NCBI GenBank assembly: GCA_947494995.1
Contig: CANLWY010000002.1
Coordinates: 248,001 to 312,000 of the forward strand
Source: an uncultured Campylobacterales bacterium
Lineage (GTDB): Bacteria; Campylobacterota; Campylobacteria; Campylobacterales; Arcobacteraceae
DNA: 64,000 bases
Direction of reading: 5' to 3'
This document shows positions 1 through 64,000 of this stretch, piece after piece. How positions within the stretch are numbered: the stretch's first letter is position 1; every line of letters begins with the position of its first letter. The position numbers and the translations under genes were made by a program. The notes beneath the pieces are model-generated. The model saw nothing but the letters and a program-made list of their open reading frames with translations, searched no databases and was not told the DNA's origin.

Positions 1-1212
1 CATGTAATCTCTTATGAAACTGCACATAAAGATATCGCCTCTTTTGAAGAAATTTTTAAATATTATAATAAACCTTATTCATGTCAAGTAAATGGACATG
101 ACAATGCAGTTATTACTTACTCTTTTGGGATTACAGGAAAACCAAAAGGAATTGTAATTTCTCATAGAAACTTAATTGACTCTGCAAGGGTTGTATCTTC
201 TTATTTAAATTTAAAAGAAGACGATATTTTATCAGGTACTCTTATTTTCAACCTAGATTATGGATTGAACCAAATTTTCTGTTCATTATATAAAAGAGCA
301 ACTTTAGCACTACATAGATTTATTTTAGCTGGTGACTTTTTCAATCACCTAATAAATGATGAAGTTACAGTAGTTGCTCTAATGCCAATAAATATTTCAT
401 CAATGTTTGATGAAGATGAATATAGATTACCAAGTGCTGAACTTCTATCAAAAGTTAGAGTTCTTACCTCTTCAGGTGGAAATGTTACAAGAAAAATGTT
501 AAAAGATTTAGATAAGTACTTCCCTGACGCTAATTTCTACTCAATGCATGGATTAACAGAAGCATTTAGATCTACTTTCCTTGAACCTTCTCAAATATGG
601 ATTAGACCCGAATCAATTGGTAGACCAATTCCTGATGTTGAATTGTATGTTATCAATGAAGAAGGGAAAGAGTGCGGAGTAAGAGAAGTTGGAGAACTTA
701 TTCATAGAGGTGGATATATTTATAAAGGATTTTGGAATGCACCTGTTGAAACATCTGAACGATTTAAATCTATTGAAATCTTAAAAGATGTAATCAATAT
801 TGAAGGACAACTTAGAGATGAAGTTGTTGTTGCTACAGGTGATTATGTATATAAAGATGAAGAAGGTTACTTCTATTTTGTTTCAAGACAAGATGATATG
901 ATTAAAACAAGAGGATTTAGAGTGAGTCCTTTTGAAGTAGAATCTGTAGTGGCAAAAAATCTTCCTGCAATAGAACAGTGCGCAATCTTTTCAGTACCAA
1001 ATGATGAAATAGAAGAAGAGATTGTTATGGTTTATAGTTCAAGAAGTGAACTTGCTCCAAAAGAGATTAGTTTTGAACTAAAAAAACATCTTGCTTCTTA
1101 TATGTTACCAAATAAAATAATTTATAAAAAATCTCTTCCTTTAATTCCTAGTGATAAAAGTAAAATTAACAAAGAAGAGTTAAAAGCTGAACTACTAGAC
1201 TCATTAAACTAA
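1..1212 (+). CDS. AMP-forming acyl-CoA/acyl-acid ligase, 5' truncated by window
   Basis: The reading frame is open from base 1, so only the C-terminal 403 residues are seen and the true start lies upstream. It is an ANL-superfamily adenylating enzyme: the phosphate-binding loop reads YSFGITGKPKG (canonical (S/T)SGTTGxPKG, so two positions deviate), the hinge region reads TRGFRVSPFEVE, and the C-terminal catalytic-lysine segment is SDKSKINKEEL. Such enzymes activate a carboxylate with ATP and pass it to CoA or a carrier protein. The substrate cannot be told from this fragment. A perfect hairpin follows the stop codon. The ligase class is secure; fatty acyl, aryl or carrier-protein specificity is open. 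Confidence 0.85.
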   Translation, partial: HVISYETAHKDIASFEEIFKYYNKPYSCQVNGHDNAVITYSFGITGKPKGIVISHRNLIDSARVVSSYLNLKEDDILSGTLIFNLDYGLNQIFCSLYKRATLALHRFILAGDFFNHLINDEVTVVALMPINISSMFDEDEYRLPSAELLSKVRVLTSSGGNVTRKMLKDLDKYFPDANFYSMHGLTEAFRSTFLEPSQIWIRPESIGRPIPDVELYVINEEGKECGVREVGELIHRGGYIYKGFWNAPVETSERFKSIEILKDVINIEGQLRDEVVVATGDYVYKDEEGYFYFVSRQDDMIKTRGFRVSPFEVESVVAKNLPAIEQCAIFSVPNDEIEEEIVMVYSSRSELAPKEISFELKKHLASYMLPNKIIYKKSLPLIPSDKSKINKEELKAELLDSLN

Positions 1213-1216
1213 ATAT

Positions 1217-1246
1217 TATGTAGTACTTAAGTAAAAGTACTACATA
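1217..1246. terminator. Perfect hairpin after the ligase gene
   Basis: A 12-bp perfect stem (1217-1228 with 1235-1246) and a 6-base loop begin 4 bases after the stop. No T-run follows directly on the + strand, so it may be an mRNA-end stabiliser or a weak terminator rather than a classical intrinsic one. Confidence 0.5.
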
Positions 1247-1306
1247 AAAAAACTAATTTTTTTAAAATTCTTGACCTAAGTCTACTTTTTTTCCACTATT
1301 TTTATC

Positions 1307-1312
1307 TATAAT
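1307..1312 (+). promoter_or_regulatory. Putative -10 box for the first c553 gene
   Basis: TATAAT sits in the context ATCTATAATT about 30 bases upstream of the start codon. The same ATCTATAATT context precedes the downstream paralogue (1738-1747), so the promoter appears to have been duplicated with the gene. No good -35 at normal spacing is visible, as is common for sigma-70 promoters in this phylum. Confidence 0.5.
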
Positions 1313-1341
1313 TTCTTATAATTATTAAAAAAGGATTCTAA

Positions 1342-1617
1342 ATGAAAAAAATTTTACTTTTAACTTCAATTTTGGCATGTGCAGCGTTTGCTAACCCATA
1401 TGCAAAATGTATTGGTTGTCACGGGGCAAATGGTGAAAAAGTTGCATTAGGTAAATCAAAAGTTATCAAAGATATGACTAAAGCAGATTTTATTGCAGCA
1501 ATGAAGGGATATAAGGATGGTTCTTATGGTGGACCAATGAAAGGTCTTATGAAAGGACAAGTTGCTCCTTTAACTGATGCACAAATTGAAGAGATTGCAA
1601 ACAAAATTGCAAAATAA
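1342..1617 (+). CDS. Periplasmic c553-type monoheme cytochrome, copy 1
   Basis: A 91-residue class I cytochrome c. It has a Sec signal peptide (MKKILLLTSILACAAFA), one CIGCH heme site (C23, C26, H27) and a Met in GGPMKG as likely sixth ligand. Such c553 proteins carry electrons in the periplasm, for example from the bc1 complex to terminal oxidases or peroxidases; the partner here is not known. The start is preceded by AAAAAAGGA. It has its own promoter-like box and terminator, so it is probably monocistronic. The next gene is a close copy: the first 45 residues are identical between them. Confidence 0.9.
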   Translation: MKKILLLTSILACAAFANPYAKCIGCHGANGEKVALGKSKVIKDMTKADFIAAMKGYKDGSYGGPMKGLMKGQVAPLTDAQIEEIANKIAK

Positions 1618-1626
1618 TTATAAGGG

Positions 1627-1649
1627 CTAGGAGTTTTTCTCCTAGTTTT
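1627..1649 (+). terminator. Intrinsic terminator after c553 copy 1
   Basis: CTAGGAG (1627-1633), TTTTT loop, CTCCTAG (1639-1645), then TTTT. It separates the two cytochrome genes into independent transcripts. Confidence 0.75.
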
Positions 1650-1740
1650 CTTATCTAATAACTCTATAAAATTCCTAAATCTAGGAATACTAACTACTTA
1701 ATAACTTTATTTCAAGATAAAATATACTAAAATTACTATC

Positions 1741-1746
1741 TATAAT
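1741..1746 (+). promoter_or_regulatory. Putative -10 box for the second c553 gene
   Basis: TATAAT in the same ATCTATAATT context as in front of copy 1, 17 bases before the start codon. The distance to the ATG implies a very short untranslated leader. Confidence 0.45.
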
Positions 1747-1763
1747 TAAAAAAAGGAAACCCT

Positions 1764-2042
1764 ATGAAAAAAATTTTACTTTTAACTTCAATTTTAGCAT
1801 GTGCAGCATTTGCTAATCCATATGCAAAATGTATTGGTTGTCATGGAGCAAATGGTGAAAAAGTTGCCTTAGGTAAATCAAAAGTTATTAAAGATATGTC
1901 AAAAGCAGATTTTATTGCTTCAATGAAAGGTTATCAAGATGGTTCTTACGGTGGACCAATGAAAGGTGTTATGATTCCTCAAGTTAAGGGATTAAGTGAA
2001 GCAAATATCACTGCACTTGCAGATAAACTAGGTTTAAAGTAA
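1764..2042 (+). CDS. Periplasmic c553-type monoheme cytochrome, copy 2
   Basis: A 92-residue paralogue of the preceding gene, with the same signal peptide, CIGCH heme site (C23, C26, H27) and GGPMKG methionine. The N-terminal 45 residues are identical while the DNA differs by several silent changes. The last 25 residues diverge (VMIPQVKGLSEANI against LMKGQVAPLTDAQI). The duplication is therefore not brand new; the heme-binding half is held constant and the C-terminal helix may be specialised for another partner. The start is preceded by AAAGGAAA. A terminator hairpin follows and is shared with the convergent diguanylate cyclase gene. Confidence 0.9.
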   Translation: MKKILLLTSILACAAFANPYAKCIGCHGANGEKVALGKSKVIKDMSKADFIASMKGYQDGSYGGPMKGVMIPQVKGLSEANITALADKLGLK

Positions 2043-2050
2043 TCAAAATA

Positions 2051-2082
2051 TAAAAGAGTAGTATTTTTAAACTACTCTTTTA
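2051..2082. terminator. Bidirectional terminator between c553 copy 2 and the GGDEF gene
   Basis: A 12-bp perfect stem (2051-2062 with 2071-2082) and an 8-base loop. The 3' arm contains the stop codon of the convergent minus-strand gene (2080-2082). A/T runs at the stem ends let it act in both directions. Confidence 0.65.
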
Positions 2083-2934
2083 TCCAAACTCTATTCTATC
2101 TCTTCCATTATTTTTAGCTTTATAAACTCCATTATCAGCTTTTTTAATCATTTCATCTTTATTTTTTGCTTCGCTGTAAAAAGCAACACCCATACTAACT
2201 GTTATTGAGATATCTCTTATTTTATGATGGATTCTTTGTAATTTAATATCTGTCCTTAAATCATTTAATTTAGATATTAACTCACCTTTATGCAGAAAAC
2301 AAAGAATAATAAACTCTTCACCTCCATATCTATATACCTCACCATTTAAAAGTTTCGCATGTTTTTGAAGCTTTTGTCCAAGATATACAAGTGCCCTATC
2401 TCCTGCATCATGTCCAAAATTGTCATTTATTCCTTTAAATCTATCTGCATCTACAAATATAGCACATAAAAGGTTTGAATTATTCTGATTTATAAACAGA
2501 TTTAAATCATTTTCCATCTTTCTTCTATTATAAACATTAGTAAGATGATCTCGATACATAGTATCTTCAAGTTCAGCTTTCTCTCTTAAAAGTTCTTCAA
2601 TTAAAGCATCTTTATAATTCTCTTCTAAATCTGTATTCTTTTGTTCTAATATTTTTCCTAAATGAAATTCAAAAATATCTTTTTTAAAGGAATAGTCAAC
2701 TTTTTCACATTCTATTGTAAGCTGAGGGTTATCTTGGTGTAAGCCATTTGTAATTATTAGTTTATCAATTTGTTTTATACTATATTTAATTTTATCATTC
2801 TCAATTTTTGGTTCAAGAAGCTCTTTTTTCCAATATTTAGATGTCTCTTTTTCTAAAAGATGGGTTTTCTTAAATTGAATATCTTTGAACAATTCTTTAT
2901 TTACAGAAATTTTATACATATGAAATATTAACAA
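2080..2934 (-). CDS. Diguanylate cyclase (GGDEF)
   Basis: A 284-residue soluble protein. The C-terminal half (about residues 120-284) is a GGDEF domain with the intact signature YRYGGEEF, the MYRDHLTNVYNRR entry motif and ADRFKGINDNFGHDAGD, so it should make cyclic di-GMP. The N-terminal 110 residues match no domain I recognise and have no membrane segment or signal peptide, so the sensed input would be cytoplasmic. TTG at 2934 is favoured as start because AAGGG lies 6 bases upstream; the in-frame ATG at 2919 lacks a ribosome binding site. The 3' end is inside the shared terminator. Confidence 0.85.
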   Translation of the reverse strand: MLIFHMYKISVNKELFKDIQFKKTHLLEKETSKYWKKELLEPKIENDKIKYSIKQIDKLIITNGLHQDNPQLTIECEKVDYSFKKDIFEFHLGKILEQKNTDLEENYKDALIEELLREKAELEDTMYRDHLTNVYNRRKMENDLNLFINQNNSNLLCAIFVDADRFKGINDNFGHDAGDRALVYLGQKLQKHAKLLNGEVYRYGGEEFIILCFLHKGELISKLNDLRTDIKLQRIHHKIRDISITVSMGVAFYSEAKNKDEMIKKADNGVYKAKNNGRDRIEFG

Positions 2935-3057
2935 CTATGCCCTTAAACCATAAAAAGATTATTTTTTATTATAAGTTATTCTTATTTTAATGCTTATGGA
3001 ATTTTAATCTATTTTAATGTATTATTTGGAAAAAATAAATAAAATAAAAGGATAAAT

Positions 3058-4221
3058 ATGGAACTTAGAGAAAAATTTAACCCCATGTGTTTTTTATCAT
3101 CATTAGGTTCTGGTGGGCTTTCAGTCTCATTCTTTATGTATTTAATGTTTCTTGTTCCACATAAAGACACACCAATGGCAACTTTCAATCATATATTTCC
3201 AAAACTTATGGAAGGAACATGGCTTTCTTTTATAATTGCTTTCTCTTTAGTATTTATTATTGTGTTTGCTTTTTTTCACTTTAAATTACTTATTTGGAAT
3301 ACAAAACAATTTAATATGTACAAAAAAAGTGATGCTTATAAAACATTAATAAAATCTAATGCAGAGATTACCTTAATGACTATTCCTTTAACATATGCAA
3401 TGACAATAAATGTATGTTTCGTTTTAGGGGCAGTTTTTGTTCCAAATCTTTGGTCTGTTGTTGAATATATGTTCCCTTTTGCTTTAATGGGATTTACTAT
3501 TGCAGGATATTTTGCACTAAAGATTACTTTTGAATATTTTTCAAGATTACTTATAACAGGAGATTTTGATTTTACAAAAAACAATAATCTTTCTCAAATG
3601 ATTTCAATTTTTGCACTATCAATGGTTGCGGTAGGATTTGCTGCACCAGGAGCAATGAGTCATAATATAACGGTTAATGCAATAGGTATTTTTGGTGCCT
3701 TATTTTTTGGTTCATTTGCAATATTACTATTAATAATTAAAATTACGATGGGCTTTAAAAATATGTTTGAACAAGGAATTGCAGTAGAAGCTTCTCCTTC
3801 AATGTGGATTATATTGCCTATTCTTACACTTTTAGGAATCATGATGATTAGAGTATCTTTTGGGCTTGATCATAACTTTGATTCAAATATGGCAAAATCT
3901 TCACTTTTTACACTTACTTCAATAATTGTTTCAATACAAGTAATATTTGGCATTTTAGGGTATAAAATCATGAAAATGAATGGATATTTTAATAAATATA
4001 TTTACTCAAATGAAAATAGATCATCAGTATCTTTTTCACTTATTTGTCCAGGTGTAGCTTTCATGGTATTTGGTATGTTTTTTATTAACTTTGGACTAAC
4101 ATATAATGGAATCGTTGAAAAGTACTCATTAGCATATTTTTTATTAATGCTTCCATTTATCTATATACAATTTATAACAGTAAAAACTTTTTTTAGATTA
4201 AAAAAGAAATTTATTTTTTAG
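3058..4221 (+). CDS. Polytopic inner-membrane protein, about ten helices (TDT/SLAC1-like or TsoY-like)
   Basis: 387 residues, almost wholly hydrophobic, with about ten predicted membrane spans. A short cytoplasmic N-terminus carries the FNPMCFLSSLGSGGLSVSFF motif, reminiscent of the first helix of the TDT/SLAC1 transporter superfamily. I recall similar Campylobacterota proteins annotated as TsoY family, but cannot verify this. The start has a good site (AAAAGGATAAAT). It is a single-gene unit ending at a hairpin shared with the convergent dUTPase gene. No substrate can be named; anion or small-acid transport is only a guess from the fold resemblance. Confidence 0.6.
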   Translation: MELREKFNPMCFLSSLGSGGLSVSFFMYLMFLVPHKDTPMATFNHIFPKLMEGTWLSFIIAFSLVFIIVFAFFHFKLLIWNTKQFNMYKKSDAYKTLIKSNAEITLMTIPLTYAMTINVCFVLGAVFVPNLWSVVEYMFPFALMGFTIAGYFALKITFEYFSRLLITGDFDFTKNNNLSQMISIFALSMVAVGFAAPGAMSHNITVNAIGIFGALFFGSFAILLLIIKITMGFKNMFEQGIAVEASPSMWIILPILTLLGIMMIRVSFGLDHNFDSNMAKSSLFTLTSIIVSIQVIFGILGYKIMKMNGYFNKYIYSNENRSSVSFSLICPGVAFMVFGMFFINFGLTYNGIVEKYSLAYFLLMLPFIYIQFITVKTFFRLKKKFIF

Positions 4222-4233
4222 TTTGTATATTTT

Positions 4234-4260
4234 TGCATAAGAGATAAGATCTCTTATGCA
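4234..4260. terminator. Hairpin between convergent membrane-protein and dUTPase genes
   Basis: A 12-bp perfect stem (4234-4245 with 4249-4260) with loop AAG. The 3' arm holds the last codons and stop of the minus-strand dUTPase gene (stop 4254-4256). Neither strand has a clean T-tract after it, so it may be an RNA 3'-end stabiliser. Confidence 0.5.
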
Positions 4261-5171
4261 GGGTAATTCTCTTCTAATTTTGAATAAAGTTCATCAAAGC
4301 TAACATTTTCCATCTCTTCTAAAACTTTTACCATAATTACATTATCTTCATCACCATTCCAAACTTTTATATAAGTTCCTTCTTTATACCCATGATCTTG
4401 TCTAAATTTATTTAAGCAGTTTTTACCAATATAAAGTTTTTGAAGCCATGTAAATGATAAGCCTGAAATTTTACAACATCTAAAAAATTGATCTATAAAT
4501 CTTTCTATTCCAGAAAACGATGGCATATTTCCTGTTTCTATTGCTAAAGAGATATACGAAAGTTTTTCTGATTCTTTAACCATAAGTTTTACATCAACGT
4601 TTTCCGAAGCTTCATAAATACAATGTGTATTTACTAATGATACAGCCTTAGGTACATTTGTTTCTTGTAAAATATATGACATTAAAAAGTGCCAAATATC
4701 AACTAACTCTACATGAATATTATTCATATCAGGTGATGCATTTATATTTTTCCAATGTTTCCAAGGAGTAGAATCAATTAATTCTGCAACTTCCATATGT
4801 ATACATCTAAGCCAATTAATCTCTTTACCAAATTTATTTTGTCCTAATTCCCAGTTTTTACCATTAGTAGAATCATTTAATTCTTTTTGTAATAAAAACA
4901 TCTCTTCAAGTTTATGAGGGAAAGAAGAAGCCTCTTCTAAAAGTTCAGCTAACGGTAAACACTCTTCAACAAGACTATCTAAAGCTTGACTATTTGGTAA
5001 ATCTTTATCACCTTTTAATAGATGAATAATAAGAGAAACAGTATACGGTACTTCATCCTTTGTTTCCCATTCTAAAATATCTGATGGAGTTACTCCAATA
5101 TAGTGTACAAAATCTTCTATTGTAAGAAATCCTAAAGATTTTATACTATCTTTTAAATCTTTATATAACAA
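4254..5171 (-). CDS. dut: Dimeric all-alpha dUTPase with N-terminal HTH-like domain
   Basis: 305 residues. Residues about 80-305 form an all-alpha dUTPase of the type found in Campylobacter: ExxE in HMEVAEL and ExxD in VELVDIW give the metal-binding acidic set of this pyrophosphatase superfamily. It hydrolyses dUTP to dUMP and pyrophosphate, keeping uracil out of DNA. The family is normally about 230 residues; here about 75 residues precede it with a helix-turn-helix look (FVHYIGVTPSDILEWE), similar to helices of phage repressors. TTG at 5171 is preceded by AGGAG at 6-7 bases, so the long form appears to be the real one. The extra domain may bind DNA or aid assembly. Confidence 0.8.
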   Translation of the reverse strand: MLYKDLKDSIKSLGFLTIEDFVHYIGVTPSDILEWETKDEVPYTVSLIIHLLKGDKDLPNSQALDSLVEECLPLAELLEEASSFPHKLEEMFLLQKELNDSTNGKNWELGQNKFGKEINWLRCIHMEVAELIDSTPWKHWKNINASPDMNNIHVELVDIWHFLMSYILQETNVPKAVSLVNTHCIYEASENVDVKLMVKESEKLSYISLAIETGNMPSFSGIERFIDQFFRCCKISGLSFTWLQKLYIGKNCLNKFRQDHGYKEGTYIKVWNGDEDNVIMVKVLEEMENVSFDELYSKLEENYPA

Positions 5172-5229
5172 ATTATTACTCCTGTGAATTCTTCATTAAA
5201 GCATTTATTTTACAGTAAATTCACTTTAT

Positions 5230-6729
5230 TTATGAAATAGGAAGTTTGATTTGAAATTTTGCGCCAAGATCTGTATTATCAACACTTAATAATCCATTAC
5301 AGTGTTTATCAATAATAGTCTTACTCATATAAAGCCCAAGTCCTGTTCCATTTTTATCAGACTTAGTTGAGAAGTATGGTTCAAATATTTTATTTATAAT
5401 ATTATTAGGGATTCCCCCTCCATTGTCTTCTATCTCAATTATTATATGATCCTTATCTTCATATGAAGCTATATTTATATTTCTTAAACCTATAGCATTT
5501 TTTTCTTCAATTACATCTTTTGCATTTTTTATTAAATTTATTAAAACTTGTACTAGTTCATTTACATGAACTAAGATTGTTATATCTTTTTTTATATCAA
5601 TATTAACTTCAATTGAACTTGCCTTAAGCATAAAAGAGACAAACTCTAAAGATTTATTAATAACTTCACTTACAAGAATATTTTCTTTTGCTTTATCTGG
5701 TAAAAAGAAGTCTCTAAAATCATCAATTGTTTTACTCATATAATTAAGTTGTATTCCAATTCCATCTACAACTTGATCTAATAACTCTTCTGAAATTGAA
5801 CCTTCAATTGCTTTTGTTATAGGTAATTTTTGTATTAAAACTGATACAGCTTGAAGAGGTTGTCTCCATTGATGTGCAATCATTGAAATCATCTCACCCA
5901 TTGCAGCAGCTTTTGATTGTTCTATTAAAATAGTCTGTTGGTCTTCAAGCTCTTTTCTTGAACTTATATCTTGACTTATTGCGTCAAAAAATAGAATTTC
6001 GCCATTCTCATTAAGAGTGGGTGTTATTGTAGTCTCTAGCCAATATGACTTATTATCTTTACTAAGATTTTTTATTTCTCCATGCCAAGTCTCATTAGAA
6101 GATATTGTATTCCATAATTCTTTGAAAAACTCTTTTTTCATATCAGTGTGTCTGATAATATCATGAGATTTTCCTATTAATTCATCCTTACTATATCCTG
6201 AAATATTACAAAATGCTTCCGATACCCTTATAATATTTCCTTGAAGATCTGTTCTTGACATAATTACATATTTATCAACAATATCTGATGATTTTAAAAG
6301 TTTTTTTTCAACATCTTTTATAGATTCAGTATATTTTTCTAAAACCCCAGCAAAATTTTTATCAAAAATATAATTTAACTCTTTTTCTATTTGAAGATTT
6401 GTAATCTTTAAATCATAGGTGTATTCAAGTAATGAGTTTTTAAAACCTATACATAAGGTAAAAAGTTCAGAACTAGATATATTTTTCTCTTTTAAAAAAA
6501 GAATTAATTCATTCATTGAAGGACAAGCGCCAATCTCTTGATACTCTTTTACTACATCTATATAATAATTAATCACACCTAGTGCATATTTTTTTATAAA
6601 TAATTCTATTTCAATATCATATTTTCTAAGTAAAGAAAGTACTTTTTTATCACTTACCCAATATTTAATTAGAGTAATTTTATTCTTTTCATATAAGTGT
6701 ATATAGTTTTTTAAAATTAGATTTTTCAT
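5230..6729 (-). CDS. Soluble PAS sensor histidine kinase
   Basis: 499 residues without clear membrane segments. Residues 1-150 form a helical N-terminal sensor domain of unknown type (RsbR-like four-helix bundle is possible). A PAS domain follows at about 165-275 (GYSKDELIGKSHDIIRH, typical of redox or FAD-binding PAS domains). Then comes a HisKA-type dimerisation helix with IAHQWRQPL (phosphoacceptor His near residue 290) and an HATPase domain with an N-box (NLIKNAKD), DNGGGIP and GTGLGLYMSK. The start ATG overlaps the stop of the small cysteine protein by four bases (ATGA), so the two are translationally coupled. No response regulator lies adjacent. Confidence 0.85.
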   Translation of the reverse strand: MKNLILKNYIHLYEKNKITLIKYWVSDKKVLSLLRKYDIEIELFIKKYALGVINYYIDVVKEYQEIGACPSMNELILFLKEKNISSSELFTLCIGFKNSLLEYTYDLKITNLQIEKELNYIFDKNFAGVLEKYTESIKDVEKKLLKSSDIVDKYVIMSRTDLQGNIIRVSEAFCNISGYSKDELIGKSHDIIRHTDMKKEFFKELWNTISSNETWHGEIKNLSKDNKSYWLETTITPTLNENGEILFFDAISQDISSRKELEDQQTILIEQSKAAAMGEMISMIAHQWRQPLQAVSVLIQKLPITKAIEGSISEELLDQVVDGIGIQLNYMSKTIDDFRDFFLPDKAKENILVSEVINKSLEFVSFMLKASSIEVNIDIKKDITILVHVNELVQVLINLIKNAKDVIEEKNAIGLRNINIASYEDKDHIIIEIEDNGGGIPNNIINKIFEPYFSTKSDKNGTGLGLYMSKTIIDKHCNGLLSVDNTDLGAKFQIKLPIS

Positions 6730-6899
6730 TTATTATTCTTTAATTCATAAAAAGAGCAATCTATTCCACTACTATTTTTTACTACTTGAGATGGGATTGT
6801 TTTAGATTTAAAACCATATGCTTTGCAACCATGGGGTTTATTTTGTTCCCAAGTGACATAATAAAATTTACATTTTTGACAGACAATTCTTTGATTCAT
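6726..6899 (-). CDS. 57-residue four-cysteine (zinc-ribbon-like) protein
   Basis: A short gene between recR and the kinase. It encodes MNQRIVCQKCKFYYVTW, then PHGCKAYGFKSK and a final GIDCSFYE. Cysteines at 7, 10, 25 and 48 suggest one zinc site. I recall similar short Campylobacterota proteins, sometimes labelled uracil-DNA glycosylase without having that fold. The upstream gap to the recR stop is 22 bases and the stop overlaps the kinase start (ATGA), so a recR-small protein-kinase operon is likely. Function unknown; the RecR link hints at nucleic-acid binding. Confidence 0.75.
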   Translation of the reverse strand: MNQRIVCQKCKFYYVTWEQNKPHGCKAYGFKSKTIPSQVVKNSSGIDCSFYELKNNK

Positions 6900-6921
6900 G
6901 AAAGTATTCTACCCAACTTGC

Positions 6922-7494
6922 CTAAATACCGACTTTACTTTGTATAGCTTTTGATAAAGATAAAATATCAACATTCTCCAAGCTTACACCAGTTGGTACT
7001 CCTTGAGCTATTTTAGTAAAATTTATACTTTTATCTTTTAATTTATCTTCAATATATAAAATAAAAGCATCATTTGATAATGATGGAGTAAGTGCAAAAA
7101 GAATATCTTTTACTGAATTCTCATGAACAAAACTTTCTAATCTGTCCACATTGTCAGGACTTAACTCTTCAATAACAAAATAAAGTCCATCAAACTGCTT
7201 AGACTCTTCTATTATAAATATATCTTTCGCACTTTGCACAATACACATTTTATCTCTTTGTCTATATTCATCTAAACAAACTTCACATATTTCATGTTCA
7301 CTCATTGAGCCGCATTTACTACATTTCTTAATGTTTTTTAATGCATTCTCAATTGAATGTGCAATTTTAATACCAGAATAACTATCATTCATTACTATAT
7401 GATATGCAAGTCTCAATGCAGATTTCTTACCAATAGTTGGTAGAGACTCAAATGCATCAACTAAATCATAGAACTTTTCTAAACCTTTTTTCAT
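6922..7494 (-). CDS. recR: Recombination mediator RecR
   Basis: 190 residues, the usual RecR length for this phylum. An N-terminal helix-hairpin-helix region (FESLPTIGKKSALRLAYHI) is followed by a zinc finger (CSKCGSMSEHEICEVC) and a Toprim domain (MCIVQSAKDIFIIEE). RecR acts in the RecFOR pathway, loading RecA onto gapped DNA. The C-terminus (GVPTGVSLENVDILSLSKAI) is shorter than the E. coli form but usual for Campylobacterota. It is the first gene of a minus-strand run with the small cysteine protein and the PAS kinase, divergent from dnaJ. Confidence 0.95.
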   Translation of the reverse strand: MKKGLEKFYDLVDAFESLPTIGKKSALRLAYHIVMNDSYSGIKIAHSIENALKNIKKCSKCGSMSEHEICEVCLDEYRQRDKMCIVQSAKDIFIIEESKQFDGLYFVIEELSPDNVDRLESFVHENSVKDILFALTPSLSNDAFILYIEDKLKDKSINFTKIAQGVPTGVSLENVDILSLSKAIQSKVGI

Positions 7495-7565
7495 AAGGCG
7501 GATTATATCAAACCTTAATAGTTTTTTAGATAAAATCGCGAAAAATAATATTTAGGAGTTAGTAA

Positions 7566-8699
7566 TTGACTGAATTTGATTATTATGAATTATTAGAGGT
7601 TACTAAAGATAGTGATAAAAGTACTATCAAGAAAGCTTACAGAAAAATGGCTATGAAGTATCATCCGGATAAAAACCCTGATGATAAAGAAGCAGAAGAG
7701 AAGTTTAAAGCTGTGAATGAAGCATATCAAGTTTTAAGTGATGATCAAAAAAGACAAATCTATGATAGATATGGAAAAGCAGGTCTTGAAGGACATGGTC
7801 AAGGTGGAGGATTCTCTGGAGGTGGATTTGATGATTTAAGTTCAATCTTTGAGGAAATGTTTGGAGGTTCAGGTTTTGGAGGATTCAATGGTGGTTCTAG
7901 AAAACGTGAAAGAAAAAGTTATAACTATAATTTAGATATTGCAGTTGAATTAGTTGTTGAATTTAATGAGGCAATTTTTGGATGTAAAAAAGAAGTTAGC
8001 TATACATATAAAGATGCTTGTAAAGACTGTAAAGGAACTGGGGCTAAAAATGGTAAGTTAAGTACTTGTCCTCACTGTAATGGACAAGGACAAGTTCATA
8101 TGAGACAAGGATTTATGACCTTTGCACAAACATGTCCTCACTGTAATGGTTCAGGACAAGCTGCTACAAGTAAATGTAATACATGTAATGCAACAGGTTA
8201 TAAAGAGATAAAAGATAAATTTGAAGTATCTATCCCTGAAGGTGTAAACGATGGAAATAGAATTAGAGTATCAAATAAAGGTAATATAGCACCAAATGGA
8301 CAAAGAGGTGATTTATATTTACAAATAAGAGTTAAAGAAGATTCTCATTATGTTAGACATGATGATGATATTTATATTGAAGTTCCTATTTTCTTCACAC
8401 AAGTTGCACTTGGAGCAGAGATTAAAATTCCAGGACTTAGAGGAGAACTTGACTTAAAGATTCCAGCAGGAACAAAAGATAAGGAACAATTTAAATTTAA
8501 AGGTGAAGGTGTTAAATCTGTACAAGGGTATGGTAATGGTGATTTAATAGTTCAAGTTAAAATTAAATATCCTAAAAAATTAAACACTGAACAAAAAGAA
8601 CTTTTAGAAAAACTTCAAGAGAGTTTTGGTTTAGAAAGTAAACCTCATGAATCAAACTTTGAAGGAATGTTCGAAAAAGTTAAAAAATGGTTCTCTTAA
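7566..8699 (+). CDS. dnaJ: Chaperone DnaJ
   Basis: 377 residues. The J domain carries the HPD motif ([10 protein letters not shown]), followed by a Gly/Phe-rich linker, four CxxCxGxG-type repeats ([32 protein letters not shown]) that bind two zincs, and the C-terminal substrate-binding domains. It delivers unfolded clients to DnaK and stimulates its ATPase. The start is TTG at 7566 with AGGAG upstream. It stands alone: no dnaK or grpE is adjacent. The last zinc repeat has Ala in place of the first Gly. Confidence 0.97.
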
Positions 8700-8763
8700 A
8701 AAAATTATTTTAAATTACTTACAATCTTATTTTGCTATAATTATGCGAAATAAGGTTGTATCT

Positions 8764-11700
8764 ATGAACACACTAAGTAAATTATTATTTCTAATTCTGT
8801 CCTTTTCCTCTTTTTTATTTGCTGACGTTAGTTTTACACATATACATTTAAAGGATAAAGAACAAAACTTTTTAAGAAATCATCCTATTATCAATGTTGG
8901 TGTTGAAAAAGATTGGCCTCCTTTTGATTTTGTTGAAAATGGTGAATACAAAGGTGTAGCAAGAGATTATCTTGATTTAATTGCACAAAAGAGTGGATTA
9001 AAATTTAATTATGTAATAGATTCATGGGAAAACCTTCTTGAGAAATCAAAAAATGGTAAAATTGATTTACTTCCCTGTATATCAAAAACAAAAGCACGTG
9101 AAGAGTTTTTAAACTTTACAAAACCTTACATTAAAACTAGAGACTATATTTTTGTAAAGGATACAAACAAAGATATAAAATCAAAAGAAGATATTAAAAA
9201 TAAAACAGCAGCTGTAGTAAGAGGATATATAAATGCAGAAATTTTAACAAAAGAATATCCCTCTGTAAAACTTTATTATGTAAAAGATACCCTAGAAGCA
9301 ATAGATGCAATAATCACAAATAAAGCTGATTTTATGGTTGAAAACATCGCTTTATTAAACTATTTAACAAGTAAATATTCTATTTCAAATATAAGTGCAA
9401 AATTTCACTTTAATTATGAGTGGAATGAGCAATACATGGCTACTAGAAAAGATTTATCTATACTTAAAGATATTCTAGAAAGATCACTTGATTCTGTTAC
9501 AGAAGAAGAAAAAAATATAATTACTAAAAAATGGATTGAAGGAAAAGCCTTAATTGAAGCATCAAAAGGAATAATTGACTTAACAATTGCAGAAAAAGTA
9601 TACCTAGAAAATAAAAAAACAATTACAATTGCTAATGAATTTAATTGGTTTCCTTTTGATTATAATGAACAAGGAGAGGCAAAAGGTTATAGTATTGATT
9701 ATATTAAACTTGTTTTATCTAGATTAGACTTGAAACCCATATTTGTAACTGATGAATGGCCTAAACTTATGGAAAAGTTTAAAAAAGGAGAGATTGATAT
9801 CCTTCCTGTTATAAGTTATAGTAAAAAAAGAGAAGAATTTTTAAAATTTACACAATCATACTTTATACAACACTTTTCAATTGTTACAAGAACTTCAACT
9901 ACAAATATTATAAATAATGATGATTTAAAAAACAAAAAAGTAGGTATGGTTAAAACATGGAATTCTACAACAAAACTTAGAGAAAATCATCCCGAAGTAA
10001 ATGTTATTGAATTTGAAACACTTGAAGATGTATTCGATGCACTTAAGAATAATTTTATTGATGCAACTATTCAAAATACTATTTTGTCATCATATTATAT
10101 AAATAAAGACTATTATGGCGATTTAAAAATTATTAGTGACTTCAAGATTAAAGGTTTGAAAAATAGTTTATATATGGGGATTTCAAAAAATGAACATACA
10201 TTACATAATCTTTTTGAAAAAGCAATAGATAGTATTACTAAAGAAGAAAAAAAAGCCTTAAATGATAAATGGATTAATATAACAAATGAAATTGAATTTA
10301 CGCAAAAAGAGAATAATTTTATTGAAAAAGAGACTATTAGAGTTGGAACTCTTAACAAATGGGCACCAATAAGCTTCATAAATAATGACAATAAATTAGA
10401 TGGAATAGGAGTTGATTACTTTAAAGAGGTTATGAATAAAGCTAATTTAAAAGTTAAATTTCATACTTTTGATAACTTTGAAGAACTTCTAAATAAATTA
10501 AAAGCAAAAGAAATTGATATTATTTTCTCTACAAGTAAAACAAAAGATAGAGAAGATTTTTCAATATTTTCAAATACTTATCTAAAAGCACCAATAGGAA
10601 TTGCAACTTTACAAGATGAAAATTATATCTCAAATATAAATAAAATCATTGATAAAAAGATTGCTGTAGGTAAAAACTACACAGCCCATAAACTGCTTGA
10701 AGAGAAATATCCAAATATAGATTTTCTTTTTGTGAAAAATGCTAAAGAAGGATTAGAGCAAGTATCAAATTCAAATGCTTACGCATATGTTGATATTATG
10801 CCTGTACTTTCTTATCAAATAAAAACCAATGCTTTTACAAATATAAAGATTTCAGGACAAACGGGTTTAGAGTTCGAAGTAAGTTTTATGATGAGAGATG
10901 ATTATAAAATATTACAAAATATAGTTAATAAAGTTTTAAATAAAATAAGTCATGAAAAAAAAGATAGTATTTACAATAAATGGTTAGACACAAAATTTGT
11001 TAATAAAACTGACTATTCATTATTATGGAAAATTATTCTCTTCTTTATAATAGTTCTTTTTTTTATTATATATAAAAATAGACAATTAGTGCAATATCAA
11101 AAAAAACTAAAACTTGCAAATGAAAAATCTGAAAACTCGGTAAGAAACTTCAAAAAAGTAATTGATTTAAATATTGCTGGAATTTTAATTATTAGAGATA
11201 AAAAAATCAAAGAATTAAATAGTGAAACCTTAAAAATACTTGGATACTCAACAAAAAGTGAACTAATAGGAAATGATATATCAAAAGTTTTCAAGGCAGA
11301 AGATATTGAAAATTTATGCTCACATTTATCTACTATACAATCGTATGAAATAAGTGCTATTTCAAAAAAGAATAGTGAGATACCAGTTCTTTTAAAAGGT
11401 CAAACTATAGATTTCGATAATAAACCTTCACACTTAATCTCAATAGTAAATCTAACTGAACTAAAAAATAAAGAAGAAATAATGTTACAACAGTCTAAAA
11501 TGGCAAGTCTAGGAGAAATGATTGGAAATATTGCCCATCAATGGAGACAACCATTAAGTTCAATATCAACAGCTGCTTCAGGATTAAGATTACAAAAAGA
11601 GTTTGATCAGCTAACAGATGAAACTTTTTATGATTCACTTGACAAAATTACTGAAACTACTCAATTTTTATCTCAAACCATAGATGATTTTAAAAACTAT

Positions 11701-12183
11701 ATTAAAGATAATAAAGTAAGAAAAGAGTTTAATATAGCTCGTTCTATAGAAAAGGTTTTATCAATTATGAAAGCTTCTTTTGTGAATGGGTTTATCACTG
11801 TAGAGAAAAATTTAGAAAATGTCATAATAGATAATTTTGAAAATGAACTTAATCAAGTCTTATTAAATATTTTATCTAATTCAAAAGATGCCTTAAAAAA
11901 TATAAAAGAAGATGAAAGATATATCAATATTAAAGCATATAAAAAAGAGGAAAATATATTTATAGAAATAGTTGATAATGGTGGAGGTATAGAAAAAGAG
12001 ATTTTAAGTAAAGTTTTTGAACCTTATTTTACAACTAAACACCAATCACAAGGTACTGGACTAGGACTTTATATGACACATAATATTTTAACTGATAGTA
12101 TTGGTGGAAATATAACTATAGAAAATTGTAGTTTTAATGATTATGAAAAATGTACAAAAGTTACGATAATAATTCCTATATAA
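8764..12183 (+). CDS. Hybrid-type sensor kinase with three tandem periplasmic SBP domains
   Basis: 1139 residues from ATG 8764 (AAGG 8 bases upstream); the frame is open further 5' but that part would overlap dnaJ and lacks the signal peptide position. A signal peptide (MNTLSKLLFLILSFSSFLFA) is followed by three family-3 solute-binding domains starting near residues 30, 278 and 515; each opens with an I.VG/IA...W.PF/I-type strand. A membrane helix lies at about 752-772, then a PAS domain, the H-box IAHQWRQPL near residue 923, and HATPase motifs DNGGGIE and GTGLGLYMT. BvgS/EvgS-type kinases have two such domains. Ligands are probably amino acids or other small polar compounds. No cognate regulator is adjacent. 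Confidence 0.87.
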   Translation: MNTLSKLLFLILSFSSFLFADVSFTHIHLKDKEQNFLRNHPIINVGVEKDWPPFDFVENGEYKGVARDYLDLIAQKSGLKFNYVIDSWENLLEKSKNGKIDLLPCISKTKAREEFLNFTKPYIKTRDYIFVKDTNKDIKSKEDIKNKTAAVVRGYINAEILTKEYPSVKLYYVKDTLEAIDAIITNKADFMVENIALLNYLTSKYSISNISAKFHFNYEWNEQYMATRKDLSILKDILERSLDSVTEEEKNIITKKWIEGKALIEASKGIIDLTIAEKVYLENKKTITIANEFNWFPFDYNEQGEAKGYSIDYIKLVLSRLDLKPIFVTDEWPKLMEKFKKGEIDILPVISYSKKREEFLKFTQSYFIQHFSIVTRTSTTNIINNDDLKNKKVGMVKTWNSTTKLRENHPEVNVIEFETLEDVFDALKNNFIDATIQNTILSSYYINKDYYGDLKIISDFKIKGLKNSLYMGISKNEHTLHNLFEKAIDSITKEEKKALNDKWINITNEIEFTQKENNFIEKETIRVGTLNKWAPISFINNDNKLDGIGVDYFKEVMNKANLKVKFHTFDNFEELLNKLKAKEIDIIFSTSKTKDREDFSIFSNTYLKAPIGIATLQDENYISNINKIIDKKIAVGKNYTAHKLLEEKYPNIDFLFVKNAKEGLEQVSNSNAYAYVDIMPVLSYQIKTNAFTNIKISGQTGLEFEVSFMMRDDYKILQNIVNKVLNKISHEKKDSIYNKWLDTKFVNKTDYSLLWKIILFFIIVLFFIIYKNRQLVQYQKKLKLANEKSENSVRNFKKVIDLNIAGILIIRDKKIKELNSETLKILGYSTKSELIGNDISKVFKAEDIENLCSHLSTIQSYEISAISKKNSEIPVLLKGQTIDFDNKPSHLISIVNLTELKNKEEIMLQQSKMASLGEMIGNIAHQWRQPLSSISTAASGLRLQKEFDQLTDETFYDSLDKITETTQFLSQTIDDFKNYIKDNKVRKEFNIARSIEKVLSIMKASFVNGFITVEKNLENVIIDNFENELNQVLLNILSNSKDALKNIKEDERYINIKAYKKEENIFIEIVDNGGGIEKEILSKVFEPYFTTKHQSQGTGLGLYMTHNILTDSIGGNITIENCSFNDYEKCTKVTIIIPI

Positions 12184-12296
12184 ATTAGAAAAGCTTTCAA
12201 TCTTTAGTTTTATTTAACAACTTATAGAATATAATTTTTCCAAATTTATAAGAAATTCTAATTATAAAATAAGTATTACAAGAAGGGGAGACTTAT

Positions 12297-13514
12297 ATGT
12301 CAAATTATTTAGAAAATCATCCAAACGAAGATGGTTACTTTGGTAAATTTGGAGGTTCTTTTATTCCTCCTATGCTAGAAAAGCCTTTTGCAGATATTAC
12401 AAAAGCATATAATGAAATAAAAAACTCAAAAGAGTTTATTGAAGAGTTAAAGTATGTACGAAAACATTATCAAGGAAGACCTACACCTATCTCTTTTGCA
12501 AAAAACCTAACAGAATATTGTGGTGGAGCAAAAATATATTTAAAAAGAGAAGACTTAAATCACTCAGGAGCACATAAACTAAACCATTGTATGGCAGAGG
12601 TTATTTTAGCAAAACATATGGGATTTAAAAAAGTTATTGCTGAAACTGGTGCAGGACAACATGGTGTGGCACTAGCTACAGCTGCTGCTTATTTTGGATT
12701 AGAGTGTGAAATTCATATGGGAGAAGTTGATATTGAAAAAGAGCATCCAAATGTAGTAAGAATGAAAATTTTAGGTGCAAAAGTAATTCCCGCTACACAT
12801 GGACTTAAAACATTAAAAGAGGCTGTAGACTCAGCTTTTGAAAGCTATGTATCACAAGCAGATTCAGCAATATATTGTATAGGTTCTGTTGTAGGACCAC
12901 ACCCCTTCCCAATGATGGTAAGAGACTTCCAAAGTGTAATAGGCTTTGAATCAAAAGAGCAATTTTCTGAACATGAAGAAGGTGCACTTCCAGATAATAT
13001 AGTTGCATGTGTTGGTGGAGGTTCAAATGCCATGGGTATTTTCTCAGCATTTATTGATGAAGAAGATGTAAATCTATATGGTGTTGAGCCAATGGGTATT
13101 GGAGAAGAACTAGGAAGTCATGCCGCAACTCTAACTTATGGTGAAGAAGGAGTGATGCATGGGTTTAACTCTATTATGTTAAAAGATGAAAAAGGAGAAC
13201 CAGCTCCTGTATACTCAATTGGTTCGGGTATTGATTATCCATCAGTAGGACCAGAACAAGCACATTTAAAAGATATTGGAAGAACTCAAGTTGGCCTTTG
13301 TAATGATCAAGAGGCAGTTGATGCTTTTTATAAATTATCTCAACTTGAAGGTATTATCCCAGCACTTGAATCTGCTCATGCAGTTGGATTTGCAATGAAA
13401 CTAGCTAAAACATTACCTAAAGATAAAACTATACTAGTAAACCTTTCAGGAAGAGGTGATAAAGATATTGATTTTGTAGTAGAAAACCACCCTATTCCAA
13501 ATGCAAGATTTTAA
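12297..13514 (+). CDS. trpB: Tryptophan synthase beta chain
   Basis: 405 residues, full length for TrpB1-type enzymes. It joins indole with serine to give tryptophan using PLP. The PLP lysine lies in SGAHKLNHC, the glutamate region in AETGAGQHG, and the phosphate loop in [10 protein letters not shown]. Other trp genes are absent here, so trpB stands alone, with its own strong ribosome site (GGGGAG) and a perfect terminator hairpin. It could be the second TrpB copy, working as an indole-salvage or serine-deaminating enzyme, or simply a dispersed trp gene; the rest of the genome would decide. Confidence 0.93.
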
Positions 13515-13541
13515 GATAAAAGAGGTCTTACCTCTTTTATC
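13515..13541. terminator. Bidirectional terminator between trpB and 13537 gene
   Basis: A perfect 12-bp stem (13515-13526 with 13530-13541), loop CTT, begins directly after the trpB stop. Its 3' arm includes the stop codon of the convergent gene (13537-13539). Confidence 0.75.
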
Positions 13542-14214
13542 TATATTGATTTAATAAACCTCTTTCAAAAGATTTGCTATCTTCATATTTATAAATAAGC
13601 TCTTGGTACTTTAAACTATAATCATTATATAAAAATGAGTAGTCATCATCTTTATTTTTATATCTTCCATATAAATCCCTTGAACTATTTGATATTGCAG
13701 ATAAGAAATTAAATGAATTTACTTCTAAAAGAATTTCATTTAAATACTCTTGTGGGATTACATCTGTAACTTTGCCTATTTTACTTAATTCATATCTTTT
13801 TGACACAGAAGAGTGCAAAAGTTCTGAAAGAGAACGATTTTTATTAGATATTGAATTAAGGAAATTATGTTTATCTTCATAAGTTTCATATAAATAACTA
13901 TTCTGCATACTGAAATTTAGACCTAGAACTGTATTAAATAAAGCTTGACCTAAATGATCATCTTCTGTAAACATTGTCGCAAGTCTTAAGTTTTTTGCTT
14001 TTTCTTTATCTTCAATTGTTAAAAATAGAGTTTCTATCTCCTCAAAACTTATTCCTTTTATATTTTCATAAGTAAAAGAAGCCGTTCTACTCTTAGAGCC
14101 ATCTATTTTTGTATCAATCAATGAGTTTATAAAGGGGTCATCGTCAAACTTTTCCTTTATTTTGGTATTTACTTGACTCTTTAATAATAGTTCATCTATA
14201 TTTGAAGTTAACAT
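13537..14214 (-). CDS. Hypothetical cytoplasmic protein
   Basis: About 225 residues, acidic and helical, no signal peptide or membrane segment, and no motif I recognise. The middle contains a region rich in aromatic and acidic residues (LNFSMQNSYLYETYEDKHNF). ATG 14214 is chosen over TTG 14220 because AAAGG sits 7 bases upstream of it. It lies 15 bases after the DUF455 gene on the same strand, so the two are probably cotranscribed; this is the only context clue. Confidence 0.6.
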   Translation of the reverse strand: MLTSNIDELLLKSQVNTKIKEKFDDDPFINSLIDTKIDGSKSRTASFTYENIKGISFEEIETLFLTIEDKEKAKNLRLATMFTEDDHLGQALFNTVLGLNFSMQNSYLYETYEDKHNFLNSISNKNRSLSELLHSSVSKRYELSKIGKVTDVIPQEYLNEILLEVNSFNFLSAISNSSRDLYGRYKNKDDDYSFLYNDYSLKYQELIYKYEDSKSFERGLLNQYR

Positions 14215-14229
14215 GATCAAACCTTTCTA

Positions 14230-15048
14230 TTAATTACAATCCTTTTGTTTAGATAAAAACTTTAATTCATCACAAGAAAATCCTGCTTGTTTTCTTGCTT
14301 CAAAATTTATATCATATCTTTTTTTTGTACTTCCGGGGTATATCTTTTCAAGAATTTCAAGATAAGTAGTTTCTGGTTCTAACTTTAAATTATCGCATTC
14401 ATATTTAAACCACCTATCACCCTTTGTTACATGGTCAATTTCTTCTTCTAAAATAGTATTTAAAGCCTTAAGAATTTTTTTATTAAATTCATCTGGATTA
14501 GAATTTAATTTATCCATAATTTTTGGATTCTGTTCTAAGCCATTTGCTTCTAAATATCTAGGAACAACAGCCATTCTAGACAATAAATCTGGAGTTTTTT
14601 TCATAGCTTCAAAAAGATTTGTATGAACTTCAATATCTCCATAAAAAGAGTCTAGTTCATGCAAAAGCTTTTCAATCATTTCAAAATGTCTTACTTCATC
14701 ATTTGCAACTTCTAACCAATCTTCATAATATTTTTTTGGCATATTCTGAAACCTTAAAGCAGCATCTAAAGCCAAATCTATAGCAGAATATTCAATATGA
14801 GCAATTGTATGTAATAAATTTACTTTGCCCTCTTTTGTATTTACATATTTTCTTTTATTTATTTTTTGAGGAGGAACAATTTTTAATACGTTTTCATATG
14901 AAGGTTCAATCATTTCATAGGGTAAATAATTCTCTTCAAAAGTAAGATTTTCATCTAGAAAATGGGTATAAAACTCTTTAAATTTTTTAACTTTTTCTTT
15001 TGGTTGTGACACTTTTATGACTTTTTCCAATAAATAATAATAATTCAT
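14230..15048 (-). CDS. DUF455 family ferritin-like protein
   Basis: 272 residues from ATG 15048, which has GGAAGG immediately upstream; the open frame continues 5' but that part overlaps the divergent hydrolase gene and looks non-coding. Two ferritin-like iron-binding helix pairs are visible: HIEYSAIDLALDA with DEVRHFEMIEKLL, and EEEIDHVTKGDRW, giving the ExxH-type carboxylate/histidine ligands of a di-iron site. DUF455 proteins are uncharacterised four-helix-bundle proteins, thought to be tRNA-modifying-monooxygenase-like or metal-binding. Paired with the unknown gene downstream. Confidence 0.8.
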   Translation of the reverse strand: MNYYYLLEKVIKVSQPKEKVKKFKEFYTHFLDENLTFEENYLPYEMIEPSYENVLKIVPPQKINKRKYVNTKEGKVNLLHTIAHIEYSAIDLALDAALRFQNMPKKYYEDWLEVANDEVRHFEMIEKLLHELDSFYGDIEVHTNLFEAMKKTPDLLSRMAVVPRYLEANGLEQNPKIMDKLNSNPDEFNKKILKALNTILEEEIDHVTKGDRWFKYECDNLKLEPETTYLEILEKIYPGSTKKRYDINFEARKQAGFSCDELKFLSKQKDCN

Positions 15049-15120
15049 AACCTTCCTTACAGCTGATATTTTATATACTATAATAACTAATTGATTATTA
15101 AAACTAATAGGGAAAATTAT

Positions 15121-15714
15121 ATGAGTATAAAAATACAACCAATGGGAGATTATCAAACAAATTGTTATATTGTAACAGTAGATAATAAAGATTTTATTAT
15201 TGATCCTGGCGTTGGAGCAACGAGATGGGTTAAACATAATGTAAAAAATCCTGTTGCCATATTAAATACACATGGACACTTTGATCATGTTTGGTCAAAC
15301 AAAGAAGTAAGTGATGATTTAAATCTTAAAATATATACACCTAAAGATGATAATTTTATGTTAGAAAAAGATCCTTATGGCTTTGGAATGACACCATCAT
15401 ATGCTGATGTTCTAGTGGAACATGACCAAGAGTTCGATTTTGATGGAGTTAAAGTTAAATTTCACTTTTTCCCAGGTCACACTCCTGGTTGTTCTGCAAT
15501 TGAAATTGGAGATAACTTATTTTCAGGAGACTTCATATTTAGTGGATCAATAGGACGAACAGATTTTCCTTTTTCTAGTCCTGAAAATATGAAAAAAAGT
15601 ATCGATAAAATTTTAGCATGGGATAAAAATATTAGAATATATCCTGGACATGGACCATCAACTACTTTAAATGCAGAAAGGTCATCTTTAGAGAACTGGA
15701 AAAACTATTTATAG
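15121..15714 (+). CDS. Metallo-beta-lactamase-fold hydrolase (glyoxalase II-like)
   Basis: 197 residues from ATG 15121. The signature NTHGHFDHVW (HxHxDH) is followed by FFPGHTPG, SGDFIFSG and YPGHGPST, which complete the dinuclear metal site of the glyoxalase II branch. Such enzymes hydrolyse thioesters such as S-lactoylglutathione or related small substrates. It lies 8 bases upstream of the first of two GGDEF genes and is probably cotranscribed with them, with no obvious functional link. The substrate is unknown. Confidence 0.88.
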   Translation: MSIKIQPMGDYQTNCYIVTVDNKDFIIDPGVGATRWVKHNVKNPVAILNTHGHFDHVWSNKEVSDDLNLKIYTPKDDNFMLEKDPYGFGMTPSYADVLVEHDQEFDFDGVKVKFHFFPGHTPGCSAIEIGDNLFSGDFIFSGSIGRTDFPFSSPENMKKSIDKILAWDKNIRIYPGHGPSTTLNAERSSLENWKNYL

Positions 15715-15722
15715 GTTTATAT

Positions 15723-16631
15723 ATGAATGAATTAACAAATTTCAATACATATAACTTTCAAACTATAGTTGCATTAAATGACCATTTAATTGGAATAAAA
15801 AACCTTGATGGTATTTTTGAATATCTATCTTCTTATTTAAAAAAAGATTTTGCAATAGATAAAATATCTATTACAATTAGAAATAATACAATTTTCAAAA
15901 ATTTTGAAGATGAAAAAGATTTAAAAGAAAAAAACTTCTCAGTACTTTTAAATGATAAAGATGAGCTTGTTATAAGAATCTTTTTTTATATAAGAGAAGA
16001 AGAAAATATCAACTCTTGTTTTCAATTAATTAAAACAACATTCAAACTTATCTCTCAAACAGTATTTAATAAATATTTAGAGTTTAAAATTTTTGACATG
16101 ACTTTAAAAGACTCTCTTACTGGTCTTTATAATAGACAGTATATTGATGAATACTTAAAAACGACCCTTCCTTTATCACAAAGAGAAGATAAAAAAATTG
16201 CTTTTTTAAAAGTAGGTATTGATCATTTTAAAGCAGTTATCGATGAGTTTGATTATGCAATTGGAGACAAAGTTCTAAAAGTACTTGCAAAAAGTTTAGA
16301 AGAGACAGTTAGAAACTCAGATATAGTTGCAAGAATTGAATCAGATGAATTCTTAGTAATACTTCATAACATTTCTAATGAAAATAATGCTATAATAGTT
16401 GCAGATAAAATAATAAATAATTTTAAAGATGTAAAAGTTGTTGTTAATGAAGAGACAAATCAAACTCTTATGAAAACAATCTGCACAGGAATATCAATAT
16501 ATCCTGACGATGCAGATAAGATTGATGAAATCTTCAGGTCTTCAGACATAGCTTTATATGAAGCTAAAAACAAAGGTAGAGGTCAACTCTTTAAGTTTAA
16601 AAAAGAGGATGACACTATTGAATTATTTTAA
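15723..16631 (+). CDS. GGDEF-domain protein with degenerate active site (ESDEF)
   Basis: 302 residues. An N-terminal sensory region of about 125 residues is followed by a GGDEF fold (DSLTGLYNRQYID, GIDHFKAVIDEFDYAIGD). The catalytic signature reads ARIESDEF: both glycines are replaced, so cyclase activity is doubtful. The next gene is a paralogue with the same architecture and the same C-terminal ending (SDIALYEAKNKGR). An inactive member could pair with the other as a regulatory partner or bind GTP or c-di-GMP. Eight bases separate it from both neighbours. Confidence 0.82.
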   Translation: MNELTNFNTYNFQTIVALNDHLIGIKNLDGIFEYLSSYLKKDFAIDKISITIRNNTIFKNFEDEKDLKEKNFSVLLNDKDELVIRIFFYIREEENINSCFQLIKTTFKLISQTVFNKYLEFKIFDMTLKDSLTGLYNRQYIDEYLKTTLPLSQREDKKIAFLKVGIDHFKAVIDEFDYAIGDKVLKVLAKSLEETVRNSDIVARIESDEFLVILHNISNENNAIIVADKIINNFKDVKVVVNEETNQTLMKTICTGISIYPDDADKIDEIFRSSDIALYEAKNKGRGQLFKFKKEDDTIELF

Positions 16632-16639
16632 GGTATAGT

Positions 16640-17614
16640 ATGAAAAATAATATTCTAGAACTTATCAAAGAATCTGCAAATAATAAAGATGCCTATATAG
16701 CATTAGAAAAAATCTACAAATTATATGACCAATTACAATACTCATCAAATATAAAACAGATGGCAGAAGATATTTACCTTTGGTTGCATACAAATTTTAA
16801 TGTAGACAATGTAACTTTTGCACTTTTTGATATAGAAAGAAATAGTAGAGAAAATGTATTTATAGAAGGTGATGAGTTTTATTTAGATGATAATTTATCA
16901 TTCTTTTTTATTGTTAATACCCATACAAACTTAAATGCTATAGTATCTTTTAGTGCAACATCAAAAGTTCACTATGAAATACTTTCAGATCAATATAATA
17001 TTATAGAAGCTGCATTATTTCAGATTTCACCTATTCTTCAAAATGGGATAATCAAAAAGAACTTTATTGAATCCCTATCATTGGATTCTGTAACAAAAGT
17101 TTATAACAGACACTACTTAATTGAAAACTTAAATAAACAAATCTCTTTATCAAAAAAAGAGTATAAAAATATTTATTTTTTAATGATAGGTATAGATCAT
17201 TTTAAAGCAGTTGTTGATGAATTTGATCACGATATTGGGGATCAAGTCTTAGTTGAACTTGCAAAAGTTATACATACAAATATCTCTGAGTTTGATATGG
17301 TAGCAAGATTATCAGGAGATGAGTTTTTAATCTCCATGTTAAGCTCCAATAATGAAGCAGAAATAGAGAAAATTGCAAAAAATATTATAGAAGATTTTTC
17401 AAAAGTCAAGGTACAAGTGCATGAAGATGGTCATACTTTACAAAAAACCATTTGTATTGGGATCGATGTTTATGAAACATATAATAGTGAAGATACTATT
17501 GATAAGACAATAAAAAACTCTGACATTGCTCTATATGAAGCAAAAAACAAAGGAAGAAGTGAACTCTTCAAATATAAAGATTTAAGTGCTGAAGATACAA
17601 TAGATTTATTTTAA
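16640..17614 (+). CDS. GGDEF-domain protein (SGDEF variant)
   Basis: 324 residues, paralogous to the preceding gene. The N-terminal ~160 residues look GAF-like or otherwise sensory, without membrane spans. The GGDEF domain has DSVTKVYNRHYLI, GIDHFKAVVDEFDHDIGD and the signature ARLSGDEF; SGDEF variants can be active in some families, so this is the more likely catalyst of the pair. It ends three bases from the convergent cmoB with no terminator hairpin between them. Confidence 0.83.
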   Translation: MKNNILELIKESANNKDAYIALEKIYKLYDQLQYSSNIKQMAEDIYLWLHTNFNVDNVTFALFDIERNSRENVFIEGDEFYLDDNLSFFFIVNTHTNLNAIVSFSATSKVHYEILSDQYNIIEAALFQISPILQNGIIKKNFIESLSLDSVTKVYNRHYLIENLNKQISLSKKEYKNIYFLMIGIDHFKAVVDEFDHDIGDQVLVELAKVIHTNISEFDMVARLSGDEFLISMLSSNNEAEIEKIAKNIIEDFSKVKVQVHEDGHTLQKTICIGIDVYETYNSEDTIDKTIKNSDIALYEAKNKGRSELFKYKDLSAEDTIDLF

Positions 17615-17617
17615 AAC

Positions 17618-18532
17618 CTATTGTATTTTTCTAGCTTTCATATAAACTCTTTTTGGAGCAGGATATCCCTCAATAGTTTTACTATTATCTTCTGGATCTA
17701 AAAAATCCTCTAAGCTTTGATCAAAAGACCACGGTGTTTTTCTTTGTTCTTCATTAGTAGTTGTTGTTGTAGCGATTACTTCAATATTTTCAAAACCTGC
17801 CCTACTTAACCAATTTTCTAAGGCTTTAATTGTTGGTATAAAATAAATATTTGGAATTTTTGAATATCTTTTGTTTGGTGTTAAACAAATTTCTTCTTCC
17901 CCATCAATCATAAAAGTATCTATCAAGATTTCACCTTTTGAATTAAGTCCACGTGCTAATGATTTTAAAGTACCTACGGGATCTGGTCTATGATATAAAA
18001 CACCTAACATAAAAATAAAATCAAACTTGTGATTATAATACTCTAGATGTTCAACCCCTAGCATTTCATAGATTATCTCTGATTTTACAAAATGATTTAC
18101 AAATTCAAATTGATGTAAAGTTAAAGGTGATGGATCAAAACCAATTAATCTTTTTGGTTTGTCCTCAAGCATTCTAAACATATAGTATCCATTATTGCAC
18201 CCTATATCTGCTACAACTTTATCTTTAAGGTTAAAATGTGGTCTTATAAGATTATATTTAATATTACTTTGCCACTCTGAATCAATCTGTAATCCAAATA
18301 TATTAAAAGGACCTTTTCTCCATGGAATTAACTTTTTGGCAGTCTCTTCAATTAATGCATATTCTTGATCTGTTAAATTCTCACGACATCCTATTGTAAA
18401 CCAATCACCATAATCAACTTTTAAATTTGCTTTTTCTAAATCAAATATTTTTTGTAATTGATTATACCAAGGTTCAACATTTTTCCAAGACCTACAGTCA
18501 TCTTTTTTCTTTTTTAATTCTTCTAGTTCCAT
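17618..18532 (-). CDS. cmoB: tRNA U34 carboxymethyltransferase CmoB
   Basis: 304 residues. The methyltransferase core (VADIGCNNGYYMFRM for cofactor binding, FDFIFMLGVLYHRPDPVGTLK) and the substrate-side motif IPWRKGPFNIFG are characteristic of CmoB, which transfers a carboxymethyl group from carboxy-SAM to 5-hydroxyuridine at tRNA position 34, giving cmo5U. It normally works with CmoA, which is not in this window. Single gene, tail-to-tail with the GGDEF gene and divergent from ccsBA. Confidence 0.93.
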   Translation of the reverse strand: MELEELKKKKDDCRSWKNVEPWYNQLQKIFDLEKANLKVDYGDWFTIGCRENLTDQEYALIEETAKKLIPWRKGPFNIFGLQIDSEWQSNIKYNLIRPHFNLKDKVVADIGCNNGYYMFRMLEDKPKRLIGFDPSPLTLHQFEFVNHFVKSEIIYEMLGVEHLEYYNHKFDFIFMLGVLYHRPDPVGTLKSLARGLNSKGEILIDTFMIDGEEEICLTPNKRYSKIPNIYFIPTIKALENWLSRAGFENIEVIATTTTTNEEQRKTPWSFDQSLEDFLDPEDNSKTIEGYPAPKRVYMKARKIQ

Positions 18533-18574
18533 AAATGCAATTATAATGACTATTTATTAAAAAAAAGGTTTTAA

Positions 18575-18588
18575 ATGATTTCAATCAA
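18575..18588. promoter_or_regulatory. FNR/CRP-like box upstream of cmoB/ccsBA
   Basis: ATGATTTCAATCAA matches TTGAT-N4-ATCAA at nine of ten positions. It lies about 43 bases before the cmoB start and about 134 before the ccsBA start. A better match is found between the divergent cytochrome operons at 29097. Confidence 0.35.
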
Positions 18589-18721
18589 GGAATTAATAAA
18601 TTTTTTTAATTAAAATTTAAAAACTATATGAATTTGTATTCATCGTGAAGAAAACTACACGTAAAGTTCATATATAAAAAGTATAATCTAAAAATTTTTC
18701 TTTATACAAAAAGGATATGAA

Positions 18722-21538
18722 TTGAAAAAAGTCACAGATGTCTTATTTTCCTTTAAGACAACGCTTATTTTATTTGTCATTTTGGCAGTAGGTGCAGGAG
18801 TTGCTACCTTTATTGAGAATGATTACGGAACATCAACAGCAAGAGTTCTAGTCTATAATCATTTTTGGTATGAGGCTGCTTTAGTTCTAACAACAATCAA
18901 TTTAGCAGGTATTATCTATAAATACAAAATGTGGAAAAACAAAGCAAGATTTATTTTTCATCTTTCGTTTGTAGTAATACTTATAGGTGCTGGAGTTACT
19001 AGATATATTGGATATGAAGGAATTATTCATATTAGAGAAGGTAACACTGAAAATAGAATGATTTCACTTGAACCATATCTACAAATTAAAATCAAGCAAG
19101 AGAATGCGAGCTACTATAAAGAGTATCAATTAGAGTTTGCCGCAGCAGGTCTTAAAAAAGGAATGGAAGGTGATACTTCAATTGGACTTATACCTAAAAT
19201 TGGTGGTATCATAAATGATTTTGATTATGATGTAAGCTTTAGTGACAAAAATTTAAATGTTAAATATGTGGATTACCTGGTTAGTAAAAAAGGGCAAGCT
19301 GAAATGGGTATTTTGACAGTAGATTTAACTCTTAATGGTGAAACTAAAACTATTAGACTACCAGGGAAAAGAGGTCAAAAAGGTGCTGCGAAAATTGAAG
19401 ACTTTGGAGATACTGTTGTAACTGTAGAGTATGGTTCAAAGACATTACAACTTCCTTTTACTATTGAATTAAGAGACTTCCAATTAGATAGATATCCAGG
19501 TTCTATGGCTCCATCATCTTATGCTTCAGAAGTTACAGTAAACAATAATGATGGAACAAGTTATGATTATAGGATTTTTATGAATAGAACATTACACCAA
19601 GGAAACTTTTTATTTTTCCAAAGTTCTTATGACCAAGATGAAAGAGGTACGATTCTTTCAGTAAATAATGACCCTGGGAAATGGCCTACATACTTAGGAT
19701 ACTTTTTATTAACACTTGGTTTAATTTTAAACTTTTTTGATAAGAAATCAAGATTCTGGAAACTTACAAAATATGTAAGTTCAAGAAGTGCCACAGCCTT
19801 TATTGCTGCTGTTTTACTTGCATGTAGTACAGGTACACTTGAAGCTGCTGAAAATAACAATAATCATGGTCTTCAATTTAAAACTTCACAAAATGACATG
19901 GATACATATCTAAAGACTTTTAAAGATAATTCAATTGAAACAGCTGATAAATTTTCTGAGATCGTTGTGCAAAGTAATGGTGGAAGAATGAAGCCATTAA
20001 ATACTTTAAATCATGAAGTTGTAAGTAAACTATCAGGTAAAGGTAAACTTTTTGGGATGAACTCTGACCAAATTATTCTAGGAATGCTTACAAGACCTGA
20101 AATTTGGCGAAATGTAGCAATGATTAAAATCAAAACTCCTAAATTAAAAAAGATTTTAAATATAGATAAAAGTAGAAAATATATTGCTTTCTCTGAGGTT
20201 TTCAAAGATGGTAAATATATTTTATCTGACCACGCGCAAAAAGCATTTATGGCAAAACCAAATGAAAGAGGAACATTTGAGAAAGATATTATTAAACTTG
20301 ATGAAAAACTAAACATCGCTTTTATGGTTTATAATGGAAATCTATTTAGAATGTTCCCTCAAACTGGTGTAAATGACAATAACAAATGGTATAACCCTCT
20401 TGATGCAATAAAAATGTTCCAAGGTGAAAACCAAAAAGCTATTGAATCTCTTATTAGAGGTTTCATTAATTCTGTTGTGCAAGAAGAATGGGCTTTATCA
20501 AATAAATTTATTATCATGATTAAAAAATATCAAAGCCAAGTTGGTAAAGATGTTATACCAAGTCAATCACAAATTGATAATGAAATTGCTTTCAATAAAC
20601 TTAATATTTTTCCTAAATTAACACTTGCTTATCTTTTCTTAGGTTTTGTAATGTTAATTGTTGCATTTATTGTTGTATTTAATCCAAAAATCCAACCAAA
20701 GAAAACAACTTTTGTATTCTTTATAATACTTGCCCTACTTTTTGCAGCACATACTTTTGGTATGGGATTTAGATGGGTTGTTTCAGGACATGCTCCATGG
20801 TCAGATACATATGAGTCACTTCTATATATTTCATGGTCAGCAGTTTTTGCAGCAGTTATTTTCTTTAGAAAATCACTTTTAGCTCTTAGTGCAGGTGTTA
20901 TTGTTGCAGCTATTTTTATGTTTACAGCTCACTTAACATCAATTGATCCACAAATTACAAACTTAGTTCCTGTACTTAAATCATACTGGCTAACTATTCA
21001 CGTATCAGTATTAACAGCATCTTATGGATTCTTTGGACTTAGTGCAATCTTAGGATTTATGGCTTTAATTATGTTTATTTTTAGAAAAAATAGACCTCAT
21101 TTAGATGATACTATTAAATACATTACTGCAATTAGTGAAATCTCATTAATTATTGGACTTGCTTGTATTGTAATTGGTAACTTCCTTGGTGGTGTTTGGG
21201 CAAATGAATCTTGGGGTAGATATTGGGGATGGGATCCAAAAGAGACATGGTCTTATGTTGCAATTGTAACTTATACACTTGTTCTTCACTTAAGATTTGT
21301 AAAAGCTCTTAACAATCCTTTTGTATTTAATACTTGTGCTTTATTAGCTTTTGCTACAATTCTAATGACATATTTTGGAGTTAACTTCTATTTATCTGGA
21401 ATGCACTCATATGCTACAGGAGATCCTGTTCCTGTTCCTATGTGGGTATATTATGTAACAGCAGCTGTTTTTGTAACAATTGCTCTTGCATATAAAAATA
21501 GAGACCTTAAAGATATGATTAATAATAAAACAAAATAA
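18722..21538 (+). CDS. ccsBA: Fused cytochrome c biogenesis protein CcsBA
   Basis: 938 residues. The N-terminal ResB/CcsB part has membrane helices and a large periplasmic loop (LFFQSSYDQDERG). After about residue 640 comes the CcsA part with the heme-handling tryptophan-rich motif WGRYWGWDPKETWS. This system II synthetase exports heme and joins it to CxxCH motifs outside the inner membrane. The start is TTG at 18722 with AAGGA at 6 bases; the ATG at 18717 runs into a stop at once. The gene is essential for making the c-type cytochromes encoded nearby, including the twelve-heme protein. Confidence 0.95.
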   Translation: MKKVTDVLFSFKTTLILFVILAVGAGVATFIENDYGTSTARVLVYNHFWYEAALVLTTINLAGIIYKYKMWKNKARFIFHLSFVVILIGAGVTRYIGYEGIIHIREGNTENRMISLEPYLQIKIKQENASYYKEYQLEFAAAGLKKGMEGDTSIGLIPKIGGIINDFDYDVSFSDKNLNVKYVDYLVSKKGQAEMGILTVDLTLNGETKTIRLPGKRGQKGAAKIEDFGDTVVTVEYGSKTLQLPFTIELRDFQLDRYPGSMAPSSYASEVTVNNNDGTSYDYRIFMNRTLHQGNFLFFQSSYDQDERGTILSVNNDPGKWPTYLGYFLLTLGLILNFFDKKSRFWKLTKYVSSRSATAFIAAVLLACSTGTLEAAENNNNHGLQFKTSQNDMDTYLKTFKDNSIETADKFSEIVVQSNGGRMKPLNTLNHEVVSKLSGKGKLFGMNSDQIILGMLTRPEIWRNVAMIKIKTPKLKKILNIDKSRKYIAFSEVFKDGKYILSDHAQKAFMAKPNERGTFEKDIIKLDEKLNIAFMVYNGNLFRMFPQTGVNDNNKWYNPLDAIKMFQGENQKAIESLIRGFINSVVQEEWALSNKFIIMIKKYQSQVGKDVIPSQSQIDNEIAFNKLNIFPKLTLAYLFLGFVMLIVAFIVVFNPKIQPKKTTFVFFIILALLFAAHTFGMGFRWVVSGHAPWSDTYESLLYISWSAVFAAVIFFRKSLLALSAGVIVAAIFMFTAHLTSIDPQITNLVPVLKSYWLTIHVSVLTASYGFFGLSAILGFMALIMFIFRKNRPHLDDTIKYITAISEISLIIGLACIVIGNFLGGVWANESWGRYWGWDPKETWSYVAIVTYTLVLHLRFVKALNNPFVFNTCALLAFATILMTYFGVNFYLSGMHSYATGDPVPVPMWVYYVTAAVFVTIALAYKNRDLKDMINNKTK

Positions 21539-21550
21539 AATATTTAATTT

Positions 21551-21580
21551 ATAACTAAGCCAATTATTCGGCTTAGTTAT
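21551..21580 (+). terminator. Hairpin after ccsBA
   Basis: An 11-bp perfect stem (21551-21561 with 21570-21580) begins 12 bases after the stop. It is followed by an A-run rather than T-run, so terminator strength is uncertain. Confidence 0.4.
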
Positions 21581-21697
21581 AAAAAATCTGCTACAAAATG
21601 ACATTATAGTCTCACTTAACAACAAAATATCATTTTTTTATTTATTTTAAAACAATAATTCAATATAATAGTTTTAATAATAAGAGGCTATATTCTA

Positions 21698-22435
21698 ATG
21701 AATCAAGATAAATTACATAAAATTATTGATATTACAAGTAAACTACACATTTTATATATTGAAGATAATAGTGATGTAAGGGATCAAACTATTAAGATGC
21801 TAAAAGTATTTTTCTCTAACATTGCAGTTGCTACAAATGGAGAAGAAGGATTAAATCTATTTAAGAAAAATAATAAATATGAATCTTCTGCTTTTGACTT
21901 AATTATCACAGATATAGAAATGCCTGTAAAAGATGGTATCTCTATGATAAAATCAATAAGAGAACTAGATACTAATATACCTATACTTATCTTTTCTGCC
22001 CATAGTAATACTGACTATTTTATAAAAACTATAGATGCAGGTATAGATGGCTATATTTTAAAACCATATAATATTGACCAAATATCTAACTCTTTAATGA
22101 ATATAATTGAAAAAAATAAGTTTAAGAATGGAAATGAACATATCATTCATCTTGATGATGATTATATTTGGAACGAACAAGAATCAATGCTTTATAAAAA
22201 TGAAGATGTAATAAAACTTACAAAATCAGAGATTAAACTATTTTCTCTTTTTATTAAATCAAAAGGCTCTCTTAAAACTTATGATGAAATTGAATCTTTT
22301 ATATTTATGGATTATAACTCAAATAATAAAAGAGTAAGAAACTTAATGTCAAGACTAAAACAAAAATTAAACTATGAATTATTTGAATCAATCTACGGGC
22401 ATGGGTATAAACTCAAATACAAAAAATCTTTATAA
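21698..22435 (+). CDS. Response regulator, receiver plus winged-helix output
   Basis: 245 residues. The receiver domain has the acidic pair (YIEDN), the phosphoacceptor (LIITDIEMP) and the conserved Lys (ILKPYN). The C-terminal ~95 residues are an OmpR-type winged helix (KLTKSEIKLFSLFI, YGHGYKLKY). It is the first gene of a same-strand trio: regulator, sensor kinase, receiver-only regulator. Likely the DNA-binding output of the kinase at 22486. Targets are unknown; cytochrome genes lie on both sides. Confidence 0.88.
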   Translation: MNQDKLHKIIDITSKLHILYIEDNSDVRDQTIKMLKVFFSNIAVATNGEEGLNLFKKNNKYESSAFDLIITDIEMPVKDGISMIKSIRELDTNIPILIFSAHSNTDYFIKTIDAGIDGYILKPYNIDQISNSLMNIIEKNKFKNGNEHIIHLDDDYIWNEQESMLYKNEDVIKLTKSEIKLFSLFIKSKGSLKTYDEIESFIFMDYNSNNKRVRNLMSRLKQKLNYELFESIYGHGYKLKYKKSL

Positions 22436-22485
22436 AAAATAAATTTTAATATATTATTTAGATATAATTTTCTAAAAAGAGTATC

Positions 22486-25314
22486 ATGAAAAAAACAATC
22501 CATAGTCTTATAGTTATACTTATCTTTACCATATCAATATTTGCAAATGAAACTATATCTTTAACAAAAGAAGAAAAAGAGTTTTTAGAAAAAAATACTC
22601 CCTTACGACTTCATAATGAATTAAACTGGCCTCCATATAACTATTTTGAAAACTATAAACCAAAAGGTTTTTCTATTGATTATATGAGCCTCTTATTAAA
22701 AAAACTAAATGCAGAAGCTAATTATGTTACAGGACCATCTTGGGATGAGTTTATGCAAATGTTACAAGATGATGAGATTGATGCAATTATTAATATATCA
22801 AAAAATGAAGAGAGAGCAAAAACTATAGCTTTTACTTCAATATTTCATACTGCAGCAAATGCTATATATGTAAAAAATGGAAATGAACATTTAGACTCTT
22901 TAGAAAAACTTGAAGGTAAAACAATAGTTATGCCTAAAGGTTTTTTTGCACAAAAGGCTATTGCTAAATATTATCCAAATATAAAACAAATACTTGTAAA
23001 AGACTCTTTAGAAGCATTAAAAATACTCTCATTAGGTAAAGCGGATGCAACAATTGGTAAGAAAAACGTTATTGATTATGTAATTACATTAAATAACTTA
23101 TCAGGAGTATCCCCTACAAATTTTGTTGATGATAATAGAATGGTAAGTTTAATTAGAATTGGAACCACTAAAAAGAAAAAAATATTAAGAGATATCTTTG
23201 AAAAAGCACAAAAAAGTGTAACAGATGCTGAGATACTTGAATTAAAAAGAAAATGGTTTGGTACAAAAGATATTCTTGCTTCAAGTTCTAAAAACTTTCT
23301 TACAACAGAAGAAAATAGCTATATTGAAAAACAAAAAGTATTTAAGATGTGTAATCAAGTAGATATTAAACCTATAGAGTTTGAAGAAAATGGTATGTTT
23401 CAAGGTATTACTATTGATTTACTTGATAAAATTTCAAGAATAACTAATGCACAATTTGTTCCCGTAAGTACTTCATCATGGGAAGAAGCTAAGAGTTATT
23501 TAAAACAAAATAAATGTGACTTTATATCTGCTGTAACAAATAGTGGAGATATTATAGATTTTGCAAATACTACCAATACCTACTTAAACTATAAACTGGC
23601 CATAATAACACAAAAAAACAAACCTGTAGTTTCTAGTTTAGATAATGTACTTAATAAAACTATTGCAAAAAAAGAAGACTCTAAATTAATTCCTCTTCTT
23701 CAATCAACAAATCCAGACCTTAATATACTATATACAAAGAGTAATAGGGAATCACTTGAAGCAGTTAGTTTAGGTAAGGCTTATTTTGCATTAGAACCTC
23801 TACCTATTGCGACATATTATATGTCCAACTATGGATTAAAAAACTTATATATATCAAGATATACAAATATGCCATATACAGTTAACATGGCAGTTCATAA
23901 AGATAATAAGACTCTTTTAAATATATTAAATAAATCTTTAAATAGTCTATCCCAAACAGAACACCGTGAGATATTTAACAGATGGACATCTACATCATAT
24001 GAAACTGTTTTTGACTATGCATATTTTTGGGAAATATTAGCTGTTCTAATTATATTTATATCAGTTTTCTCATACAGACATTATGTACTTGATAAATTAA
24101 ATAAAAACTTGAAAATTGCAAATGATGAAATTGAGAAAAAGACTCAAGAATTAGCAAAACAAAAATTTCTCTTTGAAAGATTATATAGCAAATCAGCAGA
24201 TGGAGTAATATTAATTAAAGATAATATTTTTATTAACTGTAATGAAGCAATCTGTAAGATTTTAAAATATAAAGAATCAGACATAATAAATAAAAATTTT
24301 CTAGATATATCTCCTATAAAACAACCAAATGGAGAACTATCACAGGAAAAAGCACATATACAAATTTTAAAAGCACTAAAAGAAGGAGTTACGAACTTTG
24401 AATGGGTTTTTAAAGATGCTGAAGCTAATACAATATGGGTAGAAATTGTATTAACATCAATTGAAATTGAAAATAATACTGTTTTACATACAGTAGTCAG
24501 AGATATTTCAAATAGAAAAATACTTGAACAAAAACTTGAAGACTTAAATGTTAACCTTGAAAAAAAAGTTCAAGAAGAGATAAAGAAAAATGAAATTAAT
24601 ACACAACAATTAGTTCAACAAAGCAGACTAGCACAAATGGGAGAGATGATTTCTATGATTGCGCATCAATGGAGGCAACCTCTTTCAGCTATATCAGCAA
24701 CAACAAATAATCTTATTATAAAAATGATGCTTGAAGAAAAAATGGATAAAAAACTTTTTGATAATGAACTAAAACTTATTTCTGAATACTCACAGTATTT
24801 ATCTTCTACAATTGATGATTTTAGAAACTTTTTTAAAACAGATAAAGCAAAAATTGAATTTGATCTTAAAAAGATTATTGATAAATCTTTATATATTATA
24901 AAAACTTCGCTTGAAGCAAACACAATAGTTCTTACAAAAGATATAAAAAAAGATATTAAAATATACTCTTATCCTTCAGAACTACAACAAGTGATATTAA
25001 ATATATTAAAAAATGCAGAAGATGCATTAATAGAAAAAAATATCCTTAATAAAAAAATACATATAGAAACCTCTTTAAATAATGACTCTATTGCTACAAT
25101 TAAAATAAGTGATAATGCAGGTGGAATAGATAAAAACATTATTGAAAAAGTATTTGATCCATATTTTTCAACAAAAAATCAAAAAAATGGTACAGGATTG
25201 GGACTCTATATGAGTAAAATTATTGTAAATGAGCACTGTAATGGTAATCTGAAGGTTCTAAATGAAAAAGATGGTGCAACCTTCATAATAGAAATTCCTA
25301 TTAAAAATAGTTAG
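22486..25314 (+). CDS. Sensor kinase with two periplasmic SBP domains
   Basis: 942 residues. A signal peptide (MKKTIHSLIVILIFTISIFA) leads into two family-3 solute-binding domains (starting near residues 25 and 279), the first opening with LHNELNWPPYNYF. A membrane helix follows at about 512-533, a coiled coil, a PAS domain (about 563-680) and a kinase core: H-box IAHQWRQPL near residue 726, DNAGGID and GTGLGLYMSK. The architecture is BvgS-like without receiver or Hpt domains; the separate receiver gene 9 bases downstream may take their place. It should sense a small periplasmic ligand. Confidence 0.88.
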   Translation: MKKTIHSLIVILIFTISIFANETISLTKEEKEFLEKNTPLRLHNELNWPPYNYFENYKPKGFSIDYMSLLLKKLNAEANYVTGPSWDEFMQMLQDDEIDAIINISKNEERAKTIAFTSIFHTAANAIYVKNGNEHLDSLEKLEGKTIVMPKGFFAQKAIAKYYPNIKQILVKDSLEALKILSLGKADATIGKKNVIDYVITLNNLSGVSPTNFVDDNRMVSLIRIGTTKKKKILRDIFEKAQKSVTDAEILELKRKWFGTKDILASSSKNFLTTEENSYIEKQKVFKMCNQVDIKPIEFEENGMFQGITIDLLDKISRITNAQFVPVSTSSWEEAKSYLKQNKCDFISAVTNSGDIIDFANTTNTYLNYKLAIITQKNKPVVSSLDNVLNKTIAKKEDSKLIPLLQSTNPDLNILYTKSNRESLEAVSLGKAYFALEPLPIATYYMSNYGLKNLYISRYTNMPYTVNMAVHKDNKTLLNILNKSLNSLSQTEHREIFNRWTSTSYETVFDYAYFWEILAVLIIFISVFSYRHYVLDKLNKNLKIANDEIEKKTQELAKQKFLFERLYSKSADGVILIKDNIFINCNEAICKILKYKESDIINKNFLDISPIKQPNGELSQEKAHIQILKALKEGVTNFEWVFKDAEANTIWVEIVLTSIEIENNTVLHTVVRDISNRKILEQKLEDLNVNLEKKVQEEIKKNEINTQQLVQQSRLAQMGEMISMIAHQWRQPLSAISATTNNLIIKMMLEEKMDKKLFDNELKLISEYSQYLSSTIDDFRNFFKTDKAKIEFDLKKIIDKSLYIIKTSLEANTIVLTKDIKKDIKIYSYPSELQQVILNILKNAEDALIEKNILNKKIHIETSLNNDSIATIKISDNAGGIDKNIIEKVFDPYFSTKNQKNGTGLGLYMSKIIVNEHCNGNLKVLNEKDGATFIIEIPIKNS

Positions 25315-25322
25315 GAAAAAAT

Positions 25323-25763
25323 ATGTCCAATGATTTAAAAGAGTTATTAAACTTTAGTCATAAACTTAATGTTCTTTTTGTAGAAGACAATTATGATGTC
25401 AGAATTCAACTATTAAAATTATTAGAAAATTTTTTTACAAAAATTGATGTTGAAACTGATGGTTTAGATGCATTAAATAAGTATATAGATTACAAAAAAG
25501 AGAATAATAAGTATTATGATTTAATCATTACTGATTTAAGTATGCCAAAGCTTGATGGTATTGATTTTTGTCAAAAAGTTATAGAGAAAAACCCTAAACA
25601 ACTAATTCTAGTAATATCTGCACATACTGAATCAGCAAAACTACTAAAACTTATAGATATTGGAATATTTAAATTTTTACAAAAACCTGTTGATTATAGA
25701 GATTTATTAAATACACTATCTTCTATTATAAATAAACTAAAAGAAGAAAAAACTTTTTCTTAG
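25323..25763 (+). CDS. Single-domain response regulator
   Basis: 146 residues, receiver domain only: FVEDNYDVR, phosphoacceptor in LIITDLSMPKLDG, and the Lys in LQKPVDY. There is no output domain, so it acts by protein contact or as a phosphate sink or relay. It follows the two-SBP kinase by 9 bases and is cotranscribed with it. The stop overlaps the 3' end of the convergent kinase gene by four bases, so the two operons meet tail to tail. Confidence 0.85.
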   Translation: MSNDLKELLNFSHKLNVLFVEDNYDVRIQLLKLLENFFTKIDVETDGLDALNKYIDYKKENNKYYDLIITDLSMPKLDGIDFCQKVIEKNPKQLILVISAHTESAKLLKLIDIGIFKFLQKPVDYRDLLNTLSSIINKLKEEKTFS

Positions 25764-27547
25764 ATATAAATAGTAAACAAAGCACCTAAATTTTTATTCT
25801 CTACTTTGATTTTACCTTTCATTCTCTCTTCAATAATAGCTTTTGATAAATAAAGACCTATTCCTGTACCCTTCTCTCTTTTGGTTGTAAAATAAGGATC
25901 AAAAATACTATTTATTATATGCTTAGGTATCCCTCCAGCATTGTCTTGCACAGATATTTCTATTTTTTCTGCAATTTTTTTAATATTTATACTAATTTTA
26001 GGATTTTCTATACTATTTTCATCAAAAGCATCTTTTGCATTAACTATTAAATTCATTAGTACTTGTGAAAACTCATTTTTATTTCCATATATAGTTGCAT
26101 TATTTTTATCATTTATTTCAATTTGAATATTTTTATGTTCAAGCATTGGACCAATAATATTTAGAATAGATTCATATGCATCAATAATATAAAACTCTTT
26201 TTTATTTGTATCTTTTTTATAAAAATCCTTAAAATTATCAATAGTATTTGACATGAATTCTATTTGATAAAGAGAAGTATTTAAAGACTCATTTAATAGA
26301 TCATCATTTAATTTGCCTTTATTATGAAAGGCTTTTAAATTTTGTAAAGTCAATGAAAGACGTGTTAATGGATGTCTCCATTGATGAGCAATATTACCTA
26401 TCATATCCCCTAATTCTGCTAGCTTACTCTGGTTTTGTAATAACCTATCTTTTTTTGCATTCTTTAAAGTTTCTACTTGTACTTTTTTATCTAAATTTGT
26501 TGCTAAATCATGAAGTTTCTCAGCCTGTGTAACAACAATTTCATACATATGTTTTAATGGATTTGAAAAAATTATACTAAATATTATAGACATAAAAAAT
26601 GAAAAGATTAAAATAGCAATAATCATCTTATTATTATTCTCTTCAACCTCTTTTTTTGATTTATCTGTTTCTACTAAGATCATATTAAATCTTTGATTTC
26701 CTAAACTTAAAGGTTGAACATAGATATTATTAGTTAAAACCCTTCCTATAGTGGCATCACTTTGAATTTGATATACAATATTATCTTCAAAATCATGATC
26801 TAATCTATATTTTGTATTATATAAAGACCAATTATACTTACTATTTTTATGTCTCACATAATACCCTGCACTATCACTTATATAAATATCATATATTACT
26901 GATTTTGTAATACTTTCAAAAAGATCTTTCATAAAAATATTTATAATTAAGATACCTTCAAACTTATCATTAATATAGATTGGAGTTGCTACTCTTACAA
27001 CAGATTTATTTGGTTTTTCAACTTTCCCATGTTCAATATTTAAATCAATAGGAGAAAACCATACAGAGCCCTTATTAATTAAACTTGCATTTTTAAAATA
27101 ATATCTACTTGATTTATCTTGAAGCTTAAGGGTTTTATAGGGTTCATATGACTTTTTTTCTCTCTCAAATCTAAGTTTTTCCATCCCATTTTTATCAATA
27201 AAACGCATTTGCATATACTCTTTGTTTGCTTCCATTAGAGTAAGAAAAAGAAGATCAATATAATAGTTATAAGAACCATCTTCAACAAATCTTTCAAAAT
27301 ATTCATTTCTAGCAATTGCTAAAATTGCATCACCTCTTTTTTTAAAAAAACTATCAAACTCTTTTTTCTTTTCATCACTTTGTAAAGTAACTTCTCTTTC
27401 AAATTTATGAAGCTTTAAATCTTCTGATAAATAAATATGTATTATAGTAATTGAAGTAATAAGAAGTAGTGTAAATGTAATATAGGATAAAAATAATTTA
27501 AACCCAAATTTCTTATGTTGTTTTGATAATTTTTCTACTTCAATCAT
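25760..27547 (-). CDS. Membrane sensor kinase with periplasmic Cache-like domain
   Basis: 595 residues. Membrane helix 1 (FKLFLSYITFTLLLITSITI) and a second near residue 307-328 bracket a periplasmic domain of about 270 residues with double-Cache character (IYISDSAGYYVRH, VRVATPIYINDKFEGIL). The kinase core has IAHQWRHPL (near residue 385; the usual Gln is His), LIVNAKDAF, DNAGGIP and GTGIGLYLSK. It overlaps its upstream response regulator gene by 8 bases. It is the last gene of the thioredoxin-cytochrome-regulator-kinase operon, and so may sense the condition that operon handles. Confidence 0.87.
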   Translation of the reverse strand: MIEVEKLSKQHKKFGFKLFLSYITFTLLLITSITIIHIYLSEDLKLHKFEREVTLQSDEKKKEFDSFFKKRGDAILAIARNEYFERFVEDGSYNYYIDLLFLTLMEANKEYMQMRFIDKNGMEKLRFEREKKSYEPYKTLKLQDKSSRYYFKNASLINKGSVWFSPIDLNIEHGKVEKPNKSVVRVATPIYINDKFEGILIINIFMKDLFESITKSVIYDIYISDSAGYYVRHKNSKYNWSLYNTKYRLDHDFEDNIVYQIQSDATIGRVLTNNIYVQPLSLGNQRFNMILVETDKSKKEVEENNNKMIIAILIFSFFMSIIFSIIFSNPLKHMYEIVVTQAEKLHDLATNLDKKVQVETLKNAKKDRLLQNQSKLAELGDMIGNIAHQWRHPLTRLSLTLQNLKAFHNKGKLNDDLLNESLNTSLYQIEFMSNTIDNFKDFYKKDTNKKEFYIIDAYESILNIIGPMLEHKNIQIEINDKNNATIYGNKNEFSQVLMNLIVNAKDAFDENSIENPKISINIKKIAEKIEISVQDNAGGIPKHIINSIFDPYFTTKREKGTGIGLYLSKAIIEERMKGKIKVENKNLGALFTIYI

Positions 27548-28193
27548 ACTTTTCTATCTTATATCCGACATTTCTAATATTAACTATAATATTTTCATTA
27601 AGTTTAGATCTTAGCTTTTTAATCTTTGTTCTTAAAGTGTTATTACAAACCTCTTTATCTTCCCAAACATAATCTATAATAATTTCAGGACTTATGGGAC
27701 TTCCAAGATTTTTTACAAGGAGATATAAAAGTTCTTTTTCTTGTGTATTTAAAGAAACCAATTCATCTTTTTTATAATAAAGTTCCATATTACACAAATC
27801 AAAACAGTAATCATTAGATAATTTGACTCTATCCATACAATTTTTATGAATTAGTTGATTAATTCTAAGCTCGAGTTCTTCAAAGATAAAAGGTTTTCTT
27901 ACATAATCATTACAACCTGCAGCATATCCTTTTTTTACATGATCAAGATCATTCATTGCTGTTAAATATATAGCAGGAGTTGTACTATCTTTTCTAATTT
28001 CTGTTAAGGTCTCAATACCATTTTTAACTGGAGTATTAATATCTAATAAAAACACATCATAAATACTTAAATCAGCATTATCTATTAGACTCTGCCCATC
28101 ATTGTAATAATCAACTTTATGATCGTTTAATTCAAAGTAGTTTTTTACTTGCTGGCAAATAAAATCATCATCTTCTAATAATAATATTTTCAT
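27540..28193 (-). CDS. OmpR-family response regulator
   Basis: 217 residues. The receiver has LLLEDDDF, phosphoacceptor in VFLLDINTP, and the Lys in YVRKPFIFEELELRI. The output is a winged helix (LNTQEKELLYLLVKN, NIRNVGYKIEKYD). It overlaps the kinase start downstream by 8 bases and begins 8 bases after the monoheme cytochrome gene, so it is in one operon with the redox proteins. It is the obvious partner of the Cache kinase and a candidate regulator of the divergent twelve-heme cytochrome gene. Confidence 0.9.
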   Translation of the reverse strand: MKILLLEDDDFICQQVKNYFELNDHKVDYYNDGQSLIDNADLSIYDVFLLDINTPVKNGIETLTEIRKDSTTPAIYLTAMNDLDHVKKGYAAGCNDYVRKPFIFEELELRINQLIHKNCMDRVKLSNDYCFDLCNMELYYKKDELVSLNTQEKELLYLLVKNLGSPISPEIIIDYVWEDKEVCNNTLRTKIKKLRSKLNENIIVNIRNVGYKIEKYD

Positions 28194-28201
28194 AGTTTCC
28201 T

Positions 28202-28567
28202 TTAATTACATGTTGGAATATGTTCAGAGTCATAAGCAAACTCTTGTAAGAATTCTAACATCAATTTACTTTGTTCTTTAAAAACTTCTCCTTTCAAATA
28301 CTTAACAAGCTCTTTTGAACTTTCATCTTCCTCATGTAAATATATTAACTCATCAGCACTATTATCAAACATCATTTTCCATTCTCTTATAGAGGCCATA
28401 TTACCTCCTCTATTACCTTCACCATGGCATGCAGAACAGTTTTTCAAATAATATTCTTGTCCAACTAAATTCTTTGTTGCATACTCACCTCTTATCTTTG
28501 CCCCATATAAAGGATTTAGAAAAATTAGAGTTAGAATTAAAAATATTAAACTATTTCTTAAAATCAT
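28202..28567 (-). CDS. Secreted monoheme c-type cytochrome
   Basis: 121 residues from ATG 28567, chosen because GGAGAG precedes it and the signal peptide then starts correctly (MILRNSLIFLILTLIF). One heme site CSACHG (C44, C47, H48) follows QEYYLKN. The 70 residues after it are acidic and helical (HEEDESSKELVKYL), unlike ordinary c553. The start lies inside the 3' end of the thioredoxin-like gene (17-base overlap), implying coupled translation. Probably an electron carrier for the same periplasmic process as the divergent twelve-heme cytochrome. Confidence 0.85.
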   Translation of the reverse strand: MILRNSLIFLILTLIFLNPLYGAKIRGEYATKNLVGQEYYLKNCSACHGEGNRGGNMASIREWKMMFDNSADELIYLHEEDESSKELVKYLKGEVFKEQSKLMLEFLQEFAYDSEHIPTCN

Positions 28568-29042
28568 ATTTCTCTCCATATAGTTTCTCAAACTTCTTAA
28601 TTGCATCATCCATCCATTCTAGCATCTGTTCAAGATTCCACATTCCATATATAATCATATGTTTTTTTCCACGCCTTGAAAGCATCTCTTCATTTGGCCC
28701 CATAAAATATATAGCTGGAGTCATAGAAAGACTCAACCGTGCAGGAACTTGTCCTGTATTTGCTACATCAGAATCATAATCTGTTGAATTATCTAAATAC
28801 ACAGGTGTAAAATATTTTTTTATTTTTTCTTGAAACTTTGGATGTGATAAAACTTCTGCTTTTAATTTAGGGCAATAAAAACATGTCCTAGAATCTAAAA
28901 ATAAGAAAATAGGCTTTTTCTTATAGTTTGCAACTTGTATTCCATCATTAAACTCATTTTGCCATATTAAGCCTTCTTGCCAATTGTTTAAAGCAAAAAG
29001 AGAAGAAGTAAATAACAAAATACTAAATACTACTCTTTTCAT
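28551..29042 (-). CDS. Periplasmic thioredoxin-like protein (CFYC)
   Basis: 163 residues from ATG 29042 (AAAGGAAAAC upstream). It has a signal peptide (MKRVVFSILLFTSSLFA), then a thioredoxin fold of the thioredoxin_7/DUF255-like kind: FLFLDSRTCFYCPKLK with C54 and C57, and the cis-proline region SLSMTPAIYFMG. It could reduce heme-site or substrate disulfides in the periplasm, or handle sulfur. It is the first gene of the minus-strand operon with the monoheme cytochrome, response regulator and kinase, and has an FNR/CRP-type box at an ideal distance upstream. Confidence 0.87.
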   Translation of the reverse strand: MKRVVFSILLFTSSLFALNNWQEGLIWQNEFNDGIQVANYKKKPIFLFLDSRTCFYCPKLKAEVLSHPKFQEKIKKYFTPVYLDNSTDYDSDVANTGQVPARLSLSMTPAIYFMGPNEEMLSRRGKKHMIIYGMWNLEQMLEWMDDAIKKFEKLYGEKYDFKK

Positions 29043-29096
29043 AGTTTTCCTTTCATGCATCTTTTTTTATTCTAACAGATTGTAAAATAATATAAA

Positions 29097-29110
29097 TTGA
29101 TTAAAATCAA
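29097..29110. promoter_or_regulatory. Perfect FNR/CRP-type operator between divergent cytochrome operons
   Basis: TTGATTAAAATCAA is an exact TTGAT-N4-ATCAA palindrome. On the minus strand a -10-like TAGAAT (29074-29069) would give transcription from about 29062, placing the box centre at -41.5, the standard class II activation position. It suggests oxygen- or nitrogen-oxide-responsive control by an FNR/CRP-family protein. Confidence 0.55.
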
Positions 29111-29164
29111 TCTTAAAACTTAAATTTTACTAAAATTTGATAAATAATTATTCTTTTTTAGCTC

Positions 29165-29180
29165 TGGCACTTTAGAAGCA
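29165..29180 (+). promoter_or_regulatory. Sigma-54-like promoter of the twelve-heme cytochrome gene
   Basis: TGGCAC, five bases, then AAGCA: the invariant GG and GC of the -24/-12 promoter are at the correct spacing (consensus TGGCAC-N5-TTGCA; the two T are A here). Start of transcription would fall near 29192, leaving a ~52-base leader that contains a GTTGGG/CCCAAC hairpin before the AAGGAG ribosome site. Confidence 0.4.
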
Positions 29181-29243
29181 CTTTCCTCTGATACAATTCA
29201 TAAACAGTTGGGTGTGTTCCCAACAAACTATAAGGAGAAGAAG

Positions 29244-31610
29244 ATGAAAAGCTCTATGTTTAGAATTGCTTTTATCGCCTGTTTAACAGTGTTCTTTTCA
29301 ACTTTTGCTTTTGGTGCTGAGCACACAAAAGGAAAAGCTGAAATGGCACCTGTTGAAGGTGGGGATTCTTGTATCAAATGTCACAAAGGTATTGAGTCTA
29401 TTAGAGACCAAAAATCTGACATGATGCAACAAATCATCGCTATGGGTCATACTATGGGAGATACTGCTGGTTGTGTGGTATGTCACGGTGGTAACCCAGA
29501 AGACGGAACAGTAGCTGGTGCGCACAAAGGTGCTCCAAAAGCACACGCTGGTGGTCTGTCAGAGTTTGTTAGAGATCCAGGTTCAATCTGGATTGCAGAC
29601 AAAACATGTGGTATCTGTCACTCAGATACTGTAAAAAATACTATGAAGTCATTAATGATGACTGAAGCTGGTAAAATTCAAGGTAACTTACATGCATGGG
29701 GAAGTGAAAAAACTAAAAAAGTTCAGTTCGCAAACTATGATGTAAAAGATGAAGATGGAAAAACTCCAGCTTGGGGAACAAAGGTATATAAAGATTATAT
29801 GGTTAAAATGATCGATAAATACCCTGACCAATTCCCTACTGAGTTGAAACAACTTCCATTACCTCCAACTGGACCAGAAGATTTTGTTGGTAAATCTGAG
29901 GAAGAGATTGGATATATGGCTTCTATTACATACCAAAGAGCTGATTGTCAAAGATGTCACATCGGTGTTAGAGGTAGAAAAGGAAGAGGTGACTGGAGAG
30001 GTATGGGATGTTCTGCATGTCATATGCCTTATGGAAATGAAGGTATCTATGAAGGTGGAGATCCAACAATTGACAAGTCTGAGCACGGTCATATGTTAGT
30101 TCACATGATGCAAGGTTCAAGAGAAGCTAAAGTTAAAACTCCATCTGGTTTAGAGTTTAGTGGTATTCACCCAGAAACTTGTAACTCTTGTCACAATAGA
30201 GGTAAAAGAATTGGAGTTTCTTATGTTGGTTTAATGGAGCAACCATATGGTTCACCATTACAAGCAGGTGGAAAATCACAATCTAAATCTCACGGTAAGA
30301 GATATAAACATATCAAAGAAGACCTACACTTTGAAGCTGGTATGACTTGTCAAGATTGTCACACTTCAGTTGATATGCATGGTGATGGTACATTATTTGG
30401 TACTACTTTAGGACAAGTTGAAATTGAGTGTGCTGATTGTCACGGTACAAACGACAAATATCCATGGGAATTACAAATTGGTTATGGTGAAAACTTTGGT
30501 ATTGAAACACCTGAGGGACCAAGAGGTATGGCTAATGAACTACCATACTGGATGACTCAAGGTACAGTATATGATCCACAAGCTGGATATTTACTATCTA
30601 CTAGAGGTAACCCATTAGGAAATGTTGTTAAAGTAAAAGGTGAAGAGAAAGTTATCGCTCACTTAGCATCTGGAAAAGATTTAGAAGTTCCTTTATTAAA
30701 ATATAAAGCTAAAACTTCATCTTGGAAATCAAAAGATGCAGATGTTGCTATGGGTAAAATCCAAGCACACATGGATAAACTAGAATGTTATTCTTGTCAC
30801 TCTGATTGGGCACCTCAGTGTTATGGTTGTCACATTAAAGTTGATTATACGCCAGGAAAGTCTAAAACTGACTGGATTGCGTCTGGATCTACAAACTTTA
30901 AAAATGGTGAAACTTCAGAGTCTGTTCTTGGAACAAAAGGTAAGAAATTATTTGGTAAACCAAGTGAAACTAGATCTTATTTAAGATGGGAAGATCCAAT
31001 CTTAGGTATTAATGGTGAAGGACTTGTAACTCCAATTATGCCTGGTTGTCAAGTAACATTTACAGTAATTGGACCAGATGGTAAAACATTAATCCTGAAT
31101 AAACAAGCAAGAGTACCTTCTCACGATGGTAAAATGGTTGCTGGTACGGACATGTCTCCAGTACAACCTCACACATCTGGAAGAAAAGCTAGATCTTGTG
31201 AATCTTGTCACTCAAATCCTAAAACTTTAGGATATGGTATTCAAGATGGTCAATTTATGACTGGACAAGGGAAAGATCTATATATGGATCTTCAAGACCT
31301 TAGAACTGGTGAGTATATTCCTGAAAACAAAACAGTTCAAATGAAAGGTATTCCTGGAATGGATTATGACTGGTCTCAAGTTGTTACTAGAGATGGTAAA
31401 CAGTTACAAACAGTTGGAACTCACTGGCCTGCATCAAGACCTCTTGATCAAGACATGAGAGAAAACATGGAGAAAACTGGTTTATGTATGGGTTGTCATC
31501 AAAATATGAACAATGACGAGCTATGGAAAAAACTAGACAGTAACAAAAAACTTGATGTAAATGAACACATCAACAAAATGCATGAAATTATAAATAAAGC
31601 TGCAAAGTAA
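29244..31610 (+). CDS. Secreted dodecaheme c-type cytochrome
   Basis: 788 residues from ATG 29244 (AAGGAG 6 bases upstream). A signal peptide (MKSSMFRIAFIACLTVFFST) precedes twelve canonical CxxCH sites between residue 43 (CIKCH) and 752 (CMGCH): CIKCH, CVVCH, CGICH, CQRCH, CSACH, CNSCH, CQDCH, CADCH, CYSCH, CYGCH, CESCH, CMGCH. No membrane anchor or lipobox. It does not fit octaheme MccA (which has a long CX15CH site), NrfA, Otr or HAO by heme number and length. Codons are those of a highly expressed gene. I infer a periplasmic oxidoreductase or electron conduit, with the FccB-like flavoprotein and thioredoxin-fold proteins downstream as partners. Confidence 0.92.
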   Translation: MKSSMFRIAFIACLTVFFSTFAFGAEHTKGKAEMAPVEGGDSCIKCHKGIESIRDQKSDMMQQIIAMGHTMGDTAGCVVCHGGNPEDGTVAGAHKGAPKAHAGGLSEFVRDPGSIWIADKTCGICHSDTVKNTMKSLMMTEAGKIQGNLHAWGSEKTKKVQFANYDVKDEDGKTPAWGTKVYKDYMVKMIDKYPDQFPTELKQLPLPPTGPEDFVGKSEEEIGYMASITYQRADCQRCHIGVRGRKGRGDWRGMGCSACHMPYGNEGIYEGGDPTIDKSEHGHMLVHMMQGSREAKVKTPSGLEFSGIHPETCNSCHNRGKRIGVSYVGLMEQPYGSPLQAGGKSQSKSHGKRYKHIKEDLHFEAGMTCQDCHTSVDMHGDGTLFGTTLGQVEIECADCHGTNDKYPWELQIGYGENFGIETPEGPRGMANELPYWMTQGTVYDPQAGYLLSTRGNPLGNVVKVKGEEKVIAHLASGKDLEVPLLKYKAKTSSWKSKDADVAMGKIQAHMDKLECYSCHSDWAPQCYGCHIKVDYTPGKSKTDWIASGSTNFKNGETSESVLGTKGKKLFGKPSETRSYLRWEDPILGINGEGLVTPIMPGCQVTFTVIGPDGKTLILNKQARVPSHDGKMVAGTDMSPVQPHTSGRKARSCESCHSNPKTLGYGIQDGQFMTGQGKDLYMDLQDLRTGEYIPENKTVQMKGIPGMDYDWSQVVTRDGKQLQTVGTHWPASRPLDQDMRENMEKTGLCMGCHQNMNNDELWKKLDSNKKLDVNEHINKMHEIINKAAK

Positions 31611-31632
31611 TTATTTAGATTTTAAGTAAAAG

Positions 31633-31656
31633 AAAGGGGCATCTTGCCCCTTTTTT
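31633..31656 (+). terminator. Intrinsic terminator after the dodecaheme gene
   Basis: AAAGGGGCA (31633-31641), loop TCT, TGCCCCTTT (31645-31653), then T-run. The dodecaheme gene is thus likely transcribed alone at high level, with the following genes on a separate or readthrough transcript. Confidence 0.85.
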
Positions 31657-31738
31657 AACACTTAATTATTTTTAATTATGTTAATATCGAATCAACATAT
31701 TTAATATTATTAAGAATAATCTTAACAAAAGGAAAAAA

Positions 31739-32434
31739 ATGAATTATAAACTATTATCAAAGATTTCAATTGCTTCAGTTATTACTGCATCAATTTTATT
31801 TACAGGTTGTGGAGAAAAAACAAGTTCTGAGGCTCAAGTAGTTGAACAAAAAACAACAAATACAAATGTTGAAACTCCTTCTGTTAAAAAGAATGAAGAA
31901 GTTAAAATTAAGGTTGAAAAGAAAGAAAAACCTGTAACATATACAAAATATGAAGCAGTAGTTCAAGAAGTATTTAAAGATGTTGCTAAAATTGCACCAG
32001 AGGGAAAACAAATGATTATGGTGTTTGGAACAAATACTGATCCATATTCTGATAGATTAAAAGCAGATATTACAAACTCTCCTGAACTTCAAAAGAGAAT
32101 TAAAGAAGATTTCTCTTCATACTATTTTAAAGCACATGAGAATTTAAGACATAAACAGTTCCATGAAGGGGAATTAATGGATGTTGATACTAAAACTATG
32201 TTAATGGTTTATGGTATTGAAGCAACACCTACTATTATCTTTACAGATTTAAATGCAAAAGCTGTTATTGTAGTACCTGGTTATATGCCTGAAAAACAGT
32301 TTTTAGTTACTATGGACTTTATGGCACAAGGAAAATGGAAAGGTAAAGATAGAAAAAATGGGGAAGTGTATCAGGCACTAAGAGACTTTTATGTGGCAAA
32401 TGGAATTGATGTAACTAAAAAAAAGGCTGAATAA
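31739..32434 (+). CDS. Thioredoxin-fold lipoprotein without active-site cysteines
   Basis: 231 residues. A lipoprotein signal peptide ends in LFTGC (lipid-attached C24), then a low-complexity linker rich in Lys/Glu/Thr to residue 70. The C-terminal domain looks like SoxW/thioredoxin_7 proteins (QMIMVFGTNTDPYSDRLK, EATPTIIFTD). Where the next gene has TCPYCD, this one has TDPYSD, so both redox cysteines (positions 101 and 104) are gone and C24 is the only cysteine. A structural or docking role is more likely than thiol catalysis. The stop overlaps the start of the next gene (TAATG). Confidence 0.82.
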   Translation: MNYKLLSKISIASVITASILFTGCGEKTSSEAQVVEQKTTNTNVETPSVKKNEEVKIKVEKKEKPVTYTKYEAVVQEVFKDVAKIAPEGKQMIMVFGTNTDPYSDRLKADITNSPELQKRIKEDFSSYYFKAHENLRHKQFHEGELMDVDTKTMLMVYGIEATPTIIFTDLNAKAVIVVPGYMPEKQFLVTMDFMAQGKWKGKDRKNGEVYQALRDFYVANGIDVTKKKAE

Positions 32435-32976
32435 TGATGAAAATATTAATCCCTACTCTTACTCTTATGGTGTTGATGGTAGTTTATACCTTTGCATCAA
32501 AAGATGGGAAAGAAGTTGTACCAACAGCTAAAAAAATAGAAATGCAAAAAGAACAAACACTTTTTCAAGAAGGCAGTAATCTTGTTGCAAATGGTAAAGG
32601 TGTAATGTTTATCTTTGAAAGTGATACTTGTCCATATTGTGATCTTCTAAAAAAAGATTTTAAAGAAAACAAAGAGATGAATGAACTTGCAGGGGAATTT
32701 AATATTTACTTAATCAATAGAGAAAAAGAACAAGACTATATTGTAGGTAAAACAAAGAAAAAAGAGACAACAACAACTCTTAGAATGGCATTTGTTGCAA
32801 AGTCTACTCCAAATATAGTAATATTTGATAAACATTGGAATAAAATTTTTCAAGTTCCTGGATATGCTTATCCAACTCAAATGATTACTTTTATGAAGTT
32901 TGTTAAAGGTCTTCATGAAGGAAAGTATGATACTAAAGATTGGCAAAAATTTTTAAAAGATAATGGTGTTTCATAA
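32434..32976 (+). CDS. Periplasmic thioredoxin-like protein (CPYC), SoxW-like
   Basis: 180 residues (the second ATG at 32437 is equally possible). An N-terminal membrane or signal helix (ILIPTLTLMVLMVVYTFA) precedes a thioredoxin fold with GVMFIFESDTCPYCDLLK (C66, C69) and KSTPNIVIFD as cis-proline region. Paralogous to the preceding cysteine-less lipoprotein; the pair may form a heterodimer. SoxW-type proteins keep sulfur-oxidation or cytochrome components reduced. One base separates its stop from the FccB-like gene start, indicating tight coupling. Confidence 0.85.
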   Translation: MMKILIPTLTLMVLMVVYTFASKDGKEVVPTAKKIEMQKEQTLFQEGSNLVANGKGVMFIFESDTCPYCDLLKKDFKENKEMNELAGEFNIYLINREKEQDYIVGKTKKKETTTTLRMAFVAKSTPNIVIFDKHWNKIFQVPGYAYPTQMITFMKFVKGLHEGKYDTKDWQKFLKDNGVS

Positions 32977-32977
32977 A

Positions 32978-34279
32978 ATGAAAAGAAGAGATTTTCTTAA
33001 ACTTTCTGCTATTACAGCTTCAATGTTAGTGACAACTAATATTGAAGCAACATTAAACTCAAAAGATATTTTAAATAAATCTAATGTTTTAATTCTTGGT
33101 GGTGGTTTTGCAGGATTAAGTACTGCAAAATTCTTAAAAGAACTAAATCCAAAATTAAATGTAACCCTTATTGAAAAAAACCCTCTTTTTGTTTCATGCC
33201 CATTATCAAATGCTTGGATAGGTGAAGTTACAGATATTGAATATAAAGATTTATGTTTTGATTACAATAGTACTGTTATAAAACATAAATATAATTTTAT
33301 AAATGAAACTATCCTTGATATAAAAAGAGAAGAAAAAGAAGTTATTACAGAAAACCAAACAATAAAGTATGATTTTCTAGTAATGACTTTAGGAATAGAC
33401 TATAACTATAAAAAATTATTTAGACGAGATAAACAAAAAGCAAAAGAGACTGCTTTAAAAGCTCCTGCAGCCCTTAAACCAGGAAGTGAATTAATAAAAC
33501 TAAAAAGAATGGTTGAAAACTTCAAAGGTGGAAACTTTGTATTATCTTTACCAAAATCTTCTTATAAGTGTCCCCCTGCTCCATATGAAAGAGCTTGTAT
33601 GATTGCAAACTATTTTAAGAAAAATAAAATTAATGGAAAAGTAATACTTGTAGACCCAAGAGCAAAACCTGCTTCAAAATCAAAAGTCTATTTAGAGGCC
33701 TTTAATACTGAGTATAAGGACTTTATAGAATATCAACCTTTAACAAAATTCAAAGATATAAATTTTGAAGAAAAAAAGATTTATACAAAAAGTTTTGATG
33801 AAAAGAAAGATAAATATATTATAAAAGAGATTCCTTTTGAAGAGGCTTCAATTATTCCCCCAAATAGAGCAAATAAACTATATAAAAAAGCCAAAATAGA
33901 TATGTATACACAAGGTTGGGTTAAACTAAAACAACCTACTTATCAAACAGTAAGTGATGAAAATGTATACGTAATAGGTGATGCTCAAGGAGAATATCCT
34001 TTCCCAAAATCAGGACAAATGGCAAGCTCCTGTGCTTATGTGTTAGCAAAAGATATTAACGCAAGAATAAATAAAGAAACATTTGATTATAGGAAAAACC
34101 TTCCTGGCAATATTTGTTATTCAATAGTTACTGATAAAAAAGGTGCTTGGGTTAGTCATAACTATAAATTTGAAAATAAAATGCTAGTTAATAGTGAAAC
34201 TTCAGAACTTTCAATTGAAAGTTTTAATTCTGCAAAAGAGTGGTATAACGGTTTTACAAATGAACTGTTTGGATTATAA
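32978..34279 (+). CDS. Tat-exported FccB/SoxF-like sulfide dehydrogenase flavoprotein
   Basis: 433 residues from ATG 32978. A Tat signal (MKRRDFLKLSAITASMLVTT) is followed by an FAD-binding Rossmann motif (VLILGGGFAGLSTAKFL), VSCPLSNAWIG, and a second dinucleotide domain. KCPPAPYER (C198) and NICYSIV (C380) match what I recall as the two redox cysteines of flavocytochrome c sulfide dehydrogenase next to FAD. That enzyme oxidises sulfide to sulfur and passes electrons to the FccA diheme cytochrome. No fccA is here, so the monoheme or dodecaheme cytochrome may accept the electrons. Sulfide:quinone reductase is less likely because of the export signal. Confidence 0.82.
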   Translation: MKRRDFLKLSAITASMLVTTNIEATLNSKDILNKSNVLILGGGFAGLSTAKFLKELNPKLNVTLIEKNPLFVSCPLSNAWIGEVTDIEYKDLCFDYNSTVIKHKYNFINETILDIKREEKEVITENQTIKYDFLVMTLGIDYNYKKLFRRDKQKAKETALKAPAALKPGSELIKLKRMVENFKGGNFVLSLPKSSYKCPPAPYERACMIANYFKKNKINGKVILVDPRAKPASKSKVYLEAFNTEYKDFIEYQPLTKFKDINFEEKKIYTKSFDEKKDKYIIKEIPFEEASIIPPNRANKLYKKAKIDMYTQGWVKLKQPTYQTVSDENVYVIGDAQGEYPFPKSGQMASSCAYVLAKDINARINKETFDYRKNLPGNICYSIVTDKKGAWVSHNYKFENKMLVNSETSELSIESFNSAKEWYNGFTNELFGL

Positions 34280-34288
34280 GGAATATAA

Positions 34289-34633
34289 ATGAAAAAATTA
34301 GTTTTAATAAGTGCTATGTTAACAAGTTCACTTTTTGCCCAAACAATTTGGCTAGAAGAAGCACCAAAAAGAATGAATTGGCATGATGCCATAAAATATT
34401 GTAAAAATATAGGTGCAATTTTACCTTCAAAAAAAGTATTTCAAACAATTTGGTACGCAAATGATAGAGCTTCTGATGTTGATGGTTTTGAATTATCAGT
34501 TTCATACTGGACAAGTGATGAAGTAAAAGGTAATAAACATGCTGCATATCCTTTTTACTTTGTACAAGGTAGAGACACTTGGTACTACAAAGCAGATAAA
34601 TATGGAGTAAGATGTATAAAAAAAGCTAAATAA
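34289..34633 (+). CDS. Small secreted DUF1566-like protein
   Basis: 114 residues. A signal peptide (MKKLVLISAMLTSSLFA) precedes a compact domain typical of DUF1566/Lcl C-terminal proteins: MNWHDAIKYCKNIGA, SYWTSDEVKG, and GVRCIKK at the end. This fold resembles formylglycine-generating-enzyme/C-lectin domains in small extracytoplasmic proteins; its function is unknown. It lies 9 bases after the FccB-like gene and closes the operon. Two cysteines probably form a disulfide. Its stop codon is part of a hairpin shared with the convergent gene. Confidence 0.75.
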   Translation: MKKLVLISAMLTSSLFAQTIWLEEAPKRMNWHDAIKYCKNIGAILPSKKVFQTIWYANDRASDVDGFELSVSYWTSDEVKGNKHAAYPFYFVQGRDTWYYKADKYGVRCIKKAK

Positions 34634-34651
34634 CAGAATTTTATTTAGCTT
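34623..34651. terminator. Hairpin coding for both convergent stop codons
   Basis: AAGCTAAATAA (34623-34633) pairs perfectly with TTATTTAGCTT (34641-34651). Each arm is the last codons plus stop of one convergent gene, so both proteins end in Lys-Ala-Lys-stop through the same symmetric DNA. Confidence 0.55.
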
Positions 34652-35609
34652 TCCACCAATACTCTGTTTTAGTATAATTTAACAATGATATAACTTCACC
34701 CATAATTGGAAATCTAATATCAATATTACTCTCTTCTGCTAATTTACTTATTTTCTCAAAAGGTTCATCCCAAGAGTGTAAAGATAAATCAAATGTACCA
34801 TTATGTATTGGGAATAATACCTTAGACTTTAAATCCTTATGAGCTTTAATAGTATCTTCTGGCATCATATGAATATCCCTCCATTTTCTATTATAAGCAC
34901 CCACTTCTAAAAATACCATATCAAAAGGTCCACAACAAGAAGCAATTTCTTTAAAGCCTTTAAAGTAGCCACCATCTGCTCCAAAGTAAAAACTTCCTTT
35001 AGGAGACTTAATTACCCAAGATGACCATAATGTTTTATTTCTATCTGTAAGTGTTCTTCCTGAAAAGTGTTGTGCAGGAGTGCAAATAAATTTAATTTTT
35101 TCTTTTATTATATTTTCCCACCAATTAAGCTCTACAATCTTTTTCTTTGGTACACCAAATTTTATTAGATGCTGCCCTACTTTTAAACTTGTGTAAAAAG
35201 TCCCTGTTTTATTTATTAACTTCTTTATACTCTTTTTATCTAAATGATCATAATGATCATGGGAAATAATTACAGAGTTTATGAAAGGTAAGTCTTCTAT
35301 CTCTATAGGATTCTTATGAAATCTCTTAGGGCCCATATAATCAAAAGGGGAAGCTCGTTTAGAGAAAATAGGATCAGTTAATATAAATTCCTTTTCTATC
35401 TTAAATAATAAAGTAGAATGACAAAATCTTACAACACTATAATCAGGCATCTCTTCTAAATCATTTGTTGTTAACTCTTTTATTGGTATTTGATTCTTTT
35501 TAGGTTTTGATTTCTTTGATTTATCTTTAATCATTGAAGAAACAATAGACAAACCCTCTTTAAATTTAACCTTATACTCTTTCTCACTATTTTTATATCT
35601 GGTTTTCAT
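34641..35609 (-). CDS. Metallo-beta-lactamase-fold hydrolase (NAPE-PLD/UlaG-like)
   Basis: 322 residues. The motif IISHDHYDHLD (HxHxDH), CTPAQHFSGR, and FYFGADGGYF, MVFLEVGAYN and PIHNGTFDL complete the metal-site set of the N-acylphosphatidylethanolamine phospholipase D/UlaG branch. Proteins of this type are often lipid or lactone hydrolases; the substrate here is unknown. A basic N-terminal ~60 residues (KSKKSKPKKNQ) has no clear signal peptide. It follows the ABC-F gene by 9 bases. Confidence 0.85.
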   Translation of the reverse strand: MKTRYKNSEKEYKVKFKEGLSIVSSMIKDKSKKSKPKKNQIPIKELTTNDLEEMPDYSVVRFCHSTLLFKIEKEFILTDPIFSKRASPFDYMGPKRFHKNPIEIEDLPFINSVIISHDHYDHLDKKSIKKLINKTGTFYTSLKVGQHLIKFGVPKKKIVELNWWENIIKEKIKFICTPAQHFSGRTLTDRNKTLWSSWVIKSPKGSFYFGADGGYFKGFKEIASCCGPFDMVFLEVGAYNRKWRDIHMMPEDTIKAHKDLKSKVLFPIHNGTFDLSLHSWDEPFEKISKLAEESNIDIRFPIMGEVISLLNYTKTEYWWKAK

Positions 35610-35618
35610 CCTAAAACT

Positions 35619-37448
35619 TTAAAGCCCTTGTATCTTTTCTTCATATTCATTATTAATATCATCAAGTTTAATTTGAGTCTCTTCAAGTTTTTCAAATAAT
35701 TCTTCAACTAAATTTTCATTTTCTCTTACTATTTTAGATAACTCTATAACTTTACTATTATCTCCTGAGTTTGAAGCTTGAATAAGTTCTGCTTGTTCTT
35801 TTTCTATTAAATCTTCAATTTCAATGATTTTATTCTCTAATTTTTCAACTTCTTTTTTTAGAGGTGATGTTAATTTATTTCTTTCACTAACTAAAGCTTT
35901 TCTTTGTTTTGTATTCTCTTTTTTATTTACCTTTGGTTCTGTTTTTACTTTTTCTTCTACTTCTTCTTCATCCCAACCTATTTTTATTAAGAACTCATCA
36001 TAGCTTCCATCAAAGTATTGTGCTCCTTCTTTTGCAAACACTATCAATCTATCACAAACAGCTCTTAAAAGTGCTTCTGAGTGAGTTACAATAATACAAG
36101 ACCCATTAAAGTTTTTAATTGCTTTTGTTAAAGAATCTATTGATTGCATATCAAGGTGATTTGTAGGCTCATCTAGAAATAGTAAATTTACATCTTGAGC
36201 TAATATCTGACCTAACATCACCCTACTTTTTTCGCCACCAGAAAGTAATGAAACCTTTTTCTTTGCATCATCACCTGAAAACATCATAGAACCACAAATG
36301 CCTCTAACAGTAGCTTCACTTAACTTTGAATTTGCAAGATAAATTTCATCCATAATTGTATTATTAGGATTTAAATGAGCTATATTTGTTTGCCCAAAAT
36401 GTGCAAAAGAAGTTGTACCATGAAAGTTTATATCTCCTGTTATTTGCTTTAATTCCCCTGCTATTGTATTAAGAAGTGTTGATTTTCCTTTACCATTTTT
36501 TCCAATTATTCCTAGAGTTTCGCCTTTTTTAAGTGCAAAAGAGATATTTTCAAATAGTATATTATTACTTTTGTATCCAAAGCTAAGATCATTTACGTCC
36601 AATAGAACCTTTGCAGGGGTATCTTTAAAATTAAAGTCAAACTCTAAAGTTCCATCATCAATTAAAGAATCCATATCCTCCATTTTATCTAAAAGCTTCA
36701 TCTTTGATTGCGCTTGAGCTGCTGTTGATGCTCTTACTTTATTTTTAGCAATAAAATCTTCTAACTCTTTTCTTTTTCTATCTTGTGAAGCTCTTTGTTT
36801 TTCATAATGTTCATCATTTAGTGCTAACTGTTCATAAAATTTGTGTGTGTTTCCTGGAATCAAAGAGAGTGTTTTTCTAACAATTCCCATTGTATGCGTT
36901 GTAATACTATCCATAAAATCTCTATCGTGAGTTATAAGTATAACTTCACCATCAAAAGAGTTTAAAAAGCTTCTTAACCATCTTAATGACAAAATATCAA
37001 GATAGTTAGTAGGCTCATCTAAGAGTAACAAATTGGGTTCAGAGATTAAAAGTTTTGCAAGATTAATTCTAATTTGATATCCTCCAGAGAAAGATAAGGG
37101 ATCTTTTTCTAAATCATCTTGTGTAAAACCAAGACCAAATAACATCTTCTCTACTTTATAAATAGAGAACTTATCTTCTTCATTTAAAGCCAATGCAGTT
37201 TCATCTCTTAATGTTTTTTCACTAAATTCTAAATGCTGCTTAAGTGCTCCAATTTTATAACCCTTAGGAATAGATATCTCACCATCATCAGGACTCTCTT
37301 CAGCTAGTATAAGTTTAAAAAGTGTAGACTTTCCACTTCCATTACGTCCTACTAGACCTACTCTATTTCCGTGATTCATCCTAAAATCTAAGTTTGAGAA
37401 AAGCTCTTTTTCTCCAAAATGTTTTGATATATTAGATAGTTGTATCAA
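35619..37448 (-). CDS. ABC-F family ATPase
   Basis: 609 residues with two ATP-binding cassettes and no membrane domain: Walker A GLVGRNGSGKSTLF and GIIGKNGKGKSTLL, signature loops LSFSGGYQ and LSGGEKSR, Walker B LLLLDEPTNYLD and LLFLDEPTNHLD. A linker of about 80 residues separates the cassettes, and a C-terminal coiled coil of about 90 residues follows (KEVEKLENKIIEIEDLIEK). ABC-F proteins act on the ribosome or, as Uup, on branched DNA; length and coiled coil fit Uup/YheS-like members. TTG start at 37448 with AGGA upstream. Confidence 0.93.
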   Translation of the reverse strand: MIQLSNISKHFGEKELFSNLDFRMNHGNRVGLVGRNGSGKSTLFKLILAEESPDDGEISIPKGYKIGALKQHLEFSEKTLRDETALALNEEDKFSIYKVEKMLFGLGFTQDDLEKDPLSFSGGYQIRINLAKLLISEPNLLLLDEPTNYLDILSLRWLRSFLNSFDGEVILITHDRDFMDSITTHTMGIVRKTLSLIPGNTHKFYEQLALNDEHYEKQRASQDRKRKELEDFIAKNKVRASTAAQAQSKMKLLDKMEDMDSLIDDGTLEFDFNFKDTPAKVLLDVNDLSFGYKSNNILFENISFALKKGETLGIIGKNGKGKSTLLNTIAGELKQITGDINFHGTTSFAHFGQTNIAHLNPNNTIMDEIYLANSKLSEATVRGICGSMMFSGDDAKKKVSLLSGGEKSRVMLGQILAQDVNLLFLDEPTNHLDMQSIDSLTKAIKNFNGSCIIVTHSEALLRAVCDRLIVFAKEGAQYFDGSYDEFLIKIGWDEEEVEEKVKTEPKVNKKENTKQRKALVSERNKLTSPLKKEVEKLENKIIEIEDLIEKEQAELIQASNSGDNSKVIELSKIVRENENLVEELFEKLEETQIKLDDINNEYEEKIQGL

Positions 37449-37562
37449 TATTAGTTCCTAGTTTGTGGCTATAAAGCCTATAGTTATTTAATTTTATTTA
37501 TATTTTGGAATAATAACATATATGAACAAAGAATTAAAAGTTATTAAAAAAGAATATCTAAA

Positions 37563-37955
37563 TTAGACATCACTAAAACTAGCAAAAGCATTTTCAATAC
37601 TTGGAATGGTCTTATAACTAGTTTTTGTTAACCTAACTTTTTTTGTCTTAAGGTCACAAATAGCAATCTTATAACTAGATCCCATATACGGTTCTACAAC
37701 ACAGATAATTTTATCTTCAATCTGTCTTGTTGTGTAAATAGTACCTTGTAAAGAGGTGAAAAAATATTTTGGATAGCTTAAAGGGGTGATTTCAACAATA
37801 TCTATTGCCTCTTCGTTTTCAAGAGTTTGTACAATATCCATTGCATCATCATAACTTTCAAATTGTATACACCAATCATCAAATTTTTTATTAAAATGTA
37901 CAAGATCTTCATCAAGAAAACCACCAGCTAATGACTGTAGAGCAAAGATAGACAC
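37563..37955 (-). CDS. Hypothetical small cytoplasmic protein
   Basis: 130 residues, GTG start at 37955. No recognised domain. The middle has alternating hydrophobic strands (IVEITPLSYPKYFFTSLQGTI) suggesting a small beta-rich fold. It sits alone between the ABC-F gene and a small membrane protein gene, all on the minus strand, with spacers of over 45 bases on each side. Codon use is like its neighbours, so it is probably a real gene, but the function is unknown. Confidence 0.55.
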   Translation of the reverse strand: MSIFALQSLAGGFLDEDLVHFNKKFDDWCIQFESYDDAMDIVQTLENEEAIDIVEITPLSYPKYFFTSLQGTIYTTRQIEDKIICVVEPYMGSSYKIAICDLKTKKVRLTKTSYKTIPSIENAFASFSDV

Positions 37956-38004
37956 AAAACCGCCTTATAGTATAAAATTTCTAAAAATTAATTTTACCAT
38001 ATAT

Positions 38005-38412
38005 TTAAGTAAGACTTTCTTTCTTTAAAACTAAAGCCTTTTTATGTTTTTTCCAAATCCACAAAAAGAAGATTACCCAAGGAATTCCTAAAAAAACCAT
38101 AGAAAATAAAAAACTATTTATTCTCATTTCAAAAGGAAGAAGAAAAGCTAATAAAAACATGATAAAAATATTTAAAGGAGTTAATAAAAAGTTTGAGAAA
38201 GAGCTAACACTCTTTTTGGTTAAAAGTATTTTATAATTTATAGTTGTTACAAAAACGATGGAGAATACTGTAAATACAAAGAAATTACTAAATCCATTAG
38301 GGATAAACATATTTGTCTGTAAAATACTTAATACTAAAGGCAAATATATAAAAGACAAACTTAAAGAGTAAAAAAAACTACTCTTTTGATACTTATTACT
38401 AAATAAATGCAT
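38005..38412 (-). CDS. Small four-helix membrane protein
   Basis: 135 residues with four predicted membrane helices (SLSLSFIYLPLVLSIL; FFVFTVFSIVFVTTI; LNIFIMFLLAFLLPF; FSMVFLGIPWVIFFLWIW) and a basic C-terminal tail (KKHKKALVLKKES). No recognised family. It lies about 50 bases downstream of the pyruvate dehydrogenase operon after a hairpin, so separate transcription or weak readthrough is expected. Confidence 0.6.
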   Translation of the reverse strand: MHLFSNKYQKSSFFYSLSLSFIYLPLVLSILQTNMFIPNGFSNFFVFTVFSIVFVTTINYKILLTKKSVSSFSNFLLTPLNIFIMFLLAFLLPFEMRINSFLFSMVFLGIPWVIFFLWIWKKHKKALVLKKESLT

Positions 38413-38429
38413 CTTAAACGTCCATATTT

Positions 38430-38457
38430 CTATAAAGGAACTTAAATTCCTTTATAG
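38430..38457. terminator. Hairpin at the end of the aceE-aceF-lpd operon
   Basis: An 11-bp perfect stem (38430-38440 with 38447-38457) with 6-base loop starts 5 bases after the lpd stop. On the minus strand no long T-run follows. Confidence 0.5.
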
Positions 38458-38462
38458 TTTAA

Positions 38463-40241
38463 TTATTTTTTCTTAACTGCTTTTGGATTAGGTAAATCTG
38501 TAATACTTCCATGGAAAATTTCTGCACACATTCCTACTGATTCATGTAGTGTTGGGTGCGCATGTATAGTTAATCCAATATCCTCTGCATCACAATCCAT
38601 CTCAAGTGCAAGTGAAATTTCACCAAGTAATTCACCAGCGTTATCTCCAACAATAGCACCACCAATAAGTTGATGTGTATCTTTATCAAAGATAAGTTTT
38701 GTCATACCTGCATCTGCAACATCTGCTGCTAATGCTCTACCTGAAGCTGACCAAGGGAAAGAGGCAACTTCATAGTTAATACCTTGTTCTTTTGCTTCTA
38801 TTTCACTAAGACCAGCTGTTGCTATTTCTGGGAATGTATAAGCAATTCCTGGAATTTGTTTAGGCTCAAAGAATACTTTATGTCCAGCAATAACTTCTGC
38901 TGCAACATGACCTTCATGTACTGCTTTGTGTGCTAACATTGGGCCACCAATAATATCTCCAATAGCAAATATATTAGGAACTTTTGTTTTCATTTGCTTA
39001 TCAACATTAATGAATCCCCACTCGTCTACTTCTACACCAGTGTTTTCAAGACCTATTTTAAGTCCATTTGGAGTTCTACCCATTGCAACAAGTACTGCAT
39101 CATACATTTGAGGTCCATCAGGTGCATTATCACCTTTAAATTCTACATAGATACCATCTTGTTTAGGAATAATTGCTTGAGCTTGAGTTTTAAACATAAA
39201 GTTAAATCTTTTAGCATTTGCTTTTTGATAAACTTTTACAATATCTTTATCAGTTCCTGTCATAACTTGATTACCTCTAATTACAACATCAACTTTACTT
39301 CCAAGTTTCTCATAAACTGTACCCATTTCAAGACCGATGATTCCACCACCCATAATAAGTAATCTTTTTGGAACTTCTTTCACTTCAAGAGCATTTGTAG
39401 AATCCCAAATTCTTGGATCTTCATGTGGAATAAATGACATTTTTGAACTTTGAGAACCTGCTGCAATAATACAATTATCAAAAGTAACTTTTGTTTGTCC
39501 ATCATCTTTAGAATGATTAACAATTACAGAATTATTATCAATAAAACTTGCATGACCTTGTACTACAGTTACCTTTCTCATCTTAGCCATTGCAGATAAG
39601 CCATCAGTAAGTCTTTTTACAACTCCTGCTTTATATGCTGCAACTCCAGGTAAATCAATTGTTGGTTTTGCAAATGAAATACCAGCATGTTCAATATGCT
39701 CAGCTTCTTCAATTACTTTAGCAACGTGAAGTAAAGCTTTTGAAGGAATACATCCAACATTTAAACAAACTCCACCTAAAGTATCATGTCTTTCAACTAA
39801 AACTGTATCTAAACCCAAATCAGCACATCTAAATGCAGCAGAATAACCACCAGGTCCAGCACCAATTACAAGTACTTGCCCTTTTACTTCTTTTGCATTT
39901 GCACTTACTTCAACATTTGTTGGAGCTTGTGCAGCTGTTACACCAGATGACACTGGTGCAGTTTTAACTTCATCTTTTTTTGGTTCTTCTGAACTTGCAC
40001 CTGCAACTTCAACTCTAGCAATTAAATCACCAGAGTTTACTTTATCTCCAACTTTTACAAGGATCTCTTTGATAACTCCTGCATGTGTAGTTGGAACATC
40101 CATTGAAGCTTTTTCAGTCTCTAAAGTAATAAGTCCATCTTCTACTTCTACTTCTTCACCAACTTCAACCATAACTTCTATTAAATCTACATCTTTGTCT
40201 GCACCTAAATCAGGAATCAGAATATCAACTAATGTACTCAC
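38463..40241 (-). CDS. lpdA: Dihydrolipoyl dehydrogenase (E3) with N-terminal lipoyl domain
   Basis: 592 residues. The first ~80 form a lipoyl domain with the modified-lysine motif LETEKASMDVP, then an Ala/Pro/Glu linker, then the flavoprotein disulfide reductase: FAD motif VLVIGAGPGGYSAAF, redox disulfide GGVCLNVGCIPSK, NAD-binding GGGIIGLE and the catalytic HAHPTLHES. It reoxidises dihydrolipoyl groups with NAD+. The added lipoyl domain, nearly identical to those of the neighbouring AceF, adds about 120 residues to the usual ~470. Last gene of the PDH operon, 9 bases after aceF. Confidence 0.95.
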   Translation of the reverse strand: MSTLVDILIPDLGADKDVDLIEVMVEVGEEVEVEDGLITLETEKASMDVPTTHAGVIKEILVKVGDKVNSGDLIARVEVAGASSEEPKKDEVKTAPVSSGVTAAQAPTNVEVSANAKEVKGQVLVIGAGPGGYSAAFRCADLGLDTVLVERHDTLGGVCLNVGCIPSKALLHVAKVIEEAEHIEHAGISFAKPTIDLPGVAAYKAGVVKRLTDGLSAMAKMRKVTVVQGHASFIDNNSVIVNHSKDDGQTKVTFDNCIIAAGSQSSKMSFIPHEDPRIWDSTNALEVKEVPKRLLIMGGGIIGLEMGTVYEKLGSKVDVVIRGNQVMTGTDKDIVKVYQKANAKRFNFMFKTQAQAIIPKQDGIYVEFKGDNAPDGPQMYDAVLVAMGRTPNGLKIGLENTGVEVDEWGFINVDKQMKTKVPNIFAIGDIIGGPMLAHKAVHEGHVAAEVIAGHKVFFEPKQIPGIAYTFPEIATAGLSEIEAKEQGINYEVASFPWSASGRALAADVADAGMTKLIFDKDTHQLIGGAIVGDNAGELLGEISLALEMDCDAEDIGLTIHAHPTLHESVGMCAEIFHGSITDLPNPKAVKKK

Positions 40242-40250
40242 TTTAACTCC

Positions 40251-41981
40251 TTATAGGCTTAATAATCTAATATCGCTTAAAAGCTTAGATATTGTAGTTG
40301 TAAATCTTGCACCATCTGCACCATCAATAACTTTATGATCATAAGATAATGATAATGGTAAAGTAAGTCTTGGAACAAAGTTTTCTCCATCCCAAACCGG
40401 CTTCATTTCAGATTTTGACAATCCTAAAATTGCAACTTCAGGAGCATTGATAATTGGTGTAAACTTAGTACCACCAATACCACCTAATGAAGAAATCGTA
40501 AAGCAAGCACCTTGCATATCTTGTGATTTAAGTTTACCATCTCTTGCTCTAATTGAAACTTCTTTTAACTCTTCAGCAATTTGTTTGAAACCTTTTTTAT
40601 CTACGTCTCTAATTACAGGTACAACTAATCCATTTGGAGTATCAACTGCAACTGCAATATGGAAATATTTTTTCATAACTAAACTTTGACCATCAGGACT
40701 TAATGATGAGTTAAATCTTGGATGAATTTCTAAAGCTTTAGCTACGGCTTTTAATACAAATACTAGTGGAGATAATTTAAATCCATCTGCAATTGCATTT
40801 TGCTCTTTTCTAAATTTTTCCATCTCAGTAATATCTGCTTCATCAAATTGTGTTACGTGAGGCATAGACACTGCATTTCTATGTAATGATGGTCCAGAGA
40901 TTTTTTGAATTCTTGTAAGCTCAACAGTTTCAACATCTCCAAATTGTGAGAAATCAATCTCTTTAAGCTCAGGAAAGTTAAATCCAAGACCAGTTCCTGT
41001 TCCTGCAGCTGCAACAGCAGGTTTAGATAATTGCTCTTTTACATATGCTTTAATATCATCTTTAAGAATTCTTCCTTTTCTACCAGTACCTTTTACAAAA
41101 CCTAAATCAACACCAAACTCTCTTGCAATTTTTCTTACAGATGGAGAAGCATAGATTTTCTTAGATTTTTGTGTTAATACAGAAGTAGCTTCAGGAGCTG
41201 TAACTGCTGCAACTTCTTGAACAGATACAGGAGCTGGTTTTGACTCTTCTTTCGATTCAGTAACAGGAGAAGAAACAGGAGTTGGAAGTTTATTTTCCAT
41301 AACAACAGTTTTAACCATTTTTGCAATTAAGTCTCCACTATTAACCTTATCTCCAGCTTTTACAATTATATCTAAAATCTCACCACCAAAAGGTGCTGGA
41401 ACATCCATAGATGCTTTTTCAGTCTCTAAAGTAATTAGTCCATCATCTAACTCAACAGAATCACCAACTTCAACCATTACATCAATTAAATCAACATCTG
41501 TATCTGCTCCCAAATCTGGAACATATACTTCTTCAACAACAGAACAAATTGTTTGCTCATTTACAAACTGACAAGAGATTTCTGCACCCGCTGCAGAAAT
41601 TGCTTGAAGTTCTGCTTCTGCAGATTTTAAATCCATTGGAGCACCAAGATCAGATGATGCAACAGATTGTTCTACTGCAACTTCTTGAACAGAGGCAACT
41701 TCTTCTACCTTTTCTTCAACTACAGGAGCAGAAGACTCTTCAGCAACTTCAACTCTTGCAATTAAATCACCAGTATTTACTTTATCACCCTCTTTAACAA
41801 GTATCTCCTTTACAATACCACTATGAGTAGTAGGAACATCCATAGATGCTTTTTCTGTTTCAAGTGTGATTAAACCATCTTCTTCTTCAACTGTATCACC
41901 AACAGAAACCATTACTTCAATTAAATCAACGTCAGTATCAGCTCCTAAATCAGGAATAAAAATATCTACTAATGTACTCAC
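40251..41981 (-). CDS. aceF: Pyruvate dehydrogenase E2 (dihydrolipoamide acetyltransferase)
   Basis: 576 residues: two lipoyl domains (each with LETEKASMDVP; around residues 1-80 and 150-230), Ala/Pro/Glu linkers, a subunit-binding domain (YASPSVRKIAREFGVDL) and the acyltransferase core ending in LSLSYDHKVIDGADGARF, where HxxxDG is catalytic. It moves acetyl from lipoyl to CoA. The two lipoyl domains and the one on Lpd start with almost the same VDxxIPDLGADxDVDLI, pointing to duplication within the operon. It sits 10 bases after aceE. Confidence 0.95.
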   Translation of the reverse strand: MSTLVDIFIPDLGADTDVDLIEVMVSVGDTVEEEDGLITLETEKASMDVPTTHSGIVKEILVKEGDKVNTGDLIARVEVAEESSAPVVEEKVEEVASVQEVAVEQSVASSDLGAPMDLKSAEAELQAISAAGAEISCQFVNEQTICSVVEEVYVPDLGADTDVDLIDVMVEVGDSVELDDGLITLETEKASMDVPAPFGGEILDIIVKAGDKVNSGDLIAKMVKTVVMENKLPTPVSSPVTESKEESKPAPVSVQEVAAVTAPEATSVLTQKSKKIYASPSVRKIAREFGVDLGFVKGTGRKGRILKDDIKAYVKEQLSKPAVAAAGTGTGLGFNFPELKEIDFSQFGDVETVELTRIQKISGPSLHRNAVSMPHVTQFDEADITEMEKFRKEQNAIADGFKLSPLVFVLKAVAKALEIHPRFNSSLSPDGQSLVMKKYFHIAVAVDTPNGLVVPVIRDVDKKGFKQIAEELKEVSIRARDGKLKSQDMQGACFTISSLGGIGGTKFTPIINAPEVAILGLSKSEMKPVWDGENFVPRLTLPLSLSYDHKVIDGADGARFTTTISKLLSDIRLLSL

Positions 41982-41991
41982 TTCTTACTCC

Positions 41992-44664
41992 TTATGCTTT
42001 TAATGGATTGATTTTATTTGCATCAATTCCATATTTTTTCATAGCATCTGCAACTACAGACTTTTCAACTTTACCAGCATCTGCTAACTCAGCTAATGTA
42101 GTAAATACAATAAAGTCAGCATCTACTTCAAAGAATTTTCTTAAGTTTGCTCTTGAATCTGATCTACCAAATCCATCAGTACCAAGTGCTTTAAATTGTC
42201 CTTTTACAAATGGAACTAACTGTTCAGAGTATGCTTTCATATAATCTGTTGTAGAGATAATGATATTCTCTTCATCATTTCCAAGCACTTGATCTACGTA
42301 AGGAACTTTGTCTTCACCTTCAATATCAAGTAAGTTAGCTCTATCAACATCTTGTGCTTCTCTTGTTAACTCATTATAAGAAGTTACTGAGAAAATATCA
42401 GATGCAATTCCATACTCATCTGCAAGTACATCAGCAGCAGCTAATACTTGTTGGAAGATTGAACCAGAACCAAGTAATTTAACTTTATAATCATTTTTAG
42501 CTTCTACAGATTTTAATTTATAGATACCTTTTTTAATACCTTCTTCTGCACCCTCTGGCATAGCTGGTTGTTTATAGTTCTCATTTAATGTAGTAATATA
42601 GTAGAATACATCTTCTTGTTTCTCACCATACATTCTTTCAATACCATCTTGAACTACAACAGCTAACTCATATCCATATGTTGGGTCATAAGTTACACAA
42701 TTTGGAATTGTATTTGCAATAATATGTGAATGACCATCTTCGTGTTGTAGACCTTCACCATTTAATGTTGTTCTACCAGATGTTCCTCCAACTAAAAAAC
42801 CTCTTGCCATTTGGTCACCCGCTGCCCAACAAATATCTCCAGTTCTTTGGAATCCAAACATTGAGTAGAAAATATAGAATGGAATCATTGGACAATCATT
42901 TACAGAGTAAGAAGTTGCAGCTGCAACCCAAGAACCCATAGCACCTAATTCATTGATACCTTCTTGAAGTACTTGACCTTTTTTATCTTCTTTATAGAAA
43001 GCAACTTGGTCTCTATCTTGAGGAATATATTTTTGACCTTCATGTGCATAAATACCAATTTGTCTAAACATACCTTCCATACCAAATGTTCTAGCTTCAT
43101 CAGGAACAATTGGAACAATTCTTTTTCCAATTTTTTTATCTTTTACAAGAGCATTTAAAATTCTTACAAAAGCCATAGTTGTAGAGATTTCTCTATCTCC
43201 ACTACCTTTTATAACTGCATCAAATTTTTCTAAAGCAGGAATTTCTAATTTTTGAGTAAACTTATCTCTTCTTTGAGGTAAGAATCCATTAAGCTCTTCT
43301 CTTCTTGCTTTCATATATTTCATCTCTTCTGAATCTTCTGCAGGAACATAGTAAGGGAAGTCCTCTAAATCTTCATCAGATACTGGAATATCAAATCTAT
43401 CTCTAAATTGTCTTAAAGAAGCAGTATCTACTTTTTTAACACCATGAGCAATATTTTTACCTTCAGCAGCATCACCCATTCCATAACCTTTTACTGTTTT
43501 AGCTAAGATTACAATTGGTCTATCTTTAGTTTCTTGTGCTGCTTTATATGCTGCATAAACTTTTACAGGGTCATGACCACCTCTATTTAGTCTCCAAATC
43601 TCATCATCTGACATATTTTCAACTAGTTTTGCTGTCTCAGGATACTTATTAAAGAAGTTCTCTCTTGTATAAGCTCCACCTTTTTGTTTAAAGTTTTGGT
43701 ACTCACCGTCTACAGTCTCTTCCATTAATTGAAGTAATTTACCAGATGTATCTTTTCTTAAAAGCTCATCCCAATGTCTACCCCATACAACTTTAAGAAC
43801 TCTCCATCCATTTCCTCTAAAGTTTCCTTCAAGTTCTTGGATAATTTTACCATTACCTCTTACAGGTCCATCAAGTCTTTGTAAGTTACAGTTAATAACA
43901 AATACTAAATTATCTAAGCCTTCTCTACCTGCAAGTCCAATTGCACCAAGAGATTCTGGCTCATCACACTCGCCATCACCCATATAACAATATACTTTTT
44001 GTTCAGAACAATCTTTAATACCTCTATCAGTTAAGTATTTTAAAAATCTTGCTTGATAAATTGCTTGTATAGGTCCTAATCCCATTGATACAGTAGGGAA
44101 TTGCCAATAGTTAGGCATAAGCTTAGGGTGTGGATAAGATGAAAGTCCATCTTGTAAAGCTTCTTGTCTAAAGTTATCCATCTGAGCTTCAGTAATTCTT
44201 CCTTCAACAAATGATCTTGCATAAATACCTGGAGCAATATGTCCTTGATAAAAAACTAAATCTCCACCATCTTTTTCATTTGGTGCTCTAAAAAAGTGAT
44301 TGAATCCAACATCATATAATGTAGCTGATGATTGAAAAGAAGCGATATGTCCACCTAGTTCTAAGTTCTTTTTAGAAGCTCTTTGAACCATAACAGTTGC
44401 GTTCCATCTAATAATAGATCTAATTTTTCTTTCTAAGTCTCTATTACCTGGCATCTTTGGTTCATTTTCAACATCGATACTATTTAAATATGCAGTTGTA
44501 GCTTTAAATGGTAAGTAAGTACCACTTCTCCTAGCTTTATCAATTAGCTTCTCTAATAAAAAGTGAGCTCTCTTAGGCCCTTCCTCTTCTAAAACTGCAT
44601 CTAACGCATCAATCCACTCAAGAGTTTCTGCTGGATCTATGTCGTTTAAGTTTAAATCTGACAT
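41992..44664 (-). CDS. aceE: Pyruvate dehydrogenase E1, homodimeric type
   Basis: 890 residues, the E. coli AceE type. The thiamine-diphosphate motif is GDGECDEPESLG followed by NLVFVINCNLQRLDG; PTVSMGLGPIQAIYQARF and GEGLQHEDGHSH are also characteristic. It decarboxylates pyruvate and acetylates the lipoyl groups of AceF. The start ATG 44664 has AAGGA upstream. First gene of aceE-aceF-lpd; operator-like palindromes lie 60-130 bases upstream. Many Campylobacterota rely on pyruvate:acceptor oxidoreductase, so a full PDH fits an aerobic or microaerobic Arcobacter lifestyle. Confidence 0.96.
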   Translation of the reverse strand: MSDLNLNDIDPAETLEWIDALDAVLEEEGPKRAHFLLEKLIDKARRSGTYLPFKATTAYLNSIDVENEPKMPGNRDLERKIRSIIRWNATVMVQRASKKNLELGGHIASFQSSATLYDVGFNHFFRAPNEKDGGDLVFYQGHIAPGIYARSFVEGRITEAQMDNFRQEALQDGLSSYPHPKLMPNYWQFPTVSMGLGPIQAIYQARFLKYLTDRGIKDCSEQKVYCYMGDGECDEPESLGAIGLAGREGLDNLVFVINCNLQRLDGPVRGNGKIIQELEGNFRGNGWRVLKVVWGRHWDELLRKDTSGKLLQLMEETVDGEYQNFKQKGGAYTRENFFNKYPETAKLVENMSDDEIWRLNRGGHDPVKVYAAYKAAQETKDRPIVILAKTVKGYGMGDAAEGKNIAHGVKKVDTASLRQFRDRFDIPVSDEDLEDFPYYVPAEDSEEMKYMKARREELNGFLPQRRDKFTQKLEIPALEKFDAVIKGSGDREISTTMAFVRILNALVKDKKIGKRIVPIVPDEARTFGMEGMFRQIGIYAHEGQKYIPQDRDQVAFYKEDKKGQVLQEGINELGAMGSWVAAATSYSVNDCPMIPFYIFYSMFGFQRTGDICWAAGDQMARGFLVGGTSGRTTLNGEGLQHEDGHSHIIANTIPNCVTYDPTYGYELAVVVQDGIERMYGEKQEDVFYYITTLNENYKQPAMPEGAEEGIKKGIYKLKSVEAKNDYKVKLLGSGSIFQQVLAAADVLADEYGIASDIFSVTSYNELTREAQDVDRANLLDIEGEDKVPYVDQVLGNDEENIIISTTDYMKAYSEQLVPFVKGQFKALGTDGFGRSDSRANLRKFFEVDADFIVFTTLAELADAGKVEKSVVADAMKKYGIDANKINPLKA

Positions 44665-44721
44665 TTATTCTTCCTTACTTAAAATTTTCTTAATTTACAG
44701 AATTATTTTTTACATTTCTAC

Positions 44722-44735
44722 TGAACATATGTTCA
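44722..44735. promoter_or_regulatory. Palindromic operator candidate upstream of aceE (site 1)
   Basis: TGAACATATGTTCA is a perfect 14-bp palindrome, 58 bases before the aceE start. The same TGAACATATG recurs at 44780. Between them ATTCGT (44757-44762) and ACGAAT (44772-44777) form a further inverted repeat. Confidence 0.5.
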
Positions 44736-44779
44736 TTATGTAAAAACTATGTAGCTATTCGTACCAAAAAGACGAATTC

Positions 44780-44790
44780 TGAACATATGA
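44780..44790. promoter_or_regulatory. Operator candidate upstream of aceE (site 2)
   Basis: TGAACATATGA repeats ten bases of site 1, with centres about 57 bases apart. The region 44665-44963 holds no gene; it separates aceE from the divergent lipoyl-synthesis genes and could serve both. Confidence 0.4.
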
Positions 44791-44963
44791 TACTTTCTTT
44801 TCGTTAAATTATTCTTAAAATAAATTTTTATACATTTTAGTTTAAGTTTAGATATATACAAATGAAATTATAATGAAAAAAACGCGATAGAAATTAGTTA
44901 TTTTATTTCTAATTTCCAACTTTATTTATAAGATATTATAATACCATAAGGATTTTTAATAGT

Positions 44964-45716
44964 TTGATAAATCAAAATAGTAAATTTAGAGTTATTATTT
45001 CAAATCAAAACTCTGCAAAAGAAAATATGGCTATAGACGAAGCTTTATTAAAATCATTTAAAAGTGATGATTTGCCAATTTTTAGATTATATACTTGGGA
45101 TAAAGATAGCCTTACTATAGGTATCTCTCAAGATATTAAAGACTACAGTTTTTTATCTAATAAAGAGAAGAAAACAGCAAAAAGAATTACCGGTGGTGGT
45201 ATACTTTTTCATGGTCATGATTTATCATACTCTTTAATAATTCCTACTCCTTTATTAAAAGATTATAATATAAAAGAATCTTATGAAAATATATGTTCTT
45301 TTATTTTAGAGTTTTATAGAAAATTAAACCTAAATGTATGTTATGCAAAAGATGATGAAAATATCATACTATCAAAAAGTGAGTATTGCCAAGTTGGGTT
45401 TGAAGCTTATGATATTCTTGTAAATGGACAAAAAATTGGTGGGAATGCACAAAGAAGAACAAAAAAAGCAATTTTTCAACATGGTTCGATACCTATTGTA
45501 ACATCTAATATTAACAATATTGATAAAAAAATTGGTTTGAGTTTAGAGGATATAAATGTAAATATTGAGTTTGATGAAGCGATAGAACTCATGGTTGAAG
45601 CATTTAATGATAGTTTTGATGTTGAATTAATCAATTCAGAACTAACAAATGAAGAAAAAAATTTAAAAAACAACTTATTAAAGGAAAAATATGACTATAG
45701 CAACAAGTCAAACTAA
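44964..45716 (+). CDS. LipM-like octanoyltransferase / lipoate-protein ligase
   Basis: 250 residues, TTG start at 44964. It belongs to the biotin/lipoate ligase fold: RITGGGILFHGHDLSYS, and QKIGGNAQRRTKKAIFQHGSI around the ligand-binding lysine. It lacks the C-terminal domain of E. coli LplA, and C142 (SEYCQVGFEAYDI) sits where I recall the catalytic cysteine of Bacillus LipM. With lipA next to it and no lipB seen, an octanoyl-ACP:protein octanoyltransferase is the best reading; lipoate scavenging is the alternative. The 3' end overlaps lipA by 26 bases. It would feed the adjacent PDH complex. Confidence 0.8.
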   Translation: MINQNSKFRVIISNQNSAKENMAIDEALLKSFKSDDLPIFRLYTWDKDSLTIGISQDIKDYSFLSNKEKKTAKRITGGGILFHGHDLSYSLIIPTPLLKDYNIKESYENICSFILEFYRKLNLNVCYAKDDENIILSKSEYCQVGFEAYDILVNGQKIGGNAQRRTKKAIFQHGSIPIVTSNINNIDKKIGLSLEDINVNIEFDEAIELMVEAFNDSFDVELINSELTNEEKNLKNNLLKEKYDYSNKSN

Positions 45717-46626
45717 ATCAAGAGTTGATTTTACAACTGAGCCTAAAAAGAAAGTAGAATTTAAAAAACCAGAATGGCTTAGAAAAAAACTTGTTCCACA
45801 CGCACAAAAAGAGATGGAAGCACTTCTAGGAGAACATGGATTACATACAATCTGTCAAGAAGCAAAATGTCCAAATATATCTGAGTGTTATGCTAAAAAA
45901 AATGCAACATTTCTAATTCTTGGAAATATCTGTACAAGAAGATGTACATACTGTAATGTACATACAGGTAAACCAACAGAAGTTGATATTGCTGAAGTAG
46001 AGGGTGTTACAGATTCAGTAATCAAACTTGGACTTAAATTTGTTGTTATTACATCTCCTGCTAGAGATGATTTAAAAGATGGCGGAGCACAACAGTTTTA
46101 TAGAGTTACTCAAAATATCTTAAAGAAATCTCCAGGAACTCAAGTTGAAATCTTAGTACCTGATTTTCAAGGAAAAGAAGAAGCTATTCAAACAGTAGTT
46201 GATAGTGGTGCTGTTATTCTAGGACACAATATTGAAACAGTTCCATCTTTATATCATATTAGAAGAAATGCTTCTTATGAAAGGTCATTAGAAGTTCTTA
46301 GAAAGATGAAAGAATTAGGTGGAAAAAAAGTTAAAACTAAATCAGCCCTTATGGTTGGTCTTGGAGAAACTGAAGAAGAGATGGTTCAAGTATTTAAAGA
46401 CCTAAGAGAAGTTGGGTGTGACTTTTTAAGTATTGGTCAATATCTAGCTCCAAGTGGAGATTATGAAAAGGTAAAAGAGTTTGTAAAACCTGAACAGTTT
46501 GATAGATATAAAAAACTAGCAAAAGAGCTTGGTTTTTCATATGTTCACTCAACTCCATATGCTAGAAGTTCTTATTTAGCTCACGAGTATTTATCAAATG
46601 CTGAAGATGAGACTCTTTTAGACTAA
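45691..46626 (+). CDS. lipA: Lipoyl synthase
   Basis: 311 residues. The N-terminal auxiliary cluster cysteines are in CQEAKCPNISEC, and the radical-SAM cluster is CTRRCTYC; RNASYERSLEVL and the C-terminal ARSSYLA motif complete the family set. It inserts two sulfurs into the octanoyl chain on lipoyl domains. ATG 45691 lies within the end of the preceding gene with AAAGGAAAAAT upstream, so the two genes are coupled. Its products are needed for AceF and Lpd, whose operon starts divergently. Confidence 0.96.
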   Translation: MTIATSQTKSRVDFTTEPKKKVEFKKPEWLRKKLVPHAQKEMEALLGEHGLHTICQEAKCPNISECYAKKNATFLILGNICTRRCTYCNVHTGKPTEVDIAEVEGVTDSVIKLGLKFVVITSPARDDLKDGGAQQFYRVTQNILKKSPGTQVEILVPDFQGKEEAIQTVVDSGAVILGHNIETVPSLYHIRRNASYERSLEVLRKMKELGGKKVKTKSALMVGLGETEEEMVQVFKDLREVGCDFLSIGQYLAPSGDYEKVKEFVKPEQFDRYKKLAKELGFSYVHSTPYARSSYLAHEYLSNAEDETLLD

Positions 46627-46653
46627 TATTGTCCACGTAATCTCAACAATTTT

Positions 46654-46685
46654 ATAATATACTCTTTTTTACAGGAGTATATTAT
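46654..46685 (+). promoter_or_regulatory. Hairpin able to mask the ribosome site of the M1-ChaN gene
   Basis: AATATACTC (46656-46664) pairs with GAGTATATT (46675-46683), and two more pairs extend into the ATG. The 3' arm covers part of the AGGAG site and the start codon. The 5' arm overlaps a TATAAT (46653-46658), so a transcript starting just after it would lack the stem while readthrough RNA from lipA would carry it. Confidence 0.4.
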
Positions 46686-49497
46686 GGACAAATTTAAACT
46701 ACTACTTTTAAGCCTTTCAAGTTCAACACTACTTTTTGGGCAATGTACCTATAACCTTGATGTAAACTTCGACTTTCAAAACAAAAATATAAATGTATCA
46801 ACAAATATTGAAGATAAACAGAAATCTCTTCTTTTGGATATTGAAAAATTCAATATTGAAAACAAAAAAGAGATTGAACAAAAGCTAAACAATGGAGCTA
46901 ATAAACTATCTTTTAAATACACAAAAGAGATAAAAAACTTAGATAAAGAGTTTATTTATTTACTTAATAATTGGTACCCTACTTTAGAATCAAGATGTAA
47001 GTACAATATAAAAACAAACTTAGCAAAAGAGTATAAAACTGTTTATGAAAATACAAATAAAGAGATAGATAATTTTAACTTTTTAGCTTCAAAAGATTTT
47101 GTAATCAGAATTAAAAAATATAAAAACATAGCTATCAAAACTTACTTTCTAAGAGATGATGAAGCTTTAGTAAAAAAATATATGAACAAAACTATTGAAT
47201 ACATAAAACTTTATGAAAGAAAAGTTGGAGAGTTTCCATACAAAGAGTTTAAAATAGTTGAAAATCATTATCAAACAGGCTATTCAATGCCAACCTTTAC
47301 ACTGATTGGTTCAAGACTTTTAGACAAAGATTATATTTTAAATCAATCTTTAGGACATGAAATACTACACCAATATTTTGGTAACTCAGTTTTCAACAAC
47401 TTTGAAAAAGGAAACTGGGTTGAAGGTCTTACAACATTTTTAGCAGATGATTACTACAAAAAATTAAATAATACAGATGTAGAAAACAGAAAAATTGTAT
47501 TAAACCAGTACAATACTTTTGTAAATGCTCACAATGAGTTTCCTATAAGAGTTTTTACGCACAGATACAATAAAGCATCATCAATGATAGGTTACTCAAA
47601 ACTTGCCTTTGTTTTTCATATGTTAGAAAAGAAAATTGGTGAAGAAAAATTTAATACTCTAATTAAAAAGTTTTATAAAGAGTATAGATTTAAAGAAGCA
47701 AATCTAAAAGATATTGCCCTATTCTTCGACCAAAACACAAAAGAAGATTTAAATGAGTTCTTCACTCAATGGTTTTACAAAAAAGGGAAAATAGATTTTT
47801 ATCTTGAAAATCTAAAAAGTTCATACGACAAAGATGGCTACTGGTTAAGTTTTGATTTAATACAAAATGAAAAAGATTATTATAAATTTGACTTACCCTT
47901 AGAGATTAGTACTTATGATGAAAAGTTAAATAAAATAGTTCCTATTACAAAAGCAAAACAAGAAATAAAAATAAATCTTCCTTCGGAAGTATTAGAGTTT
48001 ACTATTGATAGAAACTATGACCTTTTTAGAAAGCTTTCAAAACAAGAAAGCTTCAAGGCAATATCATCTTTACTAGTTGAAAAAGAGCTAATCGCAGTAG
48101 TAGATACAAAAGATTTAGAAAAATACAACTTAGTAAAAAGAGTTCTACCAAAAGCAAAAATTATCCAAAGTTCCCATTTGAAATTTAAAGATATCAAAGA
48201 GAATAGTGTTGTCTTTTTAGATGCTTCAAACGAAGTACTCAAGCAGTTTTATCCAGATATAAAAATAGATAAAAACAATTCATACTTAATAGTAAAACCA
48301 CATATTTACAATGACAAAAAAGCTATGGCTGTACTAAATTTTGCAGAATTTAAAAAAAGATACTTTATGATGTTAAAGCACTTCTCAAAATATTCACAAA
48401 TCATCTTATCAAAAGATGAGACAAAAAAGATAAGTCCTAAAACACAAAATGGAATCAATATCAAACTTAACAAAATACCAGTTATGACTAAAGTAGTAAA
48501 GAAAAATACTCTAAAAGATATATATGAAGAGATAAAAGATAAAAGGATAATCTATGTGGGAGAATCCCATGACAATCTTTCTGATCACTTAAATCAACTA
48601 AGAGTAATAAAAGCCCTTTATGAAAATGGCAAAAATATTGCTATTGCAATGGAGATGTTTCAAAAACCTTTTCAAAAAGATTTAGATGAGTATATAGCAG
48701 GAAAAACAACATTAGATGAGTTTTTAAAAAACACAGAATACTACAAAAGATGGAAATATGACTATAACCTTTATAAACCAATTATAGACTATGCAAAAGA
48801 AAATAAAATACCTTTAGTAGCTCTAAATATAGATAGAAGTATCAATAAACAAGTATCAAAAAACAGCCTACTTTCACTAAATGAAGAACAAAAAAAGATA
48901 GTACCAAAAGAGATTGACCAATCTGATATAGCCTATAAAAAGAGTTTAGAAGCTGTTTTTAAAGAACATATACCTGCTCATGGAAAAAGTACAATGAATA
49001 TTGATAACTTTTACCAATCACAATTAGTATGGGATGAAACAATGGCAGAAAACATCCATCAGTATATAGAAAAAAATCCAAATAAAACAGTTGTTGTAAT
49101 CGCTGGTTCTGGACATATTGAAAGACATCATGGTATTGTATCAAGGGTATTTAGAAGAAATAACTTAGCTTTTCAAGTAATTATAAATAACCCACATAAT
49201 ACTAAAATAGGAGATATTGTACTAACAAACAGATCAAATACAATCCTTCCAAAAGAGAAAAAAATAGGTGTTGCACTTGAAAATAGCAATAATTTAACAG
49301 TCCTAAGAGTAGTAGAAGACTCTTTTGGCAAAAAAATTGAAATAAAAAAGAAAGATAAAATTCTTAAAATCAATGAAAAAGAAGTAAAAAGTATATCAGA
49401 TATAAAAAGAATACTCTATTTTATAGAGGATATGAGTAAGGTAAAAGTTACCGTACTACGAGATGGTAAAATAATTGATTTGAAAACCAAAAGATAG
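46684..49497 (+). CDS. Secreted fusion: M1-type peptidase, ChaN-like domain, PDZ
   Basis: 937 residues. A signal peptide (MDKFKLLLLSLSSSTLLFG) is followed by a gluzincin peptidase region (about 30-440) with the zinc motif LGHEILHQYF near residue 225 and the third ligand in GNWVEGLTTFLAD. A middle region of about 150 residues has no clear match. Residues about 615-830 form a ChaN/Tiki-type domain (RIIYVGESHDNLSDH, MEMFQKPFQKDLDEYI, VAGSGHIERHHG), known for heme binding in Campylobacter ChaN. The last 75 residues form a PDZ domain (KILKINEKEVKSISDI). I have not met this combination described; heme or iron release from proteins is a guess. Confidence 0.82.
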   Translation: MDKFKLLLLSLSSSTLLFGQCTYNLDVNFDFQNKNINVSTNIEDKQKSLLLDIEKFNIENKKEIEQKLNNGANKLSFKYTKEIKNLDKEFIYLLNNWYPTLESRCKYNIKTNLAKEYKTVYENTNKEIDNFNFLASKDFVIRIKKYKNIAIKTYFLRDDEALVKKYMNKTIEYIKLYERKVGEFPYKEFKIVENHYQTGYSMPTFTLIGSRLLDKDYILNQSLGHEILHQYFGNSVFNNFEKGNWVEGLTTFLADDYYKKLNNTDVENRKIVLNQYNTFVNAHNEFPIRVFTHRYNKASSMIGYSKLAFVFHMLEKKIGEEKFNTLIKKFYKEYRFKEANLKDIALFFDQNTKEDLNEFFTQWFYKKGKIDFYLENLKSSYDKDGYWLSFDLIQNEKDYYKFDLPLEISTYDEKLNKIVPITKAKQEIKINLPSEVLEFTIDRNYDLFRKLSKQESFKAISSLLVEKELIAVVDTKDLEKYNLVKRVLPKAKIIQSSHLKFKDIKENSVVFLDASNEVLKQFYPDIKIDKNNSYLIVKPHIYNDKKAMAVLNFAEFKKRYFMMLKHFSKYSQIILSKDETKKISPKTQNGINIKLNKIPVMTKVVKKNTLKDIYEEIKDKRIIYVGESHDNLSDHLNQLRVIKALYENGKNIAIAMEMFQKPFQKDLDEYIAGKTTLDEFLKNTEYYKRWKYDYNLYKPIIDYAKENKIPLVALNIDRSINKQVSKNSLLSLNEEQKKIVPKEIDQSDIAYKKSLEAVFKEHIPAHGKSTMNIDNFYQSQLVWDETMAENIHQYIEKNPNKTVVVIAGSGHIERHHGIVSRVFRRNNLAFQVIINNPHNTKIGDIVLTNRSNTILPKEKKIGVALENSNNLTVLRVVEDSFGKKIEIKKKDKILKINEKEVKSISDIKRILYFIEDMSKVKVTVLRDGKIIDLKTKR

Positions 49498-49512
49498 AAG
49501 AGTAAAAAAGGG

Positions 49513-49533
49513 AAAAGGGGACTGTCCCCTTTT
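49513..49533. terminator. Bidirectional intrinsic terminator
   Basis: AAAAGGGGA (49513-49521), loop CTG, TCCCCTTTT (49525-49533), followed by further T. It serves the fusion gene and the convergent gene at 49552. Confidence 0.85.
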
Positions 49534-49551
49534 TTTCCTTTTCTTACCTTT

Positions 49552-50031
49552 TTAATGGTAAACATACCATTTAACTTTATTTCCTATTTTTTTTGCTCTG
49601 GCTTTAAATAGTCTAGGTTTACTTCTTGTTTGTTGCTGATATCTATAGTATTTATATGGAATATTTAATATATCTTTACTACCATATTCAAAGCTTGGTT
49701 TTAATTGTTTTATTTCAACAATAAGAGGGTATCCTTTTCTCTTCCCATCTCTTTTCCGTTTATTTACATATGATTCATGAGTCGATAGTTTACCTCTTGC
49801 TGAGGAATAATACTTTTTATCAGCTGCATAAACATGAGGAGTAAGTTTTTTTATATGTGCTGGATTATAGTCTCCATGCTTTTGCCTATATTTCATGGCT
49901 TTATCTGCTAAATCTACATAAAACTTGAAAAGCTTAACAGGGTCGTCAAATCCACCTCCACCAGTATTTGCAAAAGTACTTGTACTACAAAGTAACAACA
50001 TAGTTAAAATTAGTTTTTTTAGTCTGTTCAT
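49552..50031 (-). CDS. Hypothetical secreted basic protein
   Basis: 159 residues. A clear signal peptide (MNRLKKLILTMLLLCSTSTFA) leads to a mature protein rich in Lys, Arg and Tyr (NTGGGGFDDPVKLFKFYVDL, YKYYRYQQQTRSKPRLFKARAK). No cysteine remains in the mature part and no family is recognised. Monocistronic: a shared terminator lies downstream and about 180 bases of apparently empty DNA separate it from the IclR gene. The basic surface could bind polyanions or the cell envelope, but this is only inference. Confidence 0.6.
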   Translation of the reverse strand: MNRLKKLILTMLLLCSTSTFANTGGGGFDDPVKLFKFYVDLADKAMKYRQKHGDYNPAHIKKLTPHVYAADKKYYSSARGKLSTHESYVNKRKRDGKRKGYPLIVEIKQLKPSFEYGSKDILNIPYKYYRYQQQTRSKPRLFKARAKKIGNKVKWYVYH

Positions 50032-50212
50032 TTTTTTCCTTTTATCTTAAGAGTGATTTTAAATAAAGTCAGAATAATACTATTTATTATCTTTACATAT
50101 AATTAGTTGGATTATAAAAATGTTTTGAAATTATTTTTATTTAATATAGAATTTTACCTAGAAAGAAAAAGATAGTTAAATTAGAAAAAGAGATGTAAAA
50201 CTAAAAATAGTT

Positions 50213-50941
50213 TTACATATGACCATGAACAGCTTTAAAAATCTCTTGTCCAAATTTATGAAGTGTTTCGTCTTCTAGTCTTACAGATAGTCCAGAAGCA
50301 CCTAACGCTCCTTGGAATTCATTTTTTTTATTAAAATATGGAACAGCAACAGATTTTAGTCCAAACTCATACTCTTCACTGCCTATTGCGTAACCTCTTT
50401 GTTTGATTAGTTCAATCTCTTTTTTTAGCTTACTTATACTTGTAATAGTATTTGAAGTAAACTTTTTAAGTTCAAGATTATCAATATCTACTTCATCTGA
50501 AAAAGCTAAAAGAACTTTTCCAAAAGCATTTACATGAAGTGGAGAGTGAAACCCAATAGAGTCTCTTGTTTTTATAACTCTTGTTGATTTATCAATTTGA
50601 TTTAAATACAAAGACTGATTGTTATCCACAACAGCAAGATATGCAGCTTCATTTGTAATATAAAAAATATCATCAAGTAAAGTCTGAGTTTTTAAAACAA
50701 TTTTATCTCTATCTTCTTTATGAACAATTTTTCTTAAAATATCACTAAGAACAATCTCTTTAGTATCACCTTTATACTCTATGAACTCTTCTGCCATTAA
50801 AGTAGTAACTAATCTTGACATTGTACTTTTATCTATATGTAGTCTTTGACATAATACATTTGCAGTTAGAGGTTTATCTGAACGCATAACCTCTTTTAAA
50901 ACATGAAGACCTTTTGAAAAAGATTTATTTGGAGTTTGCAA
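50213..50941 (-). CDS. IclR-family transcriptional regulator
   Basis: 242 residues. The N-terminal winged helix (GLHVLKEVMRSDKPLTANVLCQRLHIDKS) is followed by the IclR effector domain (FHSPLHVNAFGKVLLAFSD, QRGYAIGSEEYEFGLKSVAVPYF). IclR proteins bind small carboxylates and often control adjacent catabolic genes. It is transcribed away from the CitE-ligase-hydratase cluster, from a shared 363-base region with palindromic repeats. TTG at 50941 is the apparent start; its ribosome site is weak, so the true start is less sure. The likely effector is the dicarboxylic acid or CoA-related acid used by the cluster. Confidence 0.9.
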   Translation of the reverse strand: MQTPNKSFSKGLHVLKEVMRSDKPLTANVLCQRLHIDKSTMSRLVTTLMAEEFIEYKGDTKEIVLSDILRKIVHKEDRDKIVLKTQTLLDDIFYITNEAAYLAVVDNNQSLYLNQIDKSTRVIKTRDSIGFHSPLHVNAFGKVLLAFSDEVDIDNLELKKFTSNTITSISKLKKEIELIKQRGYAIGSEEYEFGLKSVAVPYFNKKNEFQGALGASGLSVRLEDETLHKFGQEIFKAVHGHM

Positions 50942-51304
50942 TTTAATTTACTTTATATTTAGATTTCAGAATTTTACCATTTTTTTGTTAAAGATATAAG
51001 AAATATGCACCTTTATGTTACAAAAAATCAAAAAGAATAAATAGTTATTCATAAATTTGAAAAAAAATATTTTATATAATAAGATAATCTAAAAAATTTT
51101 TCTCACAATGTGAAACTATCATATTCTCATTCTATACAGACTCTATTTTATCGTACCTACGGAGTTTATAAAATTTTTCTTAATTTTTAAATTAGTTTAT
51201 AAACTTATGTTTTAACTTATTTTATATATGGATTAATTCCCTTGTCAGAAAAATGTATTTGTAAAAAATATACACAAAACTAATTAAATTAAGAGGAAAA
51301 AATT
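50942..51304. promoter_or_regulatory. Divergent control region of the IclR gene and the CitE cluster
   Basis: 363 bases without a gene. It contains the paired AGTTTATAAA elements (51163, 51194), a CGTA-CC-TACG inverted repeat (51152-51161) and TCTCACAATGTGAAAC (51103 onward), which is an imperfect inverted repeat. The ribosome site AAGAGGAAAAAATT precedes the first cluster gene. Several TATAAT-like hexamers make the -10 assignment ambiguous. Confidence 0.6.
51163..51205. promoter_or_regulatory. Two operator candidates 31 bases apart
   Basis: AGTTTATAAAAT (51163-51174) and the perfect palindrome AGTTTATAAACT (51194-51205). Their centres are 31 bases apart, about three helical turns, as expected for cooperative binding by a dimer-of-dimers such as IclR. 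Confidence 0.45.
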
Positions 51305-52438
51305 ATGACTTCATCTTTTGTAGATTTATCAAAATTAACAGCTAACGATGATTTAAGTCCAGTACTTGGTGGGAAATGGCCAGGTATTCAGATTTACTAC
51401 CCACCAATCAAGTTCAATCCATTAGATGGTACATATGAAAGTATGGAGCAAGCTAAGTTAAGATTACAAAAACACGCTTATAAAACAAAAGCACATACAG
51501 TATTATTTGACTTAGAGGATGGTTGTAGACAAAAAGCAATGTCAAGAGAGCTTTTAATTCAAGAACTTCCAAAGTTCCCAGAAAGAGATTTCCAAATTGC
51601 TATTAGAATAAATCCTTTTAGAACGGAAGAGTACGAAGAAGATTTAAAAATGTTAAAACAAGTTCATCAATATATTGATGCAATCGTTTTAGCTAAAGCT
51701 GGAGAAGTTTATGGTTCAGCTGAGATTAGAGATTTATCTTCATGGTTAGTATCAATTGGTGCAAACTTAGAGATTCAACCAATTATTGAGCATCCAAAGT
51801 CACTAAAGATTGCTGACAAACTTATGCAGTTTTCAACAGTAAATCACTTAGTATTTGGTATTCACGATTTCTCTAAAGCAATGTCTTATAAGATCACTCC
51901 TGAGGGATGGATTGATGAATTAGAAACATTCTTTAATATTCTTACTATGGAAGCAAGAATAAACGGTAAAGGTGTTATTGGTGGAGTTGAAGTTTTACTT
52001 ACACCAAACTCATTACCAGACTCTTGTGTTGAGAAAAAAGATATTAGAAGATGGTTAGATTTACATGGTGATGATGCTTCAAGACATGTTTATGCTCATG
52101 CACAAAGAGAGTATGCAATGGGTCTTACTGGTAAGCAAGTTATTACACCAAATCACATCAATGTTTGTAAAGTTGCATTTACACCATCTCCAAAAGAGAT
52201 TGCAAAAGATGTTGATATCTTAAAAGCTGCTATTGAAACAGATGCACTATTATCAGGAGCAATTAGATATGAAGGTGAAATGCTAGATCCACCAATGTTT
52301 GGTAAGTCTTTACAAAATATTTTAAGAGCAAATGCACTTAATAGTTTAAGTCAAGAAGATTATGAATTCGCAATTACTGTATTAAACAGAATGCCTTTAC
52401 ATACATTTAAAGAAAACTGGCCTTACGGTCAAATCTAA
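51305..52438 (+). CDS. CitE-like CoA-ester lyase (HpcH/HpaI aldolase superfamily), first copy
   Basis: 377 residues. Superfamily motifs are intact: TVLFDLEDGCRQKA (D69, E71, D72), AIRINPFRTEEY, QPIIEHPKSLKIAD (metal Glu), FGIHDFSKAM (metal Asp) and the C-terminal TPNHINVCKVAFTPSPKEI. Such enzymes cleave or form malyl-, methylmalyl- or citramalyl-CoA with Mg2+. A ~30-residue N-terminal extension and a long C-terminal part resemble Chloroflexus-type malyl-CoA lyases rather than the short CitE. First gene of the cluster, divergent from the IclR regulator. Which CoA ester it uses cannot be told. Confidence 0.83.
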   Translation: MTSSFVDLSKLTANDDLSPVLGGKWPGIQIYYPPIKFNPLDGTYESMEQAKLRLQKHAYKTKAHTVLFDLEDGCRQKAMSRELLIQELPKFPERDFQIAIRINPFRTEEYEEDLKMLKQVHQYIDAIVLAKAGEVYGSAEIRDLSSWLVSIGANLEIQPIIEHPKSLKIADKLMQFSTVNHLVFGIHDFSKAMSYKITPEGWIDELETFFNILTMEARINGKGVIGGVEVLLTPNSLPDSCVEKKDIRRWLDLHGDDASRHVYAHAQREYAMGLTGKQVITPNHINVCKVAFTPSPKEIAKDVDILKAAIETDALLSGAIRYEGEMLDPPMFGKSLQNILRANALNSLSQEDYEFAITVLNRMPLHTFKENWPYGQI

Positions 52439-52454
52439 TTAGGAGCAGAAAATT

Positions 52455-54974
52455 ATGAGTTCAAATATGAAAATTGAAGTACCTGAATTTTTAAATCTTG
52501 GAGTAGCTTGTACATCAGCACACGTAGGTGGGCCAAAAGAGAATAGTACAGCTATGATTATTGAAGATGATAAATTAGGTACAGATGAAATTTCTTATAA
52601 AGATTTAGCAGAGAAATCTGACCAAGTTTGTAACTTTTTACAAGGTTTAGGTTTCGAAGCTAGAGATAGAGTATTAGTTTGTTTAAAGAACTCTTTAGCA
52701 TACCCTATTTCGTTTTTTGGAGCTATTAAAGCTGGAATTATTGCTGTTCCTACATCAACACTTTTATCTGGTTCTGAAGTTAAGTATTTAGCAGAAGACT
52801 CTCAAGCAAGAGCAATCGTTATGTCTGCAACTATGTTTGAGAACTTAACTCCATACTTAGAAAACCTAGATAACTTAAAAACAATTATTGTTGCTGGTAC
52901 TGATAGTGTTGAAGGATATAATATTCCTAAAGGAATGCAAGTATTCGCTTTAAATCAAATTTTAGCAGATACTGATAAAACTCCAAACCACTACCCATCA
53001 AAGTCTGGTGAGCCTGCATATTTAGTATATACTTCTGGTACTACTGGATATCCAAAAGGTGTATTACACTCTCACAGATCTTTAATCGGTAGAACTCCTG
53101 CAACTGAGTATTGGTTTGATTTTAAAGAGAATGATAGAATCATGCACTCTGGTAAATTTAACTGGACATATGTATTAGGTTCTGCTCTTATGGATCCATT
53201 ATACAATGGTCATACAGTTATTGCATATGAAGGTGCAAATGATGCTGGAACTTGGATTGAGTTAATTAAAAAACATAAATGTACTATTTTTATTGGGGTT
53301 CCAACAATTTATAGACAAATTGTTCAAAAAACTGATTTTACAATTGAAGATTGTCCTTCATTAAGATATTGTATGTCTGCAGGTGAGCATTTATCAGATG
53401 AGATGATTGGTTTATGGCAAGATAGATTCAAACAAGATATCTTTGAAGCAATTGGTATGTCTGAGTGTTCATACTATATTTCACACTCTAAAAACAATCC
53501 AATTAGACCTGGTTCTGCTGGATTTGTTCAACCAGGACACACAGTAAAACTTTTAGATCCTAATACTTTAGAAGAAGTTGGACTAGAAGAAGAAGGTATG
53601 ATTTGTATTGGTGAAGATGATCCAGGATTATTCTTAGAGTATTGGCAACTTGAAGAAGAGACAGCTAAAGCTAGGCATGATGGTTGGTTCTTTACAGGTG
53701 ACTATGCAAAAAGAGACAAAGATGGATATATCTGGTTTATAGGTAGAAAAGATGATATTATCAACACTTTTGGATTTAGAGTATCTCCACACGAAATCGA
53801 AAGAGTTGTAAAAACTCATGAAGATGTAGCTGATTGTGTTGCATTTGGTTTAGAGATTGGTAAAGATAAAGTTATCGTTGCAATCGCTGTTGTTGGACAA
53901 GAAGAGTTATCTGAAGAGAAAGAAGCTGAAATTCTTAAATATTCTCAAGATAACTTAGCTAAATATAAAGCACCAAAACAGATTTTTGGAATGAAAGATT
54001 ATCCAAGAACTAAGAATGGTAAAGTTCTAAGAAAACAACTTGTAAAACAATTACATGAACAATACCATTCAATTGAATCTGGTGAAGAGCTTGTAGAATA
54101 TAAAGCAAGAAGATCTATGATGTTTGTTCCTGCATACAACAAAAAGTATGTTAAGAAAGCAAAAACTGTTCTTGCAGATACTGTTGTATTTGATCTTGAA
54201 GCAATTTTACAAGAACAAAAGGATACAGCAAGAAATGTTATCAAAGAAGTTTATGCTGAAGAGGGATCAAAATTTGGTGAGTCTGAAAGAATTTTAAGAG
54301 TTAACAACGTTGGAACTGAAGACTTAGCAAAAGATTTAGAACTTGCACGTGAGATTGAAGTTGATGGGATATTATTCTCAGAAATTGAAACTGTTGAGCA
54401 AGTATTAGAAGCTGAAAAGTTAATTAATGATACTGATCCTAACTTAACAATGATGGTTATGATTGAGACTCCATTAGCGATTCTTAACTCACCAGATATT
54501 TGTGCAGCATCTAAGAAAACTGAGGTTATTGTTGTTGGTTCAAACAACTTAGCAAATAGACTTCAAATTGACATTAAAAAAGGTCAAAAAGCAATGTTCA
54601 ATTACCTAGCGAGAATTGCATTATCTGCAAAAGCATATGGTAAAACTGTAATTGATGGACCTCACAATGATGTACATGATGAGTTTGCTTGTGAAGATTC
54701 TACAAAAGATGCATTTAACTTAGGATTTGATGGTAAAGCACTTATTCACCCTGTTCAAGTTGAATATATCAATGATATCTTTACTCCAACTCAAAAAGAA
54801 GTACAAGATTATGAAGAGATGATTGCTAAATATGAAGAAGCAGAAAAAGATGGTAAAGAGGTTATCCAATATAAAGATAAACTTGTAGATAAAGTAAGAA
54901 TTACTTGGGCTAAGAAAATGATTACACTTTATGATACATACAAATCTTTAGGTCAAAACCTATTTAATAAGTAA
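52455..54974 (+). CDS. Fusion of acyl-CoA ligase (ANL) and CitE-like domain
   Basis: 839 residues. Residues 1-540 are an AMP-forming CoA ligase close to the benzoate-CoA ligase family: LVYTSGTTGYPKGVLHSH, DGWFFTGDYAKRDKDGY and the catalytic Lys K523 in PRTKNGKVLRK. Residues about 550-839 are CitE-like (RRSMMFVPAYNKK, MIETPLAILN with E671, ALIHPVQVEYIND). In this second part DLED has become DLEA (580-583) and the expected metal Asp is Asn (N698 in GSNNLAN), so it may not catalyse lysis alone. The fusion suggests CoA activation and ester handling are tied together. 16 bases after the first lyase, 9 bases before the hydratase gene. Confidence 0.87.
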   Translation: MSSNMKIEVPEFLNLGVACTSAHVGGPKENSTAMIIEDDKLGTDEISYKDLAEKSDQVCNFLQGLGFEARDRVLVCLKNSLAYPISFFGAIKAGIIAVPTSTLLSGSEVKYLAEDSQARAIVMSATMFENLTPYLENLDNLKTIIVAGTDSVEGYNIPKGMQVFALNQILADTDKTPNHYPSKSGEPAYLVYTSGTTGYPKGVLHSHRSLIGRTPATEYWFDFKENDRIMHSGKFNWTYVLGSALMDPLYNGHTVIAYEGANDAGTWIELIKKHKCTIFIGVPTIYRQIVQKTDFTIEDCPSLRYCMSAGEHLSDEMIGLWQDRFKQDIFEAIGMSECSYYISHSKNNPIRPGSAGFVQPGHTVKLLDPNTLEEVGLEEEGMICIGEDDPGLFLEYWQLEEETAKARHDGWFFTGDYAKRDKDGYIWFIGRKDDIINTFGFRVSPHEIERVVKTHEDVADCVAFGLEIGKDKVIVAIAVVGQEELSEEKEAEILKYSQDNLAKYKAPKQIFGMKDYPRTKNGKVLRKQLVKQLHEQYHSIESGEELVEYKARRSMMFVPAYNKKYVKKAKTVLADTVVFDLEAILQEQKDTARNVIKEVYAEEGSKFGESERILRVNNVGTEDLAKDLELAREIEVDGILFSEIETVEQVLEAEKLINDTDPNLTMMVMIETPLAILNSPDICAASKKTEVIVVGSNNLANRLQIDIKKGQKAMFNYLARIALSAKAYGKTVIDGPHNDVHDEFACEDSTKDAFNLGFDGKALIHPVQVEYINDIFTPTQKEVQDYEEMIAKYEEAEKDGKEVIQYKDKLVDKVRITWAKKMITLYDTYKSLGQNLFNK

Positions 54975-54983
54975 GGAAGAAGA

Positions 54984-56042
54984 ATGTCTAAAATTAATGT
55001 AGGAAACTTTTTCGAAGATTTCTCAATCGGTCAAAAAATTGTTCACCCACTTCCAAGAACAGTAAGTGAAGGTGATGTATCTTTATACATCGCTTTTACT
55101 GGTTCTAGATTTGCTTTACACTCATCTGATGTAGTAGCACAAGAGATGGGATATGAGAAAAGACCAATTGATGATACTTTGATGTTCCACTTAACTTTTG
55201 GTAAGTCGGTACAAGATATCTCTTTAAATGCAATTGCAAACTTAGGTTATGCAGAAATTGCATTCCCTAATCCAGTTTTTATTGGAGATACAGTTTCTAT
55301 GACTTCAACTGTTATTGGATTAAAAGAGAATTCAAATGGTAAATCTGGAGTTGTATATGTTCATTCTATTGGTGTAAACCAAAATGGTGAGGAAGTATTA
55401 AACTTCAAAAGATGGGTTATGGTTCACAAAAAAGATAAGGAAACTTTAACAGGTATTAAAGAGATTCCTACTTTTTCAGAATCAACTCCTATTTTAGATG
55501 AAATTAATTTACCAGAAATCAAGTGTGTTGACACTGATGCAACTGGTGGAAAATTCTTCTTTGAAGATTATGAAGTTGGGGAAAGATTAAATCACCCAGA
55601 AGGTATTACTATTGATAATAGTGACCATACTTTAGCAACAAAGTTATATCAAAACAATGCTAAGGTTCACTTCAACGACCATATGATGAAATCTACTCCT
55701 ATGGGAGAGAGATTAATGTATGGTGGTATCGTAATCTCTATAGCAAGAGCAATTTCATTTAATGGTTTACAAAATGCACAATGGATGTATGCTATTAATA
55801 GTGGAGCTCATTCAAACCCAACATATGCAGGAGATACAATCTATGCATATACTGAAGTTATTGATACGATTGATACAAAAAGAGATGATATTGGATTATT
55901 AAGACTAAGAACTATTGCGGTTAAAAACCAAAAATCTTTTGAGATTATCAATCCAAAAGGCGATGATGGTAAGTACCTACCAAATGTAGTACTTGATTTA
56001 GATTACACAGTTGTTATTCCTAAAAAGAAAACAGCTAAATAA
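54984..56042 (+). CDS. mch: Tandem MaoC hydratase, mesaconyl-CoA hydratase-like
   Basis: 352 residues with two MaoC/hot-dog halves. The start, GNFFEDFSIGQKIVHPLPRT, and FGKSVQDISLNAIANLGYA closely match what I remember of Rhodobacter mesaconyl-CoA hydratase (about 343 residues), including the C-terminal YNGGxxIS-type region (LMYGGIVISIARAISFNGL). That enzyme interconverts mesaconyl-C1-CoA and beta-methylmalyl-CoA. Placed between the ligase fusion and a CitE lyase, the same reaction fits well. Itaconyl-CoA hydratase and other C5 dicarboxyl-CoA hydratases are the close alternatives. Ribosome site AAGGAAGA. Confidence 0.75.
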   Translation: MSKINVGNFFEDFSIGQKIVHPLPRTVSEGDVSLYIAFTGSRFALHSSDVVAQEMGYEKRPIDDTLMFHLTFGKSVQDISLNAIANLGYAEIAFPNPVFIGDTVSMTSTVIGLKENSNGKSGVVYVHSIGVNQNGEEVLNFKRWVMVHKKDKETLTGIKEIPTFSESTPILDEINLPEIKCVDTDATGGKFFFEDYEVGERLNHPEGITIDNSDHTLATKLYQNNAKVHFNDHMMKSTPMGERLMYGGIVISIARAISFNGLQNAQWMYAINSGAHSNPTYAGDTIYAYTEVIDTIDTKRDDIGLLRLRTIAVKNQKSFEIINPKGDDGKYLPNVVLDLDYTVVIPKKKTAK

Positions 56043-56077
56043 AAACATAAAAATTAAATTTTAAAAAGGATATAAAT

Positions 56078-57061
56078 ATGACACACCCAAACGAAGCACT
56101 ATTTGAATCTGGTAAATCATTACCAATTATTCCAACTTGTGAGCACTTTGCAGGTAGCGAAAAGCTAATCTTAAAAGGTTTCCAAATGCAAGAAAAGCTT
56201 GGACCTGTTTTTGATATTACTTGTGATTGTGAAGATGGAGCTGAAACTGGAAAAGAAGTTGAACATGCTGAAATGATTGTTAGAGTTGTTAACTCTGAAG
56301 CAAACAAATATGGTATGGCTGGAACAAGAATCCACGATTTCTCTCACCCAGATTGGAGACAAGATGTTGATATTTTAGTTCCTGGTGCTGGTGAGAAATT
56401 AGCATATATTACATTACCAAAATCAACTTCTTATGAAGATGCTAAAACACAAATCGAATATATTCAAAAAGTAGCTAAAGAAGCTGGTATTTCAAGAGAG
56501 ATTCCAATTCATATCTTAATTGAAACTCATGGTGCATTACAAGATGTAGAAAAAACTGCTACATTACCATGGCTTCAAGTATTAGACTTTGGATTAATGG
56601 ACTTCGTATCTGGTTACCAAGGTGCTATTCCAGCATCTAACATGAGATCTCCTGGTCAATTTGATCACAGATTAATTGGAGCTGCTAAAGCAAAAGTTGC
56701 TCAAGCTGCAATCCAAAACCATGTTATTCCAGCACACAACGTAACACTTGACCTTAAAAACCCATACCAAACTTATAAAGATGCTGAAAGAGCTAGAAAT
56801 GAGTTCGGATTCATGAGAATGTGGTCAATTTACCCAACACAAGTACAAGCTATCGTTGATGCAATGAAACCAGACTTTACTGAGTTAGAAGCTGCACAAA
56901 ACATTCTTTTACTTGCACAAGATGCTGAGTGGGGACCAATCCAGTACGATGGTGAGTTACACGATAGAGCAACTTACAGATATTTCTGGGAATTAGTACA
57001 AAGAGCTCACTTCTCTGGTGCTAAATTAATGGATGATGTAAATACAAGATTTTTCTCTTAA
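56078..57061 (+). CDS. CitE-like malyl/beta-methylmalyl-CoA lyase, second copy
   Basis: 327 residues of a different CitE subgroup from the first lyase. Motifs: FDITCDCEDGAETGKE (D50, E52, D53), GTRIHDFSHPDW, IHILIETHGALQDV (metal Glu), LDFGLMDFVSGYQG (metal Asp) and FMRMWSIYPTQVQAIVDAM. All metal ligands are present. The family includes L-malyl-CoA/beta-methylmalyl-CoA lyases, which split beta-methylmalyl-CoA into propionyl-CoA and glyoxylate; this fits the upstream hydratase. Ribosome site AAAAGGA. Frequent GCT/GGT/ACA codons suggest high expression. A perfect GAAA-loop hairpin follows. Confidence 0.83.
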   Translation: MTHPNEALFESGKSLPIIPTCEHFAGSEKLILKGFQMQEKLGPVFDITCDCEDGAETGKEVEHAEMIVRVVNSEANKYGMAGTRIHDFSHPDWRQDVDILVPGAGEKLAYITLPKSTSYEDAKTQIEYIQKVAKEAGISREIPIHILIETHGALQDVEKTATLPWLQVLDFGLMDFVSGYQGAIPASNMRSPGQFDHRLIGAAKAKVAQAAIQNHVIPAHNVTLDLKNPYQTYKDAERARNEFGFMRMWSIYPTQVQAIVDAMKPDFTELEAAQNILLLAQDAEWGPIQYDGELHDRATYRYFWELVQRAHFSGAKLMDDVNTRFFS

Positions 57062-57089
57062 TATTTAAGAAAAAGATTAAAAATAACTT

Positions 57090-57119
57090 TTTAGATAAGA
57101 AGGAAACTTCTTATCTAAA
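57090..57119 (+). terminator. GAAA-loop hairpin after the second lyase
   Basis: A 13-bp perfect stem (57090-57102 with 57107-57119) closed by the tetraloop GAAA. No T-run follows, so it looks more like a stable mRNA 3' end or processing element than an intrinsic terminator. Confidence 0.55.
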
Positions 57120-57138
57120 CTTAAAACAAAGGACAAAA

Positions 57139-57195
57139 ATGAAAAAGCAACTAGTCAAGGTCGCCAACTTATGTGAGATGAGTTACCCCAGGTAG
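57139..57195 (+). CDS. Leader-like ORF of 18 residues (MKKQLVKVANLCEMSYPR)
   Basis: It has a good ribosome site (AAAGGA, 5 bases before ATG) and lies between the GAAA hairpin and the DUF5718 gene. Its body (57151-57195) is about half G+C by my count, far above surrounding intergenic DNA. GGT..AACT / AGTTACC and AGGTAG / CTACCT pairings are possible around it. It may be a translated leader, or part of a structured RNA in which the ORF is accidental. Confidence 0.35.
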   Translation: MKKQLVKVANLCEMSYPR

Positions 57196-57315
57196 ATTTT
57201 AAAAAGACAATATATATTTAACTACCTTTAAACAACTCAATTTAACCTCACAAAAAACATTCAAAACAAAAAAATCAATTGTCAAATATTTTATAAAAAA
57301 TTAAAAGGCATAAAA

Positions 57316-58164
57316 ATGAATAAACATCATTTAAATTTAGAAGAATTAAAAGATTATTTAGGATTTGGTGTTGCAGGAAACTTTGCAAACCATTTAGGAG
57401 AAGCTGGAGAAGCAGATGAATTCTCTGTAATTGAAACAAAAGAGAAAGATGCTCCAAAAGGAATGTTTCCTTTTTATATTCCAGAACATGACTCTTTTTT
57501 AGGGACATACCCTATTTGTGATGAAATAATTAAAACTCATGATAGAGAAGATGATAACTTACAAGTTGAGGCAGAAGTTGCTCTTATTTGTGACTTTGTT
57601 TATGAAAATGATAAGATTGTAGATATTACTCCAAAATATTTTACTGCTTGTAACGATTTTTCAATTAGAATTCAAGATGGTAATAAACTAAGTACAAAGA
57701 AAAACTGGGGTGTAAATACAAAGGGTGTTTCAAGAGATTGTATAGAGATTGATAATTTTACTGAAGAAGGTATTTTAAATAGATATCATATTGCTTCATT
57801 TATTAAAAGAGATGGAATTGTACATGACTATGGTACAACATCAGCAGTTAAATCATATAGCTATTTTTTCACTCAATTAAAAGATTGGATGATAGAAAAG
57901 TTAAATACTCAAGAAGATTTAGGACCTTTAGAAGAGTTAACTCAATTTACTAAACACGCTAAAGATGCAAAAGGCTTACTAATAGCTGCGGGTGCTACAG
58001 CATATGCAGAGTTTGGTAAAACTCACTTTTTACAAAAAGGTGACGAAATCTTTGTATATATCTATGATGCACACTTTCACTCATTTGATGATATGTACAA
58101 TGATATGTGTGGGATGGATACTTTCTTAAGTAAATGTTCTAAATTACATCAAGTTGTAGAATAA
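57316..58164 (+). CDS. DUF5718 protein, FAH-fold-like
   Basis: 282 residues; I recall this family as DUF5718. The segment VEAEVALICDF, then YFTACNDFSIR about 30 residues on, follows the metal-site pattern of fumarylacetoacetate-hydrolase-fold enzymes (ExE...TxxNDxSxR), and KNWGVNTKGVS sits where their substrate loop lies. Such enzymes hydrolyse acylpyruvates or decarboxylate oxaloacetate. Located 255 bases after the lyase and followed by a terminator, it could process a 2-oxo acid released by the CoA lyases. The fold assignment is my inference from motifs. Start ATG 57316 with AAAAGGC upstream. Confidence 0.65.
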   Translation: MNKHHLNLEELKDYLGFGVAGNFANHLGEAGEADEFSVIETKEKDAPKGMFPFYIPEHDSFLGTYPICDEIIKTHDREDDNLQVEAEVALICDFVYENDKIVDITPKYFTACNDFSIRIQDGNKLSTKKNWGVNTKGVSRDCIEIDNFTEEGILNRYHIASFIKRDGIVHDYGTTSAVKSYSYFFTQLKDWMIEKLNTQEDLGPLEELTQFTKHAKDAKGLLIAAGATAYAEFGKTHFLQKGDEIFVYIYDAHFHSFDDMYNDMCGMDTFLSKCSKLHQVVE

Positions 58165-58165
58165 A

Positions 58166-58195
58166 AAAAAGAGAGAATATACCTTCTCTCTTTTT
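58166..58195 (+). terminator. Intrinsic terminator after the DUF5718 gene
   Basis: AAAAAGAGAGAA (58166-58177), 6-base loop, TTCTCTCTTTTT (58184-58195): a perfect 12-bp stem with T-run, 1 base after the stop codon. Confidence 0.85.
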
Positions 58196-58204
58196 CCTTA
58201 AATA

Positions 58205-58222
58205 AAATGTTATAACATTTTG
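58205..58222. promoter_or_regulatory. 18-bp perfect palindrome downstream of the small HTH gene
   Basis: AAAATGTTATAACATTTT reads the same on both strands. TGTTATAACATTTTGAAA here matches TGTTATAACATTGTGAAA at 58610 at 17 of 18 bases. Confidence 0.5.
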
Positions 58223-58231
58223 AAACTTCAA

Positions 58232-58546
58232 TTATGAAGCTTGAGCTAAAATAAAATCTTCGTATTTTTTTGCAGTATTGTAACTAATCTGTGCAGTCTT
58301 TGCTACACTATAAACTGTAATTTTTTTATGTTCAAATCTTAATATATTAACGGCATTTGTCACTGCTTCTTGACTCTTTTTTCTTTTTACATTATTTGCT
58401 TTTGTTGTTGCTTTAACCTTCTTTTGAGTACGAGATAAAGCAGATTTTTTAAACTCTTCATTCATCCTATCATATAAAGTTATATCGTTTTGAACTAGTA
58501 TCTTCTGAAGTGAACTAAATTCGTCATTTGTTATTGTAATTCTCAT
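58232..58546 (-). CDS. Small basic putative DNA-binding protein
   Basis: 104 residues, strongly basic in the middle (RTQKKVKATTKANNVKRKK). The C-terminal third, HKKITVYSVAKTAQISYNTAKKYEDFI, has the pattern of a helix-turn-helix of the TetR/transposon-regulator kind. No known family is recognised. Near-identical palindromic 18-mers lie on both sides of the gene (58205 and 58610), the second at the expected promoter position, so autoregulation is plausible. Monocistronic. Confidence 0.65.
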   Translation of the reverse strand: MRITITNDEFSSLQKILVQNDITLYDRMNEEFKKSALSRTQKKVKATTKANNVKRKKSQEAVTNAVNILRFEHKKITVYSVAKTAQISYNTAKKYEDFILAQAS

Positions 58547-58609
58547 TAATTTCCTATCTGTTTTATTGGAAAGAAAGTATACAAAAATAAACTTAATATT
58601 AGTTCAAAT

Positions 58610-58627
58610 TGTTATAACATTGTGAAA
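58610..58627. promoter_or_regulatory. Palindromic repeat upstream of the small HTH gene
   Basis: TGTTATAACATTGTGAAA contains the perfect 10-bp palindrome TGTTATAACA and lies about 64 bases upstream of the start of the gene at 58546; it matches the element at 58209 at 17 of 18 bases. Confidence 0.5.
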
Positions 58628-58639
58628 GTATTTAGAAAT

Positions 58640-58671
58640 AAAAAAAGCCTCACATAAATTGTGAGACTTTT
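58640..58671 (-). terminator. Intrinsic terminator of the flavin reductase gene
   Basis: On the minus strand AAAAGTCTCACA, 5-base loop, TGTGAGGCTTTTTTT: a 12-bp stem with one mismatch, followed by a T-run. Confidence 0.8.
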
Positions 58672-58689
58672 ATATAAGTTAAAAGTTTG

Positions 58690-59253
58690 TTATAAGTCTA
58701 CCATTGCCTTAAAATAAGCTCCACTTCTACCTACATTTTCTACATTAACATGCATTCTTTCTGTTAATCTTCCATCTTCTAAAAACTGCTTCTTAACTTC
58801 TAAAATAATTGGTGTTGTTTTTCCTGGTATATCAACTTGTTGATAAAAATCACAAAATAGAGCTGTTTGAGTAGAACTAATCATAGGAGGAAAATCTTCT
58901 AATACTTTCTGCACCTCAATATTGTATTCATCAATCTCACTTTGCTCTTTATCTAACATATTTGCACATTTTTTAACATCTTCTGTATTATCTTTATTTA
59001 CAAAACAAATTGTTGCTTTCTTATGCTTTAAAATATTGTGTAGACTATCTTTTGGAACACCCTCTTCTTTTTGACCAATTGATACAATTACTACCGCTGG
59101 ATTACTTGATAGTGGCACAAAATATGAAAAAGGTGCTGCATTTATCACACCTTCATCTTCTGTTACTATCCATGCAATTGGTCTTGGAACAACTGTATCT
59201 GACATGATTTTATATCTATTTAAATCATTTACATCTTTATAATCAATAATCAT
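58690..59253 (-). CDS. Flavin reductase-like FMN-binding split-barrel protein
   Basis: 187 residues, whole-length split-barrel flavin-binding domain: DTVVPRPIAWIVTEDEGVINAAPFSYFVPLSSNP is the typical N-terminal FMN-contact stretch (positions 18-51), and GRSGAYFKA closes the fold. Members reduce free flavins with NAD(P)H or bind FMN as small oxidoreductases; the partner here is unknown. Single gene with its own terminator, divergent from pepD. Confidence 0.87.
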   Translation of the reverse strand: MIIDYKDVNDLNRYKIMSDTVVPRPIAWIVTEDEGVINAAPFSYFVPLSSNPAVVIVSIGQKEEGVPKDSLHNILKHKKATICFVNKDNTEDVKKCANMLDKEQSEIDEYNIEVQKVLEDFPPMISSTQTALFCDFYQQVDIPGKTTPIILEVKKQFLEDGRLTERMHVNVENVGRSGAYFKAMVDL

Positions 59254-59370
59254 CTAAAATCCCCTATTTTTGATAGATACAATATTAATATAATCTTTTT
59301 ATAAAAAGCTTAAATTATAAGCAATAATTTTATAGAAATATGGTTATAATCTACGTAAAAAAGGCTATTA

Positions 59371-60660
59371 GTGAATAATGTGATTGAACTATTTAAAGAA
59401 ATAACTCAAATTTCAAGGTGTAGTGGAACATATGAACCTTTTATAAACTATATTAAAAACTTCTGCCAAAAATACGATTATGAATGTTTAGTTGATAAAT
59501 ACAATAATATTTTATGTAAAAAAGCTAATTCAAATGCCAAACTTTGTATACAAAACCATTATGATATTGTATGTTTAGTTGATGGAACCATTCCAAAAAT
59601 TATTGAAGAAGATGGATTTTTAAAGGCCGAAAACTCTACTCTTGGTGCAGACAATGGTATTGGCTGTTCATATATGCTTTCTTTGATGACACAAGGATAT
59701 GATTGTGAATTTTTATTTACTTCTGATGAAGAGATAGGGCTAATTGGTGCAAACAATTTAGAGCTTGAATTAAATGCACAATATATGCTAAATATTGATA
59801 GTGAAGAGGAAGGTGAAATTTGTATTGGATGTGCAGGTGGAGTAGATTTTTTTGCTAAAAATCCTACAAAATCTATTATTAAAAACGATGGAAACTATGG
59901 GTTATATGAAGTAGAAATATCAAAACTTCCAGGTGGTCATAGTGGTGTTGATATACATCTAAATGTAGATAATGGAATCAAACTTATAGCACAAACTATA
60001 AAAGAAAATGATGGTCTTTTATTAGATATAAATGGTGGAGAGAGAATAAACTCAATACCAGTTAATGTAAAAGCAATAATAGCCCTTAAATCTTATCCAG
60101 AGAATATTCCTCATGAAAATATTTGTATAAGAAAAATAGAGACTAAAAGCGAACATTTAAATATTTGGAATAGTGATATTATAGATTTCATTTATACATT
60201 TGCTAATGGAGTTAGAGCTTATGATAAAAACCTAAGAGTTGTATTAAACTCAATAAATCTTGCAAAAATATCTACAAATATAGATGATATTGAGATCCAA
60301 TTAAGTGCTCGTTCTATGTCAAATGATGAATTAAATTTATTGAAAAAAGAGACTATTGCCCTACTTAGAAAGTTTGGGTTTGAAGTGAAAACTGATGGTA
60401 AATATCCAGCTTGGAAACCAGACATAAATGAGTTTACAAATAAGATATTAGAGACTTATAAAAAACATGACAAATCTGCTTCACTTGAAGCAATACATGC
60501 AGGTCTTGAATGTGCTATTTTTAAAGATAAATTTCCAGAGATGAAGATAGCTTCAATTGGACCAAACATTTTTAATCCTCACTCAAATAGAGAAAGGGTA
60601 GAAATTAAATCAGTAGAAAATTTATCAAAAATAGTAAAAGAGATTGTTGATTCAATCTAG
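59371..60660 (+). CDS. pepD: Aminoacyl-histidine dipeptidase (M20)
   Basis: 429 residues, GTG start at 59371 with AAGG about 7 bases upstream. The metal site of M20 peptidases is visible: CIQNHYDIVC, STLGADNGIGC (bridging Asp), TSDEEIGLIGA (catalytic and metal Glu), and LEAIHAGLECAIF near the end, plus the lid motif KLPGGHSGVDIH. PepD cleaves Xaa-His and other dipeptides in the cytoplasm. The length is shorter than E. coli PepD (~485) but all motifs are present. It sits 8 bases upstream of the lipid-transport operon and may be cotranscribed. Confidence 0.92.
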   Translation: MNNVIELFKEITQISRCSGTYEPFINYIKNFCQKYDYECLVDKYNNILCKKANSNAKLCIQNHYDIVCLVDGTIPKIIEEDGFLKAENSTLGADNGIGCSYMLSLMTQGYDCEFLFTSDEEIGLIGANNLELELNAQYMLNIDSEEEGEICIGCAGGVDFFAKNPTKSIIKNDGNYGLYEVEISKLPGGHSGVDIHLNVDNGIKLIAQTIKENDGLLLDINGGERINSIPVNVKAIIALKSYPENIPHENICIRKIETKSEHLNIWNSDIIDFIYTFANGVRAYDKNLRVVLNSINLAKISTNIDDIEIQLSARSMSNDELNLLKKETIALLRKFGFEVKTDGKYPAWKPDINEFTNKILETYKKHDKSASLEAIHAGLECAIFKDKFPEMKIASIGPNIFNPHSNRERVEIKSVENLSKIVKEIVDSI

Positions 60661-60668
60661 GATTATAA

Positions 60669-61751
60669 ATGAATATATTTGAAATTAATGATTCATGGGA
60701 ATACCATAATTTAACTCCTCAAATTAAAGAGTTAAATAAATTTTATAAAAATACTAATACTAAAGATGAGATAACATTTGATTTCAAAAATTTAGAAGAG
60801 ATTGATTCATCTGGAATCATCTTAATTATAAAATATATAATACTTTATGAAAGAAACAGTATTAAAGTAAATATAGAAAATATCTCTTCTAAGCATAAAA
60901 AGATGCTTCATCTTTATAAAAACAACTATGTACATAAAGATGCACTAATAGAACAAAAACCTTTTTTCTTAGAACGTATTGGAAAAGATGTATTTGAAAC
61001 TTCTAATAACTTTAAAAACTTTTTATACTTTATAGGGAGACTAGTTACATACTTTTTTTATCTTTTATTACATCCTTCTAAAATTCGATTTAAAGCAATT
61101 GTAAATCAAATAGAAATTGCTGCAATTCCAATTATTCCTATTGTTGCTCTTGCTTTATTTCTTGTTGGTTTTGTAACAGCATATCAAGGAGCAGAACAGC
61201 TTGGAAAATTTGGTGCTTCTATTATAGTTGTTGAGATGTCTACTATGTCTATGTTTAGAGAAATAGCACCATTTTTAGCTGCTGTTATTATTGCAGGAAG
61301 AAGTGCCTCTTCTTATACAGCACAAATAGGAACTATGAAAATAACGGAAGAGATTAGTGCTATGAGAACTATGGGACTTGATATTGATATATTTTTGATT
61401 ATCCCTAGAATTATTGCGCTTGTTATTGTACTTCCTTTGATTGTATTCTTTGCAGATATGGCTTCACTTTTAGGAGAAATGGTAATTGTTAAATATCATT
61501 TAGGAGTTTCATATACCCAGTTTATAGATAGAATCTATGAATATGTAGAGATTAGGCATATTCTACTTGGTATTTGTAAAGCTCCTTTATTTGGTATTTT
61601 AATTGCTATTGTTGGATGTTATAGAGGATTACAAGTAAAAAGTGGTACAGATATTGGTAAATATACTACAAAAGCTGTTGTTGATTCAATTTTTTGGCTT
61701 ATAATAGTAAATGCTCTTATTTCATTACTTTCTATACAATTAGGGTTTTAA
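60669..61751 (+). CDS. mlaE: MlaE-type ABC permease with N-terminal STAS domain
   Basis: 360 residues. The first ~100 form a STAS domain (NLEEIDSSGIILIIKYI), which in other bacteria is the separate MlaB subunit. The rest is the MlaE permease: VALALFLVGFVTAYQGAEQL, MFREIAPFLAAVIIAGRSASSYTAQIGTMK, and several membrane helices to LISLLSIQLGF. It moves phospholipids across the inner membrane with MlaF and MlaD for outer-membrane asymmetry. The fusion is common in Campylobacterota. One base from mlaF. Confidence 0.93.
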   Translation: MNIFEINDSWEYHNLTPQIKELNKFYKNTNTKDEITFDFKNLEEIDSSGIILIIKYIILYERNSIKVNIENISSKHKKMLHLYKNNYVHKDALIEQKPFFLERIGKDVFETSNNFKNFLYFIGRLVTYFFYLLLHPSKIRFKAIVNQIEIAAIPIIPIVALALFLVGFVTAYQGAEQLGKFGASIIVVEMSTMSMFREIAPFLAAVIIAGRSASSYTAQIGTMKITEEISAMRTMGLDIDIFLIIPRIIALVIVLPLIVFFADMASLLGEMVIVKYHLGVSYTQFIDRIYEYVEIRHILLGICKAPLFGILIAIVGCYRGLQVKSGTDIGKYTTKAVVDSIFWLIIVNALISLLSIQLGF

Positions 61752-61752
61752 G

Positions 61753-62496
61753 ATGATACAAGTTAGAAATATTTCGACATCTTTTGGTGAAAAAGTAGTT
61801 CATGATAATATCTCCTTTGATATAAAAAAAGGGGAAATTTTTGGAATACTTGGTGGTAGTGGTAGCGGGAAAACTGTACTTTTAAGACAAATTATAATGT
61901 TAGATGCCATACAAAAAGGTGAAATAGATATTTTAGGACAAAATATAAAAACACTAAAACAATCACAAAGGGAGCATATAAAAAGAAATTGGGGTGTTTT
62001 ATTCCAGTTTGGAGCCCTATTTTCTTCACTTAATGTAATTGAAAATATTGGTATTATGTTAAAAGAAAACACTAAACTTCCTCAAGATTTAATAGAAGAT
62101 ATTGCCTATACAAAACTAAAAATGGTTGGTCTTGATTCAAGAGTTGGAAAACTTTATCCAGAAGAGCTTAGTGGTGGTATGAAAAAAAGAGTTGCCTTAG
62201 CACGTTCTTTAGCCCTTGATCCAGATATTGTATTTTTAGATGAACCAACTTCTGGTTTAGACCCAGCAAGTGCAAAGGCTTTTGATACATTGATTTCAGA
62301 GTTAAGAGATATGTTAGGACTTACAGTTGTTATGATTACCCATGAATTAAATACAATTAAAAATGTGTTAGATAGATTCTTGATACTATCAAATGGAAAG
62401 TTGGAAATTATAGGAACATATAAGGATGCTGTAAATGCAAATAATGATACAATTAATAGGTTTTTAAAACTATCAAAGGAAAATTTTGGAAAATAA
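61753..62496 (+). CDS. mlaF: MlaF-type ABC ATPase
   Basis: 247 residues. Walker A GILGGSGSGKTVLLRQI, signature loop EELSGGMKKRVALARSLALDP, Walker B IVFLDEPTSGLDP and switch His in MITHELN. It energises the MlaE permease. Its 3' end overlaps the start of mlaD by 11 bases. Confidence 0.94.
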   Translation: MIQVRNISTSFGEKVVHDNISFDIKKGEIFGILGGSGSGKTVLLRQIIMLDAIQKGEIDILGQNIKTLKQSQREHIKRNWGVLFQFGALFSSLNVIENIGIMLKENTKLPQDLIEDIAYTKLKMVGLDSRVGKLYPEELSGGMKKRVALARSLALDPDIVFLDEPTSGLDPASAKAFDTLISELRDMLGLTVVMITHELNTIKNVLDRFLILSNGKLEIIGTYKDAVNANNDTINRFLKLSKENFGK

Positions 62497-63430
62497 GGCT
62501 AGATATACAATAGTTGGTCTATTTGTTTTAATTTTTGCAATAGCAATGGTTATTTTCATATTATGGTTAGCAAGATATGATGTTGAAGAGATAAATGCAA
62601 AAGAGTTTCGTCTATATAGTAAAACATCAATTGCTGGATTAAATAAAAACTCTATGGTTGAGTATAAAGGTTTAGATATTGGAACTGTAAAAGATATAGG
62701 TATTGATCCTAATAATCTTGAGCAAATAGAGGTAATCCTTAAAATAACAAATCCAAATGTTATAAAAACAAACTCTTACGCTATTATTCAATCACAAGGT
62801 GTAACCGGAAATAAAATTATTGAAATTGAAGGGGGTACTCAAGAAGCTGAATTACTAGTACCTAAAAAAGGCTCTTTTTCAATTATTCCACTAAAGAAAT
62901 CATTTATTGATAAACTAACTTCAAGTGCAGGAAATATAACATCACAAATAGAAACTGTATTAAAAAGATTTGAAGTTTTACTTAGTGATAAAAATATGCA
63001 AAATATTGAGCAAATTCTTAAAAATACTAATAATTCAACAAAAAGCTTAGATGAAGTAATGTTAAATGTAAATAACCTAATTGAAAAAGAGTTAGTAAAA
63101 ACCCTTAAAAATGTAGATAGCATGACAAGTAGTATAAATAGCGTTGTAAAAAAAGATATAAAAAATACTATCAAAAAAATCGATTCTTTATCTCAAAACT
63201 TTAATATCCTAAGTAAAGATATAAATAGTACTATAAACAAAGATGTAAAACTTTTAATAGAAGATTTAAGAAAAACAGCTAAATCAACTCAAGGTATTGA
63301 TAAGGTACTTGATGATTTAGAGGCTACTTTAAATAAAATAGATACTACAGTTGAAGAGTTTAGTTCAAACGGTGGAGATATGATATTTAAAACAAGAGAA
63401 GTTAAATATGGTCCAGGAGAACAAGAATAA
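62486..63430 (+). CDS. mlaD: MlaD-type MCE-domain lipid-binding protein
   Basis: 314 residues, TTG start at 62486 with AAAGGA 5 bases upstream. One N-terminal membrane helix (YTIVGLFVLIFAIAMVIFIL) anchors an MCE domain (KTSIAGLNKNSMVEYKGLDIG, IQSQGVTGNKIIEIEGG). The last ~140 residues are a coiled-coil-rich tail with repeated SLDEVMLNVNNLIEKE-like helices, longer than in E. coli MlaD (~183 residues in total). It forms the periplasmic lipid-binding ring on the transporter. The stop overlaps the next start by one base (TAATG). Confidence 0.92.
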   Translation: MENKARYTIVGLFVLIFAIAMVIFILWLARYDVEEINAKEFRLYSKTSIAGLNKNSMVEYKGLDIGTVKDIGIDPNNLEQIEVILKITNPNVIKTNSYAIIQSQGVTGNKIIEIEGGTQEAELLVPKKGSFSIIPLKKSFIDKLTSSAGNITSQIETVLKRFEVLLSDKNMQNIEQILKNTNNSTKSLDEVMLNVNNLIEKELVKTLKNVDSMTSSINSVVKKDIKNTIKKIDSLSQNFNILSKDINSTINKDVKLLIEDLRKTAKSTQGIDKVLDDLEATLNKIDTTVEEFSSNGGDMIFKTREVKYGPGEQE

Positions 63431-64000
63431 TGATAAAAACAACAATAACAATAATTTTAGGTACCCTATTTTTTAGTGGTTGTATTTCTATAACAAAAGA
63501 GATTCCTTCATATCAAACATATACTCTTTCATTAAAACAAGATATTAAAAAATCAAAATATATTGATAAAACAATTCATGTACTTGAACCAAAAGCTATA
63601 AATAGTATAAATACAAAAGCTATAAATTACTCTAAAGAGAGTTTTGAGCAAGAAAAATATGCACTTAGTAAATGGAGTGATAAACCTTCGAAAATGCTAC
63701 AACAAGTTATTGCAAATTATCTTGTAAATAAAAACTCTTATAAATATATAACTACATCAAATATTAAAGTCGATAATGACTATAAATTGATTAGTCAATT
63801 AGTTGATTTTAAACATACTTTTTCAAGAAATAGTTCATATGCTGACTTTTCCATAAGAATTTATTTAATTAATAACAAAACAGAAAAAGTATATTTTAAA
63901 AGTTTTACATATAATAAGAAAACTGAAACAAACGATGCACAGGGTCTTGTAAGAGCACTAAATAGCATTACGAATACTTTTCTTATAGATTTAAATAATT
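63430..64000 (+). CDS. ABC-transport auxiliary lipoprotein, truncated by window end
   Basis: 190 codons are visible and no stop occurs before the window ends. A lipoprotein signal (MIKTTITIILGTLFFSGC) with lipid-attached C18 precedes a domain that fits the ABC-type auxiliary component family (PqiC/LetA-partner-like): ITKEIPSYQTYTL, then long beta strands (SYADFSIRIYLINNKTEKVYFKSF). It is the fourth gene of the lipid-transport operon, overlapping mlaD by one base, and would be the periplasmic or outer-membrane-side partner of the transporter. Confidence 0.8.
   Translation, partial: MIKTTITIILGTLFFSGCISITKEIPSYQTYTLSLKQDIKKSKYIDKTIHVLEPKAINSINTKAINYSKESFEQEKYALSKWSDKPSKMLQQVIANYLVNKNSYKYITTSNIKVDNDYKLISQLVDFKHTFSRNSSYADFSIRIYLINNKTEKVYFKSFTYNKKTETNDAQGLVRALNSITNTFLIDLNN

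Follow-up and report, generated by a model that had tools for sequence, protein, structure and literature searches.

Twelve hemes in one chain are known from the GSU1996-type cytochromes of Geobacter, where they form repeats of c7 domains. Multiheme enzymes that reduce nitrogen oxides are common, thiolate-type heme active sites are found in SoxA, TsdA and DsrJ, and as a rule a dedicated heme lyase acts on an atypical heme motif. NrfEFG is described as the lyase system of NrfA and SirEFG as that of SirA in the passages on these systems (PMC12285233, PMC6976685). The closest described relative of the cytochrome studied here is ExtM, a 12-heme protein of Geobacter sulfurreducens whose cluster, extHIJKLMNOPQS, also encodes Rieske, cytochrome b and rhodanese proteins (PMC5877670). 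According to the passages of that paper on the cluster, deletion of the porin gene extI alters selenite and tellurite conversion, selenite reduction was impaired when cytochrome genes lying downstream of extI were disrupted (mentioned as preliminary), and extHIJKL is reportedly dispensable with Fe(III) oxide or a low-potential electrode as acceptor. In the relevant passage of a paper on cable bacteria, the cytochromes listed as possibly catalytic include ExtN but not ExtM (PMC11976967), and the passages on ExtM give no reaction for it.

The window, a stretch of 64,000 nucleotides from an uncultured bacterium of the Arcobacteraceae, encodes a cytochrome with AGGAG a short way upstream of its start codon (Table 1). 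The first-pass annotation described a secreted 788-residue protein with exactly twelve CXXCH sites, and both the reading frame and a motif scan agree: the sites lie at residues 43, 77, 122, 235, 256, 313, 369, 396, 515, 526, 652 and 748, and secretion is suggested by an N-terminus that looks signal-like by eye. In 2000 shuffles of the protein minus its first 25 residues, CXXCH occurred 0.036 times on average and at most twice.

Table 1. Features of the cytochrome locus and its surroundings (loci: campylobacterotal loci with the feature)
Feature	Coordinates	Strand	Remarks
CcsBA (ResB-CcsA) cytochrome c synthase	18722..21538	+	about 8 kb upstream of cytochrome
Sensor histidine kinase, PF21623 sensor domain	25760..27547	-	homologues at 23/33 loci
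OmpR-type response regulator	27540..28193	-	homologues (not established orthologues) at 26/33 loci
Small one-heme cytochrome, possible electron partner	28202..28609	-	24/33 loci
Divergent thioredoxin-fold protein, CFYC (Thioredoxin_7)	28551..29060	-	25/33 loci
Dodecaheme c-type cytochrome, long-form ExtM relative	29244..31610	+	788 aa, ATG 29244, stop 31610
Spacer with hairpin and U run, then long A+U stem	31611..31738	+	between cytochrome and thioredoxin genes
Probable lipoprotein, thioredoxin fold, CXXC lost (TDPYS)	31739..32434	+	PF13098 E 1.3e-15; 28/33 loci
Thioredoxin-fold protein, CPYC, hydrophobic N-terminus	32434..32976	+	PF13098 E 7e-15; 28/33 loci
FccB-type flavoprotein, twin-arginine signal, accessory, variable	32963..34279	+	FCSD_central, FCSD-flav_bind; 6/33 loci
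Small Lcl_C-like protein, accessory, variable	34289..34633	+	30.9 bits, cut-off 34.9; 7/33 loci

All twelve hemes are collinear with those of a short ExtM-like protein from the same genome, as is Cys602, the sole non-heme cysteine of the window cytochrome beyond the signal region; homology extends over most of the length, and hhalign aligned all twelve hemes (E 1.3e-62). The collinearity test covered three campylobacterotal ExtM-like proteins, which also keep the PGCQ cysteine; two of them were scored on the ExtM model NF040943, both below its cut-off. The window cytochrome itself reaches 218.5 bits on this model versus a curated cut-off of 800, three further long forms reach 224.9, 228.3 and 236.8 bits, and the long form comprises about 750-900 residues versus about 600. 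Genes of the ext-type cluster (Rieske, cytochrome b, rhodanese, second cytochrome) are absent from the window locus, whereas such types adjoin the short paralogue (G000:C1) and two Chloroflexota long forms (L110 and L121) have Rieske and cytochrome b genes as neighbours, the cytochrome b of L110 scoring 283 bits on the ExtP model (cut-off 290). Judged from its sequence, the window cytochrome is a distant, long-form relative of ExtM below the curated ExtM cut-off. As to close homologues already characterised, a named one exists in ExtM, below whose curated cut-off the cytochrome falls, and none of the homologues met in the searches has a known activity.

Profile and motif tests confirm the initial statement that the heme pattern does not permit assignment to MccA, NrfA, Otr or HAO. 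MccA/SirA has eight hemes and one long CXnCH; the sole match of the window cytochrome to such a pattern arises where two adjacent CXXCH overlap. NrfA is pentaheme, usually with CXXCK, a motif that the scan did not find in the window cytochrome, which also lacks a Cytochrom_C552 match. As to OTR/HAO, a Cytochrome_C554-type match is restricted to one region and 19.6 bits (cut-off 20.8), and the hemes number twelve, not eight. Models of NrfA, HAO and peroxidases gave no match above cut-off; the Pfam matches obtained are of the MtrC/MtrF and c7/c3 types. A PDB search with the single sequence gave a best E of 0.28, and one with a 46-sequence profile a single weak match, to a cytochrome c555 trimer (E 0.0045). 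With an AlphaFold2 model built without hemes (mean pLDDT 77.9, pTM 0.81), neither Foldseek at E <= 0.001 nor VIA-align at Z >= 2 found a match. The protein resembles the GSU1996-type cytochromes in having twelve hemes in one chain; those are c7-domain repeats, and for the window cytochrome the PDB yielded only weak sequence hits and no fold match. PHROGs contained no match to the cytochrome or to the small Lcl_C-like protein, and plasmid records only partial matches (22-29% identity, Sphingobium and Sphingopyxis). In the open-access literature ExtM and its cluster were found, with no recognised report of the long form, including in the relevant passages of PMC12442390, PMC10045233 and PMC11748539.

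At a loose threshold (E 1e-3), relatives are encoded on at least 494 stretches of the genome collection. The best 80 of these at least 494 relatives span about nine phyla in the tree and include sulfur-oxidising symbionts, marine alphaproteobacteria, Chloroflexota, Planctomycetota, Thermaceae and Campylobacterota, among others. With the curated models searched, the long form is reached only below cut-off; the family is large, bacterial and apparently unstudied. Gene transfer from alphaproteobacteria was considered because the window cytochrome is more similar to non-campylobacterotal forms (52-56% identity) than to the membrane-anchored campylobacterotal form (45-47%). Nevertheless, the tree does not need it: within Campylobacterota the soluble form groups with the anchored one as its sister (SH-aLRT 96), and a long branch leads to the latter.

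Cys602 is kept in 89/89 rows of the family alignment, where only three other single cysteines, apart from those of the hemes, occur at window-aligned positions. The heme motifs are CXXCH throughout the family, except for CX4CH or CX5CH at one heme. Outside the motifs, ten histidines are (near-)invariant and position 283 holds His or Lys, so at least one heme would lack a conserved distal histidine. Since these residues and Cys602 make twelve candidate distal ligands for twelve hemes, the family may consist of undescribed, pan-bacterial dodecaheme respiratory enzymes with a heme ligated by, or adjacent to, Cys602 (a thiolate-type site) and with maturation helpers of their own, CcmFHI in alphaproteobacteria or thioredoxin-fold proteins in Campylobacterota; this possibility, in its entirety, seems rather unlikely. 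The helpers are proposed although the heme motifs look ordinary.

In nine alphaproteobacterial genomes a CcmF gene lies beside the cytochrome, and all nine encode a second CcmF elsewhere (family membership was confirmed in two of them), suggesting by analogy that the copy at the locus is a dedicated lyase like those of the reductases NrfA and SirA. These members share with NrfA and NrfEFG, and with SirA/MccA and SirEFG, a second CcmF-type lyase beside a periplasmic multiheme enzyme; the window cytochrome differs in having neither CXXCK nor a long CXnCH, in its twelve hemes versus five or eight, and in matching neither protein's Pfam models. No second CcmF was found in the two Thermaceae, one gammaproteobacterial and one Bacteroidota genomes tested, and the Arcobacteraceae showed no such arrangement either. 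For Campylobacterota, the idea that CcsBA is the dedicated synthase was dropped, as the window copy occurs in 37 of the 38 Arcobacteraceae genomes searched (14 with and 24 without the cytochrome) and is probably general.

Both proteins downstream of the cytochrome match PF13098, in agreement with their initial reading as thioredoxin-fold proteins. Only one of the five campylobacterotal loci without the pair (L079) truly lacks it, the other four ending within or just after the cytochrome. The expected co-conservation of the cytochrome with its downstream genes holds for this pair, as does the description of a periplasmic multiheme system with thioredoxin-fold partners within Campylobacterota, but it fails for FccB. 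CPYC is kept by the second protein of the pair only, and the family of this protein has CXXC in 30/30 rows; one thioredoxin-fold partner keeps CXXC in just 9/32. The lipoprotein site of the first protein (FTGC) was not flagged by a pattern that flags several of its relatives. All eight Arcobacteraceae spacers folded have two hairpins (z -3.7 to -7.9), with a U run after the first in six, which could possibly act as an attenuator or mRNA-stabilising element; the terminator pattern scan listed the spacer hairpin on the other strand only, and gave 5 terminator-like sites versus 3.3 expected. The small secreted protein said to end the gene row is present, with its weak Lcl_C-like match. Not part of the first-pass annotation, but recurrent at the loci of relatives, are the two divergent genes for a thioredoxin-fold and a one-heme protein together with those of the two-component system; the one-heme protein is the small cytochrome nearest to the operon. 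A gene block that recurs upstream of four copies in Campylobacterota (L066, L069, L070, L076) was found to consist of oxaloacetate decarboxylase and PEP carboxykinase genes and was rejected as unrelated. Outside Campylobacterota, where many neighbours were read by eye, no sulfur or selenium genes were recognised beside most copies. Crp/Fnr-type regulators adjoin some alphaproteobacterial copies; they resemble FixK or FnrL at scores below cut-off and suggest low-oxygen expression. Heme-Cache-like proteins (PMC12889525) near a few copies raised the idea of NO sensing, which was set aside as no consistent link was seen.

The explanation we prefer, tentatively and with somewhat less than even confidence, is that the whole locus is a respiratory module whose core is a periplasmic dodecaheme oxidoreductase, the long form of the ExtM superfamily. 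It is favored by the collinear ExtM-like hemes, Cys602, the heme without a conserved distal histidine, the second CcmF in all nine alphaproteobacteria, the thioredoxin pair at 28/33 loci, the Rieske and cytochrome b genes of the two Chloroflexota, the selenite and tellurite findings on the ext cluster and the Crp/Fnr-type regulators beside some copies. Against it stand the lack of a known activity among the homologues met, the listing of ExtN and not of ExtM as possibly catalytic, the absence of recognised sulfur or selenium genes beside most copies outside Campylobacterota, the ordinary heme motifs, the frequency of CcsBA in genomes without the cytochrome, the poor conservation of CXXC in one thioredoxin partner and the genomes of other groups in which no second CcmF was found. 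The cytochrome is probably a reductase. As we infer it, electrons would most likely leave the quinol pool via a bc-type complex, move on to the small divergent one-heme cytochrome and from there to the dodecaheme protein, whose heme chain would carry them to a heme that binds the substrate next to Cys602, the only free cysteine. A soluble acceptor would be reduced there, sulfur or selenium oxyanions being favored as substrates, with tellurium oxyanions or polysulfide also in view. For the thioredoxin-fold helpers we propose a role in maturation or thiol protection: they may hold the heme-attachment cysteines, Cys602 or both reduced, and would fill the place of the dedicated CcmF-CcmH-CcmI lyase of alphaproteobacteria. 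The two-component system would control expression, and FccB would be an optional addition able to feed in sulfide electrons.

A rival explanation, which we consider unlikely, is that the protein is a pure relay with no catalytic function, its twelve hemes acting as a wire or storing charge to carry electrons across the periplasm or out of it, as in extracellular electron transfer. The MtrC/MtrF-type and c7/c3-type Pfam matches would suit such a conduit, as would the Porin_5-type barrel gene that adjoins the cytochrome at 8/54 non-campylobacterotal loci by tblastn (and at a ninth, L100, by blastp). Yet Porin_5-type matches occur at 0/33 campylobacterotal loci, no second multiheme gene lies directly beside the soluble-type campylobacterotal copies, extHIJKL is reportedly dispensable with the Fe(III) oxide and electrode acceptors named above, and the invariant lone cysteine and second lyase suit an enzyme better.

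It seems improbable that the locus encodes a chain for sulfide oxidation in the periplasm, with the dodecaheme protein instead of the diheme FccA receiving the electrons of FccB. The flavoprotein itself was correctly described as Tat-exported and equipped with both sulfide-dehydrogenase cysteines: it has the FCSD domains and aligns with the flavoproteins of flavocytochrome c (5n1t, 3vrd, 1fcd), its C203 and C385 (C198 and C380 when the start is taken at MKRR) aligning with the conserved cysteines of the CPP.PYERA and CYS(I/L/V) segments, which we take to be the redox pair, and C79 with the conserved N-terminal cysteine, presumably the flavin-linking one. The FccB gene, where present, directly adjoins those of the thioredoxin pair (-14 to +12 bases between them), and some hosts of the family are named as sulfur oxidisers (Thiosymbion, Sedimenticola, Thiotrichaceae), a physiology that we assume for them. 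The likeness to FccAB ends there: no two-heme protein is encoded in the operon, as the first-pass annotation had noted of FccA, and FccB and the cytochrome are not co-conserved, the cytochrome being spread far more widely than this pairing. FccB occurs at 6/33 campylobacterotal loci, all of Arcobacteraceae, and at 0/54 loci outside the phylum, and this frequency, set against that of the thioredoxin pair, weakens the sulfide chain and does not support the proposal that the cytochrome replaces FccA. Two genomes (G004 and G024) encode their closest FccB relatives elsewhere, away from a cytochrome locus without FccB; in a third (G007) the relative is on another contig than the cytochrome, so that its location relative to the locus is indeterminable. 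As FccB is an occasional companion only, the cytochrome family is probably a respiratory enzyme, for which a role in sulfur chemistry is possible.

Similarly low odds apply to another acceptor (for example nitrite, nitric oxide, hydroxylamine or peroxide) together with a role of the thioredoxin proteins in redox stress defence: the Crp/Fnr-type regulators, the one open heme that such chemistry requires and the commonness of multiheme nitrogen-oxide reductases would fit, but the recurrent neighbour families that were scanned included no recognised nitrogen-oxide gene, and neither CXXCK nor an above-cut-off match to the NrfA, HAO or peroxidase models was found.

The invariance of Cys602, the count of distal ligands and the second lyase make the respiratory-enzyme explanation directly testable. 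If the cytochrome is such an enzyme, it would represent a widespread electron-transfer pathway that has been overlooked so far.

The first-pass annotation described a secreted 788-residue protein with exactly twelve CxxCH sites, followed by two thioredoxin-fold proteins, a flavoprotein and a small protein. The open reading frame agrees with the first part of this description, and the PF13098 matches and the FccB-type alignment bear out the second. The genome (G000) is Arcobacteraceae-like and 3.17 Mb in size. In shuffled versions of the cytochrome sequence CXXCH occurs 0.036 times on average and twice at most. The flavoprotein can be aligned with 5n1t, 3vrd and 1fcd, its cysteines falling at matching positions.

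Genes and clusters discussed in the text (window coordinates unless a locus, L, or a contig, C, is named)
Feature	Coordinates	Remarks
Dodecaheme cytochrome	29244-31610	788 residues, signal-like N-terminus, exactly twelve CXXCH
Cytochrome/thioredoxin spacer	31611-31738
First downstream thioredoxin-fold protein (PF13098), lipoprotein-like	31739-32434	3' of cytochrome, same strand
Second downstream thioredoxin-fold protein (PF13098)	32434-32976	3' of cytochrome, same strand
FccB-type flavoprotein	32963-34279	3' of cytochrome, same strand
Small protein, weakly Lcl_C-like	34289-34633	3' of cytochrome, same strand
Thioredoxin-fold protein (CFYC)		5' of cytochrome, divergent
One-heme cytochrome		5' of cytochrome, divergent
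Response regulator		5' of cytochrome, divergent
Sensor kinase	25760-27547	5' of cytochrome, divergent
Two small one-heme cytochromes	1342-1617, 1764-2042	near-identical, in tandem, 91 and 92 aa
Chloroflexota sensor kinase	L111:6383-8209
Membrane-anchored form	L044:6073-8463	multicopper oxidase and CopB genes immediately 3'
ExtM-like cluster of G000	G000:C1:27477-37679 (L036)
NrfA-like gene of G000	L165:8144-13463	on G000:C1
Ten-CXXCH protein region of G000	L164:9270-18125	on G000:C5

Pfam recovers nothing in the cytochrome except short c7/c3/MtrC-like matches, and its NCBIfam match is ExtM. According to its published description, ExtM has 12 hemes and is encoded in the Geobacter extHIJKLMNOPQS cluster, with the 10-heme ExtN, the Rieske protein ExtO and the cytochrome b ExtP as neighbours; in the same account extI deficiency affects selenite and tellurite conversion (PMC5877670). 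A profile comparison of 46 long forms (the family of the window's protein) with three short ExtM-like proteins, one of them from the window's own genome, aligned 539 columns (E = 1.3e-62). Since all twelve hemes and Cys602, the only non-heme cysteine after the signal region, are in register in the joint alignment, yet the window's protein reaches only 218.5 bits against a curated cut-off of 800, its sequence places it in the ExtM superfamily but not in ExtM under the curated test. Several other conserved long-form histidines are absent from the short proteins.

Conservation was studied in 90 aligned long-form rows, some of them truncated or near-duplicate. Ten histidines outside the motifs are invariant or nearly so: His 94, 287, 350, 362, 379 and 509 (90/90 each), 473 (88/90), 643 and 727 (88/88 each) and 775 (87/87). 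Position 283 is His in 75 rows, Lys in 14 and Tyr in one. With twelve hemes, these ten histidines and His/Lys283 leave one heme or more lacking a conserved histidine as distal ligand. Cys602 (89/89) is the obvious candidate for that position; the likewise invariant Met 60 and 138 and Lys 144, 321 and 352 are alternatives. Besides Cys602 and the 24 heme cysteines, just three single extra cysteines occur at window-aligned positions, and the 16 rows listed for insertions have none there. Part of the family has expanded heme motifs, CXXCH becoming CX4CH: at heme 3 in L085, L092, L095, L099, L105-L107, L117, L118, L122, L125, L130 and L131, and at heme 1 in L128 and L129. The heme 3 motif is the usual CXXCH in 74 of the 90 rows, and the variants shown have CX4CH or CX5CH.

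The cytochrome is present in 14 of 104 genomes of the window's family. Across 397 genomes of the phylum, the ExtM model matched 55, short and long forms pooled, and none above its cut-off. In a species-level collection, at least 494 stretches encode a relative (tblastn E <= 1e-3); the best 80 of these include Campylobacterota, Pseudomonadota, Deinococcota, Chloroflexota, Planctomycetota, Bacteroidota, Gemmatimonadota, Poribacteria and Dadabacteria as labelled in the records, which are mostly metagenome bins, so that some assignments may be binning errors. In a tree made by a quick method, Halarcobacter and Arcobacter are the named rows closest to the window, the soluble and membrane-anchored campylobacterotal clades are sisters (SH-aLRT = 96) and seven Chloroflexota rows join next to them (SH-aLRT = 89). 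The sensor kinases encoded near the cytochrome in the window and in a Chloroflexota locus are 32% identical across 161 residues of their sensor part (E = 4e-26), a domain that may simply be widespread.

The co-conservation of the cytochrome with its downstream genes holds in part. Among 33 campylobacterotal loci left after duplicate removal, many on short contigs, the downstream thioredoxin-fold pair is present in 28; four of the other five (L055, L071, L077, L078) stop within or just past the cytochrome and L079 clearly lacks the pair. The divergent thioredoxin-fold gene (25/33) and one-heme cytochrome (24/33) are also frequent, but FccB (6/33) and the Lcl_C-like protein (7/33) are not. None of these genes was found in the 54 non-campylobacterotal loci or the seven of anchored type. 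In two genomes (G004, G024) close FccB relatives (52-56% identity) are encoded elsewhere and the cytochrome locus lacks one. On this distribution FccB is a local addition. CXXC is kept by the second downstream thioredoxin-fold protein (30/30 rows) and the divergent one (29/29 listed rows); in the first downstream protein TDPYS replaces it, and 9 of 32 rows of relatives retain it (duplicates counted in each case). These are L058, L061, L066, L068-L070, L072/L145 and L076; L065 and L073-L075 have GPYC and most Arcobacteraceae rows DPYS or DPYT, which looks as if the active site was lost step by step.

Outside the phylum, the 54 loci have other neighbours: a downstream TPR protein (29), a Porin_5-type barrel (8) and two small secreted proteins (16 loci with one, 16 with the other). 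At least one Ccm gene occurs in 16, CcmF in 13 of these, and CcsBA in two; family models confirmed CcmF, CcmH, CcmI, CcmC and CcmE on examples. Whole-genome searches for CcmF covered 14 genomes, L087 being among those left out. All nine alphaproteobacteria with CcmF adjoining the cytochrome have another copy elsewhere (50-55% identity), the locus copy of G476 being split across contigs. A single copy was found in G477, whose cytochrome locus is without CcmF, in two Thermaceae and in one gammaproteobacterium, and no copy in a Bacteroidota genome. The second copy in the alphaproteobacteria recalls NrfEFG for NrfA and SirEFG for SirA, described as lyases serving an atypical heme motif (PMC12285233, PMC6976685), but no atypical motif accounts for the extra lyase here. 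Regulators adjoining six cytochrome copies belong to the Crp/Fnr family; two of them were tested and proved FixK- and FnrL-like, with scores below cut-off. Downstream of the cytochrome, the Chloroflexota loci L110 and L121 carry genes for a TPR protein, a GltD-like flavoprotein, cytochrome b, another membrane protein, a Rieske protein (tested in L110 only) and a four-CXXCH protein; the L110 cytochrome b scores 283 bits on ExtP (cut-off 290). The remaining Chloroflexota loci either do not extend far enough or are without these neighbours.

Apart from the window locus, G000 has a cluster in which two multiheme proteins, one short and ExtM-like with 12 hemes (268 bits) and one with 10 hemes, are encoded together with cytochrome b, Rieske, iron-sulfur (4Fe-4S), NrfD and rhodanese proteins and a PhsA-like molybdoenzyme that reaches 503 bits (cut-off 694). 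This cluster appears to combine features of an ext cluster with those of a thiosulfate/polysulfide reductase. On the same contig an NrfA-like gene (Cytochrom_C552, 575.7 bits, CXXCK) adjoins a four-heme gene and a CcsBA-like gene of 1058 aa, so a dedicated synthase is in use there for another cytochrome. A further multiheme cytochrome, a ten-CXXCH protein of ~685 aa, lies near small one-heme proteins and two CcsBA-like genes (1064 and 575 aa), apparently a synthase of its own.

In the window, the predicted fold of the spacer after the cytochrome gene is a hairpin with a U run, then a long A+U stem. All eight Arcobacteraceae spacers folded, the window's among them, are more stable than each of 200 shuffles (z = -3.7 to -7.9) and form two successive hairpins of varying stem sequence, the first followed by a U run in six; at eight other campylobacterotal loci the cytochrome and thioredoxin genes abut or overlap. 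The simplest reading of these predicted folds is attenuation, which would hold expression of the helper genes below that of the cytochrome.

As to function, the main rival explanation is that the cytochrome is a plain electron relay. The interpretation favored here is a periplasmic oxidoreductase, probably working as a reductase. Such an enzyme would draw its electrons from quinol by way of a bc-type complex and a small cytochrome, Cys602 would sit at its active heme, and the thioredoxin-fold helpers would act in maturation or thiol protection. Sulfur or selenium chemistry is favored as the candidate substrate class only because of the ext cluster, the PhsA and rhodanese neighbours of the paralogue and the occasional FccB.
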